A stretch of 64,000 bases of DNA from Flammulina velutipes. Taxonomy: Eukaryota > Basidiomycota > Agaricomycetes > Agaricales > Physalacriaceae. The notes beneath the pieces were generated by a model. The model saw only the letters and a list, made by a program, of their open reading frames with translations, did not search any database and had not been told where the DNA came from. Both the position numbers and the translations under genes were made by a program. The stretch lies in contig CM022377.1 of assembly GCA_011800155.1 (NCBI GenBank), forward strand, positions 620,001 through 684,000, given 5' to 3'. Shown here in pieces: positions 1 through 64,000 of the stretch. Position 1 is the stretch's first letter. Every line of letters starts with the position of its first letter.

Positions 1-351
1 GTCTGTCGCGATCTCGGGCTAGATGTCACGCTCAAGACGTACTATATCTCGTACAATGACCGGGAGTACATCGGGTCCGATTTCATTGATGATCAGGACC
101 AGATTGAAGATGACAGAGAGTTGTATGAATATCAAGGTTTGACGAGGATGGACGACAATTCTGACGAGGATGACTCGGAGGAGAATGAAGGCAAGGGAGG
201 TCGTCCTTCTCTTGTTTGGGTTACGGCTAGGAATGATGTGAATGGGGCGCACTCTAGCTATGTGTCATACGGAAATGAGGCTAGCCTCGCATATGCATAC
301 GGAAGCGTGTGGCTGGCAGTTGAACGGCCTACCAAAAAATCATCGAAGTAA
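1..351 (+). CDS. 3' end of an acidic protein of unknown function
   Basis: The reading frame is open from the window edge to a TAA at 349-351, so only the C-terminal 116 residues are present. The visible part has a beta-like stretch (KTYYISYND), then an acidic run rich in D and E, and ends in a basic tail (PTKKSSK). I do not recognise a family. No intron is needed in this part. The start and most of the protein lie upstream of the window. Confidence 0.6.
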   Translation, partial: VCRDLGLDVTLKTYYISYNDREYIGSDFIDDQDQIEDDRELYEYQGLTRMDDNSDEDDSEENEGKGGRPSLVWVTARNDVNGAHSSYVSYGNEASLAYAYGSVWLAVERPTKKSSK

Positions 352-645
352 CTGTTGCGTAGTAACTACTTACTGACCTAAAGGAACATAGTATTCAAAT
401 TTGCCCCGCTTTGTGCTTCATCCATACTGTCTCTGTATACATGTAACGTTTCCGAGCTTTCGAACGCTGGTCGAATCGTCGAATCACATGCTCGCGTTGA
501 ACCTGAAAGTTGATCGGGCGTTCAATGAATTTGTTCAAGACTCACCACCACAAGCCACCAAATCAACCGTGACAGCTCAGAGCTGCGCGGACGTACTCTG
601 CGTCCTACGCTCTGGCATCTACATGAATGACTTTCCTGACTTCAG

Positions 646-3600
646 CCGTCACGGCTGTAACTCACAACCACTGGTCTGAGAGTGTCTTACTCGAGAACAC
701 TTCAGTAAGTTAATTCTGAATGCTCGGTGGCCGTAGTCATGATCAACTTGATGTTCTAGGACGATACATCTGAACTACATGATAACTTGAAATGTCTTGC
801 TGACACTCTTCACGACAACTTGGTAGCGGCTTTGGCGCTCGAACGGCTTTTCGGAGAACAAAATGACAAGACGATGTACATTGCCCCCTTCATCCGAAGT
901 GTCATCCATACGGCGGTGACGGGTGTTGAAATTCAGTAAGATGTCTTTCTATGTCTGGCTATGGCTTAACATGTCCTGTAGGCACGTTTCCTCGTACCCT
1001 GTTGCTATAGATCCGTGTTTTGTCGGTAATCCCCTCCTCAGACTTCTCTCTCACTACGGTCATGCTACAGATATCATCTGTGCGAACATCCCCGCTCCCG
1101 TCACTTACGAGGAAGATGGCGATGGTATAACCTCAGAAGGGTCTTCTTCAGACGACGCACTTAATGAAGCAAATGACTATGATATGCAATCGGTTCATGA
1201 GGAACATGACAACACCGAGTCGGAGAGGACCACAAGGAGATGGTTGGCTGGTGAGTATATGACCAAACGGGCAGAGGATCAGGGCGCATCAACCGACTTC
1301 TACCACAACCAAGACTCATCGACCTCATCTGACCATCCCCCGGCGGCTCCTGACTATTCTCTCCTTGCGCGACTTACTGTCGACTCCTCCACTGTGTCGA
1401 CACCACTGGCGTTGATCTGTGTTTCCCAGGCCAAGGAGATGTACGCTGCCATGACCTCATGCTTGTATCAGCGACTAGCTTGGGGGATACACGAACCAAT
1501 GGCAGGTATTGCTCTGGACGACAAGACTTGTAACGTTCGAATACTCTTTGGACGATTCCAGCCTTCCCAGGACTCGGATTGTGTACGCAGATTCCTACAA
1601 TGCATGCTTTTGCTGAAGCTATTTAGTCCACAGTCCACATATCAGATTCCGAGAAAGGTTGCTACGACCTCTCCGACGATTCCAGTGCCCTAGAGTTTGC
1701 ATCTTTTCTTTCGAGATTGTGTCGACACTTTCCAACGATCTATGAAACGGCCATAGCGTTTACACCCCAGCTTGAAGATGACATTGCAGGATGTCGATTA
1801 AAGCTTTGGAGATTGGATCAAGCGGTGCTGGTGGGACCCGAAGAAGGACCATCTTGGGCGGAGAAGATCACACGGTGGCTTGACAGTATCGATGCCTCTT
1901 CTTATGTGGATGACCAGCCACCTTGCGTCGCTGCTTCGTGTGTTTTCTCATGTCTCGTCGGTCCCGGTCTTGCTCACTTGCGTGTTGTAGTTCCTCGAAC
2001 ATTGCTGGCAGCGACGTGTAAGCTTCATACACGTTCATCATAGTATTGAACTAATATGGATACTCTTGTAGAATGTCCGCAAAGGAGACGAGACCCCCTA
2101 GGTAAGAGCTGCATTCATTCATCCTATCTAGTCTTACACTCGTAAATCTACTTAGTTCAGTTCGCGCTTCCTCGGACTCTAACGAATCAATGCATTGCCG
2201 CACGATCTCTGCTACAGAGTGAGTCATGTCAATTGCCTCGCACACACTTGAGTCCTCAATTCGCATCGTAGGCTTGCAGCTGGAGGTAAGCATGAGGACA
2301 AGACTCTCCTAATGTCCTTTTGGATGCTTGCTCGTATGGTTATCACACGCACGTTAATGTTTCCCTCCATGTTGCTGGACGAGAAGTACAAATTGGATAA
2401 CTCGTTCCGAACGATCCAAAAAGAATACCATGATCTCCTCTCGTTCTCCTGGATCGACAACGTCAGTCATCCTGCGGCGCGTTATGTTACATAGCTCATG
2501 ATCCATAGCTCACTGTCCTAGACAGAAACCTACAGACTGTATGTCGCCCTCAAAATCGCACTGCATTGATCCATATACTGAATGATCATGTAGCTTCCAC
2601 TGGTCGAGATAGCTCAGGCGGCTGCTGATAAACTGAAGCAAGATGCACTGCGCACCGTCGGCCGATGGCTTCCGTACAGGACACTTTCCGCCTCATGCGA
2701 GAAAATACTATGCGATAACCTATGGGAGATTGCCTCCGTGCTTGAGGATGTCCAACGGATAAATGCCAAGGGCAAAACACAGGCCAGTGAACTCGAATGC
2801 CGACTCATCCTCGACCGATTGATGATGAGATTCTTTAATGGCCATAGCAACGGCAGAACAGAAAAACTTTCCCAGAAAGAATACTCAAATACCGCTCATG
2901 TCGTGGTTTCGTATGTTTTCTTGTCATTGGAATGAATATTGGCTAATGAATTGCACCCAGTCTCGAGTGTTCTCTTATGTTTCCCAATGGCTCGCTTGTA
3001 GATGTATACAAAGCGTGCGACACGGCCGACCGAATCATTCTGATAAGCTCTGTCGCAGCCCAAATCAATGCCCTCACCCTTTCCGATTTCCGCCAGATAT
3101 CCAAATTCACGAAAATTTTATCCCCGGAGACCTTCAATGTTGTCCCCCACGCCAGAAACACTCCAGATCCCACGTTGATGTCTGGCTATCACACTGATAG
3201 AACACTACGCACATTCTCAGAAGACGTCGAAGCAGTCCAGAAATCCGCTCAGGCTGCCCTCGAGCGCAACAACATTGGACGTCTTGGTGTCATCCATGTG
3301 GCAAAAGGAAAGGAAAATCCTATGCTTCAGCCATACAACGAAGAACCACTGAAGGCGGTCTGCGATTCTGTCGGGTACATTCGGATTCCTGAAGTTTTTA
3401 CTTCAATTCCCGCATCCTCCTCTTTCAATATCATCCAGCCTCGTCATGCGTCACCGTCACCTTCCAAATGTATCCCAAAGCAGTCAATATCTTCAGATTC
3501 AGACTCAGGTACAGGAAATGGAACTAGTCTCGCTCGGCGACAACAAATGGGCAGAGACTTTGAGATGGATAACCCGGATGACCTCTTCGCAATCTCTCAA

Positions 3601-4317
3601 AGCTTCTCTGTATCGATGGATCCTTCACGCATTGAACCACCGGTCCCTCTTCCTGTTGAACAGGCTAGCAAGCACAGTCTCAACATGAGTGTTCTGACAG
3701 GTGGGGAGTTAGAGGACAATGACGACACGGAAAAAATGGCGGAGCTTGATGTTCGCAGAGGTACTATCAACCTATTATACCTGCCCATGGCTTACTGTTA
3801 CCTGCAGACCTATTCCTGCCCATCATTTCTTCGCAGCATAAGAAAGTCTTGGGAATTTGCTTTGCGACCAACGTTTATCAAGGTCGTATGTATGCCACGG
3901 CGTCGGTCAAATTTTACGTGGCCTTGGGGATTTACAATATTGGCGTCTATACGATCATCTCCGAAGGCTCGGTACTGGTGGTAACCGTCTCGTATGCTGA
4001 GAAACCAGATGATGAAGATGGAGTGGTTAGTATTCACCCATTGTCAGATCGAATTCGCAGTTATTGATTCGTTTCAGCCTATTGTTCATATCCTGGAGCG
4101 TAACGCGATCTCATTCGACATTTCGGAGCCTCTGGGTATTCTTAACTTTGCCACTTTCCTGATCAAGCTACGAGTTGAATATGTGCCGAAGGTTTTGAAA
4201 AGGGTTTACAGCGTCATTGGAGATTCTCCGGTCGAGATCAGGAAGTATCTGAAGACCTTGAATATCCCTACTGATGGAGGCTGGAATCAGGCGGCGTGGA
4301 GGAAGCACAAAATATAG
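646..4317 (+). CDS. GIR/FDLT family protein, divergent copy A
   Basis: This is the most divergent member of a paralogous family repeated across the first 43 kb. No product name is recognised. At least eight exons can be followed. One exon (about 762-938) ends at a GT donor and continues at 982 with SSYPVAIDPC, which matches SSYALPIDPC in copies C and D. An acidic linker follows, then RLAWGIHEP, which matches RWIWGIRDV. Near 3,360 the segment EEPLKAVCDSVGYIRIPEVF matches REPYQAICDSTVSI.IPDVF. The C-terminal module (about 3,830-4,317) has LGIYNIGVY, VSYAE and FDISEP, matching GIRNIELYGF, ASYAE and FDLTNP. The stop is TAG at 4315-4317. The first exon and start codon are not resolved, and an ATG-containing exon may lie between 400 and 640. 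Unlike C-F, I see no conserved CACGTG/GATCAC module in front. That fits an older duplicate. Confidence 0.6.
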
Positions 4318-4583
4318 AATGTTCAAGTTGGCAGCAGATTGGCATATATTGAGTTACTAGTATCGAGCTGGTGGGACATACTTATTTGTGATTCTGTCTC
4401 GTTGAACATTCAACTGCAATCTTTGCCATCGCAAAGTTTTTATTGGAAACACTTCGTTACAATCTGCACCCCAAGCCTTTGAATTAAGGCGATTCACAAA
4501 CAGCTGAGACTTGATGGTGACTGGTCAGTACTCAGTGGTTAAGTTTATTTGGCCGCGCCGGCGGCAATTCCGTGCCTCTCGTT

Positions 4584-6386
4584 ATGACCAGCTTCACAGA
4601 ATCCACGACTCCGCCGCCCAAATGGAAAGAAGGTGACAAGGGAAACGCAAAGCCCGAGCGGCCTAATACGCCTGTGTATCGGCCAGATATACTCGAAGCT
4701 ATTGAAACGCGCATTTCTGAGCTGGACGAGGAGCTTCGTGCACTAAGTCTCGACATTCATGGTTTATTCGATGTCTAAGCGAGTCGTTCTTATCCGACTT
4801 ATGGAAATTATAGAGCACCCAGAAACTGCATTTGAAGAAAGGTAAGCACGCACCGACTTCCTCGTCGACTTTTTACTTACCATCGTCGGTACAGATATGC
4901 GCACGACGCGCTTACTACTTTCATGGAACGACACGGATTTAACGTAGAAAGGCACTACCTTCTGGAAACAGCCTGGAAAGCCTCGTTTAAACACGGCTCC
5001 GGAGGGCGAACCATTGGTGTCAACTCAGAAGTCAGTCAATTTTCAGACTCTCAACACTCATCTTATGTCCCGAACGTAGATGGACGCGCTCAAAGGCATC
5101 GGACATGCATGCGGTCATAATCTCATTGCTATTGCTGGTGTTGCCGTAACATGTGCCATAAAGTCCGTCTTTGAGCAATTCAACATTTCCGGGAACGTAG
5201 AGCTCCTTGGCACTCCAGGTATCAACTACAGCATGTCCGCCATACTCGCTAACCAATCCGTTCGTTTAGCTGAAGAAGGAGGCTCTGGAAAGGTTAAGCT
5301 CATGGACAAAGGCGCATATCGCAATATGGTAGCATGCATCATGTGCCACCCCGCGCCAGGACCGATGGGATCTGTCAATCTTAGCAGTTCCCTCGCGTTA
5401 CAAAGAATTGAAGTTGAATATACCGGACATACCGCCCATGCCGCTCTCTCGCCTTGGGAAGGTATCAACGCCCTCGACGCGGCAGTCTTGGGGTACAACA
5501 ACATATCAGCACTTCGTCAACAGTTGAAACCGACGCATCGAGTTCACGGGATCTTCGAGGGAAGAGACTGGCAAGTCAACAGTACGAGCGCCATCTCGCC
5601 CACAACCGCATGCTTAACGTAATTCTCAGTCATTCCGGACTTTGCCAAGTTCCAGTATGTGAACAATAATCACCTATTCCAACCCCTTATGTTTTCACAG
5701 CTGCTTAGTTCGCGCTCCCACCCGCGCTGAAGCCGCTCAAACAGCGAAGAGGGTCATTCCGTGTTTCGAGGCAGCAGCCCTTGCATCAGGTTGTCAAGTC
5801 AAGATCGCAGTCTTCGACAAAGTTCATGACATTCGCCAGAATGCTGTTTTGGGTAACACTGCATTTCTTGTCCGAAGTCCTTGTTCTCATCTTGGTAATC
5901 AGCTGAGGAGGTGGCGACTATTGTTAGAAGCAAGTACGGTGGGGTAGACTACGAGTGGGGAATCAAGAGTGCCTCGACAGATTTCGTACGGCAACTCTCA
6001 TTGTTGTGCGGAAGGAGTAAGGCTGACAAGGGATGCTAGGGCAACGTTAGTTACGAGTTACCTGGCCTTCATCCTAGCTTCGGTCAGTCTTTTGCTCTAT
6101 TATGTCGCAGCCTTTGTTCTAACAACGTAACATGTAGCGATTCCCACTGTCATGAACGGGGGTAATCACACTCCGGAATTCACAAAGTCTGCGGCGACAA
6201 TCGAAGCCCATTATGCATGTTTGGACATGAGTAAGGCTCTTGCCGCGATAGGTGTTCGTGTCGTGCTAGATGACAGGTTCTATACCAAAGTATGTTCTTG
6301 TGATGTGCCATTGTTGTAATGCTAACTCGCCCCAGGTGAAGCAAGCTTTCGAGGAAGACAAGAGGACAAGGGATTCAATTCGTTGA
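4584..6386 (+). CDS. M20 family metallopeptidase/amidohydrolase (PM20D2-like)
   Basis: Eleven short exons give a protein of about 400 residues. It is expected to hydrolyse amide bonds of N-acyl amino acids or dipeptides with a two-metal centre. Visible signatures in order are LSLDIHEHPE at the domain entry, MDALKGIGHACGHN (metal-binding His and Asp region), TPAEEGGSGK (catalytic Glu pair), MCHPAPG, the dimerisation-domain motif GHTAHAA, and GNHTPEF near the C-terminus. Exons are 4584-4761, 4814-4841, 4895-5030, 5080-5218, 5270-5581, 5630-5654, 5701-5852, 5903-5985, 6040-6082, 6138-6289 and 6336-6386. All junctions are GT..AG and restore the family sequence. The ATG at 4584 gives a short proline-rich leader before the domain. 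The protein ends at TGA 6384-6386 and looks complete and intact. Confidence 0.9.
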
Positions 6387-6564
6387 TAGTAATGTAGTGA
6401 GTGTCAATCAATTGACGGTATGTGAAATGCTACAGCTACAGGTCATAAAGTGTAATATGTACGATGGGATGCGTATGTATGGTAGTGCGTGGTATACAGT
6501 GTGATGAATGCGTACGGGGGTATACGTCAATGCGGTCATAAGGTGAGATGAAGAATACGATCAT

Positions 6565-7484
6565 TTAGAGCTTGGGGAAACGTAAAGGAGGGAGACGAAG
6601 ATCAGTTGAGACGTTCTTGTTCTGCAGGATCTCCCGGATGGATGGAAGTCGCTCGGAAGTGGAGCTGCCCACGGAGCGTGCATCCAGCTCCTTCGGCGTC
6701 GAAGGACGCGATGCCGAGGCTGACGATGGCCCGGTAGAGACATCGGGCCGTTGTCTTTGCGCTTGTAGGAGATGATAGTACTCCGTTTCTAGATTCGAGA
6801 TGGTCTGCGTGGCTACAAGATTTCGATCAGCGGGATTGTGAAGGTTTGAAAGACGGAAACTCACCATGTTCGACCAGTTGAATCTTGCTTGGCATGACAG
6901 ATATCCGTGGCAAAACCTGGGAAAGCATGCGCAGCATACAGTTTTCCTTGTGCGTCTTAGCTTGCATGGTCGTCATATTACGCGTAGAGGGAAGGACGTA
7001 GTCGGGAGAAAGCTCTGTCGCTTCGCCTTGAAGCTGTCGAATAGCATTCTTGAGATAGATGATGTAGTTCATTGCTAAAATCGTACTAATAAGTAACTGT
7101 GGCGCACAGCCGGATAACGAAAGACTAACCGTTCGCCATGATCGCCACACGATCACTAGTTAAGGGCCGAAGACGAGTGGGGAGGGCGGACTGCAGCTCG
7201 GAAAACTCTTGTGTCAAACGACTCTGGTAGCTCGGCGGTGGCTTGCTAGCAGTGGAGGATTCGGACGATTTCTCAGTCATGTTAACGTTCCGTCTCCATT
7301 GTTCGATTGTCATGCGCTTTTTCATTATAGTGGCCAGCACTTGTCGGTGATGTTCGAGGATATGAGGCGGTAAACGAGGGAGTTTTCGCCCGGAAGCGGT
7401 CTTTGAGATGGATACAGTGTGCATGATCGATGGGATGGAAGGAATCGGGAAGGACAATGGAAGTGAGGGACATCCATCGAACAA
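6565..7484 (-). CDS. bHLH-like DNA-binding protein
   Basis: Three exons (7484-7130, 7074-6865, 6812-6565) are joined by 55 nt and 52 nt introns. The first exon boundary falls inside a helix-loop-helix pattern. Helix 1 reads RLTQEFSELQSALP, then a loop, then helix 2 ANAMNYIIYLKNAIRQL. The region before helix 1 is only weakly basic (KKRMTIEQWRRN), so DNA contact residues are degenerate or unusual. The C-terminal half has a coiled-coil-like segment (TQTISNLETEYYHLLQAQ) and a Ser/Pro-rich tail. The first ATG of the open frame is 7484; the ATG at 7424 (MHTVSIS) is an equally good start. Assignment to bHLH rests on the spacing and the hydrophobic pattern only. The intron at 7129-7075 contains one copy of the TGCGCCACA motif. 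Confidence 0.6.
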
Positions 7485-8676
7485 GGCTCAGTTTTATACA
7501 AGAACCGCAAATCATTGTTGTCTGTGGGAAGATTCTAGAGTCATTGTATTCAGCCTAGGGCGCATCAAAATGAACATTGTACAATTGTACCGAAGGGGAA
7601 GTTATTGTTCCCCGCACAAGGGCCAGCAGTACTTCCATACCTCGAGCAACCGGACGCATGTATACTTTTGTTCTTGCCCTTGTCTTATCGCCGGATGGTG
7701 ATTCCTCGGTTCGCCCAAAGAGGAAGTCCCTTGTACTTCGTACCAGACTGGATACAATGAACATGGCGGAGTTTCTAACAAGGCTCGAAACCAGTGCTAT
7801 TTACAAAAAGAGAGAGACAAGGGCTCTCTGTGAATCAATGGCAACGAGGACAATGCTTGGGAACGCTGCATAGCGTGACTTTTGTTTATAGGACAAGGTC
7901 AACTGTGAGTTAGCGATGAATGTCACTGCATCACAAAATTTGTCGGAGCGCGTTAAAGGTCGGTGATGCATAAAAGACCAAAGTATGCACAATAGATACC
8001 GTACGTACCAATGTATACATAGAACGAAGTATTGTAAATACATAAATAGAGCGACAGTAGGAATAAATACCCTATGAATAGGGTGTCGTCCGGCATGGCC
8101 AGTGTTCGATGTTGGCGCCGTTCAAGTGTCCCTCTTAGCATCGTGCGCTTACATTTAATGTATTGGAATGCATTACGACTCTAATCAAGACCTAATATAC
8201 CCAACTCCTCAATATCATACTCAGACGGGCCGCCGCCACCATGATCTCAGCCGCCTTCATCGGCGTCACTCCCAGATTGTCATCTGTGTGATAGACACTC
8301 CAGTACAGATCTTTGCTTTCTTAGAATGAGCCCTGTCAGCCCTGTCTTTCTTTTCCTTTTCAGCATATAACATTTCGTCAATGGTCCCAGACGTGCAAAT
8401 TGTACAAGTCCCTTCGGCAATCTCCGGGAGTTGTTCTACTCGTAATTACTTACGTTTGCGGTAGATTGTAGGAAACAGGATTCAATTATAATTATTCTGT
8501 CGTGAAATCACTGTTTCCCTACCATCTTACACTAACGATGAGTGGTGGAATGTGCCCGTACACGATATGGGGTTTTTGACTTGACGCGACTGACGCGTTC
8601 GTGATTGATCACACCGTGTCACATCACGGACGCGTCTTCCTCTTCAACCATCACCACCACCAGCAGCGATCCAACG
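7485..8676. other. Intergenic, no gene recognised
   Basis: About 1.2 kb with no open frame that shows family similarity or plausible exon structure. The short frames on both strands look like chance ORFs. The segment 7970-8180 is AT-rich. A 16-mer at 8060-8075 (GGAATAAATACCCTAT) recurs in inverted orientation at 10079-10094. Confidence 0.5.
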
Positions 8677-9960
8677 ATGGCCCAGCTTCAAGAGCCGACG
8701 ACGCTCATACCTTGAAGACAGATGTAAGAGATCCCGGAATCTGAAGATGATGAAGCACCAGTGAGTCGGACTGCCACCGAAATGCTTCAAAATGCCCTAA
8801 CTCTTTGCTCCTGCCTCTGTCTGTCCATTTGCATTCTGACAGGCAGGAATCGTCCAGCTACTCGAGCAGGATCACCTACGTCCAAGTCGAAAAACAGCGA
8901 CAAGACCGATAACGATGCGGCAGTGGCGTCGATGCCGGAGCAGACCAAGAGGAAGACGAGAAAGACGATGGAAGCTTAGAGGACAACGGGTGAGTCGCCA
9001 CTGACTCTTTAGGTCCTGAAATTAATGAATGCACAGCGAAGCCCACATCATCTGGTTGAGCATGGTACCGAACGGCCCACATCGCATACATCTTTTTTTG
9101 ACGGTCGTTAGCAAAGGACCGCTTCACGTCAAGGCCTTCGAAGCCTATGGGATCATGCTTGAGGGATTAGAGTGTGTCTTTATTCATTAATGGTGCGCAT
9201 ATACTCAACCTTTCCACTCAGTCTCATAGTATCCCGCAGTTTTGAAGGAAGATACCCCGTTTCTCCCTGTATTCTCATTCGGCCGTCAGCATTCCCTCAT
9301 CGTCCAGATTGGAAGACGCGCTGAAGCTGACTCGGACCGTGGCAATGTTCTGGAGAGCCGTTGACACAGGGATGACATTTGTAAGTCCTTCCCCCCATTC
9401 AACGCCATAGTATTTACTATTCATATCTTTCAGCGAATAGAAGGCTCCTGCAAGCAATTGAAAACGACCTACCAAATGACCACCATCGACTGCCACTGCA
9501 CACATGATATCATGACGGGGCGTGTCACCACAATGCAAAAGCAGGAAAGAACGCATAACGGTAAGACTTATAGTTCGTGGTTACAAAATACTGACACTCA
9601 TTTCTCTTTAGACTTGCAGTAAACCGGCTCCGTAGAGCACATCCTCAAGTCTCACGACGTGGACGTTCACTCAAGACCAGTGACATTGGCGACGAAGTCG
9701 GACGCTATGGCTTCAGCCACATCGTCCTTGTATTTCATTGGCGTGCGCCACTCCTATCTGACTCGCCGTTCCGAAGGTAGACGGTGGTGGGTTGGGTACG
9801 CGAGCACCGCCAGCTCGTGGCCCACCGACTGTTGGGTGTTCGGCCTCCAGTGTCAATTTGAGTTATGTATGTCTACTGCTATTTTTTTATTCACCGTGTA
9901 TCGTACCTATGTACATAGAATTCTATTGCTGTTTAGCCAATCCTGAAGACCGATTCCAAT
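8677..9960 (+). other. Possible decayed gene, not resolved
   Basis: Several coding-like stretches occur on the plus strand but do not join into one frame. An ATG at 8677 (MAQLQEPTTLIP) meets a stop at once. A basic, lysine-rich stretch lies at about 8840-8978. A segment at about 9040-9170 reads HIIWLSMVPNGP in one frame, which faintly recalls WLSKxPNGP of Brix-domain proteins, but nothing after it matches. Another stretch at about 9615-9780 reads VNRLRRAHPQVSRRGRSLK. Intron-like GT..AG pairs separate them. I read this as remnants of a gene, or an undetected fast-evolving gene, and assign no function. Confidence 0.25.
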
Positions 9961-10421
9961 ACCACTGAGCCTGCGGGGTAGTGCTAACAGTATCCAAATG
10001 TAGTGAATACATATCTGTTTTCATTGGGTATATATGAGGTCTCTAATACGTAGGGGGAGTCCGCCTAATATCGAATATATAGGGTATTTATTCCAATTCA
10101 GGTATTTATTCTTATTGAAGTATTTATCAGTCATGTATTCCGTATTTGCCGTACACCAAGGTATTCATTACGAGTATATACGGTTTTGATTGCGTGGACA
10201 TTTTTTGTGATGTGGAGATCGATAGATGCGGAAAGTGCCCCGCATATTGTTTGATATTCGTGGAATGTACGGATGCAAAGCCAGTGAAGTGGGTGAACGT
10301 GAGGAATGTGGCGACTGCCGGCGGCACATTTCAAGTGTGGCGCATGACTTTAACTACCGTGGGAATCGAGAGATTATCAAGAGATCTCGTGGATGCTGAG
10401 GGTGTTCTGCCTTCTACTTCG

Positions 10422-11499
10422 ATGAAGATAGCTGTTACTGGCTGCAACGGACGAGTTGGGCAGAGAGTCGTACTGCTCGCTCTCCAGCGCGGACATACTG
10501 TACTTGGCCTTGATAACTCAGAGAACGCTTCACCAGTTCTATCGGACAATGCGTCATACGAGTTCTTACGTCTCGACCTTAGGGACTACGAAGATACACT
10601 GAAAGCAATTGATGGATGCGACGCCATCGTGCACCTCGCCGGTTTGCTCTGCAATAAATCAAAATCAAGCCTACTAACTAATCAATGATATCTATGTAGC
10701 TTATCCTAACCCAGGAGACTATGGAGTCACAGCGCACAATAGGTTTGTCTGCTTCACGAGGTTCTCTGACCGATCCTCTGACACCGTCGTTAGCAATGTA
10801 GTGATGTCTTGGAATATCTTGCGTGGCGCAGCCGAGGTATTTACTCTGTTGTGTCGAACATGACAATCTTGTGACATTCTTTCGAACAGTTGGGTATAAA
10901 TCGTATTGCACAAGCATCCTCAGTAAACGTGATAACGCTGGTGTACTCCAAGCAACCTCACTTCGATTACTTTCCCTTGGATGAAAACCACCCATGCCTC
11001 CCAGATGAACCGTACGGGTTATCCAAAGTGTAAGTTGGGGCATACCCAGTCGTGCGGAAGACCCACTCAATATAATCACAGGATCTGCGAGCTACAGGCA
11101 GACACGATCGTCCGCCGATACCCGCAAATTCGCGTTGCCAGTTTACGCCTGCACTGGTCTATCCCAAATCAGTCATATGCGCTGTCATTGGATCCCATCA
11201 AGGCAAAATACGATCTCTGGGGATATGTCCAGGAAGACTCCGGTGCCGATGCCTTCCTCTTAGCCATAGGTGACGGCGCCACATTTGTTGGCCATGAAGC
11301 ATTCTTCATTGCGGCGCCGGATATTGCTTATGAGGGTGATTCCAAAGCTATGAGAGAGGCTGAATGGCCAAACGTTCCTATCACTGAAGGGAAGGATGTC
11401 AGCGGACGCAAAGGTTTTTTCGATTGTTCGAAGGCTGAAGCGCTGCTTGGATGGGTTCATCGGGACCCGTTCGTAGAAGGGGTGATTGACGAGAACTGA
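10422..11499 (+). CDS. NAD(P)-dependent epimerase/dehydratase (extended SDR)
   Basis: Five exons (10422-10641, 10700-10742, 10794-10836, 10890-11029, 11082-11499) encode about 287 residues. The N-terminus MKIAVTGCNGRVG is a Rossmann dinucleotide-binding loop, followed by the LDN acid/polar position after the second strand and VHLAG after the fourth. The catalytic YxxxK is intact as YGLSK, with an upstream SSVNV (active-site Ser region). Family members interconvert or dehydrate nucleotide sugars or reduce small carbonyl compounds; the substrate cannot be read from the sequence. All junctions are GT..AG and keep frame. The stop is TGA at 11497-11499. A TGCGCCACA element in reverse lies at 10336, about 80 bp before the ATG. 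The next locus downstream is the decayed family copy B. Confidence 0.88.
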
Positions 11500-11559
11500 T
11501 CAGATGTCGTATACTTATAGGCAGCGATACTTACAATTTGCGACGCCACTGGGCAGAGG

Positions 11560-13991
11560 CGGGGAGAAATGTACACGTGATGTTGATCACTGCTTGATTT
11601 CGAACTTCAAGGACCTGGGACCATTGAGTACTGGCGCGCGCGTTCTCTGTTGGTGCACAGCTTCACCGCCGCTCATTAGCGGAACAGTTGGCGCGAAGTC
11701 GCAGACAGCCGACTTCAACGGAATGCTGTTAGTTTTCAAGTTTTGAGGCTCGCATGCCGACTGTCATATACAATATCGAATGCATCTCTCCAGATTCATT
11801 GACAAAGCCAGGGAACAAACGCGCATCATTGATAGAGGAATACGGCCCGCTTCTTCGCTGACGTAGACGTCTGGCCTCCCCTTGAACACGTTCGCATACC
11901 CGACCCCACTGGGCTCAGACTGTCACTTTCACTGTCAAGTCACAGTTGATTGGACTGCTTTTACCTGACAAGGGCATCGCCGGACGCAGCAGCGCTGCAA
12001 GGTTACCATCTTTTTTAAAGTTAAATGTAAGTACCTATTATCCATCTTTTACAGTGACCCGATGAAGGCCCGTCTACATCCCCTTCTCATCACATACCCA
12101 GGCTTTCCTGCTCAGTGTGAGTGTAGGATGTTTCTTGACAATATCTGTGTTCTTACCATCTCCAGTTTTGCCAAAGGAGAAGGAAATGATCCTAGCGAGC
12201 TGACTCTGCGATATCTGACGGCTTGCTTTGCATCAATACAATTCATTCCTCCTCGGAGGATGATGGAATTTCTTGAAAGAATGCCAGATCTCTCGGAGAA
12301 CATGCAAGTTCGTGTCGAAGTACCCAAGAGATATTACGCAATCGCGCAACTCGCCTGGGTCGACGTGCGTGTTCACCTCAGGATATTGTTGTCTCTGGTC
12401 TAATGATGCCGATAAAAGAGTAACAAGCTGTCGGAGCTTCATCGATTGGTATGCCATACGGTTTGAACGGTTTCTTCGTTTTCCTCATCTTGTTTACAGC
12501 ATTCTTTAATTGTCACAATAGATAGTGCTTATCAAGTACTGTCCGGCGATATCGATAAACACCCATTCCTTCGACAGACCCAGGACGGTCCAAATGTGTT
12601 GCACACCCTCGAAGGCAGCATTGGGTTTCTGTGCACCATTTATGATGATGTCCGCAATTTCATCGAATACAAAGGTGTTGTCCAATTCAATGATGTGGTG
12701 TGCAGGTGCTACGATGACCGCCTCGTCGACCATTTTTTCAACACGTCTATCGATTCATCTGTGGATGCAGTCTCGGTCTTGGACTTGGAGAAAACATCTG
12801 TCATTTGGTCTTCGTAGGTACTGTGTCCGCTTCGCTGGGCCTCACTAACCATTTGTTAGCCACGAACAAGATATTTGTCTTCCGCGGAGCGAGCTAGCAC
12901 ATATCAAAGGGGATCTCCTACGAGCGGATATGACGCAGGCAGCAATCACAGAGCTTATTGCCTCTAGCACGGCTACGCTTCTCAAACGGTGGCGTGAAGC
13001 CACTGTGACCGGCGCTGATAAGGCATACGTAGATTCAATCCGAGAAGCCGAAGCGAAGTACCGGAGCACATGTATACCTGAGACTAACCGCACCACGGAG
13101 GCGGCGGAAAGGCAATATTTACGGGAACCCTCCCAGGCCACCTGTGATTCTACCGTGTCGATCAACATTCCAGGTGTCTTCAAGAACTACAACCTGGAAG
13201 TATCAAGGTCATTCAACATCCTAACGCCTCCCTCAGGACCTACTGTCAACCAAATTCCTACAACAAGCAAGGCTGAAAGTCCCATGGACAACCCCTCTGA
13301 GCCCACGGGAAATACTCCAGCGCGTATTGACAGCACTTCAGTGCCCGCAGTTTTCCAGGAAGCAGGAACTGTCTCAACGAACACATCCGTGGGGCATTCG
13401 ATGAACCGGGATCTGCGACAAGGTTCGACGGTGTGTTGCTTGGGCTCCTCGTCATGCTGACAGGACATCAAGAGTTGCATATCCCGATAGCCACCTTCGT
13501 CTCACGCAAAGACTCGATTCAAGCCACCAATTTGAACCGGATTCACGGTTCTGCGGGTGCCAAGTTCCTCGCCGCCCTAGGCATTCGTAACATCGAGCTC
13601 TACGGATTCATTGTCAGAGGCTTTGAAGTCTTGATGACGGCGTCGTATGCAGAAGATATCAGGACTGAAGACATGCTTGAATGTATTGAGGTCTGTCACT
13701 ACAATTAAATTCTAAATGTCTCGCGTTAATTTATCTTAGAATCCGGACGCCGTATGTCAGGTTACAATACTTGATGGCAACGCGATAAAGTTCGACCTCA
13801 CCAATCCCGTCCAGCTTGTCAACTTTGCTGTGGTCCTGATACGCCTGCGCATTGAACATGTACCGAGGATACTAGAAGCCCTGGGGCTTAAGGACACCAG
13901 TTCGGAAGAGCTTCACAGGCTTCCCGAGCTTGCCCGAGGCCGTACACAATTAGCGACGGGGATGGCGAAATGGAAACGTGCGCCACGCTAG
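11560..13991 (+). pseudogene. GIR/FDLT family copy B, 5' decayed with internal deletion
   Basis: The 3' half (about 12,060-13,991) is open and spliceable. It contains FAKGEGNDPSELTLRYLTACFAS, the VLHTLEGSIGFLCTIYDDV exon, the REPSQATCDSTVSI exon, and the C-terminal module LHIPIATF, GIRNIELYGF, MTASYAED, LDGNAIKFDLTNP, ending KWKRAPR and TAG at 13989-13991. The 5' part is badly eroded. The promoter module survives (11574-11590), but the first exon is unreadable and exon 2 survives only as mutated remnants at about 11,750-11,950. The acidic and GIRDV-containing middle exons are absent. Copy E lacks the same block and shares novel junction sequence (gtcaagtcacaRttgat). No in-frame start for a full protein is visible; a shortened product starting near 12,062 cannot be excluded. 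Confidence 0.65.
11574..11590 (+). promoter_or_regulatory. Family upstream module of copy B
   Basis: CACGTGATGTTGATCAC matches the E-box plus GATCAC module found before copies C, D, E and F, and is followed by a TTCGAACTTCAAGGA stretch resembling the others. The gene behind it is decayed. Confidence 0.5.
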
Positions 13992-14215
13992 AGCAAATAC
14001 TGCTGGTCCCTTTCCCCAAGCTTGTGATTCGCAGAGGGAGTGCTCATCAACAAGCGTGTCGGTTTCAATCCCTACTTTTCTCATATTCCCTTTTCCACTG
14101 GCATTTCGTGATAATTGTCAGAAAATGGGAAAGAAAGATCAATGTCGTGACAAGTAAATAATACAGTTTTCTATACGTACAGAGTCTAAGATATGGTAGA
14201 AACAGTTGGATATCG

Positions 14216-15238
14216 TCAAACCCAGACATACTGGGTTCCGAGTGTGTTCAACACACCATTCGAGATGAGGTCTGCATATGATGATAAGTTACGACGAATG
14301 ATTGATTATACAGGGCTGAGTCACTTACTGGACTGTAGTCCTCCGACGGGTGTCCGCTACTCAAGGATAAGCAAAACAACTGGAGGCATGGCAGAGAAAG
14401 CCGTACCGAGTAGTAGAACCAAGAATACCCCCCTACATAGTCAGCGCTGTCCAGAAAAGCGAGCGCCGCTGTAAGGAACTGTCGAATAACTAGACCATTA
14501 TCAGTCCCAAGGGACAACTCAAATGCAAGCCACATACCAGTGGGATCGTTTCGAGTTTCAGCAAATTCTGTAACCCACAAAGTTCGTCCAGGAAAAGCGG
14601 CATGCATAGACTGAACGTAGTTGATGAAGTTCTGTGAGCCTTCGCCATACCTACCATAGCCAATATCGGATTTTGGACCTTAAGTTAATATAACACCACA
14701 TACCAATGAATTGCAAGAAAGTTGATAGTACATCCAGTGCACGCCGACAGGAATTGCGACATCCACACCTTCCCAGATGGAGCAGACGTGATAGCTGGAG
14801 AGCCCAGCTGTACACCAGAGGCTGCCAAAGGATTGATATGCGCCTTCCACAAATTCGCTGCAGTTTGCGGATCGATATTCGATTGCGATGCGAGGTCGGG
14901 CTCGTTGAAGCCCTAGTAAAAGGGCAAATAAATCAGACACATAGTAGCGTTGAATCCAGCGCCATGCTGACCAGTATTGTCTTGGCGCCTTGCGTGCGAA
15001 CTTGTGCAGCAAAGTTCTCGATCCCGCCACTTCCCCATTGCATGGGTATGTGCACCACGCCACTAGGGAGTAAGGTCGGTCGCTGGACGGCCCAATTGTA
15101 CACCCAAGATGGACGGGAGTTTGCTGCAAGAGCGAGATCCTCAGGATGACCAGCAGGAGAGAACGCGAGACCACGTTTGTGGTTGCTGCCTGCAATGACG
15201 ACGATGGGAAGTAGAAGGACTGCAATGAAGAGGAACAT
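14216..15238 (-). CDS. Secreted GH128 family glycoside hydrolase (endo-beta-1,3-glucanase-like)
   Basis: The ATG at 15238 starts a signal peptide (MFLFIAVLLLPIVVIAGS). The mature part begins KRGLAFSP, typical of this fungal family. The two expected catalytic glutamates are visible in GFNEPDLASQS (acid/base) and WVTEFAET (nucleophile). The segments WVYNWAVQ, IHWYGEG and YSWFYYS are also typical. About six exons are separated by 45-60 nt introns with GT..AG ends. The last exon ends LNTLGTQYVWV at TGA 14216-14218. Such enzymes cleave beta-1,3-glucan at the cell wall, so a role in wall remodelling is inferred. Length, about 250 residues, is normal for the family and no defect is seen. Confidence 0.87.
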
Positions 15239-15445
15239 CTTGACGGGGGGTTGATTGGTTGAGTATAAAGTGCGATTGTCTTGATATTTAAGCATTTCCG
15301 TGAGCGCGGTACACGAGGGTACAATGTAAGCAAGCGGATGTATACATAGAGCTCATAGTGATGGATTGAGGAACTGTCGTTATCTCTACCGTCTTTGCCG
15401 CGAGTTCGGAAGCCGTTCTAGGAGGACGAAGCGGAAATACTCACC

Positions 15446-16417
15446 TTAACAGCCAAGTGCATCTGCCAGTGCTAGTAGCCCTCCTCGAGAGTCGGTATTG
15501 ACTCGGATCTCAAAGAATTGATCGTTCTCCTCTCTTACTTGGACCATGTCTTCATCACAATCTTCTGTGGTCCTTTGAATGTAAGCGGTTTTCATGCCAC
15601 TGAAGACGAATAAGCCACATAACAGGTATACAGGGAACTGACTTACACTTTAGATGCTGCCCTTAGGTCGTAGGCATGCGCAGCAACCGTCAAGCAGTCT
15701 TCTAGGGCGATATCTAAAAGCTCAGCACATCGAATATACATCCGAGGATCGGGCTGGAGGTAAGTAGTGAGATGACGGAATTGCCTAGAACTTAATCGCG
15801 AGGACTTGCCTTTGTGAGTCCAAGAAGCTGTGACGAAAATAAAGCGTCAAAGGCGAGACCAGAAGACTTAACAATGTCTAGCTGCAGACGTGTTGTTCCA
15901 TTGGCAAGAACGATACTGCAGTAGGAGAAGTTGCGGGTAGCGATAACACGAGTGCCAAGATGCGTACACAAAGTATCTTTTCTTCAAGCGCTCCAAAGCC
16001 ACCAAGGCGTCTGGCCAAGCTGTCGCCCAATCAGATCTTCGATATTCTATCTGGAAAGGACAGATAACCTTTTTGGACGTGCCAGCTCTTTACGAGGGCA
16101 ACTCTAGCGTCGTCGTCGCAGATTAGATTTCTCCGAGAAAGCAGGCGGTCGAGTACACGACGATGCGTAACATCAATATCTTCCTGTTCTAGGCCGCCTT
16201 CATATTGTGAGTGAATTTCGTGAAAGAATCCCATGCGCCAGTCCATGGCGATACTCTTGAGGAACAGTCAGATCACAAAAAAATTGGGTGGCAGTCGCAC
16301 ATCCAGCTCGTCTTTGCTGAGGCCAGCACTCGATAAATGTACGTCCATTGCAGTGCGAATAGACGTGAACCAGTCCACGCAGGTGCCCATCAAGTCGAAT
16401 ACAAGAGCTTTTGGCAT
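15446..16417 (-). CDS. HAD superfamily hydrolase (haloacid dehalogenase type II-like)
   Basis: The protein begins MPKALVFDLMGTCVDW, where the Asp of FDLMGT is the expected nucleophile. The position two residues later is Met rather than Asp, as in dehalogenase-type members. Motif II lies near SSGLAFD/FSSQLLG, the motif III Lys in LTKPDPRMY, and the motif IV acidic residues near the C-terminus. A first 46 nt intron (donor after GAGCTGGAT, branch CTGAC) joins to SIAMDWRMGFFHEIH. Several more short introns follow. The stop is TAA at 15446-15448. The physiological substrate is unknown. The gene is convergent with nothing obvious and sits between the GH128 gene and family copy C, all on the minus strand. 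Confidence 0.8.
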
Positions 16418-16586
16418 TCTGACAACGACGGAAGAAGACAAAGGCCCACTCGGCCCGGGAATTCCGCTTCTGTAACGAGAAACGGCCCTCAAGTTCTGTT
16501 ACATTGAGCAACGCTTTCGCCACAGACGGGTTTACACAATGTATATTGTCGCTGTAAACTGATGAGTCGTCAACGCATTATATTCT

Positions 16587-19500
16587 CTATCGAGGCGGAC
16601 GTTTCCAAGCTGCTACTCCCTCCTTCTCTTCCCTCTGCATACGAGCTCTGGCAAGCTCAGGCAACCTGTGAAGCTCTCCCGAACTAGTGTCCTTCAGTCC
16701 GAGGGCCTTTAGTATCCTAGGTACGTGTTCAATGCGCAGGCGTATCAGGACTACAGCAAAGTTGACAAGCTCGATGGGGTTGGTGAGGTCGAACTTGATC
16801 GCATTGCCGTCAAGTGTCGTAACCTGACATATGGAGTCCGGATTCTACTAGAAATTAACATGGTGCATTCAAAATTAATTGCAATGAAAGACCTCTATAT
16901 ATTCAAGCAGGGATTTGGTCCTGACATCCTCTGCATAAGACGCTGTCATCAGGACTTCGAAGCCTCTGACGATGAATCCGTAGAGCTCGATGTTACGAAT
17001 GCTTAGGGCGGCGAGGAACTTGGCACCCGCAGAACCGTGAATCCGGTTCAAATTGGCAGCTTGGATCGAGTCTGTGCGTGAGACGAAGGTGGCTATCGGG
17101 ATATGCAAATCTTGACGTTCTGTCAGCATGACGAGGAGCCCAAACAGTACACCGTCGAACCTTGTCGCAGATCCCGGTCCATCGAGTACGCCACCGATCC
17201 CATGGACGCGATAGAGATCAATGAGTGGACCATATCGTTCCTGGCGTTCGTTTTCCGTGAGGCTGTGGATGTGTCCATTGTCGGTTTTTTAGCAGGAGGA
17301 GCATCGTGATGTTTGGCCTTATCCAATTGCGACACTGTGCGCGACTGGCTAAGGGCCCACAGAGGTGTGATCCCCGTGACTTTTCTAAGGTTCTTCGTGG
17401 GTGATACTGATAGGACAGTGGAATCGCTGGCACCAGCCTCGGTGGGGTACATGAGATTGAAGGTCCTCGTAGGATCCGAGTGGATGTCCATGAAGACACC
17501 TGGAATTGCAATCGACACGGTAGAATCACAGATGGCTTGGTAAGGTTCCCGATGATATTGCCTTCGCATGTCGGGGACGTCGCGACTGGTTTCAGGTCCA
17601 GATGCCTCCCGGTACAGTCTATCGGCTTTCCGAATCGAATCCGCGTAAGGTATATCAATGGTATTTCCCTGGCCTTTCCTCCAATGTGCGACCAGGGCAG
17701 CGAATTCCTGGCCAGAGGCAGAAAGCTCCGCGATTGCTGCCCCCGTACAGTCAAACATGATTTCCTCGTCTAAGTCTGCGAGCTCGCTGCGCGGGAGACT
17801 AATATATTGCTCGTGACTACTTGAATGATCAGCAGTAAGTCTTGCAGTAGATGAGTACTACGGCACCTACGAAGACCAAATGACGGATGCCTCCTCAATG
17901 TTCAAGCCTGAAACTAGACCAACAGCGGGATCGATAGGTACATTCGAGAAATGGTCGATGAGGCGGGCAACGTAGCGCTGGCAAGTTGCTTCGTTCAGTT
18001 GGTCTACACCTTGTTCTTCGGTGATATTCAAGATATCGTCGTAAAGATTACACAGAAACCCAATGCTGCCCTCTAGCGCGCGCAAAACGTTTGGGTCATC
18101 GGGGGCCTGCCGAAGATGTGGATCCTTAGTGTTGGTCATTGACTGGTAAACACCGTCCATTTCCTCAACGAGAGAATGCTACAAAAGAAATGAGGGGGGA
18201 GCGAGGACTGGAATGTTACAGCATACAGATCGATAAACCTCCGGAAGCTTGCTGCTCTGTTAATGATATCAGCAGAGAAGAAAACAAAGGGACAAAAACC
18301 TACTTCGACCCAAGCCAGCTGTGCATTCGAATAGTATCGCTTCGATACCTCGACACGGAGGAGCATGTTATCTGAGAGATCCTTCCTACTATCGAGGAAT
18401 CCAATCATCTTCTCCGGCGGGATGAACTGCGACGATGCAACGCAGGCCGTCAGATATTGCCGAGTCAGTTGGGTGGGATCCTTGCCTTCTCCTTCGGCGA
18501 AACTGAGACGGGTGAGAATGAATGTAATGGTGACGAAATCACCACGACTCACGCAGAGCAAGAAAGCGTATTTCGCTGGGACATGGAGGTAGACGGCCCT
18601 GTGAGTAGAGAAGTCACTGGGTCACTGTAGTATGTGAACAAAGATGCAGAGAGTTTCTGGGAGATGGGCAGCACCTTATATCGTTGTTCCTTGAAGTAGC
18701 TTTCCTGCATATCCGTCAGACAACAACGATCATGAAATTCAAGTCTGATTGAATTACACAGAACTTGAAGGCGGGGGAGAGATAGAAGGCAATGATGGTT
18801 CTTCCTCAGAGTCTTCCATCCAGTCAACTACCCGATCCTCGATGGATGGTTGTTCGTCTGCCACTACCACGGATTTCGCAATATCCACCCTCCAGTATGG
18901 TACATCGCCGCTTTCCAGGGCTTCCCGCATCGCAGATGGGGGTATGGCAAGTTGTGGGAGGGTCTCAGCATTCGTCGTGACTGCAGCAACGAGTAAGCTT
19001 AGCCTCAGAACGTCACCGCCGTCTGTTAGGTCGAAGACCACGGATGGATCATACCACAGGACGATGGAAAGCTGCATTGTCATTCAGTACACTGTTGCTT
19101 CGTGATGGTACTAGAATACACTTACGCAAGATGAGCCTTCAATAGGTTGAGCCTGTGCGAAGACGGCACGAACAAAGTGTCCACAACGCGAGTCCAAAGA
19201 TAGGCCTAACACCGGGACGTCGCGGATTCCCCAAATCCAGCGGTGAAATACGCAGGCAGCAAGAGCATTAGCGATATCGTCGGCTTTGGTGAGGCACAGG
19301 AATCCCGCTAGGACTTGTCCGCTCGATGAGGTTGTTTGTAGGTACGCGAGGCGAGAGATCGGAGGATTCTCTTCCTCCAAGTTTCTTATGGGAATGGAAT
19401 CTGCTTCCGCCGCTTCCCGACAGCGCCGTTCATTGGCACGGTACCATGAGGAGAAGTTGGAATGATAGCTGACGGAATCCTCAAATTCCTCATCCTCCTC

Positions 19501-20049
19501 ATCTTCTCCTTCGTCTGACTCGGCGGGTTCAGATTCACCATCCTCGTCTTCCTCTTCCTCTGGTTCATCCAGGCTTGGATGAATCTCCATACATGCCAAA
19601 GTAGGAATATCCCGATGGGAATACAAAAGCTTGACGAGGTTATCTTCTGTGTAACATGGATCGATGGGCAGCGCATAGCTCGATAATCCTCTATAAACCA
19701 AACTATTAGTTCCCATCATTATCAGGCAGAGCTCAACTAACCGTGCTTTTCGTGATGCAGTAAAAGTCACCGAGTCGACCATCGGCGTGAGGTATGTCAA
19801 CGTGTCTACAGTGAGGCCCATACATCTCCGCATCGTAAGGAGCGGGACGTATTCTTCAATGAAGCACGCAGATCGGTGTTCCACCTTGGCCACCACGTCT
19901 GGAGAGAGGAACTGTACATGGTGTGATCGACGTCTGAACGTCCAACTTGAGGAGTTCAACGATCATACCTCTGGAGACGCGAGTTGTCTATGACTGTCTA
20001 GCCATTCGTCTTTCTCTTCGAGATGATGTATCGCTTGATAACGATTCAT
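16587..20049 (-). CDS. GIR/FDLT family protein, copy C (best preserved)
   Basis: No known product is recognised. This copy has no visible break and serves as the family reference. Order: N-terminal MNRYQAIHHLEEKDEWLDSH; an SPDVVAKVEH exon; SSYALPIDPC; an acidic linker; SYHSNFSSWYRANERRC; a first module with FHRWIWGIRDVPVLGLSLD and FDLTDGGDVLRLSLL; a linker; FAKGEGKDPTQLTRQYLTAC; a helical exon (NVLRALEGSIGFLCNLYDD); REPYQAICDSTVSI; and a second module (GIRNIELYGFIVRGFEVLMTAS, FDLTNP, NFAVVLIRLR), ending at TAG 16587-16589. The two modules resemble each other, suggesting an internal duplication. At least ten exons have consensus GT..AG ends. No signal peptide or membrane segment is seen. It forms an inverted pair with copy D. 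Confidence 0.75.
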
Positions 20050-20102
20050 TGACGGCACAAGAAGCGCGTCGATAAATGGTCCTGGAAGTTCAACGTTAAG
20101 CT

Positions 20103-20119
20103 GTGATCGCCATCACGTG
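20103..20119 (-). promoter_or_regulatory. Family upstream module of copy C
   Basis: Read on the minus strand: CACGTGATGGCGATCAC, ending 54 bp before the ATG at 20049 and followed by a TTGAACTTCCAGGACCA stretch identical to copy D. Confidence 0.6.
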
Positions 20120-20140
20120 GCCCGACTCCCGTTGAAATTT

Positions 20141-20695
20141 ATGCATTGGAAACGAAATAGAATGGCCAAGGTAAACGTAGCGGCCGACGGTTGAGTATAT
20201 GAGAACATTAAAATACACTTCACAACCCACGGAATGCCAACATTGTCAATTTCATCGCCAATAGAGTGCGCCACACCTTACCTAGGAGCCACGTATCATC
20301 ATGTGTATCAAATTTCCTTTACACTGATGAACACTGATCTATTTTCACAAGCGTATACAGCTGCGCCCTCATTTACCTTCCAAGTTTGCGCCACATTAGC
20401 TTTTCAGGTCAACAGCCTCTCCTGCCTCCAGCAGCGTCAGTCCGCGGAACATCGCATAATACAGCATTCCCCGTATCCGAGAAAGATATTTCCTCACTAA
20501 AGTCATGGATTAGAGGCTGTTTAGCATTTATCCAGTATTTTTCTTACTGCAGTCTGAGACAGTTACTTGTCTCGGGGGCCACTCCTCGGGCCCGTTATTT
20601 TTCCCGTGTCTCAAGTGTTCCCTAGCAGTAAGAATATGCCATTATCACCAATTAGCAGCCCCATAAGAGATACACAAATATTCCGCTATGATTGA
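20141..20695. other. Intergenic region upstream of copy C
   Basis: No gene is seen. It holds two TGCGCCACA elements (20268-20275 and 20388-20395 for the 8-base core) upstream of copy C and is bounded on the other side by the stop of the RING gene. Confidence 0.5.
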
Positions 20696-22363
20696 TTAAT
20701 ATTCCTCTTCTGAATCCTCCGCAGCATCCCATTCGGCACGAAGATGTCTAGGTATGCCAGGAAGCGAGCCGTCGTCCTCTTCCTCTTCCTCACTGTCCTC
20801 ATGGTGCAAACGACTGGGTATACGAGATAACGATCCATCGCTCTCTTCATCGTCGTCCCCGACGATGAGATCCTCCTCATCTTCATAAAACCCAGCGGGA
20901 TTGCGTCGATGGGCGCCACGCCGATAAACGTCGTCATCCTCGTCCGGATCACCCAACACCAACTCTTCGGGATCGTCTGAGTCTGATGAATCGATTCGAT
21001 AGACGAGTCTCTGTCGTATCGGACTAGGGGGTCGTTCCGGATGTGGATGTACCTTGCGACGGGGGCCACGAGTAGGAGGCGCATCTTCATCTTCATCTTC
21101 GGAACTGTCTAGTATCGCAGTGCGGCGACCTGCGTGGCGCAGAGGAACATGGGGGACATCATCGCCTTCGTCCGACGATGAAATGTCCAAGTCAATGGCA
21201 GTTGGTGGACGTCGGGGTCGATCGCTGTGGTCGTCAGAGGAGATGTCATGTACGTCAATGACCTGGTCTTCGTCGTCGTCGATAAAGCTGCCTTCGAGCT
21301 CCTCGTCGTCCTCACCCCCATCCTCACTGTCGTCCGTATACAAGGCTATGAAATCATCTCCCTCGTCATCTAGCGTCAAGGGGAAATTCCACGGGATCGG
21401 TGGTTGTGCTTGACGCTGGTAGTGATTGTCTGGGTATTCACGATCGCAGCCGGAACACGCTCCATCCCAAATTTCGTGCATGCAATCCTGGCAGCGATAG
21501 ACGTTGTCCTCGGCGTCGAACACACCCATCACGTCGCGCTCGTCCTCCATCTGCTGTCTCTCGCGGGACCCAAAGAGGCCGTTCCAGACGTCCTCGCCCA
21601 AGGGTTCTTCCAGGACGTCTGAGGCTGGTACGTCTGCAAGCAGGCCGGTGGTGAGCAGACCGTGGACAGTGTTCTTGATGGCGTATATTTCGATGGGACG
21701 TCGGAGAATTGGGGCGCGACAGTGGGGACATGTCTTGAGCTCGCCGTCGCGCGGAGCGGTGAACCACTGGAAGAGGCAGCCGTGACAAGAGACGTGTCCA
21801 CACGGCGCGAGGGCGTAGGGCCGGCGAAGGACTTCAAGGCATATTTGACACGTCAGTGAGTCTTGAACTCTGCGAACGGCTTCGTCGTATGCACGTAGTT
21901 TCTGGGACGGTGTGAACTAGGGAATATATTTGTGAATGCTACGCACGAGTGCTTGCGACTGCAGTTCCTCTGTGAGACGAGTGATGATTGCGTCGGGGTC
22001 GTCGTCGATTTCCCTTGCTTTTCCTTTACCCTTTCTGTCTGGAGAAGGAGGCGTCGACGAGAGCTGTCTGGGGTTAGGTCGTGCGTGATAATGATCATGC
22101 AGACATACCGTTTCCGATCCTGGCTCTGGGTCCTTGGGCGCTTTACGCAACTGAATGAGCAGGTTAGTAAATGTGTATGGGCAAAGTGTGGCGCGTACTT
22201 GGGCGGTAATACTGAGCTTTTTCTTCTTCTTTCGGCGCCGTTTCTTGTCCCTTTTTGTATCCGTTTGGCCTGTCGTTCTGGCCTTTTTCACTGATATTTC
22301 TGGCGAAAATGCAGCTGAATGGGCGCGTTTCCTTGGCTGCGAAGGACCCGCAATGTCAGACAT
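20696..22363 (-). CDS. RING-finger protein, probable E3 ubiquitin ligase
   Basis: The N-terminus is basic and nuclear-like (QPRKRAH, a KRDKKRRRKKKKK run). A helical segment (ITRLTEELQSQ) follows, then a C3HC4 RING: CQICLEVLRRPYALAPCGH, then CHGC and CPHC. A second cysteine cluster (YRCQDCMHEIWDGACSGC) lies about 100 residues further on. The last 230 residues are an acidic, Ser/Asp/Glu-rich disordered tail ending DSEEEY at TAA 20696-20698. Three to four introns split the first third; the long terminal exon runs from about 21,840. The RING is expected to recruit an E2 enzyme; the target is unknown. Its start is 228 bp from the divergently transcribed transporter, so the two may share a promoter. 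Confidence 0.85.
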
Positions 22364-22591
22364 GACTTGGGACCTGACGGTTAGAGGAAGAGACAGTGAC
22401 CGTCACCAACGCGTCAGTGTGACATGAGGTAATCCCAGACATTGGAAGTTCTTAAAATACGCCGATCGCACATAAAACATGCCCACTTTCTTACTTTCTT
22501 ACCACCATCTTCCAGCGCCGCCTTTCTGCACGTCGAGCTCCTCCGTGCCGCCCGCTCCGTCCCGCTCAGCGATCTCCGCGCCGATCACACA

Positions 22592-24046
22592 ATGACTTCG
22601 ACATCACGCCGACCCTGCGTCGACCTCTGTGCTAACCATGAGTACTCGTCTAACCCCTACTCTCCAATACCTGTGCCATCGCTCTTAAGGACGTCCCAGC
22701 CAGCCTGTCTAGCCATGCGAACACCTCCCAGTCCCCCAAAGCCCTCTACTCCGACCCGGCCGTGGACAGTAAAGCTATCACCCTCGAAATCGCACGCTCG
22801 TAGGCAGACCCTGCGTATATCGCCCACCCGCCAGCGCGTGTATCACCGCGAGCCATTCCCGTATTCCCCAACGACGGCGGACTTTGCGTCGGTTGTTGAT
22901 TCACTCGCTCCGCCCGTATGTGCATCACCATCCAAGGCATCCAATACCGCCCCGCCCGTCTCCCAGGCGTTCTGGCTCATCCTCTACTTTTGTTTCAATC
23001 TCGGCCTTACACTATACAACAAGGGCGTTCTCGTTAGCTTTCCCTTTCCGTACACCCTCACCGCCATACATGCTCTCTTCGGAACCATCGGCGGTGCCGT
23101 TCTGCTCTACAACGGCTCCTTCAAGGCACCCACACTAAACACCACGGAAAAACTTGTCATACTCGCCTTTAGCTTCCTTTATTCGGTCAATATCGTTGTC
23201 AGTAACGCTTCCCTAGGCCTTGTCACCATTCCAGTCAGTCCACTCTCCGAACTCGTCGCGAGTTTCCTCTGACTGTCCGCTTCCCACAGTTTCACCAGGT
23301 CGTTCGCGCTGCTACCCCCATCTTCACAATCATGTTAACTGCATTTCTATTCGGCAAACACTGCAGCTACGCTAAACGCATTTCCCTCATCCCCGTCGTA
23401 TTCGGCGTCGGCTTCGCGTGAGTCTTGTCCTAATACGATCCTCATCCTTTTTGACAAGTACGCAGAACCTACGGAGACTACTACTACACCCGCTGGGGCT
23501 TCCTTCTCACACTCTCTGGCACATTCCTCGCATCTCTCAAAACAATATTCACCAACGTGCTGCAGTCTCCAAAGACAAACACATCACCGACATGGAGGCC
23601 TCAGCTGCCATCACTGGCTCTTCTCTTCATCCTTTCTCCGCTCGCTCTCATTCAATGTGTCTGGCTCGCGTGGTACACTGGAGAGATGGGTCATGTCCGC
23701 GTTTTCGCCGCCAAGGAGATGACTCGCGGTTGGGCCCTTGCCTTAGCCGTGAACGGTTGCATCGCGTTTGGCCTAAACGTTGTTAGTTTTACGGCTAACC
23801 GTCACGTCGGGGCCCTAGGCATGACAGTAGCAGGTACGCGATATCGCCTTTCATCCCGCGAAGTGAAATAGCTGATGGGTCCGATTAGCCAACATAAAGC
23901 AGGTCCTGACCATCCTTCTCGCGGTTCTGATCTTCGATCTGTCTATCAGCTTCACAAACGGCATTGGGATTGTTCTAACATTGATCGGGGGCGCCTGGTA
24001 TGCGCACGTCGAGTTCCACGAAAAGAAAACGGCTGGGAAGGCGTGA
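22592..24046 (+). CDS. Triose-phosphate/nucleotide-sugar transporter family membrane protein
   Basis: A Ser/Pro-rich cytosolic N-terminus of about 125 residues is followed by multiple hydrophobic helices typical of the TPT/DMT superfamily: FWLILYFCFNLGLTLYNKGVL, then FSFLYSVNIVVSNASLGLV, then a conserved segment FHQVVRAATPIFTIML. Later helices include LALAVNGCIAFGLNVVSF and ILLAVLIFDLSISFTNGIGI. The tail EFHEKKTAGKA carries Lys near the end, as in ER/Golgi members. Four introns are inferred (near 23,234, 23,417, 23,833 and neighbours). The stop is TGA at 24044-24046. Members exchange sugar phosphates or nucleotide sugars across Golgi, ER or plastid membranes; the substrate is not predictable here. 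The gene lies in the spacer of the C/D inverted repeat. Confidence 0.85.
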
Positions 24047-25027
24047 AGAATCTGCTGTGCATCATCTCTACACTGTATCATTACTATGCATGCATCGGGA
24101 CTCTTGTATAATTCATAGATCTATACACATTGCTATATTTGTTTTGTTGCCACACATTTTTTCGATAGATTCGTATCGCTCTAATTAGTTTCTCATATCT
24201 ACTTGTCATAGAGCGCCCAACACACGCGGCTTCTCCACGAGGTTAAACGTCCCCAAGCCACAGGTGCAGGTTGGATGGCAGGGAAGATAACACCAACTAC
24301 GCGTGGCGTACGTACTTCCAACACGTTGTGTGGCGCAACCCAACCTTTCCACTCCAACCCGCGCTGTCAATTCTGACAGCCATATCATTTGCTGGAGCTA
24401 AAATAGCCTGTTATTCGTCGGAAGTTACATCTAGTCTTTCATTGAATGGTGTCGTATCTAATATTGACTAGAACTATCAACTAGTTAGAGTAGCTTACCG
24501 TCCTCGCGCGTACCGGTTCACCGCATCAACCGATACGTTCATCTCACGCTCAAAGAATCGCCGACGACACATTGAATGGAACCTAGTGAATCATAATAAT
24601 ATGAGGCTGGGAACCTGCTAGCCTACTTGATCATATCACCATACACGATTTCTTGCATTGCCCTTTCCTGCAGACTGGCAGTACGTTTAGCGAGGGCGCA
24701 TCCCGGCGCATCCCTAAATTCTAATCCAATACAAAGGAAGTATTCAAACCGGCGACCGTGGGCGGCCCAGTACAGAGGCTAAGTGTTGTGGCTTGCCCGA
24801 TTGCCAATGGTATGCAATTGGCGTTGTAGATAACGACCATGACGAGGAATTCCATCCAGAGCGCTCTGTATGCGTCGCGCTTTGATTGAACTCCGGTTCC
24901 TGGTCCTCGTGTGGCGCACTCCACTAAAGGTGTCTCTCGTAGGTAATGCCCGACATGATTTCTCTATAACCATATTATTATCGTATATATGATGAAAAGG
25001 ACAACGATGTGCTTGTACAATTTTCGT
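24047..25027. other. Intergenic region upstream of copy D
   Basis: No complete gene is recognised. Two TGCGCCACA elements in reverse lie at 24329-24336 and 24910-24917 (8-base cores). Two short coding-like stretches occur on the minus strand (about 24,690-24,640, reading AKRTASLQERAMQEIVYGDM, and about 24,570-24,500, reading RRRFFEREMNVSVDAVNRY). They might belong to a small unannotated gene, but no start or family could be fixed. Confidence 0.35.
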
Positions 25028-25046
25028 GAATTTCAAGACTGCGGGC

Positions 25047-25063
25047 CACGTGACGGCGATCAC
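25047..25063 (+). promoter_or_regulatory. Family upstream module of copy D
   Basis: CACGTGACGGCGATCAC, ending 54 bp before the ATG at 25118 and followed by TTTGAACTTCCAGGACC. The same arrangement precedes copies C, E and F. Confidence 0.6.
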
Positions 25064-25117
25064 AAGTTGACTTTGAACTTCCAGGACCATTTATCGACGC
25101 GCTTTCTTTGAGCATCT

Positions 25118-28100
25118 ATGAATCGTTATCAAGCGATACATCATCTCGAAGAGAAAGACGAATGGCTAGACAGTCATAGACAACTCGCGTCTCCAGAGGT
25201 ATGATCGTTGAACTCCAACTTGGATGTTCAGACGTCGACCATACCATGTACAGTCCCTCTCCCCAGACGTGGTGGCCAAGGTGGAACACCGATCTGCGTG
25301 CTTTATTGAAGAATACGTCCCGCTCCTTACGATGCGGAGATGTATGGGCCTCACTGTAGACACGTTGACATACCTCACGCCGATGGTCGACTCGGTGACT
25401 TTTACTGCATCACGAAAAGCACGGTTAGTTGAGCTCTGTATGATAATGCTTTGAACTAATACTTTGGTTTATAGAGGATTATCGAGCTATGCGCTGCCCA
25501 TCGATCCATGTTGCACAGAAGACAACCTCGTCAAGCTTTTGTATTCCCATCGGGATATTCCTACTTTGGCATGTATGGAGATTCATCCAAGCCTGGATGA
25601 ACCAGAGGAAGAGGAAGACGAGGATGGTGAATCTGAACCCGCCGAGTCAGACGAAGGAGAAGATGAGGAGGAGGATGAGGAATTTGAGGATTCCGTCAGC
25701 TATCATTCCAACTTCTCCTCATGGTACCGTGCCAATGAACGGCGCTGTCGGGAAGCGGCGGAAGCAGATTCCATTCCCATAAGGAACTTGGAGGAAGAGA
25801 ATCCTCCGATCTCTCGCCTCGCGTACCTACAAACAACCTCATCGAGCGGACAAGTCCTAGCGGGATTCCTGTGCCTCACCAAAGCCGACGATATCGATAA
25901 TGCTCTTGCTGCCTGCGTATTTCACCGCTGGATTTGGGGAATCCGTGACGTCCCGGTGTTAGGCCTATCTTTGGACTCGCGTTATGGACACTTTGTTCGT
26001 GCCGTCTTCGCACAGGCTCAACCTATTGAAGGCTCATCTTGCGTAAGTGTATTCTAGTACCATCACGAAGCAACAGTGTACTGAATGACAATGCAGCTTT
26101 CCATCGTCCTGTGGTATGATCCATCCGTTGTCTTCGACCTAACAGACGGCGGTGACGTTCTGAGGCTAAGCTTACTCGTTGCTGCAGCCACGACGAATGC
26201 TGAAACCCTCCCACCACTCGCCATACCCCCATCCTCCATGCGGGAAGCCCTGGAAAGCGGCGATGTACCATACTGGAGGGTGGATATTGCGAAATCCATG
26301 GTGGTGGCAGACGAACAACCATCCATCGAGGACCGGGTAGTTGACTGGATGGAAGACTCTGAGGAAGAACCATCATTGCCTTCTATCTCTCCCCCGCCTT
26401 CAAGTTCTGTGTAATTCAATCAGACTTGAATTTCATGATCGTTGTTGTCTGACGGATATGCAGGAAAGCTACTTCAGGGAACAGCGATATAAGGTGCTGA
26501 CCATCTCCCAGAACCTCTCTGCATCTTTGTTCACATACTACAGTGACCCGGTGACTTCTCTACTCACAGGGCCGTCGACCTCCCTGTCCCAGCGACATAC
26601 GCTTTCTTGCTCAACGTGAGTCGTGGTGATTTCGTCACCATTACATTCATTCTCACCCCCTTCAGTTTCGCCAAAGGAGAAGGCAAGGATCCCACCCAGC
26701 TGACTCGGCAATACCTGACGGCCTGCATTGCATCGTCGCAGTTCATCCCGCCGGAGAAGATGATTGGATTCCTCGATAGTAGGAAGGATCTCTCAGATAA
26801 CATGCTCCTCCGTGTCGAGGTATCGAAGCGATACTATGCGAATGCACGGCTGGCTTGGGTCGAAGTAGGTTTTTGTCTGTTCGTTTTTCTTCTCTGCTGA
26901 TATCATTCACAGAGCAGCAAGCTTCCGGAGGTTTATCGATCTGTATGGTGTAACATTTCAGTCCTCGCTCTTCCCCTTATTTGTTTTGTAGCACCCTCTC
27001 ATTCAAGAGATGGACGGCGCTTACCAGTCAATGTCAAACACTAAGGATCCACATCTTCGACAGGCCCCAGACGACCCAAATGTGTTGCGCGCGCTAGAGG
27101 GCAGCATCCGGTTTCTGTGTAACCTCCACGACGATGTCCTGAATATCACCGAAGAACATGATGTAGACCAACCGAACGAAGCAGTTTGCAAGCGCTACGT
27201 TGCCCGCCTCATCGACCATTTCTCGAATGCACTTATCGATCCCGATGCGGATCTAATTTCAGGCTTGAACACAGAGGAGGCATCCGTGATTTGGTCTTCG
27301 TAGGTGCCGTACTCGTCTACTGCATGACTTCTGCTAACCATCCAAGAGCCACGAACAATATATTGATCTCCCACGGAGCGAGCTGGCAGATATCAAAGGG
27401 AATTCTCGCACCCGGACGCGTACAACACGAGCAACAATCGCAGAGCTCACTGCCTCTGGCGCACAATTTGCTAGTCTTCTCGATATGTGGGCAGCCACTG
27501 TGAATGCCATTGATATGGCACATGTAGATCCAATCCTGGACGCCGAAACGCATCACGGGAGCACATGTATACCTGAGACCAGCCGCGACTTGGAGGCGGC
27601 GAACAATCAATACTTACGGGAACCCTACCAAGCCATATGTGATTCTACTGTGTCGATTTGCATCCCAGATGTCTTCAACACGCTCGCTGCTTCGAAATCA
27701 TTCAACATTTTGACACCTCCTTCGGGTGCCATACATGCCGATGAAGATGATACACGGGCGCACAAGTCCGCAAAGCCCATGGAAAATACCCTCAATGGGA
27801 AAAGCTCCAGTGCACGGTAACAATGCCCCAGACCCCATGAGTAATGTCCCAACACTTAGCAGCGCAATCACACATGTGTGGCCGGCCAGCCACATGCGAA
27901 CCATGTCGCTCTCGAAACAGCCTGAGGCGGGCCATCTCGCACAAGCCATGTCGATTAGCGCCCCCGCGGTTACCCCGGAAGGTAGCACTACATCAACGAC
28001 AGCATCGATGGCAGCACATTTGAAGGGTCATGATATACGACAAGGTTCGACGGTGTACTGTTTGGACTCTTCGTCATGCTGACGGTATCTCAAGATTTGC

Positions 28101-28619
28101 ATATCCCGATAGCCACCTTCGTCTCACGCAGAGATTCGATTCAAGCCGCTAATTTGAACCGGATTCATGGTTCTGCGGGTGCCAAGTTCCTCGCCGCCTT
28201 GGGTATCCGTAACGTCGAGCTCTATGGATTCATTATAAGAGGCTTTGAAGTCTTGATGACGGCGTCGTATGCAGAAGATATCAGGACTGAATACATGCTT
28301 GAATGTATAGAGGTCCGTCACTACAATTGAATTCTGAATGCATCGCCTTAATTTATATTAGAATCCGAACTCCGTCTGTCAGGTTACGACACTTGACGGC
28401 AACGCGATGAAGTTCGACCTCACCAATCCCGTCCAGCTTGTCAACTTTGCTGTTGTCCTGATACGCCTGCGTATTGAACATGCACCAAGGATATTAAATG
28501 CTCTCGGACTGAAGGACACCAGTTCGGGAGAGCTTCGCAGGCTGTCTGAAATTTCCCGAGGCTGTATTCAAAGAGACAAGAAGGAAGGAGTGGCGCATTG
28601 GAAACGTCGGACACGATAG
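25118..28619 (+). CDS. GIR/FDLT family protein, copy D (frameshifted, possibly a pseudogene)
   Basis: The domain and exon order are as in copy C, and the two are nearly identical to about 26,900. Two defects are visible near the 3' end. First, the exon carrying REPYQAICDSTVSI and SFNILTPPSG runs into a stop at 27818-27820, while the matching continuation (APVHGNNAPDPMSN onward) is in another frame. The shift maps near an AAAA run at 27800-27803. Second, the acceptor ACAG that precedes QDLHIPIATF in B and C reads ACGG here; a substitute AG nine bases on (CTCAAG) would keep frame. The second module then reads normally (GIRNVELYGFIIRGFEV, FDLTNPVQLV) to TAG 28617-28619. A sequencing error in the A run could explain the first defect, so I keep it as a CDS. 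Confidence 0.55.
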
Positions 28620-28962
28620 AGTTTATACCATTGTCAGCAACTGGCGGGTAATCATTGTTTGCCAAAATCTTAGCGAAGCTTGTATTGGCTGGCGATGCAA
28701 CAACACTTATATAACATCTGACAATAATTATCCTATGGATATGTCCAACCCAAATACAACACCAGACGTGAAGACATTGAAATTGGGGACCATACCCGCA
28801 GACTTGGGGCCACTGATTTCGGTCGGCCATCTAGTTTTTGCTTCTCTATCCAAATAAATCCCCAGGCTCCGACAGAAATGCAGTCATAGGTAGTACCACT
28901 ATCAGTGGACGAGTCACCACAATTTGCGCCACATCAACTTACGTTCGGCCCGGACATGCATA

Positions 28963-28979
28963 TATGTGATCCCGATCAC
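28963..28979 (+). promoter_or_regulatory. Family upstream module of copy E
   Basis: TATGTGATCCCGATCAC: the E-box is mutated from CACGTG to TATGTG, while the rest is identical to copy F, including the following TGCTTAAACTTGAACT. The ATG is 34 bp downstream. A TGCGCCACA element (core 28926-28933) precedes it. Confidence 0.55.
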
Positions 28980-29012
28980 TGCTTAAACTTGAACTACCAC
29001 TATCAACGATCA

Positions 29013-31430
29013 ATGCGTCAATATACAGCTGTTCATCACAGTGGGGAGAAACTAGGATGGCTGGACAGTCAGAGGCAGCTGGCGTCCACCGAGCTAACAT
29101 CGTTCATCTTTCGATTTCGAGGCTCGCATGCCAGTGTCATGCAGTTCATCTCTCCGGATTTGGTGGCGAAGATAGAAAGAAGATGTGTGTACCCTTCATG
29201 GAGGAGCGTGTCACGCTTCTTCTTTGGCGCATCGTGAACACGTTCACATACCTGACCCCCCTGGGTCGCTTTCACCCATGTCAAGTCACAATTGATGGTG
29301 ACATTGGCCTGCTTTCGTCTCACAATATACACAAGAACATCGTCGGACGGACCAACACTCCAAGGATACCATCTTGCAAACCTACACGCATCTATTATTC
29401 CTCATCAACAGTGACCTAATGAACTCCATATCTGAAGGCCCGTCAACCTCCCCCTCTCATCCTAGGCTTTTATGCTCAGAGTGAGTGACGGATTTTTTTT
29501 CGACAATACCTTCGTTCTTCTTACAATCACCAGTTTCGCGAAAGGAGAAGGAGATGATCCTACCAGGCTGACTCGACAATATCTGACGGCTTGCCTCGCC
29601 TCAACACAATTCATTCCGCCTCGGAAAATGCTCAAGTTCTTGCAGGACAAACCGGACCTGACCGAGGACATGAAAGTTCGCCTCAAAGTGACGGAGCGAT
29701 ATTACGAAAACTCGCAACTCGCCTGGGTGAATGTACGTCTTCAGCTGTTCTCCTATCTCGTATACTGATACTGGAAAAAGAGTAACAACCTTCCGGAGGT
29801 TCATCAATCGGTATGTTGTCAAACTCTTGTGGTCTCCCGTGTTCCCTCATCTCCTTGCAGCATCCTCTCGTTCGTGAAATGGACGTCGCTTACAGAACAT
29901 TGTCCGACAACAACGATCCCTCTCTTCGACAGACCAAGGAGGACCCAAACGTTTTGCGCATCTTGGAGGGCAGCATCGGATTTCTTTGCACACTTTATGA
30001 CGATATCCGCAATCTCATCGAATACAAGGGTGTTTCCCAGCTCAACGAAGCCGTGTGCAGGCGATACGTCGACCACCTAATCAATCATTCTTTTAATGCC
30101 AGTGCTCCAGCTGTGGACGTCGTCACAGGCTTGGACTCTGAGAAAACATCCGTCATTTTGTCCTCGTATGTGCTGTGTCTGCTGGCCTCACAACTTCTGC
30201 TGACCATTCAATAGTCACGAACAATATATTGGGCTTCCACGGAACGAATTCCAAAGCATTCGTAAGGACTTAATATTCGCTACGGATTCAGCAATTACAG
30301 AGCTTGCTGCCTCTAGCCAGGGATTCACCTCACTTACTCGAGAATGGTGTCAAGCCATGATAGACACCCCTGCTGAACACTATACTGATGCAATCTCCAA
30401 CACCGTCCAGCTATACCAAGCAGCATCTAAACCTGATGCCTGTCCCACAATCCCCACGACCCCCGCAATGACAAGGCAATACTTACTGGAACCCCACCAA
30501 GCTATATGTGACTCTATTGTGTCGATTTACATTCCAGATGTTTTTCCCAAAATGGGCAGCTCATTCAACATGTTGATGCCACCTCCCGTGAAAAACACCC
30601 TAGAGTCTATAGGAGGTGCTCCAGTGTGCAGGAGCAATGCCCCCAAAACTAGCAGCAAAATCCTAGACATACGGGCGCTCAGTCAGATGCGGACTGACAT
30701 GTCGATCCCGAAGCATGCGGACTCTCTTGATCAAGTCGCATCGATTGGCGCCGCTGCAGCCACCCCGGGAGCTGACGCTACGTCAGCGACCACGTCGGCA
30801 ACACAATCCAAGGTCCATGATTTGCAGCGAGGTTCGTCGAAGCATTTGTATTGCTCTAAGTCATGCTAACATAGCTCAAGATTTATACATTCCAACAGCC
30901 ACCTTCGTAGCACGCAGTGATCCGACTCAAGCACTCAATTTGAATCGGATTCAAGGTTCCGCAGGTGCCAAGTTCCTCGCCACTCTGAATCTTCGTGAGA
31001 TGGAGGTCTATGGTTTCATTGTCAAGGGCTTTGAAGTCACGATGACTGCATCCTATGCTGAAAATATCAGGACTAAAAGCCTGCGCAGCATTTTCAAGGT
31101 TTGTTTGAATGAACCTGATAATAACCTTTCATTGATTGCTGTTAGAATCCAGATTCCATCTCTCAAGTTGCAATCCTGGATGGTAATGCAACCACGTTTG
31201 ACCTCACTGACGCCGTCCAGCTAGTCAACTTTGCAGTCACACTCATTCGATTGCGTGTTGAACACGTACCAAAGGTACTAGATGCCTTTGGACTCGAGAA
31301 TCTGGAGCAAATTAACGAGCTGCCTGACATTGCCCGTAACAAAACGAAGGGAGCTGCGAGCTGGAAACGGGCTCCACGACAAAGGCTGAGTGAAGGTGAA
31401 CAAGCACGGAATCTTCATGACATCGCATGA
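29013..31430 (+). pseudogene. GIR/FDLT family copy E, broken 5' half
   Basis: The start MRQYTAVHH matches copy F (MRQFTAVHH), but three lesions follow. The first donor reads CTAACA instead of GTAACG. Exon 2 loses frame after VAKIERRC and stops at 29235-29237. The block holding the acidic linker and first module is deleted, as in copy B. The 3' half is well preserved and spliceable: FAKGEGDDPTRLTRQYLTAC, NVLRILEGSIGFLC, EPHQAICDSIVSIYIPDVF, then AQDLYIPTATF, MEVYGFIVKGFEV, LDGNATTFDLTDAV, ending at TGA 31428-31430. The segment 29676-30071 is almost identical to copy F, introns included. It may still make a short 3' product, but I see no start for one. Confidence 0.7.
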
Positions 31431-31690
31431 GTAGAGCGTTGGTTAACGTTGATGAAATGTGAAGCCTTCGTGACAGGTGTATGTACTATGCATCTGCCCC
31501 ACCCAGGCTGGTGCTCGCTATTCCGCTATCCTATTAGTACTGCCTGAGAGAAAGCTTGAAGATTTCCTGAGATATGTAAACTCGTCGTTATACCACTTGT
31601 AACGGACGGCTCACTACTATTCGCGGTGTTGCGCCACATCAACTTTTGATGTTCGGCCCGAGCGAGGCGGATAACGGTCATTCACGTGGA

Positions 31691-31707
31691 CACGTGATCC
31701 CGATCAC
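31691..31707 (+). promoter_or_regulatory. Family upstream module of copy F
   Basis: CACGTGATCCCGATCAC, 38 bp before the ATG at 31746. A second CACGTG starts 8 bp upstream (31683-31688), and a TGCGCCACA element (core 31631-31638) lies about 50 bp further up. Confidence 0.6.
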
Positions 31708-31745
31708 TGCTTAAACTTGAACTTGGACTGCCACTATCAGCGGTT

Positions 31746-34700
31746 AATGCGACAATTCACAGCTGTTCATCACATCGAGGAGAAGATGGGATGGCTGGAC
31801 AGTCACATACAGCTGGCATCCACAGAGGTAACGCTGTTCGTATCATAAATTTGAGGCTCACACGCCAACCGTCTTATGCAGTTCCTTTCTCCGGATTTGG
31901 TGGAGAGGATAGAAAGAAAATGCGCTTCATTTACGGAAGAATACGTCGACCTTCTTCTCTGCCGCAGACGTTTGGGCCTTACCGTGAACACGTTCACATA
32001 CCTAACACCTCTGGTCGACGCGGTGACTTTCGCTGCATCATCCAATGCACGGTCAGTCTAAGTATAACTTCCTGTCTACATAATGAAATAACACTGGTTT
32101 CTTAGATCAATCTCTAGCTATGCGGTCCCTATTGATCCTTGTCGCTCGGATGACAACCTTGTTCACCTCCTACATTCTCATCGAAATATACCTACAATTG
32201 CATGCCTAGAGATTCAGCCACGCCTGGAACTACTGTCTGACTCTGACTTTGATGACACCAATATGGACGTCGACGGAGCGAAACCTGAATCCGACGAGGA
32301 TTCCGTTAGTTATCATTCCAACTTCTCCTCGTGGTACCGTGCCAATGAACGGCGCTGCCGGGAAGCGGCGGAAGCGGATTCCATTCCTATAAGGAACTTG
32401 GAGGAAGAGGATCCTCCCATCTCTCGTCTCGCATATCTACAAACGACTTCTTCAAGTGGACATGTCTTGGCGGGATTTCTCTGCCTTACCGACACCGACG
32501 ATATCTTCAATGCCCTTTCCGCTTGTGTACTTCACCGCTGGATTTGGGGAATTCGTGACATCCCGGTATTGGGCTTGGCTTTGGACTCACAGTGTGGACA
32601 TATTGTCTGTGCCGTCTTTGCATATCCCGAGCCTATACAGGGCTCGTCTTGCGTGAGTATATTCTACTCATGTCATTTCTCAAGGCTATACTGAGAGTGA
32701 TAATGCAGCTTTCCGTTGTCCTGCGGTACGACCCAATCGCATTTTTCGACCTCACAGATAGTGGCGACGTTCGAAGGCTCAGTCTACTAATTACTGCTTT
32801 CTCGACGAAAGCTCAAGCCATCCAACAGCTCGCCCTACCGTCGTCGACGATACGGGAAGCCTTGGAAAGCGAGCATGTGCCGTACTGGAGGGTGGACATT
32901 GCTAAATCGGTGGTACAAGCAGATAAGAAGGCACCTATCAAAGTGCAAGTACATAAATGGATGGACAATGAAGAAGATGCATTGTGTCCCCCCAGTTCCC
33001 CTCTGTCCTCGTGCGTTGGTCGCTCCATAATCGATGGTTGATACTAACATTCTTGTTTCGCAGCGATAACGACCAGTCTCAGCTTACGGACCTATCGAAT
33101 CAAGCAATGGATGCTAAAAAGAGGAAACCGACGAAAGCGGCCACATCGTCGAAGGAGGTCGTCAGCAAGAGCCCGTCAACCACGGGATCTTCGTATGTCT
33201 TCATCGCTCGTGTATACATCGTGCTAACGGATGACAAAAGCCAGGAAACGAAGAAAGACGACACAGTGATGGAAGTCGTTGGGAAGAGCCCGCCGACAGA
33301 CATGAGATCTTCGTATGTCTTGATCTACTCGTGTATACATCACACTAATGGACGCTAGATATGCTGCTATGCAAAGCAGCGCTGCAAGGTATCATCTACC
33401 AAGCCTCTACGAACATATCATTAACCCAGTCCAGTGACGCAGCGAGCACAACACTAGAAGTTCCGTCGAACTCCCCTTCCGGTATAACTGCGCTCTCTTG
33501 CTCAGCGTGAGTTTCTGATATTTTGAATTTCGATGACATTGCTTATCATCTGTCAGATTTGCGAAAGGAGAAGGAGATGATCCTACCAGGCTGACTCGGC
33601 AATATCTAACTGCTTGCCTCGCCTCGACACAGTTCATCCCTCCCCAAAAGATGCTCAAGTTTCTGCGAGACAAGCCGGATCTCTCGGAGGACATGCAAGT
33701 TCGCCTCAAAGTGACGGAGCGATATTACGAAAACTCGCAACTCGCCTGGGTGAATGTACGTCTTCAGCTGTTCTCCTATTTCGTATACTGATACTGGAAA
33801 AAGAGTAACAACCTTCCGGAGGTTCATCAATCGGTATGTTGTCAAACTCTTGTGGTCTCCCGTGTTCCCTCATCTCCTTGCAGCATCCTCTCGTTCGTGA
33901 AATGGACGTCGCTTACAGAACATTGTCCGACAACAACGATCCCTCTCTTCGACAGACCAAGGAGGACCCAAACGTTTTGCGCATCTTGGAGGGCAGCATC
34001 GAATTTCTTTGCACACTTTATGACGATATCCGCAATCTCATGGAATACAAGGGTGTTTCCCAGCTCAACGAAGCCGTGTGCAGGCGATACGTCGACCGCC
34101 TAATCGATCATTTTTTTAATGCGCCTACGGATCCAGCTGTGGACGTTGTCACAGGCTTGGACTTCGAGAAAACAGCCGTCGTGTGGTCGTCGTATGTGTC
34201 GTGACTACTTGCTTCATGACTTTTGCTGACCATTTAATGGTCATGAACAATATATTGGACTTCCACGGAACGAGTTCCAAAGCGTTCCAAGCGACGATAT
34301 AATGTTCTCTACGAGGAGAACAGTCTCAGAGCTTAGTATCCCTGGCGATGAATTTTCCACACTCGCTCAAGAATGGCATCAAGAAATGATAAATACCCCC
34401 GATAGACTGTATGCAGATGCAATCTGGAAGACTGTCCAGATATATCAAGATGCGTCTCTGCCCGAGGCCTGTTCCACAAGTCCCACAATGCCCACAATGA
34501 CAGGACAATATTTCCGGGAACCATACCAAGCTATCTGTGACTCTACCGTGTCGATTTACATTCCAGATGTCTTCCCTACATTGGTATCAGCCAGGTTATT
34601 CAATCTGCTGACGCCACCTTCAGGTGCCATACTTTCTGAGGAGCTGGATCCGAAAAAGGTCGCAAAGCCCTCGAATACTGACCCCGACCCCACGGAAAAG

Positions 34701-35502
34701 GCTTCAACACCCAGCAACAACACCTCAGAGTCCACACCCAGAATCCCAGATCTGTGGGCGCTCAGCCAGGTGCGGACCATGTCACGCTCGAAGCAGGCAA
34801 ACCGTCTTGCCCAAGCTACGTTGACTGGCACTTCCGCGGTCACCCCGGAAGCTGAGGCGACATCAACGATCAAATCAGTGGCATATCGGGAGGGCCATGA
34901 CCTGCGACGAGGTTCGTCAATGTACTCTTTGTATACCTCATGAGTACTGATAGAGAGTCAAGATTTAGCTCTCACATTTGTCACATTCGAGGATAAGAGA
35001 GCATTCTTGAATATGTTACAAGCCGCCAATCAGAACCGGATTTACGGTTCTGCAAATGCGAAGATGTTTGCTGTTCTGGGTATGCTTGAAATGGAGGTGT
35101 ATGGTTTCATTGTCAAGGGCTTTGAAGTCATGATGACTGCATCATATGCTGAAAAGATTAGGACGAAACTGCGCAACGTTTTTAAGGTTTGTTTTAATGA
35201 ACTCGTGATAAACTCTCATTGATTCTTGTTAGAATCCGGATTCCATCTCTCAGGTCACAATCCTGGACGGCAACGCAATCACGTTTGACCTCACCGATGC
35301 CGTCCAGCTAGTCAACTTTGCAGTAACGCTGATCCGCTTGCGCGTTGAACACGTACCAAAGGTATTAGATGCCTTTGGTCTCAAGAACCTGGAGCAAATC
35401 AACGAGCTGCCTGACATTGCCCGCGACAAGATGAAGAAGGTTGGGACCTGGAAGCGGGAAACGAGGCGAAAGCCGAGGAAAGGAAGAACGTCGTCGTCGT
35501 GA
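31746..35502 (+). CDS. GIR/FDLT family protein, copy F (mutated splice acceptor)
   Basis: The family structure is complete: MRQFTAVHHIEEKMGWLDSH; FLSPDLVERIERKC; SSYAVPIDPC; acidic linker; SYHSNFSSWYRANERRC; first module (WIWGIRDIPVLGLALD, FFDLTDSGDV); helical exons; REPYQAICDSTVSIYIPDVF; second module (MEVYGFIVKGFEVMMTAS, LDGNAITFDLTDAV); TGA 35500-35502. Two oddities stand out. Between the first module and FAKGEG there are extra exons, where a SS/intron unit is repeated in tandem (33187-33240 and 33311-33358). The intron before the EQYIGLPR exon ends in TAATGG where copy E has CAATAG, so its acceptor (34239-34240) is lost. The next usable in-frame AG is at 34279-34280 and would delete about 15 residues. 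Function is possible but uncertain. Confidence 0.6.
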
Positions 35503-35614
35503 CATCGCATGAGTAGAGCGTCTAATTATATAATGTTGACAAAATATGAACCTTTTGTCATGAGGGTCCAGTCTCAGCACTAAGACCTATTCGCACTCGC
35601 TTTTGATTGAATAT

Positions 35615-38600
35615 TCATTCCAAACCTCCATAACGTACATCCGCATTCGCGTCTAACCACGCTAACCAATCCTTGAGATATCTCCCCCCATGCCTCACAG
35701 TCGAAGAATCGCCAACGACACACTGTATAGAAGTGAGTACACACCATAGGAAAACAGCTGAGTATCTCACCAAATGTCGCCTCGCCCTGGTCATAGCCAC
35801 TAGAAAGATGAACATGTAAGCATGGATTCCCAAAATCAATGTAACACGAACGAACCATTCAGACGCCGTTTCTCCTTCAAGAACCCGACCTCACGCTGAA
35901 TGAATGTAAGCCCTGGGATCGGTACAGTGGAGCAAAACAAACCTTGTCATTACTCCGCACAAGGCTGATAATCACAGCTTCTTTCTCTCGACCTTGCATA
36001 CCATCCACAGTCCCGATCTCCAATGTGCTCCCGTGCTCAGGCCGAAGTAGAGATGTCAGAAGCGTCACCTGCGCTTGATACCTGCGACGCAATCAGCAAG
36101 CAAGTCGGTGCGTCGGGAAGAATCACTCACGGAGTGACGATGGCTATCTGGCTCGGAGAGACGCCCATCTCCGTCTACGCCAGAAGTTAGTATGTCTGGA
36201 TAGATGAACGCTGATGCGATTCAGACATACCAATCTATCTACCCACGACTTGACCACCATAGCTTCATTTTCGTTACATCGCGAGCCTTCGTCACTATCC
36301 CCTTCCGTCCGCTCAAAATACTCGCATCCAGCAGTGTCAAAGAACACCACAGGCGTACCCAACGCCTCCTTCACTGCCTCCTCATCTGTCTCCGTTGCTT
36401 GTACAACATCACTTAGCAGATGCTCAGCCACGGATTCGTGCGAATCAAGTTTATCGCCGTATAGCGTCTTGGACGGGAACTCGCATATCTGCTTATGCAT
36501 GCTATTACGAAAAATTTGTGAGCAATCGTTCGTGTGGAGAGCAGTATTGCGAGACACGCCTACCGATATTGAACAGTGAGCATCCGCTTGATGCCAGCGC
36601 CATACATCTTCTCTAGTCGATCAAACAAAGTCGTTTCTAGAGTCCGCGGAGGGACTAGGGATGGCGGTTTAGCCACGGACGGTTTAGGTGAGACCTCTTT
36701 CTCCTCCAAGTCTTCATCCGAATCCGAGTCGCTCGAATTGTCCTCCACATTGACAGGCGCTTTCGTTTCCGGCTTCTTCTTTGGCTCCTTTTTCTTCTCC
36801 TTCTCCTTCTCCTTCTTCGCCTTGTTCAAGGAGAGCACTGTGGGTGGCAGCTGCTTCGGATCACCAGCTAATATCAATTTCTGGGCTTTATAGATCGGGA
36901 CCCAGCAAACCTATCATTTAAGGATCAGAAACTTTCCCCCGAAATGCTTTCAGAAATCTGCACTAACCGCTTCTAAAGCCTGCGTAGCCTCGTCGATGAT
37001 GACAACGTCAAACTTGTGATTCCGAAGCTGACGCCCGCCCGCTGAATGACACGTTGCGAGGACCACCTAGTTCATAATCGGTAAATTCTGCCAGAATGCC
37101 CGTCGAAATGAGCCGACCTGAGATTCTCCTAACACTGCTTCAACAACTCCGCCTTCTCGCTGACGATATCTAGTCACTATAAGCATGAGAAGAAACGAAT
37201 AGAGGAATTAGCTGACTCTTTTCTTAACGCCTTGACGTCGTCCCACAACTTTTTTCTCTCAGCGCCTCTTGGTCGCTTTGCCTTTGCTCCTTTACCGCTG
37301 CCAGATAGGACGTTCAAGGTTGTTTCGAGCTCAGACCGGACGTCTTTCGCTAGAGCAGCCTTTATGTGACATGAGACGTGTGTGATCAAGGAATTGTGGG
37401 GCATACCTGGTCTGTCCGTGAAGCCTTGACTTCTAGGGTAGAGTCCAAGATCCCTTCACTGGCCATGACTCTAGCTGGGTGACCGATTCTCGTCACTTTG
37501 AGCTTGGTGCCATTGGGCGGCACAGGTAGTTTGAGTAATCTTTCGAGTATGTTATCCACTGATAAGTTGGAGGCGCCGCATACGAGAATTCGCTTTGGCT
37601 TCTCGGATGAAGAAGAGGGTGAAGTGAGTTGTCGGATAATTTCTATGAGGGTATGGGTCTTGCCAGTACCTTGAATTAATGGTTAGTTAAATGTCTAGAA
37701 AAAAAGACGGGTTCATACCTGGAGGACCGTGAATACAAGCGACCTCGGGGGATTCCAAGCAGAACTTGATAGCTTCCTTCTGGCTGGGATTGAGACTGTC
37801 GTCAAAGAACTGTATAGGCGGGCCCGGTATTGGCTTTGAGATTGTCGTCATCGCTGTGAGGACTTGAAGAAGTGGCGTGAGCGGTGGGACATTTCTATCC
37901 TCGGGCTACATCGCGGTCAAATTGTGCAAATGCGAAGGAGGCCGAAGCCTACCAACATTGGATGCTGTCACGGATTTCTCGAGTAAATCAATACACTTTT
38001 CCATCCTATGCAAAATATTAAACGGTGTAATCGAGGCATAATGAGATGGCGTACCGATCGTGTGTTGTGGTATTCGCGATCTTGAGAACGCGACATCGTT
38101 CAGGCAAGTCAATGTCAGAATCCGATGCATCTAAAGCGACCACAATGCGAGTGTCAGAAACCTAAAAGCTGCAGAAAGCGATGCGGAAAAAGGTGGATCA
38201 AGTACCTTGTATACGACTCCTTCGGTCGCTGTTGTCGTCGTAGTCGCTGCGGCCTTTTTGGGTTTCTTTTCAGTGGCTGTTACGTTCGCCTCTATTCTCG
38301 CGAGGTCTCCTGGTCTGAAGATGAGTTAGGTGAGCGTGCCAGTTCTCGACGGATGATGTCTACCTCAGCGTGTGGGGAGGGAAGACGGGCAAAGTGTGAT
38401 ACGCTGCTGGACGTTCGAGTTCGACGAGGCTGTATTCCGTGAGCTTAACACGCATATAATCGAGAAATAACGCACGTTTTGCCACCCAGGCCGATATTCA
38501 TCGAGGCAACTCCAAGTCCCGCCAACGACAAGCCCTTTTGTTCCAATAATTTCGGACCACAATTCGAGAGCAGCAACGAGCTCCGTTCAATGTCTGCAGC

Positions 38601-38672
38601 GCGTTCTTCAGCCAGAAGACGGCGTTGACGACGAATAAACGCGTCGAACGCAGCGCGATGTGAGTCGGACAT
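35615..38672 (-). CDS. hcs1: SF1 DNA helicase, DNA polymerase alpha-associated type (Hcs1/IGHMBP2-like)
   Basis: The helicase motifs are all visible in order: GPPGTGKT (Walker A), a Q-type entry LNPSQKEAI just before it, VIIDEATQ (Walker B), [10 protein letters not shown] (III), TVQYRMH (IV), [20 protein letters not shown] (V) and LNVAMTRAKRHL..VVGD (VI). Between motifs III and IV lies a long Lys/Glu/Ser-rich insertion. The N-terminal part starts [16 protein letters not shown] at 38672. More than ten exons with short introns reach TGA 35615-35617. The protein is expected to unwind DNA with 5'-3' polarity in replication or repair. It is divergent from the 5-oxoprolinase gene, the two ATGs being separated by only 42 bp. 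Confidence 0.88.
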
Positions 38673-38714
38673 GGTGGCAAGAGATCAAGTGCACCATCAT
38701 CATTCACAACCACC

Positions 38715-41342
38715 ATGTCCTCAGCAATTCCCGACAGGTCTATTCGCATCTGCGCCGACCGTGGCGGCACCTTCTGCGATGTTCATGCGTATGTTCTGCT
38801 CATCACCGCCGCGACGAGGACGCTTATCTGCCCAGATCCTATCCTGATCCCGACGGCGGCGACGAGAGGAAGGAAATCGTCGTCAAGCTCTGTTCGTCGT
38901 CCTCGAACGTCGCTTGCAGCCAGCTGACTCGCACCAAGTATCCCAAGATCCCGCCAACTATGCCGACGCACCCACTGAGGGCATTCGGCGCATTCTCGAG
39001 ATCGTGACCGGCGAGAAAATACCTCGGAATACGACGCTCAAAACGGACAAGATAGACTATATTCGCTTGTCTACGACGGTCGCCACGAATGCTCTCCTGG
39101 AACGAAAGGGCCACAAGCATGCGCTACTCATCACGAAAGGCTTCAAGGACCTCCTGCTCATTGGCAATCAGTCGCGACCGCGCATCTTTGACTTGAACAT
39201 TCGACGAACGCCGCCGTTGTACTCTGCCGTCAAAGAGGTCGACGAACGCGTTACCTTGGTGGGATATACATCTGATCCCCAGGCGGAAGAGCATGCCGTC
39301 CAATTCGACGACCAAGGCAAAGTCACGAAAGGCTACAGTGGCGCCGGCTGGGATGGACAAGGCCTCGCGGAAGGCCCTGGTGAAATCGTACAGGGACTCT
39401 CTGGAGAAGCCGTACGGATTCTCAAGAAACCTGGTACGTCCCTCCATGCTCTGTCTCACTAATCTCACTCCTTATACAGATATCGATGCTGTCAAGAAAG
39501 ACTTGGGGGAGCTATACGCCGAAGGATATCGTTCTCTCGCCATCGTCTTCGTTCATTCGTATACCTATCCCGAACACGAACAACAAATAGGCAAACTCGC
39601 ACGTTCTCTAGGCTTCACCCAAGTGTCAGAGTCCGCGTCTCTGCTCCCCATGATCAAGATTGTCCCGCGAGGCGTTTCATCCACTGCCGATGCCTACCTC
39701 ACCCCCATCCTGCGAGACTATCTCGACGGATTTTTCGCTGGCTTTGACTCTAAACTCAAAGACGGCTCCCTCCGTAGTCCCAGAGTCGAGTTCATGGGCA
39801 GCGATGGCGGACTCTTGGATCTCAACAACTTCTCTGGCCTGAAGAGCATATTAAGCGGGCCGGCTGGCGGCGTAGTGGGATACGCATTAACGAGTTGGGA
39901 TGAGACGCAGAAGAAGCCGATCATTGGGTATGTCCAGTATGCATTATCAGTCTCCTCATATCTCATCACAATTAGACTGGATGTGGGAGGTACTTCAACC
40001 GACGTATCCCGATTCGACGGACGCTATGAAGTTGTCTACGAAACGACAACAGCCGGAGTGACCATTCAGTCTCCCCAGCTAGATATCAACACCGTCGCTG
40101 CTGGAGGCGGGTCTTGCTTGTCCTTCCGGAATGGTCTCTTCCTCGCCGGACCGGAAAGCGCTGGTGCTCAGCCAGGTCCTGCTTGCTATCGCAAAGGTGG
40201 TCCACTCGCCGTAACCGACGCAAACCTCATCCTCGGTCGCTTGATCCCAGACTACTTTCCAAAGATATTCGGACAATCAGAGAAGGAACCATTGGATGCT
40301 GACGCTAGTCGCGTGAAGTTCGACGAGGTCGTGGCTGAGATTAACTCCCAGACGGCAGGCAAAAAACTCACGCTAGATGAGGTCGTTTATGGGTGGGTTT
40401 ACTCCCTCCTTGAAGATCACTTCGATGATTAATCTTCTTCGAGGTTTATCAAGGTCGCGAACGAGACTATGGCACGTCCCATACGCTCTCTGACCGAAGC
40501 GAGAGGACACGCCACTTCTAAGCATGTGTATGTTCTTTGTACGGGGTTTCAACTTCATCATCTAACACACCTTGCAGGCTTGCAAGTTTTGGCGGTGCAG
40601 GCGGCCAACACGCGTGCGAAATCGCGAGTCTTTTAGGAATCAAGACCATCCTCATTCATCGATACAGTTCCATTCTTTCCGCCTACGGACTTGCTCTGGC
40701 GGATCGCGCTTATGAGCTACAGGAGCCCTCGTCCGCGTTTTACTCAGCATCGACCAAACCGTCGCTTACGTCGCGTCTGGACAAGCTGACTCGAGACGTG
40801 CAGAATGAACTGAGTCGTCAGGGCTTTGAGGACAGCCGTATACATGTAGAAAGGATGCTCAACATGCGCTTCGACGGCACAGATACGGCGCTGATGGTAC
40901 TTCCAAATCCGGAGGAGAACGAAGATTTTGAAGTGGCGTTCAAGAGGGTGTACAAGTCGGAGTTTGGATTCTTGTTGGAGACGAAGAGCATTATCGTGGA
41001 CGATATAAAGGTATGCCATGGATGTGTATTCATTGCTCTTCTAATTTTTTTAAGGTACGAGGAATTGGGAAGACATTCGACACTTTGGGAGAGTCGGTGT
41101 ACTCTGAGGTGGCCAAGTTGGAGAGAATGACGGTGTCCGAAACGGACTGTGATTCGACGCATTCAGTTTACTTTGACAAGATCGGGAGAGTGGATAATAC
41201 ACCTGTGTATTTGTTGGACAAGTTAAAGACGGGGGATGAGGTCAAGGGACCGGCAATGATTATTGACGATACACAGACGATAGTGATTGTGCCAGAAACG
41301 AAGGCTGTCGTGACTAGTAGACACTTGTATGTCGAGATGTAA
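38715..41342 (+). CDS. 5-oxoprolinase, HyuA half only
   Basis: The protein begins [15 protein letters not shown], the ATP-binding start of hydantoinase A/oxoprolinase. Further HyuA marks are [92 protein letters not shown] and [13 protein letters not shown]. Exons start 38715-38788, 38836-38891 and 38939 onward, with further introns near 39435, 39929, 40393 and 41011. The usual eukaryotic enzyme, which opens 5-oxoproline to glutamate with ATP in the gamma-glutamyl cycle, has a HyuB domain of over 500 residues after this point. Here the frame ends at [11 protein letters not shown] (stop 41340-41342). The end CACTTgtatgtcg looks like a retained intron donor, so the 3' half appears to have been lost. 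Activity is therefore doubtful. Confidence 0.85.
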
Positions 41343-41662
41343 AGGAATGTATCACCAACAATGTACGATAACTAATTATTCGACTTACAATTGGTTCGAG
41401 AGATGTGCATTGTGGTATTCTTTCCAGTGGCGCCAACAAATGTCATACATACTCTATAGAATGGAGATTGAAGATTTCGGCAACTCTCGTACCAATTTTA
41501 CGGCCGTAACAGCATCAATCAAAGTACGGCTTCGTTGGCAGAACCAACGCCACCAAGGTTTTATTGCGCCACATTAAATTTGACAAATCACGATTAGATT
41601 AGATGTAAATATTCATCCCGCCGGGACTGGCAGTAAGTACTTGCCATCTGTCTCTCACCACC
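41343..41662. other. Intergenic, promoter region of the SRPK-like gene
   Basis: No coding region is seen. No trace of the missing HyuB half of the upstream gene was found. A TGCGCCACA element (core 41566-41573) lies about 95 bp before the kinase ATG. Confidence 0.5.
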
Positions 41663-43097
41663 ATGACTCGTACCATTCCACTCGGACTGGATGACTTTTA
41701 CTACGATAACATGGAGGCTACTGAATGTGTCACTCGCTATATGGCCGGGGGCTACCATCCTATCATTATTGGCGACATTCTTGGCCCTCCAAACTGTGAC
41801 GAGCCTTCGCGCAAATACCGAATCATGAGCAAACTAGGCTACGGTTCGAACGCCACTGTATGGCTCGCTCAGAACACAGCTAGCGGAGCATTCGTGGCAC
41901 TCAAAGTCACCACTGCTCGACTTGAAGGAGAGGTGGAGAGAGAAGCCGCCATCCTCGAAGCTGCACGCGATATCCAGCCTGAGCCTCCTAATGTACTTTC
42001 CTTGCTGGATCACTTTCCTCTAAAAGGTCCCAACGGTACGCATGCCGTCATTGTGACAGACGTTATCGTTTCCATCCTTCCTTTTCTTCGTTATATCCGC
42101 CCACCTCGGTGGTATAAACATGTTGCCTATGATATCGCACAGGGTTTGGCGCATCTGCATGCGGCAGGGATCGTCCACGGAGGTGAATTTTTCCTCCTCG
42201 TTTTGTCGATAGAGATTGACCGAGTAGCAGACTTGCATCTTGGCAATATAGGTTTTGTGGTCCCCGCCCTCGCGCAACAAGACCCCTTTGAACTCATGGA
42301 TGAGCTTTCACCGGGTCCGATAACCCTTGTCCTCCCCGCCGATGTGATGGAACAAACATCCTCCTTACCTGCCTACCTGGTCGAACCTAGCGGCACTGAA
42401 CATTATATGAAGCTCGTCGGTCTGGAACCAGCTCGGGCAAAAATCATCGACTTTGGCTCCGGTGAGCCTCACGCTACGAAAAGGATATCTTACCCAATGT
42501 ACCCTAGCACACACGCCTATAATACCGCCGCTTTACGACGACGCTTATTGCGCAATAGCGATCTACCCTCCCGAACTAGCATTCGCCAAGTTCGTTGAGG
42601 AGACTGGCAACCCCCCACCAGAGCCGCCGGCGGACATTTGGGCTTTCGGTGCTGATGTATGCTTGACCATCCTTTCTTTTGATTCGCTGCTAATCGGTTG
42701 CATACAGCTCTTTGAAGCTGTCACCGGTTCTCGTCTTCTCCCTCTTTACGCATTGCCTACCGTGTTTGGCTCCTTGGCTGTGATAGGTGATATTCCTGAA
42801 CACTGGCAAAAGTCGTGGGAAGCTAGCTCGTCTTACGAGCCTAACAAAATCTCTCCCGATGCGTGGTGGGAACAGCGTCGGGTGGCGCTCCAGAAGAGGT
42901 GTGAAGATGAAGAGGACACGGATGCGCTCCTCAGACTCTTGAGGAAGGTTCTCGTTCTAGATCCTGCGAAGCGACCGACTGCCGCTCAGATTATGTGTGA
43001 CCCATGGTTTAGAGATATGGTGCCGATGGGAATTGACAAGAAGGATATCCTTCCATTCAACACTTCGACTCTACTGTCCTCTTTGCACAGCACCTGA
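41663..43097 (+). CDS. SRPK-like serine/threonine protein kinase
   Basis: Four exons (41663-42182, 42231-42461, 42508-42656, 42708-43097) are joined by GT..AG introns. The leader GYHPIIIGDIL is typical of fungal SR-protein kinases. The glycine loop is KLGYGSNATVWL, the ATP-site Lys lies in FVALKVTTA, the catalytic loop is VHGDLHLGNI, the DFG motif is KIIDFGSA, and the activation/P+1 area reads YCAIAIYPPELAF. Then come PPADIWAFGAD and the C-lobe VLVLDPAKRPTAAQI. The H-G-D catalytic loop in place of HRD and the APE-like PPE are common in this fungal group. The stop is TGA at 43095-43097. A degenerate copy of the N-terminal two-thirds lies at 49.87-50.46 kb on the other strand. Confidence 0.9.
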
Positions 43098-43447
43098 CTT
43101 TGCACTAAGGGATAAAGATCCAAGCGACGTGAAGGTTCAAACACCTTCCTTGCCCGAAAGCTTACCCATTAACGGTGCATATTGTCGTAACACTTGTGCT
43201 TTTTCTCGATTTTCCGCCTGGTGCCATTTGCTCCTGGTATCAGAAAAGGCACCTAAACATTCACTAGTCCGAAATATGCCACTCGCCCAGTATACTAGAG
43301 CTCGAATTGGAGAATACGACACAAGCAGCGATTAGCAGACTACTACAGCTCGCCCGCATGCTTGTGGATCCTGTAATAGCGAAGAAGAATGTTGCAAATT
43401 GGAAAAAGGCACCAGGAAAATATACTATCTTTCAGCACGATGATTAA
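43098..43447 (+). pseudogene. Probable C-terminal remnant of the GIR/FDLT family
   Basis: In one frame the end of this segment reads SILELELENTTQAAISRLLQLAR followed shortly by VANWKKAPGK and a stop at 43445-43447. The family copies end with PRILEALGLKDTSSEELHRLPELAR and then AKWKRAPR. The order and spacing agree, but the preceding FDLT strand is not readable. I take it as a decayed fragment fused behind the kinase gene. Confidence 0.4.
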
Positions 43448-43517
43448 TAACTGAGATTATTCATAGCTTGAGTAAGATATATAGAACTCAGGCGAGAGCC
43501 AACGATAATGAAAGAGA

Positions 43518-45512
43518 CTAGACAAGGTCTCTTCCGCGGAACGAACCATTCTTATGAGGCGAAGGTGGTGGATGACCGGGAATATGCACGATATGAGGGG
43601 GCTTCCCGAAAGACTCCATGTTGATCTGCGATTTGGACGTCGAATTATGGTGCTGTTTCCGGTGGCGCCTACAAAAGTCCTGCTTGCTTAACCACAGAGT
43701 GAAGACGGCAACGACTATGACTAGCCCGAAAGTCGTAGCAGCGATCCCAAGTACCGTTCCTGTAGCAGATTGACCTTCGACTTCGAGTTCATCTCCCTTT
43801 TCTTTGGGTTCACTGCCACTGCCGCTGACACTGGTACCATGCTCGATGTGGGGGTCGTCCTCAGCATTGAGAAATGCGGTGAACTGTTCGTGGGCTGGTT
43901 ACGATGAGACTTGAATTCATTCCCTGAGGAGAAAATGGAAATACCTTTGTTTGCTTTGGTTACGGAGAGCATCTTGACGTAAGGTCCTCGATGGGTGACT
44001 GTTCCGTTTTCGAGTGTTAGCTCATCTCCAAATCCTATGAGCGTGTACACGTTGCGAACTACGACGGTTGAGTTCGACGGTGCATATGTAGCATATACGT
44101 AGCTGACTTACGAAAGGACCATCCAAGAGAAATATCATATTGATATTGATTTGAGTGCAACGGCTGGAACTGTGGCGCATTTGTCAGGGTATGCCTAGAC
44201 GAAGGTCCATGAATCTCACAGATCCCATACAGAGCCTTTCTCCCGAAACGCCGGTGACCTGGTCTGCATGAACGCCGAGTAGCTCGGGAGGCCTTTATCT
44301 ACGACGTAAACAATAACCATCAGTTTACAGGTTTTGAAAAGAGACGCACATTACGGTGTCCCAAGGATGTATAGGATAGCTTTCCCCGTGTAGCTTGAGT
44401 GTTACATTGATCTCGAGATGACACGGAACAAGCCAGACTTCACCGATGCCGTCCACTGTGACATTAGCCAGTTCTGCTCCATTCGCTTTGCTATAGATGG
44501 CCTCGGCAACTGCACTGTATCATTGTTAGTGAATCATAGTGCAAGTGGGAGAACACTCGCCTAGGAACCTTGTTGAACGGCGTTAATGAAATCAAGATGA
44601 CTTTGGCTTGCTTCTGGGTAGGCGGTAATCCTAAAGGTATAGGTTGGCCATCAGGACCAACAACACCGTCCTCGTCCAATAAGATTTGCAGGTGCTCTCC
44701 CGACGTTATTGGTATCTTTGGCATGGAATCCACGTCTTCGTACTCATCGAGTAATTCTCCAATAGTTAGATCTCCCGGAATGCGGTCCTTTGGATCTGAT
44801 ACAGGCATTTTAAGCACCAACACTTAACATGTTGTTCAACTGCGAGAACTTACCGTCACCTCTTTCCCAGAGTAGAGTTATGTATTTTCGGATTCGGGAT
44901 TTTCCAAGAAATATATGGTCCATAACGCTGAGACCAGCACTAGTTTGGAAGCTATTGTAGATCGAGGAATTGAGACCTGGGCCGATCCCTAAGACACCGG
45001 ATACCTTGAAGGAATCATCATCGACCTGGACTTGAGGCATTCTTGAGAGTTGAGATCTGAGCTGGGAAGCGCGACGTACGGAACGCTTGGTTATCGATAT
45101 CGATGTCCATAAATTCTAGCTTTGCGATCCTAATAGAGCCTATGCCGCGATGATATATGAAGCCCGGGAAATGCAAACGGCCACGTACCCGGAACAGTGT
45201 TTGTCCCATATTGCACGGTAGACGTAGACGCCGCATCTTTGCTGCGCACCACTTCGCCGGCGACCCATAGATCTGAGCTGAAGGTACATCAGTTCCGAGA
45301 CTCTCTCCTTGAACAGAAACGCACCTATCTAAATCGACCATGACTACAAAGTCTTCTCCTCCCAAAAAGATCGTCGTTGAGAAGCCAAGTTCGTGGTGAT
45401 TAGCCAGTTCAGTTGTTGCGCGGCGCGCGGGATTGAGGCTTAAATGCATGCCAGATGTTCGGATAGTGAGGAACGATAGGAATAAGGGCACGAGGAGCCA
45501 CTGGAACGACAT
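43518..45512 (-). CDS. Pepsin-like membrane-anchored protein with degenerate catalytic motifs
   Basis: A signal peptide (MSFQWLLVPLFLSFLTIRTSG) starts at 45512. The fold markers are of the A1 aspartic protease type: FSTTIFLGG, then VMVDLDSSDLWVAGEV at the first active site, SVMDHIFLG, and VPSAVAEAIYSKANGAE after the second site. The canonical D-T-G-S is D-L-D-S at the first site. At the second site the D-T-G triad is replaced by I-S-L (VILISLTPF), so the second catalytic Asp is missing. Near the C-terminus GTVLGIAATTFGLVIVVAVF is a transmembrane helix with a basic cytosolic tail. The stop is at 43518-43520. One intron (44560-44515) has a GC..AG donor, which is needed to keep frame. The protein is probably a non-catalytic surface protein. 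Confidence 0.75.
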
Positions 45513-46240
45513 GGAGTTGGTGGAAGAAATGGAAGGGGCATAGAGTCGGACTTGGGCGCCAAGTATCCTTGGTGACTTGGAGCCGTCGATTTATATGTGT
45601 AGAGCGCGATTCAGGGCTCATTAGAAGAACGTCGGCAAAGCAGGGATAGATCAGCCGCAGAGTCAGTCCAGTGTACGCAAAGTGTATCGAAAAGCTGTTT
45701 CAGAGCTGACAGCCAGCAAAGCAAATCTGCAGCAGGCTTTACATAGGGTGGAGGTCCGACGAGGGAGCGCTGTAGATTACTGTGTCAGCCAAATGCGCCT
45801 CCATCTCAAGACGAAATATGCACTACTAACTTTGGACATAACTTCAGTTCAAGAATGCTAGGCTGCCGGAGAATCGTCAGTACTCAAGTACTCATTACCC
45901 ACTGAATAATTGTAGTCTCGACTATGACTCGGAGGCTTCAACGGTTCAACGACGCAAAATCCTCGAGGGATTCGTTTACCATCAGGATAAAGGTGTGAAA
46001 TACAGCGCAACGCATCCAAGGGATATACTTATGGACTTTTATTTGCTGAACCGAGGGGAAAGCATAGACTCGCGGTGGTATGAGCAAGAGTGTATAAAAG
46101 GCAATGAACGCTTTGGTCGGCCGATACCCGGCCGATACGATGGCTTCGGGCCGCCGTCTGTTTGAAATTCTTGTGCTCATCTTTAGCTCATCCATGTATC
46201 GCATTGCTATCTTTTCGTTCCTTTTCGTTCCACCACCACC
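45513..46240. other. Intergenic, no gene recognised
   Basis: About 730 bp between the divergently oriented pepsin-like gene and the reductase gene. Short frames on both strands look like chance. The reductase start is preceded by a CACCACCACC leader. Confidence 0.5.
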
Positions 46241-47704
46241 ATGGCCGCCCCTCTGAAGGAAATCCTAGTCGTTGGATTCGGCGCCATTGGAGCAGTTTGT
46301 GCGTTGAGCAAGACCTACGCGTCGCAGCGAGCTCATCGAAAGGATAGATTCTCTCGTCTTCAAACGCAGCGGTCTCGCGCGTGTCACTGTCGTCGCTCGA
46401 AGTAATTATGAAGCGATAAAAGGTGCGTCTTGTATTCCACCTTGCAGCGCCTACTGAACGAAATCCAGATCACGGAATGCAGTACAAGAGTCGCAGATAT
46501 GGCGATATCCAAGGATGGAGACCTGATAGATGTACGCCCCCGTTAATGTGTACACCAACGAAGGACTAACCCATAGCAGTGTGTCGCTCCGTGTCTGATG
46601 CAGCAGACAGTCAGTACGACTATGTCGTCGTCACCACCAAGGCCATCCCAGAACTTATCAAGACGCCCAAGATCCTTGAGGCCCTCCTCACCGCACCTTA
46701 TACCACCAAATTCAAACAACCGACCTATGTCGTCCTACAGAATGGATTGAACGTCGAGAATGATCTCTATCACGCTCTCAAAGCGCTGGGGCAGGATAAA
46801 CCCAGAATCATAGGATCTTCCATCTACATTGGAACCAACCTGTTGGCTCCAGACGTCGTCCAACATGGTGAGGGAGTGAGTGCCATACGCTTTGACATCT
46901 ACCCCGTCTCATTCTCATAGGACCGTCCAACTCTGGGAGTACATAGATATCGCGACTATACCACTACGATCAACACACCCGAGGAAGACGCTCTGCTGAA
47001 TGATATTGGCGGTATTTTCAAGGCCGGAGGAAGCGAAGTGACACTGGTTCCCGAGATTCAACGCAAAAAGTTCTCCAAGAATTTCTGGAATGTTGCGTTT
47101 TCCTCGCTAGCTACATTGACGAGGTATGTACTGTTATCTTCTGTGAGGGTCCGTTACCTGACATGAAGTAGCTATCGTCTTCCTGCGATTTTCAGAGAAC
47201 CTCCAGCAGAGGGCTCGCCACCCTACGAACCTTACCGTTTCCCCAAGACTGCCGATCTACTCGACGAGTACACTATCCCGACGCTCATAGCGACGTTGAC
47301 CGAGCTTGTGGTCCTTGGTTAGTCGTCTAACCTTCCAAACGTGCCCATCTCATTTTGAGGTCCCCAGGACGCGCCATGGGATTCCCAGATAGCGTGGACG
47401 GCATGTTGTCGACTCAACCCCAACTTACTATCGAGAACACGAGGAAGCTACATGTTCATCCTGACAGCAACCATACGCCCAGCATGGCACTGGATGCGCA
47501 AAAGGGCTACCCGATTGAGGTTGAGGTCATTCTTGGCGAGGTCGTTCGGCTGGCGAAGGAGTACAATGTAGCAACCCCAGTACGTTCCTACCACCTTAGT
47601 GTCCGATATCAAACTCATAGAATGCTCAAAAGAGGATCGACATGCTTTACGCGTTGCTCCTGGTAGTTCAGAATCAAATTCTGCGTAAACAAGCAGACAA
47701 ATAG
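46241..47704 (+). CDS. Ketopantoate reductase family protein (PanE/ApbA)
   Basis: The N-terminus MAAPLKEILVVGFGAIGAVY contains the Rossmann GxGAxG loop; the last Y is restored by splicing 46298 to 46348. Next come KRSGLARVTVVARSNYE, YDYVVVTTKAIPEL, VVLQNGLNVENDL (the typical QNG), IIGSSIYIGTNL, then a C-terminal helical domain with FWNVAFSSLATLTR and PSMALDAQKGYPIEVEVILGEVVRLA. About eight exons are joined; the last junction gives NAQKRIDMLYALL and the stop is TAG at 47702-47704. Family members reduce 2-dehydropantoate or related 2-oxo acids with NADPH. Many fungal paralogues are not involved in pantothenate synthesis, so the substrate is open. Confidence 0.87.
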
Positions 47705-48046
47705 ATCTCTGGCGCAATGCTCACGCGTCCTTTTCTTTCGTTGAAAGACCCGTAAGTTATGAACACTTCGCACTGCAACGATATTGCATAAACTGTACCA
47801 GTCGCACCCGGCGTCATAAAAAATGGTGACTGGTAGGCAATATGAGGGTATGTAATGGCTCTAGAATTGGAGTGTTGGCCTTGGACGTTACTTGGAAGTT
47901 ATCAGCACTCGGTACTAAATTCACAATCAGGAGAGTTGATTAATCAATATGTATCGTTAGTCGTTAGACCCAAAGAAAAGGAATGCACACAAGTAAGTAC
48001 TATGCCATACTGCAATGGTATCATATAAATAAATCCCTCATAGCCT
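47705..48046. other. Intergenic between convergent genes
   Basis: About 340 bp between the convergent reductase and surface-protein genes. Nothing beyond 3' untranslated sequence is seen. Confidence 0.4.
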
Positions 48047-48951
48047 CTACGACTTGAAGACCTCAGACACCTGGCGCACGCCAACAGAGACTATGAATCC
48101 AAATGCAACTTGCAGTATGGACAAGATAGTTGCTGCGCCCTCCGTGTCTGATCCTAGCGCTATTGTTGGACTGGCGCCAGACTTCGCTCTAGACGGAGAG
48201 CTATTCATGCCATCCGTAGCGGTGTATCTGTTTATGAAGATGAGCAATAGTCTGTTGACTGGAGGAGGGCACCTACACGAAGCTAATTAACGAGAATATC
48301 GCGTCTTGACTCTGACTAGGGGGCCCGTCCTCTTGCGTGTCATTGTTCAACAGTGACACATTCTTGGTGGCAAGAGTGACTTCGTGCTCGACAGCTGGGT
48401 CAAGCCCAGCTTGAGACCAGAGAGGACGGTCGCCTGAGGCTAGGTAATGATAATCCGTATAGTCGTCAACATCGATTGCAACGCCGTCGAGGGTGACTGT
48501 ATAGACGGGAAAGTCGGAGCTCATGAGTGAGTTGATGTATATTGCGGAGCCTGCTAGATTGTTTAGAGGTCAGAGTGTTGCAGGTGGGAAGTACGGACCG
48601 ATGAATTTGAATGTGGCGGAGGCATTTTTCTCTTGGCTCATTGCAACTGATTCGGTGCTGCCAGAAGCAACATGATAGAAGCCTGGCGGTCCCACCGAGT
48701 TTCCTATCGAGTCGTAATTGTGGAAACGCGCGTCTGCTGCGTTCAGCTTTGAAGATGTCAATAGGCCTTCAATAAAGCGCGTTGATGACACTCACTGTAA
48801 TTGTCGTGTCTGTCTCGTTGACGGGTATATTTCGTTGCGCATGTACTGCCGTGTTTGCGCCACAGAGAAGCAGGGCAGAGATCGTAAAGGAGCAGAGAAC
48901 CATGGGGAAACGGAAGGAGATTTTCGTGCAGGCCGAATTCGTCTTAGTCAA
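48047..48951 (-). CDS. Single-pass fungal surface protein with N-terminal signal
   Basis: A hydrophobic segment after a short basic leader (FPMVLCSFTISALLLCGANTA) acts as signal sequence; the start could be 48951 or 48903. The ectodomain has TTITLNAADARFHNYDS, then a beta-rich region AIYINSLMSSDFPVYTVTLDGVAI and a GLDPAVEHEVTLATKN segment. This layout is seen in many basidiomycete proteins of unknown role that end in one transmembrane helix. The C-terminus TILSILQVAFGFIVSVGVR is hydrophobic and fits such a helix or a GPI signal. Four exons have short introns; the stop is TAG at 48047-48049. One TGCGCCACA element lies inside the first exon (core 48857-48864). Function unknown. Confidence 0.7.
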
Positions 48952-49141
48952 GTATTGATTCAGGGTCCATCATACATGACAATCATCTGTGAGCTGACAG
49001 TACAGTATAAGTAGACACGCCTGTGTCTCAAGTTCTTTCAACCCCAACCACCACTACCATCAAGGTGCGCAGCTACATAGGGATCCCTCACTATCGAAAC
49101 AACTGCTAAACCAATTTCGTAGCGCATCGACAATAGATAAC

Positions 49142-49543
49142 ATGCCCTTCTATAAATTCATCGCCGCCAACGTCTTCGCCACCATCTTCATTGGATTCGG
49201 CATCAACGCCGTCATCAGACCCCGTCACGCCCTCGAGTTCTTCAACTTCCAAGCGCCCACCTCCCCATTGGATCAAAATGTCGTCGACGGCCTCATGATC
49301 GTCTACGGCGTGAGGGACATTTTCATGGGCTTGGCCATCTATGCTGCCGCGTTCTGTGGCAGCCGCAAGGCATTGGGGTGGATCCTGCTCGCTTCCTGCG
49401 GCGTAGCGATTGTGGATGGCGCTGTCTGCAAGATTTACGCAGGAAAAGGGGAGTGGGGTCATTGGAGTTATGCTCCAGCGATCGCTGTCATCGCGACTGG
49501 TATTCTGGACAGGGCTTATCCACGGGCTCAGACTCAGACCTAG
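49142..49543 (+). CDS. Small membrane protein, DUF4267 type
   Basis: A single exon encodes 133 residues with four predicted membrane helices: FIAANVFATIFIGFGINAVI, VVDGLMIVYGVRDIFMGLAIYAAAF, ALGWILLASCGVAIVDGAVC and YAPAIAVIATGILDR. The pattern RPRHALEFF followed by YGVRDIFMG is typical of the DUF4267 family. No catalytic residues are known for it. The gene is divergent from the surface-protein gene at 48047-48951. Confidence 0.8.
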   Translation: MPFYKFIAANVFATIFIGFGINAVIRPRHALEFFNFQAPTSPLDQNVVDGLMIVYGVRDIFMGLAIYAAAFCGSRKALGWILLASCGVAIVDGAVCKIYAGKGEWGHWSYAPAIAVIATGILDRAYPRAQTQT

Positions 49544-49696
49544 ACAAATACGCTTTCGTGACCGTTCTTCTATGAATGTATGGGTGTATGTGTACAAGTG
49601 TGGGCGTCGGCATTACCTTTCGATCATCGCATCATGATCGCATACGCAGAGAGACTCGGAGATACTCGAACACAAACATGAGAACAAAGTTTTGTA

Positions 49697-50464
49697 ATGC
49701 AACCAATAGGGATATTCTCGATCGACTCCTTGATCTCTTTTATAAACGACGACAAGAGCCTACATTTTTGTAACATCTTCCCATGGTCTGCCTCGCTCCC
49801 GCATCCATACATCGCATACCTCAATGGATTGTTCATCCTCTTCACTAGCGTTGATGTCTCTCTTTTTGTACCACCGAGATGGGCGGATATAAGGAAGAAA
49901 AGGAAGGATGGAAACGATAACGTCTGTCACAATGACGGCATGCGTACCGTTGGGACCTTTTAGAGGAAAGTGATCCAGCAAGGAAAGTACATTAGGAGGC
50001 TCAGGCTGGATATCGCGTGCAGCTTCGAGGATGGCGGCTTCTCTCTCCACCTCTCCTTCAAGTCGAGCAGTGGTGACTTTGAGTGCCACGAATGCTCCGC
50101 TAGCTGTGTTCTGAGCGAGCCATACAGTGGCGTTCGAACCGTAGCCTAGTTTGCTCATGATTCGGTATTTGCGCGAAGGCTCGTCACAGTCTGGAGGGCC
50201 AAGAATGTCGCCAATAATGATAGGATGGTAGCCCCCGACCATATAGTCAGAGACACATTCAGTGGCCTCCATGTTATCGTAGTAAAAGTCATCCAGTCCG
50301 AGACTCCGAATGGAGTGGTACGAGTAGCGGTGATGAAGAGACAGAGTAGCGCTGCCTTCAGTCTTTGCCATCAGCACAATAATTGGATAACATGCTTGGA
50401 AATGTACATATCTAGCGCGGCGTCTCCTCTTGCATCCTACTTTTGTGTGCTTGAGAGCAATCAA
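49697..50464 (-). pseudogene. Chimeric pseudogene: SRPK-like N-lobe fused to MYND-gene fragments
   Basis: From 50,464 to about 49,875 the frame is nearly identical to the first exon of the SRPK-like gene at 41,663 (GYHPIIIGDIL, KLGYGSNATVWL, FVALKVTTA) up to RPSRWYK. The initiator ATG of the parent is lost (ACC GCT in place of ACC ATG), and a 5-base insertion lies before GLDDFYYDN. At about 49,875 the sequence switches to a copy of the MYND gene around KRDTEASVKRMKNPLRY, which soon goes out of frame and stops. The MYND copy then skips the zinc-ligand exon and continues with the terminal segment (KEIKESIENIPIG against KDFKEAIENISVG) to about 49,697. Catalytic loop and DFG are absent, so no kinase activity is expected. 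Confidence 0.8.
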
Positions 50465-51206
50465 TCAAGCGTTCGCATTGCTGACCAAAAGTAAGCGGAT
50501 ACGAAGCTTTTCTGTGCTGCCGAGTGTTGTGGCGCAGAAAAAAGTATGTCAGTAACGGGAATACGAGTCGATGGAGAGATGTGTTTGCACATGGAGTTTT
50601 CGGCTTGCCGTCGGCTGTTTCCCTCCACCACCACAACCACCCAACACGAGGCAAACCAGTCAGTAGTTGATATTCATCTTGTCCAACGCAGACAAAGACA
50701 AGCAACCATCGATGCAATGCGGTCGCTCTTGCACCCGGGCTCTTTTCGTTGAGTGCACACTGTAGTCCCAGTACCTGGGCGGAGTTTCATGTACATCTGA
50801 GGGCTGTTTCCCTTTTTGGCAGGTACCCGTACACAGTACTTGTCAGCTCGTGGCGAAGATAAGATCAGATTACCCTGGGTTATCCCCTTTTGCCCGGTGC
50901 ACGCCTCGAGACGCCTCGTTGTTCACTGTTGTTCACGAGTGTTCACGGCATTCTGCCCTGGCCCAGATGCAATAACGTACAGCCCTGAATCCCTTTCACT
51001 TTCACCCTTTCACAATTCACTTGATGTTGATGGACGTCCCCCGAATAGGAAAGCAAGGTCATTTTCAAGTTCCGCTACCACGACGTGCTTTTAGAGGAGG
51101 GCGCCTTTCCCGCCCTCTGGCATGGCGCCGCTTTCCTTACCGTCTATAAAAGCTGGCCATCTGAACATGGTACGTTCATCTTCCCGCCTTTTCCCCCCGC
51201 TCAAAT
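50465..51206. other. Intergenic and promoter region of the HMG-box gene
   Basis: No gene is seen. It holds a TGCGCCACA element in reverse (core 50528-50535), upstream of the chimeric kinase copy, and three closely spaced GTTCAC repeats at about 50,920-50,955. Confidence 0.45.
51145..51150 (+). promoter_or_regulatory. TATA box of the HMG-box gene
   Basis: TATAAA (in TCTATAAAAGC) lies 57 bp upstream of the ATG at 51207, a distance compatible with a short 5' untranslated region. Confidence 0.5.
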
Positions 51207-52447
51207 ATGTCCTCCAGCTCTTCCCCCCCTTCCTCCGGCTTTGGTAAGCATTTTAAAGTCTCATGGCGATGATACTAACATAGTTTCTCCTCTAGCTTGC
51301 AGCCAGAAATCATATCTAGGCGAATTTCAGATCAACGAGACTCCAGAGCAGTTGACATTCGCGACTCCCCTCACTCCCGACTCTTCGTCGTCTCACGCCA
51401 TCGATCGAAAGTCACCACCACGTGATCCCCCTCCAGAGCGCACATCCCGCCCTCGAAATCAATTCATCATCTTCCGCTCCAAATTTATCGAAGCCAATAA
51501 AGTTGTTCTTGGCCAGAAAGACAATCGTCACATCTCGCAAATCGCTGGCGAGATGTGGAACCTTATGACCGCGGAGGAGCGCGCTCCGTTCGCTGAGATG
51601 GCGAAGAGGGAGAAGCTCCTTCACCAACAGCAATATCCCGATTACAAGTATTGCCCCAGCAAACGGGGAACGCGCAAACACCGGAACACGTACGGCAACA
51701 CACCAGAGCATAAGCTGTATTACAAAAAGATGGCCGCTGCGTGCGCAAAGGTTGGGCCCAACCGCACCGCGCTCAGCGATGATATCCAGGCTGTGCCAAA
51801 GGTTGAAGATGATAGACCGAAGCGTACCCGCAAACCCAAACCCAAAGTCAACACCGCCCCCGCCACATCCACATCGCGCAAAGCCCATGCCATTCGTGAT
51901 GCTCGGGCTGCCTCGGCGGAGACTACGTCGTCGGATGCAACCACGAGCGCTTGGTCTCCCGCTACCAGCGAGGAGTTTGCCTTTGACACTCCCTTATCAC
52001 CCCCTACAACACACGTCGTGCGTTTTCTCCTCAAGTTCTTGCGGTTCTTTGCTTACACTACGCCAGGCCGAACATGTCAATCAACCGGTTCATTACGAGA
52101 TGCTCGCTGAACAAAGCCCTCCGTTCTACGAGAACTACAACAACTACTCGACCAATGGTAAAGGGTATCCCTTCCCCGCAGCCGATTATCCCTCCGTCGA
52201 TGGCGCATATCCTTCCACGGCCACTCAACTTTTCGATGCGCAGGTCGAGCACATCGACGCCACGCAGAACTGCGGGGAACCGATTGACGTGTACCAGAAC
52301 TATGATCCCTCGAATTTTGGCCTTTCTGCGTACGAGATGCATAATTATAGCGGCCCTCTGTCCCCTGAACCTTCCTCCTTGTCCGTAATGCCTCTGTACG
52401 ACTACACCTCCGCACTATGGGACGCTGCCTGGCCAGCCCCTTATTGA
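51207..52447 (+). CDS. HMG-box transcription factor
   Basis: Three exons (51207-51243, 51296-52014, 52067-52447) encode about 378 residues. The HMG box is near residues 65-140: RPRNQFIIFRSKF, NRHISQIAGEMWNLMTAEER, APFAEMAKREKLLHQQQYPDYKY. The pattern is of the sequence-specific MATA_HMG/Sox-like type, with an Arg-Pro-Arg-N start and YPDYKY end. A basic segment (PKRTRKPKPK) follows, then a Ser/Thr/Pro-rich and aromatic C-terminus typical of an activation region. The ATG at 51207 gives MSSSSSPPSSGF, joined after an intron to ACSQKSY. It may be a mating- or development-related factor; there is no pheromone/receptor or STE3-like gene nearby to support a mating locus. Confidence 0.85.
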
Positions 52448-52510
52448 TGCGCCAGTGTATTCACGATGAAAAGTGGTTCGCGCCCTGGCGCGGATCTCCA
52501 ACCTTGCGCG

Positions 52511-52574
52511 CTCTCCTCCCTTCTCCTCCCCCTTCTCACCCCCCCCCTCCTCCCCCTTCTCCCCCCTCTTCTCT
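52511..52574 (+). repeat. Polypyrimidine tract in 3' flank
   Basis: About 64 bp of almost pure C and T (repeats of CTCC, CCCTTCT) lies 64 bp after the HMG-gene stop. It is probably in the 3' untranslated region. Rest of 52,448-53,142: no gene seen. Confidence 0.6.
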
Positions 52575-53673
52575 TAATGAGCTAGTATAGCTCGAAAGTT
52601 ATCGTTATACTTCATTATTTTGTTCCCACTGTATCACTTGCTCTTTTTTCTTGAATGTACCAATACACTTTTGTACGACTTATTTACTAGTACTTACTAT
52701 GCTTTGCAAAATTTGATTCATTTGCTGTCCTCGTTGGTTTTACGTGCGAGTAACGCTCAGGATGGTACTATTTCACTTGTAGAGAGCGGTGCCCATAGCT
52801 ATCAAGGCGGGCGACGCCACATCAGTGCTATTGATGACGTTGAAATTGTGTGTTCGCTGTAACTCCATCGACCTGGGTACCTGCTTTCCCGTACTCCATT
52901 CGGATCATGTTCTATAGACTCAAATAACATCCCAACTCTTGACACCTTCTTGCGCCATCTGGTCAGAAAACACAAGAGAGTTTCCTGGAGTATTGGTGCT
53001 GAACATCACTGAGATAGATGGCTTCCTGTAACGTTTACTTATGCACTTATGAGTAGAGACGATTTCCGACACCATCCAACTTCTCAACCAACACAGCTCA
53101 ATGAGAACAATGTACATTCAAAAGTACAAAGTCTTATAATCCTCAATTATAACCCACAGAGATATTCTCGATCGCCTCCTTAAAATCTTTCATGAACTGA
53201 GGACTCATCGTCGAAGAAGACACAATGGTCTGTCCACCTCCAGGTGTCGGAACAGTCATCCTCAACGCGCCATCCTTGCTAGCGCCACCAAGCATGCTGA
53301 TACCCGGAGAGTCAGACTCGATAACCGAGCAAGACATTCCGGGCTTGCAGAACATCTTGTGGTTCGTCTTCCAGTCCTCCTTCTGACATTCCTTGCTACA
53401 GTAATAAGGCTTCTTGTCTTCGTCGCATTTTCCGCCACCTAAATTGCAAGGTAAGCAAGGATAACTCGCTTACTGGAAAAGCTTACATTTTTGCAGCATC
53501 TTCCCATGGTCCGCCTCGATCCCACATCCATACATCGCACACTTGTACCTCAACGGATTCTTCATCCTCTTCACACTAGCCTCGGTATCTCTCTTAACCC
53601 TCGCCTCGGCCTCTTCGTCCGCATCCCAAACATGGCTGTAGAAGAAGTTCAACTCCTTGAACATCTTCGTCGC

Positions 53674-53678
53674 CGGAC
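53674..53678 (+). repeat. Target site duplication, left
   Basis: CGGAC immediately precedes the 5' LTR and equals the five bases after the 3' LTR (55222-55226). Confidence 0.85.
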
Positions 53679-53877
53679 TGTTGGATTTTGACGTACATGC
53701 GAGTCGGTGGAATCGGACCGGCCTCATTTACTTACACGCTTTCTGCACGTTTTCTTTCCTTACCGTTTGCCTCGACGTACGTACAGTCTGCTGGTACAAA
53801 CGGATTATTCTTTTGCTTTGCTTTTTGTCTGCTGCCGCCGCTATCTTTTCCACGTCCGCGACTATCGACATCTAACA
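53679..53877 (+). repeat. 5' LTR
   Basis: 199 bp, starting TGTTGGATTT and ending ATCTAACA, so the ends form a short imperfect inverted repeat with TG..CA termini. No difference from the 3' LTR was found on comparison by eye. Confidence 0.92.
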
Positions 53878-53955
53878 CAAACGGTCTACCCGGCTGTGGG
53901 AATACAGTCAACCATTCATCACTCTACTGTCATTATTCGATTCGCTGTCTTTACC

Positions 53956-54900
53956 ATGGCAAAAGGCAACAAGTACTCTGTTGTTATTCTGGAGAAGCCC
54001 TCTGACTTAGCGGACTGGAAAACCACCACGCAAGCCCAGCTTCGTGGAAAAGGTGTCTGGAACGTTGTCGATGGCACAGATCCGGAACCTTCCAACAATG
54101 CAGGAGACCGATGGCGCAAATGGGATGGCCGCCGCAATGTGGCCGCCTCTATCATCATCAGTACCATTGCTCGCTCCCAACTCCCCCATATCCGCAGTTT
54201 GACCAATGACCCCGCTGCAATGTGGGCCCGTCTCATCCAGATGCATCGCACCAATGGCGCTACACATCACATGAGTCTGTGGCAGGATTTCGACGGCTTG
54301 AAGTACGATGGTTCCCGTCCCATGGCTGATCATATCGCCGACTTGCGCTCCATGGCTGACCAGCTGAAGGAGTTGTTCAACGACGGTCCGTCATCTGCCA
54401 AATTCATCGCCACCCTCACGGCGTCGCTACCAACGGAGACAAATTCTGGCTACGCCGATCTTGTCCGATCCCTCGAGGGTGATGTTCTCGAGACGAACGT
54501 TGACCATGTCATTCAACGTGTCACTAACGAGTGGAACCGTCAGGAGAGGTCGAAGAAGAAGGAGACGGAAGTGAAGAAGATGAAGGAGGAGGTGGAGTCT
54601 TCGGAGGATGAGGAGAAGAACGAGGCGCTCATGGCACAGATGGCCGTGGCACTCGCGGGGATGATGCGTCAGCGCAAGAAGAGGACGAAGTCGAAGATCA
54701 CTTGCTTCAAGTGTGGTGGTCGCGGACACGTCAAGAACATGTGTCCAACCCGCAGCGACGACGAAGAAGATGCACATGTAGTCATCGGGCCTGAGAGCTC
54801 AATGCTCGCTGCTGCCGCAAAGTTACTCAGTGTACATTCTGCCATTGGAGACAGTGAAGAGGACGATTCCGACGACGGACATCCAAATGTTGCAGTCTGA
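53956..54900 (+). CDS. gag: Gag-like protein of the LTR element (Copia type, CCHC zinc knuckle)
   Basis: The ORF runs 314 residues from MAKGNKYSVVILEKPSDLADWKT to PNVAV (TGA 54898-54900). The N-terminal part matches the Copia Gag pattern: WKTTTQAQL, then AASIIISTIARSQLPHIRSL, AMWARLIQMH, LWQDFDGLKYDGSRPMADHI and FIATLTASLPT. A charged coiled-coil-like region (RSKKKETEVKKMKEEVE) is followed by a single zinc knuckle, CFKCGGRGHVKNMC, and an acidic tail. The frame is intact, with no internal stop. The ATG at 53956 has an ACC context. Upstream in-frame residues starting in the LTR probably are not translated. The product should form the particle shell and bind RNA. Confidence 0.88.
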   Translation: MAKGNKYSVVILEKPSDLADWKTTTQAQLRGKGVWNVVDGTDPEPSNNAGDRWRKWDGRRNVAASIIISTIARSQLPHIRSLTNDPAAMWARLIQMHRTNGATHHMSLWQDFDGLKYDGSRPMADHIADLRSMADQLKELFNDGPSSAKFIATLTASLPTETNSGYADLVRSLEGDVLETNVDHVIQRVTNEWNRQERSKKKETEVKKMKEEVESSEDEEKNEALMAQMAVALAGMMRQRKKRTKSKITCFKCGGRGHVKNMCPTRSDDEEDAHVVIGPESSMLAAAAKLLSVHSAIGDSEEDDSDDGHPNVAV

Positions 54901-54927
54901 TTCTAGGTTTTATTTTATTTTTCTTTG

Positions 54928-54933
54928 ATGACA

Positions 54934-54962
<29 letters not shown>
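54928..54962 (+). repeat. GAC trinucleotide repeat between gag and 3' LTR
   Basis: A run of GAC/GAT triplets (about eleven units) lies in the non-coding tail of the element, after the gag stop. Confidence 0.7.
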
Positions 54963-54964
<2 letters not shown>

Positions 54965-55022
54965 GATGTCATTTTCTTTTCTACTTACGCTACTTTTTAC
55001 GATTCCTTGACTCGAGGGGATG

Positions 55023-55221
55023 TGTTGGATTTTGACGTACATGCGAGTCGGTGGAATCGGACCGGCCTCATTTACTTACACGCTTTCTGCACGTTTTCTT
55101 TCCTTACCGTTTGCCTCGACGTACGTACAGTCTGCTGGTACAAACGGATTATTCTTTTGCTTTGCTTTTTGTCTGCTGCCGCCGCTATCTTTTCCACGTC
55201 CGCGACTATCGACATCTAACA
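55023..55221 (+). repeat. 3' LTR
   Basis: 199 bp copy of 53679-53877, apparently without any substitution, which suggests very recent insertion. Confidence 0.92.
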
Positions 55222-55226
55222 CGGAC
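55222..55226 (+). repeat. Target site duplication, right
   Basis: CGGAC directly after the 3' LTR, matching 53674-53678. Confidence 0.85.
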
Positions 55227-56576
55227 GAAAGACATGTCGTGTACGGAAGAGGACTGTGGGGATAGAATACCCCGGCACGGCGACGGAACGAGAGTACTGG
55301 ATGGCCTTGTTGGCGTGGTGCATCCCAGCGTAGAGATAACGGACTCGCAGACTTTCACTCGCTGAAGTGTACCACACGACGAGGATGGCGTGTGCCGTCG
55401 CTTTGACGGTGTCGGTCGATCTCGGATGGAATGCAGCTTGAATGATGTACGAACGCGCGGCTTGGCGATCCATCTTGCACCCTACCCCGTAATACAACCT
55501 GCGAACAAGTGTGAGTATACACCCATCAAGTCAAATCATAGCACATACCTAGCACCACAATTCAACAAAGCTGATGGATCGCCATCCGCCGCCTCGCGCT
55601 CCAGCTCGGCGAACGGCTTCTGCGCAATAGTACGCGCGTTCTGCAAAATGGCAGTATATTGTCCAGGTCCCTGGTTCAGTTTTTCCTTCGTATACGGGCG
55701 ACAGTTGTCCAACATCTGTACATATGCCAAGATAGCTGCGTCCGGACTAGTAGTGTCCTGCAAATCATGAGGCGTCGCGCGAACTTGGTAGTCGAACGAG
55801 ATAGACTGGGGGACGAGCATCACCCGACTAACGGCGTCAGGAAATCCCATAGCCCGCACCAGGCCAGCGAAAATTCGGCTGAATGAATCCACAGCGATCT
55901 CGCATGTCGAGGAAGTAGACACTCCGATTTTTTGGATGACCGTACACCCGACACGCCTGAACTCCCGTTCGACAGCCAGAGCGAGTTCTCTGTCCTCCGT
56001 GGTGAGCGTCCAGGGTGCCATAGGCTTGATCTGAGAGGCAGGTAGACCTCCCATGTTGAGGTTCATCCCGCCAACGAAGCCTTTGATGAGCGCTTTGACG
56101 ATCTCCGGAGCGGCTTGAGCAACGGTTTCGGGGAAGAACGCGTGAGACTGCTCATTTCCTGGGGTGGACCCGACAGGGAGATACTCGAGGTGGCAGAAAC
56201 GACTGCCAGGCTGAACGATAGTGAGGATATGGGTAGGAGTTGGCTCCAGGTGCATATAGCGGATGTCGAAGTGCCATTCATTAGGAACCATGCCAGACGG
56301 CATCAACTTGGGACGCGTAAGAGCATTGAACTTTTTGACTACATCTGAGGATGCCATGGTGGAGGTAGAAGTAAGACAAGAGACAAGAGAGGACAGGGGT
56401 GGCCACAGGGAATTTTGACGAACAAAATTTGAAATGGGAAAAATAAAAGGGCACGAAAAGTGAAATTTACTCAGAAACGAAACACAAAATGACCATTTTG
56501 GTCGATAACTCTGGTACCTCTATGCGAAGAGTTGAATCCCCGCTCAATGGTGATAATACGCGCTTCAAGCAGACAT

Positions 56577-58351
56577 TTACCAGATCCTGGTGTCCAACAA
56601 CAAGTCTCCGTTATTCTCGAGGCCAATGCAAGCCTTCAAGAACGTGTCGAGGGCGTTGCGCTGCCTGTTGAGACTGTTGACGACCTCGGTACCTTGGAAG
56701 AATGTAAGCGAGGACCCAAGTAGGCCGGAAAACAACGACTTACCAGGCTTGACGAGAGGAGCCTTGAGCATGTACGAGAGGAGCGACAAGACCGAGTACA
56801 AGGGTTGGAATTCCCCAGCGCCCGCCTTGCGATACTTGACACGGGTCAAGAGCTCAGTGAGAATGGCCAAATCCAAGATAAGAGGAGTAGCGAGAAGAGA
56901 GTCCTAATAAAAAGGTGAGAACGGATTGGAAAAAGAAACATAGATGCATACCTCGCACTCGTTGAAGATGTTGATGGTCGAGCGTCCACCGCAGAATATC
57001 TCCGAGTAGTACTCGTCGATGGCGCGCTTGGAGTCACCGACGGCGGGGACATACTTGATGACGACGATGTGGTCGGGATGCTCACCCTTGCCTTTGCCCT
57101 CTGGGGCCTTGAACAGAAGCCTGTTAGCATCGACCATGTCATCAACAACACTGCTCTTGCTGATCTCCTTGCTCTTGAATTGCCTCTCCGCCGACAAGTT
57201 GTGGCCATCGTTGTTGCCAAGATGGTTGTAAGAGGCGATGGAGAGAGGCTTGATACCAGCATTGACGAGGAACTCGGCCAAAACCGACTTGAGCTTAGTC
57301 TGACCAGACTTGAGATCGTCTCCACCAATGAAGGACTGGTGACGCTCAGCAAGCGCGATGACACCTGGAACAAAGGTGTTCTGGGGAGCGCCGTTGACGA
57401 AGGGCTCGCCTTCGAGGATAGCAGCGACAGCGAACAAGCTTGAAGGCGAGACCTCAGAGTGGGATGTCTTGATAGCGTTCAAGACGTTGTCGGCGGTATC
57501 ATTGACTCCAGGAATGAGCTCGCTGTAACGCTCCGTGTTGGCGGTCCAGAAGACGATGACACGACCGAGGTCATTGTCCTTCTTGAACTTGCGGATGTCT
57601 GCGCGAATCTGCTCGAGATGAGCCTGCTTGTCTTCGCCGGGGATGACATTGTCGGCACGAGCTTCTTGGTTGGCGGCGATGAAGTCGGGGTAGTAGATGG
57701 AAGGGAGGGGCTTGATGGCTGCCATATGGGGAGCGACCTGGCGCTGAAGGTCCCAGTCAAGGACCTGGGAGCGCTCCATAGCCTTGTCCAAGGGGAAACC
57801 AGAGATATCCCATCCACCGAGAATGAGGTCGTTGGGGTGGACCATGGGGAGGACGTCAGACACGGGGACGTGGACGTCCTTGCCGGTGCCAGCCTCGGAC
57901 CCAATGCGCACAGTGGACGCGCGCAAGAGGGAACCGATGTAGTTGGGCTGCTGGACGCCGGACTTTGTGTGCCACGAGATGTTGTGCTTGTTGGCCAGGA
58001 TGGTAGCCGTCAACGTGGTACCGTTATTGCCTCCAAGACCGATCATCATAAGACTGTTGGACGCGTTAGACGAGGAAGAAGATAAATAGACGAGAAGACA
58101 TACCCAGTCTTGGAGGGCTCGCGTTTGGTCTGGAACTCAAACGAGTCCTCTTTCGGGTTGATGATAAACTGACCGTTCGCGATAGTGACATCGGCACCGC
58201 GGTTGCTGTACTTGGCGGTGATGAACTCGTCCGAGTACGAGGTGTGCTCGGACTGGACGACGATGGCCTGGGGGCGACGAGCGGCGGTAGGATGAACAGG
58301 AAGAATGCCCTCGAGTTGCGACTCGGGGGTGGAGTATCCAGAGGCCGACAT
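56577..58351 (-). CDS. INO1: Inositol-3-phosphate synthase
   Basis: The enzyme converts glucose 6-phosphate to inositol 3-phosphate using NAD in the cytosol, the first step of inositol and phosphatidylinositol synthesis. Visible signatures are [16 protein letters not shown] (NAD loop), [70 protein letters not shown] and [13 protein letters not shown]. Four exons: 58351-58104, 58053-56952, 56903-56744 and a last one ending at 56577. Introns 58103-58054 and 56951-56904 are GT..AG. The start [11 protein letters not shown] is the first ATG. Length and motifs agree with a complete, functional protein. Confidence 0.95.
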
Positions 58352-59164
58352 AGTGAAGATAGATAGATTTATACGACGCGCGACGGTGAGGAAATTAGAA
58401 AGATATCAAGAACCCGGAAGAGGTGTGTTTGGAACCGCGATGAGAGTTGTGCGAACTGCAAAGCTGATTCGAGTACATGCACAGAGAGCAAGTAACTCTG
58501 GTTAAAAGTTTTTTTGGAGGCGACTGAGTGCGAAAGCTGCTTGGTTGAGATGGTGGTGGGAAGACAAGGAGACTCGTTCTCTCCTGAGCTTTATAAACAA
58601 ATCCAAGTATTCAAAGTCCGACATGACACGACCTTGCATTTCATCTACGAATTTCACAGACGCATCGATAACAACATGAGGCGGATTCTACACGTACAAG
58701 AACGCGTTCTCCTGAAATGCAAAGGTTTTCCGGTGCCCAGTATTGGTAGAAAGGTACCCTTGGACAGCGCTTGAATAGACCGAACGTATGGCTGCAAAAT
58801 GTTACTTGTATATACGGCTAGGCAGGCTTGTAATAACGATGTTGGGAGGTGCATTCCAGCTAACCATCAGGGCGCTCGGTTAACAGTGGAGTTTCGAAGA
58901 CTAATCTCCTGCACATCCCTTGCCCTCAAGGCATGTTCCCCAAAAATTAGAATCATCCTTCCAAAGTTTTGACGGACACCCGACGGCCGACCGGGCCTCG
59001 CTTACACTGAATTATTGACTGTGCCCATGTGGCGCTAGAGGCCGCCCATATGCTGTTGACATGCGTCACAATACCACCAGACGCCGATAGCTCACTGCAT
59101 ATCAAGTTATCAACGAATGATACAATCGAGATATACAAGCCAAAGCTGACCATACTTTCTCGTT
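58352..59164. other. Intergenic between INO1 and cofactor C
   Basis: About 810 bp with the INO1 promoter on its left. Short frames on both strands show no family pattern. A TGTGGCGC core lies at 59028-59035. Confidence 0.45.
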
Positions 59165-60277
59165 TCATCCAGAACGCGTCGACGCGTCCAAGTCATCGCG
59201 CTTTCGTCGAGGTAAACAAGCCACCAATACATCATCCAACCCAGCACTCAGTGGCCAATCTGTTACCATTTCAAAGGTCTCTAGTTGTCTCCAATTCGGC
59301 GACGGCGTCTGCTTGATATGTGAGAAATCCTGTACCGCCAGATGGCTGCTCTTCCTCTCCTGCAAATGATCAAGTTCAAACTCAAGACCAGAATAACGGA
59401 CTTACCTCAGGCGCACAAGCCAAACTAGTAGGGTATCCTGCAAACCTTATGTTTGAGCTATGTTCTATGATAGGCTGTGATGGTATCGATAGGTAGACAT
59501 CCACGTTATGCGAGGTGTGTATACGGAACTAAACAGATATATGAGGAACCAGGAGCAAGACGAACATAGAGACATACTTGATGGCAGCCCACCACGATGG
59601 TGGTATTCTCTAGGTCGTGCATCATAATCGAAGACTGGATGGGAGGTAGTAGCAGCACGGTGTTTCGTACGTCGCGAACGTGCACCGCAGAAATAGAGGT
59701 GTGGTCTAGTAGATTCACAACGCAATTAGATAGCTTGAATATGTTCAAATCTTTGGGCGTAGTTGGAGAGTCAAGTGAAACAATTTGGTTCGAAAGACCG
59801 GTGAGCGCCACAATGGATTCATCGGACGAGGTAGACTCCGATGGGGCATCGGCCACTATAGGTTGAGCAGTAGACTCTTGTTTCCTTGAAACCGCCTTTC
59901 TTTTGAAAGAAAACTTGGAAACAGGCTGAGAGGCCTTTCTCAGAGCCTCGACGGAGCTCTCCAGAGATTTCAGTCTCTATAGTCTTGATTCAGTCTTGTA
60001 TCCGCAGGAGCCAAGCAGAGAGACAGACATTCTCATATCCCTTTTGATCGTAAGACGGTAGCGATCCAACAGCATCAGCCAGGCCTTTTGTCAATCTCGA
60101 GAGTTCAGCCGAGAGAGCAGGCAGAGATTCAGAACCCTTGGCGTCCTTTATACGGGATTCCAAAGCTAATATAACGTTAAGGAGGTTGATATTTCCTACG
60201 TTACACGACTAACCGGCAACATCTTCCGCGAAACTCGCAGAGAACTCCTGCGAAAACGACCAGTTTGAAGTGGCCAT
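59165..60277 (-). CDS. Tubulin-binding cofactor C
   Basis: The start MATSNWSFSQEFSASFAEDVA at 60277 leads into an N-terminal coiled-coil region (LESRIKDAKGSESLPALSAE, LKSLESSVEALRKA). The C-terminal half is the beta-helical C-CAP/cofactor C domain: NIFKLSNCVVNLLD, ISAVHVRDVRNTVLLLPPI, HDLENTTIVVGCHQ, then RFAGYPTSLACAPE. It ends in a VQDFSHIKQTPSPNW segment, typical of the region after the domain. The last exon stops at 59165. In other eukaryotes the protein stimulates GTP hydrolysis by beta-tubulin during heterodimer release; the Arg that acts as finger lies in the QxRxH-type strand, which I could not place across the intron. Divergent from the TAF8-like gene, 140 bp apart. Confidence 0.82.
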
Positions 60278-60417
60278 GAAGAATGTACGAGTTGTTTGCG
60301 CAGGATTGGCAAGGGCGTCGTCAGCGTGGGAAAGCTGCTGAATCCGACGACCATCAACGTCGTGGAGGCGCTGAGCAGCGACGTCGTTGACCCCTTCGTC
60401 GTCGTCTCGCCCAACCC

Positions 60418-62063
60418 ATGGACAATGCCTCTCAAAAACTGCTCGAGGCTGCGACTCACAGGACTCTACATGCTGCCGGTTTCTCTCGCTCTTCGTCGCA
60501 GGCGACTCTCGTCCTAACAGACCTCCTTTCACGCTACTTGACGCTCCTCACCTCGACCTGCTCAAAATATGCGCAACACTCGGGCAGAACGATGCTCTCG
60601 TCGTTGGATGCGCTCACCGCGTTGGATGAGCTCGGAGTGAGCCTCGACGAGCTCAAGGATTTCGGGGCCACTGAGGGACTGGAATTGAACCGCTATTCCC
60701 TCAGGTCGGCGCGCAGAGTGGAGGATCTCGCAGAGTTCAGAGGTACGCTATGGCAATGATGGAGTGTTCAGAGGTACTAATGATTTCGTAGCGCAACTTT
60801 CCGAAGGACTGAAGCAGGACGAAGACGACGTGATTCCTCTGCACTACGCCCCCTTTGACGGAGAAGATGATATGCAGGACGAAGAGGAAGACGAGGACGC
60901 CAGTGGCTGGGATGACGGCGCGCCCGTTGACGAGGACGACTTGTACGCGGACATGGACGTGTCTCTCGACGACGCGCGGCGACCCGTCGCCCCAATGCTA
61001 CCGCTCTCACCAATATCTAATCCCGCCTCGCCGCCTACGCGAAAGCGCCGGCGGCTGTCAGACTGGCAACCGCCACCGCACGTGCCCGACTTTCTGCCTC
61101 CGTTTCCGACGATGGAAGACGCGTCGTCGCCCACCGACCCGCTGCCCGAGCCGGTCGCACCGATGGAAAACAACAGGCCGCCTTCTCCGACACAGCCTGC
61201 CGTGCCGGCCCAAGCATTAACATCCTCAACTGGTGCAGATTGGCATCTACAGGTGCCCTACCACCAGTCATCCCTTTCCTCTCAGCCGGAATTCCACCTG
61301 CCGGCACCTCTTCCTGCCCATTCACCGCGCCAACCGAAGCTTCCCACGCCTGCCACCGAACCAGCACTCATCGCTGCATACCACCATATTCTCACCCATC
61401 GACAGGAAACAACTGCAATTCCCGGCAACGGAAATCCTCTGAGGCACAAAGTGGCCATGTCATTGCTCTCGTTAGTCCAGGCGTCCTCGAGATGGGAACC
61501 TTCAGACACACTGTACAGCAACCTGACTACCAACCAACCTCGCGTGACGGCAATGGGTCCCAGTCACCCCATAGCTCTTGGGGACACACATGGCGCCCAA
61601 CTGACGAAAGAGAAGGACTTCAAATTCCCAGCTGTCACCAGTCGCAGTGTCATTGCTAGCGAACATCTGACCAACGTCGTCGCGGAGCAGTCGTCGAGGA
61701 TACCAGACCTTGCTCAACAAGTCTTACCGGTATGTCAAGATACAGTACATTTCTACACCATTCTTATCATTCTTGCAGTTGAAAATATACAACCGAACAA
61801 GTCGTTTGGCTCCGCCGCCTGTTCTCATAGCAGACAACAAGCCACTGACCTACGGGAACGGAATTCCTGCGCCGTGGAATATCGGCCCCACGCCGCCTAC
61901 GGCAGAGGGCAAGAAAACAGACAACCCGCGCGTTCTTCCCGATGCGCGGTTGTTCGCGACGTGGGATTCAGAGACGAAGAGTTTCAAGGAGCCTCTGAAG
62001 GGCCGAGGGAGTCGAGGAAAGACAGTTATACACTCGTCCAGACGGACTGGTAGAAATGCTTGA
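60418..62063 (+). CDS. TAF8-like protein with bromodomain-associated histone fold
   Basis: Three exons (60418-60742, 60792-61729, 61779-62063). The N-terminal LLEAATHRTLHAAGFSRSSSQATLVLTDLLSRYL starts a histone-fold domain, which continues ALTALDELGVSLDELKDF. An acidic region follows, then a nuclear-type basic stretch (RKRRRLSDW). After it comes PPHVPDFLPPFP, the signature found downstream of the histone fold in TAF8 proteins of TFIID. The C-terminal 200 residues are low in recognisable motifs; the end is basic (SSRRTGRNA, TGA at 62061-62063). TAF3 or a SAGA component with the same fold are alternatives, but the proline motif favours TAF8. Confidence 0.75.
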
Positions 62064-63375
62064 GCTGCGGCTGCTTATTATGATACTATTGCTTTCGACA
62101 TGTACTTGTTAGTGTATAGCTATGGACTGAGTTTAGAATTGACGGTCTCCCATGTTCGGACCGAAAACATCCTGATCTTAGCCATCATGCATGACTTGCT
62201 GTACTCAAAGATGTTGCTACTACGCACGTAGCTAATCATACTGTTCTCGCCTTGTCGTTGTCTCGTGGTTATGAGTGGGAAGGAGGATCAAAGTCATAGC
62301 TCGAGGAAGGGTGCCGACTTGATGCACTAAAGCAAGGCTGCAGCCTGCTTACTGGTAGAAGTTGGTATGAATCGGCGCTCATAAAACACGGATACTAGGT
62401 GAATGTGTATTTTCTCGTCACGAATAACCAACCACTCACCTGCTTACAGATTAGATGATGAGTAAGTACTCAGTAAATGGCGGTGCTATGATCTATCGTC
62501 CCTCAAATGCAATACTCTTCGTAACGTTTTGCGACATCTAGCGGCGTGAGCGGGATCTTCGGGCTGAGCCCTGGTTAGTGTGGTCACTGGCACTGGTACG
62601 CCGGTGGTACGTGGTATGTAAATCGTTGATTTTTTCTTGTTCCCTCTGAGTTATGGCTTCCAAATTTCTCCAGTTGCTCGAGGACCGAGATCCATCGCAA
62701 CCACCCTCCCTGGCCAGGTCGGGTCGCACAGATCTTCCAGCAATTGAGGATCCTTGGACAGTGGAGAATCCGAAGGTGCAAATTTTGATAATGATATGTG
62801 GCTCAAACATTTCAGCGCCTCATGCTCAACAGCTGACCAGTGTTAGCTTTTACCTTCGCGTAAAGGGCTCGTTTCACTTCGCAGAATGGGCGCAATCCCT
62901 GCAGGTCCGAAAAGTTGGAATTTACCTCAAGCGGTGCAGATGGCTCGGGAAAGATTATTCACCTCAGACTACTCTGCTATCTGTAAGCGCTACCTGGCTT
63001 GACTCGTGCTCGAAGAACAGAATCTGGGACGAACACTCTTTGAGGAATAATCACTTTTCCAGCTCGCGACATTTCAGACCACAGTGCTAGCACTGCCTCG
63101 GTGTGGCGGGGACGAACGCATGTCGAGGGGCATACCGAGAAAGCCGAAAATCTTCGAGTTTCAATATGCGCCAGCTCAATACATTCACCGCCTGGCCGTA
63201 CCAATACCTCGGAACAGCAAGATTCAAATAAAAGGCGTCTCCGACTCTCTGCAATCCTTACCTTCTGGTACTTTCTCTTCTTCCTTGTCTCGCGCCGTTT
63301 TCCTTTTCTTCCTTCACCTTTCTTCGCGCTTGACAACCTCTTTTTTGCTCCACCTTTTTCTTCTTCACGATAACG
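62064..63375. other. Intergenic, no gene supported
   Basis: About 1.3 kb. One plus-strand frame (62653-63090) starts MASKFLQLLEDRDPSQPP and could be coding for its first 40 residues, but it then becomes unstructured and no family is seen. Just before the cupredoxin gene the sequence is pyrimidine-rich (63,260-63,370), typical of a strong fungal promoter. Confidence 0.45.
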
Positions 63376-64000
63376 ATGATGAGATCCATATTCACGATCG
63401 CGCTTTCTGCTGTGCTTCCCGCTGCTGTTTTGGCCACGTACAACACCTACGAGGTGAACGTTGGTGCGAATGGCAAGCTGGCGTATGATCCGGAATACGT
63501 CTATGCGAACCCGGGGGATGTTATCAAGTTTAACTTGTGAGTGTCGATCTTTCGATGTCGATTGCATCTAGTAGACTGATTTGTTCGTTAGCTTCCCAAA
63601 GAACCACACGGTTACTCAATCAGCGTTCGACACTCCTTGCACTCCTCTCTATGGAGGTGTAGACTCTGGCTTGTAAGCTACTTTTCTTTGCTTCATAACC
63701 TGTGATGAACGATGATTACAGTGTTCCCGTCGCCCCGGACGCCATCGACCAGGCCCCGTCCTTCCTCGTCTCGGTCGCCGACTACAACCCAGTGTGGTTC
63801 CATTGCCAGCAGCCTAACCCTGCTCCCGGTCACTGCGCCATGGGTAAAATTGACAGTTCCTTGAACGCCTTGAGTAAGAAACTAACTAGTTTTGGTAGGA
63901 ATGGTGTTCGCCATCAACCCGCCCGCTGAACACGACCCCAAGTCCTTCTCTGCGTTCAAGGCTCTCGCTCAGGCCACTGCTTACGAAGTTGCCCCACCCG
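63376..64000 (+). CDS. Secreted cupredoxin-like protein, 5' part
   Basis: The signal peptide MRSIFTIALSAVLPAAVLA follows two adjacent ATGs (63376 and 63379). The domain begins YNTYEVNVGANG, with the plastocyanin-like order of ligands: KNHTVTQ (His), WFHCQQP (Cys), GHCAMGM (His and Met). All four type 1 copper ligands are present. Four exons are visible (63376-63536, 63592-63673, 63722-63843, 63899 onward) with GT..AG introns. The frame is open at the window edge, after QATAYEVAPP. In related fungal proteins a Ser/Thr-rich region and a GPI signal follow. A role at the cell wall or in fruiting is inferred from family members only. Confidence 0.88.

Follow-up and report, generated by a model that had tools for sequence, protein, structure and literature searches.

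The window, a stretch of 64,000 nucleotides from Flammulina velutipes, contains an LTR element of 1,543 bp (positions 53679-55221) that is composed of two LTRs, a leader, a gag gene, and a 3' stretch. Its features, in order, are:

53674-53678, flank sequence: left target-site duplication, CGGAC
53679-53877, plus strand: 5' LTR of 199 bp, TGTTGGA...CTAACA, from sequence comparison
53762-53769, plus strand: ACCGTTTG within the LTR, reverse-complementary to the 8 bases that directly follow the LTR and also present in both solo LTRs; a possible start of R and a possible self-primer
53878-53893, plus strand: primer-binding position CAAACGGTCTACCCGG, which differs from the initiator-tRNA site of three Copia elements of the same genome (the 5-copy family, C9, and c6)
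53956-54900, plus strand: gag ORF of 314 aa, Copia-type capsid and nucleocapsid, from Pfam and predicted fold; open in 3/3 copies
54697-54747, plus strand: CCHC zinc knuckle region, Gag residues 248-264, from Pfam
54928-54968, plus strand: GAC microsatellite whose length varies among copies; its 3' end, GACGAGGGGATG, resembles the polypurine tract
55010-55022, plus strand: polypurine tract ACTCGAGGGGATG, abutting the 3' LTR, in a register common with ACTCGAGGGGGAG (5-copy family) and GGTCGAGGGGGAG (C9) and similar in c6
55023-55221, plus strand: 3' LTR of 199 bp, identical to the 5' LTR, from sequence comparison
55222-55226, flank sequence: right target-site duplication, CGGAC

Comparison of the two LTRs and their flanks confirmed what had been seen by eye: the LTRs are identical (199/199 bp), start with TG and end with CA, and CGGAC lies on both sides. 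The leader between the 5' LTR and gag is 78 bp long, and the 122-bp stretch from gag to the 3' LTR holds the GAC microsatellite and the purine tract. The end of the polypurine tract, GAGGGGATG, has a second copy at 54957-54968, approximately 50 bp upstream of the tract, which could represent an earlier tract or an additional plus-strand primer.

The original prediction described an intact Copia-type Gag of 314 residues, and profile searches bear this out. The ORF encodes 314 amino acids followed by a stop codon and matches Pfam Retrotran_gag_2 (PF14223) at residues 26-200 (E 4.7e-23, above the curated cut-off), and zf-CCHC (PF00098) matches the zinc knuckle of the window copy with an E of 2.5e-5. 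The interior had also been said to lack pol; indeed, a scan of six open frames of the window element, including a longer 397-aa reading of the gag frame, detected none of the pol domains at E 0.1. Gag is predicted to have the Copia/Ty1 capsid fold. A Foldseek search with the predicted Gag gave no match at E <= 0.001, the best being a Copia capsid (E 9.4e-3). The match to Ty1 p22 and Drt2 speaks for the capsid fold only, since those structures are capsid C-terminal domains. It is conceivable that Gag chiefly inhibits other Copia elements, as Ty1 p22 and Drt2 do. Here, however, a mobile element bounded by LTRs retains the entire Gag, N-terminal part and zinc knuckle included, and we consider such a role very unlikely. 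Identity to the pol-bearing Copia Gags compared here is at most approximately 30%, and the closest Gag in the assembly outside the family, on C6, was found by protein search at 30% identity (E 5.6e-8). Two stand-alone proteins, P0075 and P0076 (328 and 349 aa, the latter named from Ceratobasidium), contain a Copia Gag and a zinc knuckle, with protease sequence absent by eye; these are possible further gag-only elements.

A whole-genome DNA search with the element (38.1 Mb, 23 contigs) returned eight matches: three complete copies, two LTR-only matches, and three GAC microsatellite pieces of 36-39 bp. The complete copies, C10 (the window copy), C7:557171-558711, and C5:420687-422235, are 99% identical, and the other two are collinear with the window copy (1,541 and 1,549 bp). 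Each has TG..CA LTR ends, an open gag of 314 aa, and a perfect 5-bp target duplication (CGGAC, GCCTC, and TGGAG) within unrelated flanks, and none of them contains pol. The further copies of approximately 1.5 kb that had been anticipated are thus present, and the possibility that the other copies carry pol while the window copy suffered a deletion does not hold. Three complete copies with different duplications therefore represent a family rather than a single deleted copy, and we rejected the latter reading. With LTRs, a target duplication, a single intact gag, no pol, and several copies, the family is aptly described as TR-GAG-like. The two LTR-only matches are solo LTRs on C8 and C7 (98 and 92% identical, respectively); TCCAG flanks the C8 solo LTR on either side, and the flanks of the older C7 solo LTR contain no clear target duplication.

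We found that the LTRs within each complete copy are identical (199, 198, and 199 bp), with 0 differences over 596 sites and an upper 95% bound of 0.5%. Between copies, the LTRs have two variable sites, a 1-bp indel (C7 versus the other two) and a C/T difference (C in the window copy, T in the other two), and each complete copy carries one state in both of its LTRs. These states are not private, as the 1-bp-shorter form also occurs in both solo LTRs and the C also occurs in the older solo LTR. Reverse transcription, which rebuilds both LTRs from one template, produces such pairing; LTR pairs that are alike within a copy and unlike between copies therefore indicate that the gag-only form itself was copied, and recently so. 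Segmental duplication was rejected given that the three sites have unrelated flanks and different duplications. An origin of the copies through segmental duplication or assembly error, for which no evidence was found, is extremely unlikely in view of the different flanks, the different perfect 5-bp duplications on C5, C7, and C10, and the doubling of LTR states within each copy. Our data indicate that the gag-only family is young, multi-copy, and retrotransposed in its gag-only form.

Joining the flanks of the window element at one CGGAC yields a minus-strand open frame of 170 codons that the element interrupts, with its pieces at 53473-53673 and 55219-55497 (minus strand). Neither piece has a Pfam match at E 0.01, and the left piece contains a Cys-rich motif by eye. 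The interrupted frame is possibly, if weakly, a host gene; a frame of this size alone is no proof of a gene, since the same joining gives 172 codons at the C7 site (120 codons at the C5 site).

The spread of the element had been proposed to be both recent and dependent on gag. Identical LTRs within copies uphold the first part, and the substitutions in gag leave the second part without support. Across the three copies, a three-copy tree places 9 substitutions in gag, 5 nonsynonymous and 4 synonymous, against a neutral expectation of 6.25 nonsynonymous changes (P(N<=5)=0.28), a result that fits neutrality in a comparison of only three copies. These counts agree with a role of Gag as passenger, in which the RNA would move by means of its LTRs, primer site, and packaging signal, the helper's Gag would build the particle, and the gag frame would be intact only because the copies are young; indeed, an open frame is expected anyway at such divergence. 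However, the profile, the zinc knuckle, and the predicted capsid fold are kept despite the great distance from pol-bearing Gags, which suggests longer-term constraint, although this argument is weakened if a pol-bearing sister is missing from the sample. Overall, we consider it rather unlikely that Gag is a passenger.

Internal deletion is the usual idea for the origin of such non-autonomous elements. The family might descend by recent internal deletion from an autonomous family that survives in other strains, with the full element missing from this assembly. In line with this, the gag frame ends in HPNVAV, resembling the HPNVAM found approximately 30 residues before the protease in the 5-copy Copia family. 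We rejected HPNVA as the mark of one family, because N[VIML]A is a common Copia linker motif, present before the protease in 8/28 proteins (those with a protease motif found among 148 examined) versus 445/5,250 control windows. Against a recent deletion, no pol-bearing copy or close relative of the family was found in the 38.1-Mb assembly by DNA search, Gag protein search, or comparison with eight Copia loci. Furthermore, a search of 5.8 billion proteins with Gag, admitting proteins of approximately 173-550 aa, found only Gag itself; a profile search for long polyproteins covered the 7,992 candidates with the most shared words. We therefore regard a recent deletion as unlikely.

Since pol is absent, the enzymes must come from elsewhere, and we infer mobilization in trans. 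An RVT_2 profile matched at 11 places in the assembly. The 5-copy Copia family comprises four copies that are identical across all 5,043 bp and a fifth of 4,752 bp; its LTRs of 305 bp are identical within each copy, and Gag, INT, and RT domains are present. C9 is an intact single-copy Copia element with identical LTRs. With their intact frames, the 5-copy family and C9 are candidate helpers. One LTR of the 5-copy family (L050:1824-2128) contains internal 24- and 29-bp repeats. A third pol-bearing element with LTRs and an AGTCC duplication, c6, is split: it consists of L055 and L045 (G000 C6, approximately 358.0-383.2 kb, minus strand), with identical LTRs of approximately 206 bp and AGTCC on both sides, and an insertion of approximately 20 kb within its SH3-like domain places profile positions 1-31 and 33-72 in separate ORFs.

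We found that the autonomous Copia elements (the 5-copy family, C9, and c6) resemble the gag-only element in their Copia-type Gag, TGTT...AACA LTR ends, 5-bp duplications, and TCGAGGGG polypurine tract, while they differ from it in having pol and an initiator-tRNA primer site. Their LTRs can be aligned with those of the gag-only element at the ends only. Around the polypurine tract, ACTCGAGGGGATG|TGTTGGA of the gag-only element and ACTCGAGGGGGAG|TGTTGGA of the 5-copy family are alike at 18/20 positions, which fits a shared integrase and RNase H but also plain shared descent. Microsatellite aside, the best match between the gag-only element and the eight Copia loci is 33 bp at the polypurine tract (E 0.095). 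The proposed Copia partner acting in trans thus has plausible representatives with intact frames; the full Copia with matching LTR ends, primer site, and Gag that was expected alongside it did not emerge. Since matching LTRs, primer site, or Gag were not found in any Copia of the assembly, these helpers remain candidates.

Taken together, we consider it highly probable that the element belongs to a young family of gag-only, non-autonomous Copia-superfamily LTR retrotransposons (TR-GAG type) in a fungus. The LTR would drive transcription, translation of the RNA would give a Gag that can build capsids or become part of them, a Copia helper would supply the enzymes in trans, and the cDNA would integrate, with 5-bp duplications as the result. 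Points against this explanation are the distant Gag, the lack of a close Copia LTR or 5' leader, gag substitutions that fit neutrality, and a primer site unlike that of the likely helpers.

The primer site deserves separate consideration. In the 5-copy family, C9, and c6, the LTR is followed by GGTTATGGGCCCC, and the complement of its first 12 bases occurs in seven tRNA-like places, a tRNA that we take to be the initiator tRNA from its T-arm motif. In the gag-only element, the LTR is followed by CAAACGGTCTACCCGG, which is not an initiator-tRNA site. Among 35 tRNA loci (including identical ones; taken from 63 listed, with 63 of 1,373 candidates scored), at most 6 nt match CAAACGGTCTACCCGG; this set is incomplete, and the positive control, the site of the 5-copy family, gave only 5 nt because the initiator tRNA is absent from it. 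When ACCGTTTG was sought upstream of a T-arm motif, one pattern gave 5 matches (control 6) and another 1 match (control 0), none of them at a listed tRNA place. Such patterns miss the initiator tRNA because its T-arm differs, and the matching control gave 0 matches until the motif was changed. A longer primer-site pattern with 2 mismatches was uninformative (167 matches versus 232 for the reversed control).

We asked whether the element might instead prime itself. At LTR positions 84-91, preceded by a pyrimidine-rich stretch, ACCGTTTG is perfectly complementary to the first 8 bases of the interior, and it is kept in both solo LTRs, including the distant one (92% identical). By the same measure, self-complementarity is 5 nt in the 5-copy family and 4 nt in C9. 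An 8-nt complement arose by chance in 222/20,000 shuffled LTRs, and in 122/5,000 when offsets 0-3 were allowed (approximately 1-2%). The folded leader contains the ACCGTTTG pairing, and its stability is ordinary (z 0.39; 133/200 shuffles at least as stable). We treat the complement as a lead, because it was sought after the initiator-tRNA site proved absent; it is a weak hint of self-priming, and priming of minus-strand synthesis by ACCGTTTG is a tentative suggestion. Elsewhere, in a Copia with a 1,814-aa ORF (L047:1354-1500; C10, approximately 2298.35 kb), a 12-nt LTR stretch is perfectly complementary to bases 4-15 of the sequence following the LTR. It lies approximately 26 nt after the start of TATAAATA, 8/20,000 shuffled LTRs do as well, and no clear target duplication was seen for this element. 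The arrangement suggests that this autonomous fungal Copia may prime itself or have a hairpin.

These features might also describe a stable two-part system, in which an old orphan Gag lineage would contribute both the capsid and a leader that primes itself through pairing of ACCGTTTG in the LTR with CAAACGGT, and would take only the enzymes from tRNA-primed Copia helpers. We think this unlikely; if true, capsid and template would be separated from the polymerase, and the two sides would differ in how they are primed. Helper and parasite can be tested one against another because they are few (three gag-only copies and a handful of intact Copia loci). In such a fungal system, one could examine whether a foreign Gag encapsidates the RNA that encodes it and recruits enzymes from the helper, and whether the two must share a primer type.

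TRIMs are likewise small non-autonomous LTR elements and are non-coding as a rule; unlike them, the gag-only element codes for Gag. The term TRIM is already in use for fungal annotation (PMC10067951). Fungal records also include short Copia families whose coding content is not stated, such as Copia_12 of Pleurotus ostreatus (1.4 kb). Neither Copia_12 nor Copia_17 of this species (1.0 kb) appears long enough to hold pol (PMC4905642 Table 1). Mutation screens in Cryptococcus neoformans saw no movement of clearly non-autonomous copies (PMC12810828), a further point against the proposed explanation. With regard to priming, complementarity between the LTR or the start of the mRNA and the position just after the LTR, as here, is found in Tf1/Sushi Gypsy elements and in the plant Copia elements TAR, Houba, and Osr-1, whereas the complement in the fungal element is only 8 nt, with a chance probability of approximately 1-2%. 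Copia self-priming has been reported for plants (PMC6317226), and the fungal GalEa Copia is described as having a hairpin in place of an absent PBS (PMC5445492).

Among the titles and passages of the literature covered, a partial selection with few subscription papers, we found no fungal TR-GAG or gag-only LTR family; the papers that use the term TR-GAG concern plants, judging by their titles. The closest known system is plant TR-GAG, of which AT5TE33540 of Arabidopsis is reported to transpose in ddm1 (PMC8704663). Like the fungal element, it has two LTRs, one intact gag, no pol, and a presumed mobilization in trans. It differs in the length of Gag (562 aa versus 314 aa in the fungal element) and in having a related autonomous family, whereas none was found for the fungal element in the assembly; the fungal host and a possibly self-complementary primer site also set the latter apart. 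In the brown alga Ectocarpus, the Copia families Copia-N1_Ec32 and Copia-11_Ec32 contain a single gag-related ORF, as does the fungal element (PMC12477816). Gag-only LTR elements are thus known from plants and brown algae and seem to be unreported in fungi, and our finding extends them to a fungus.
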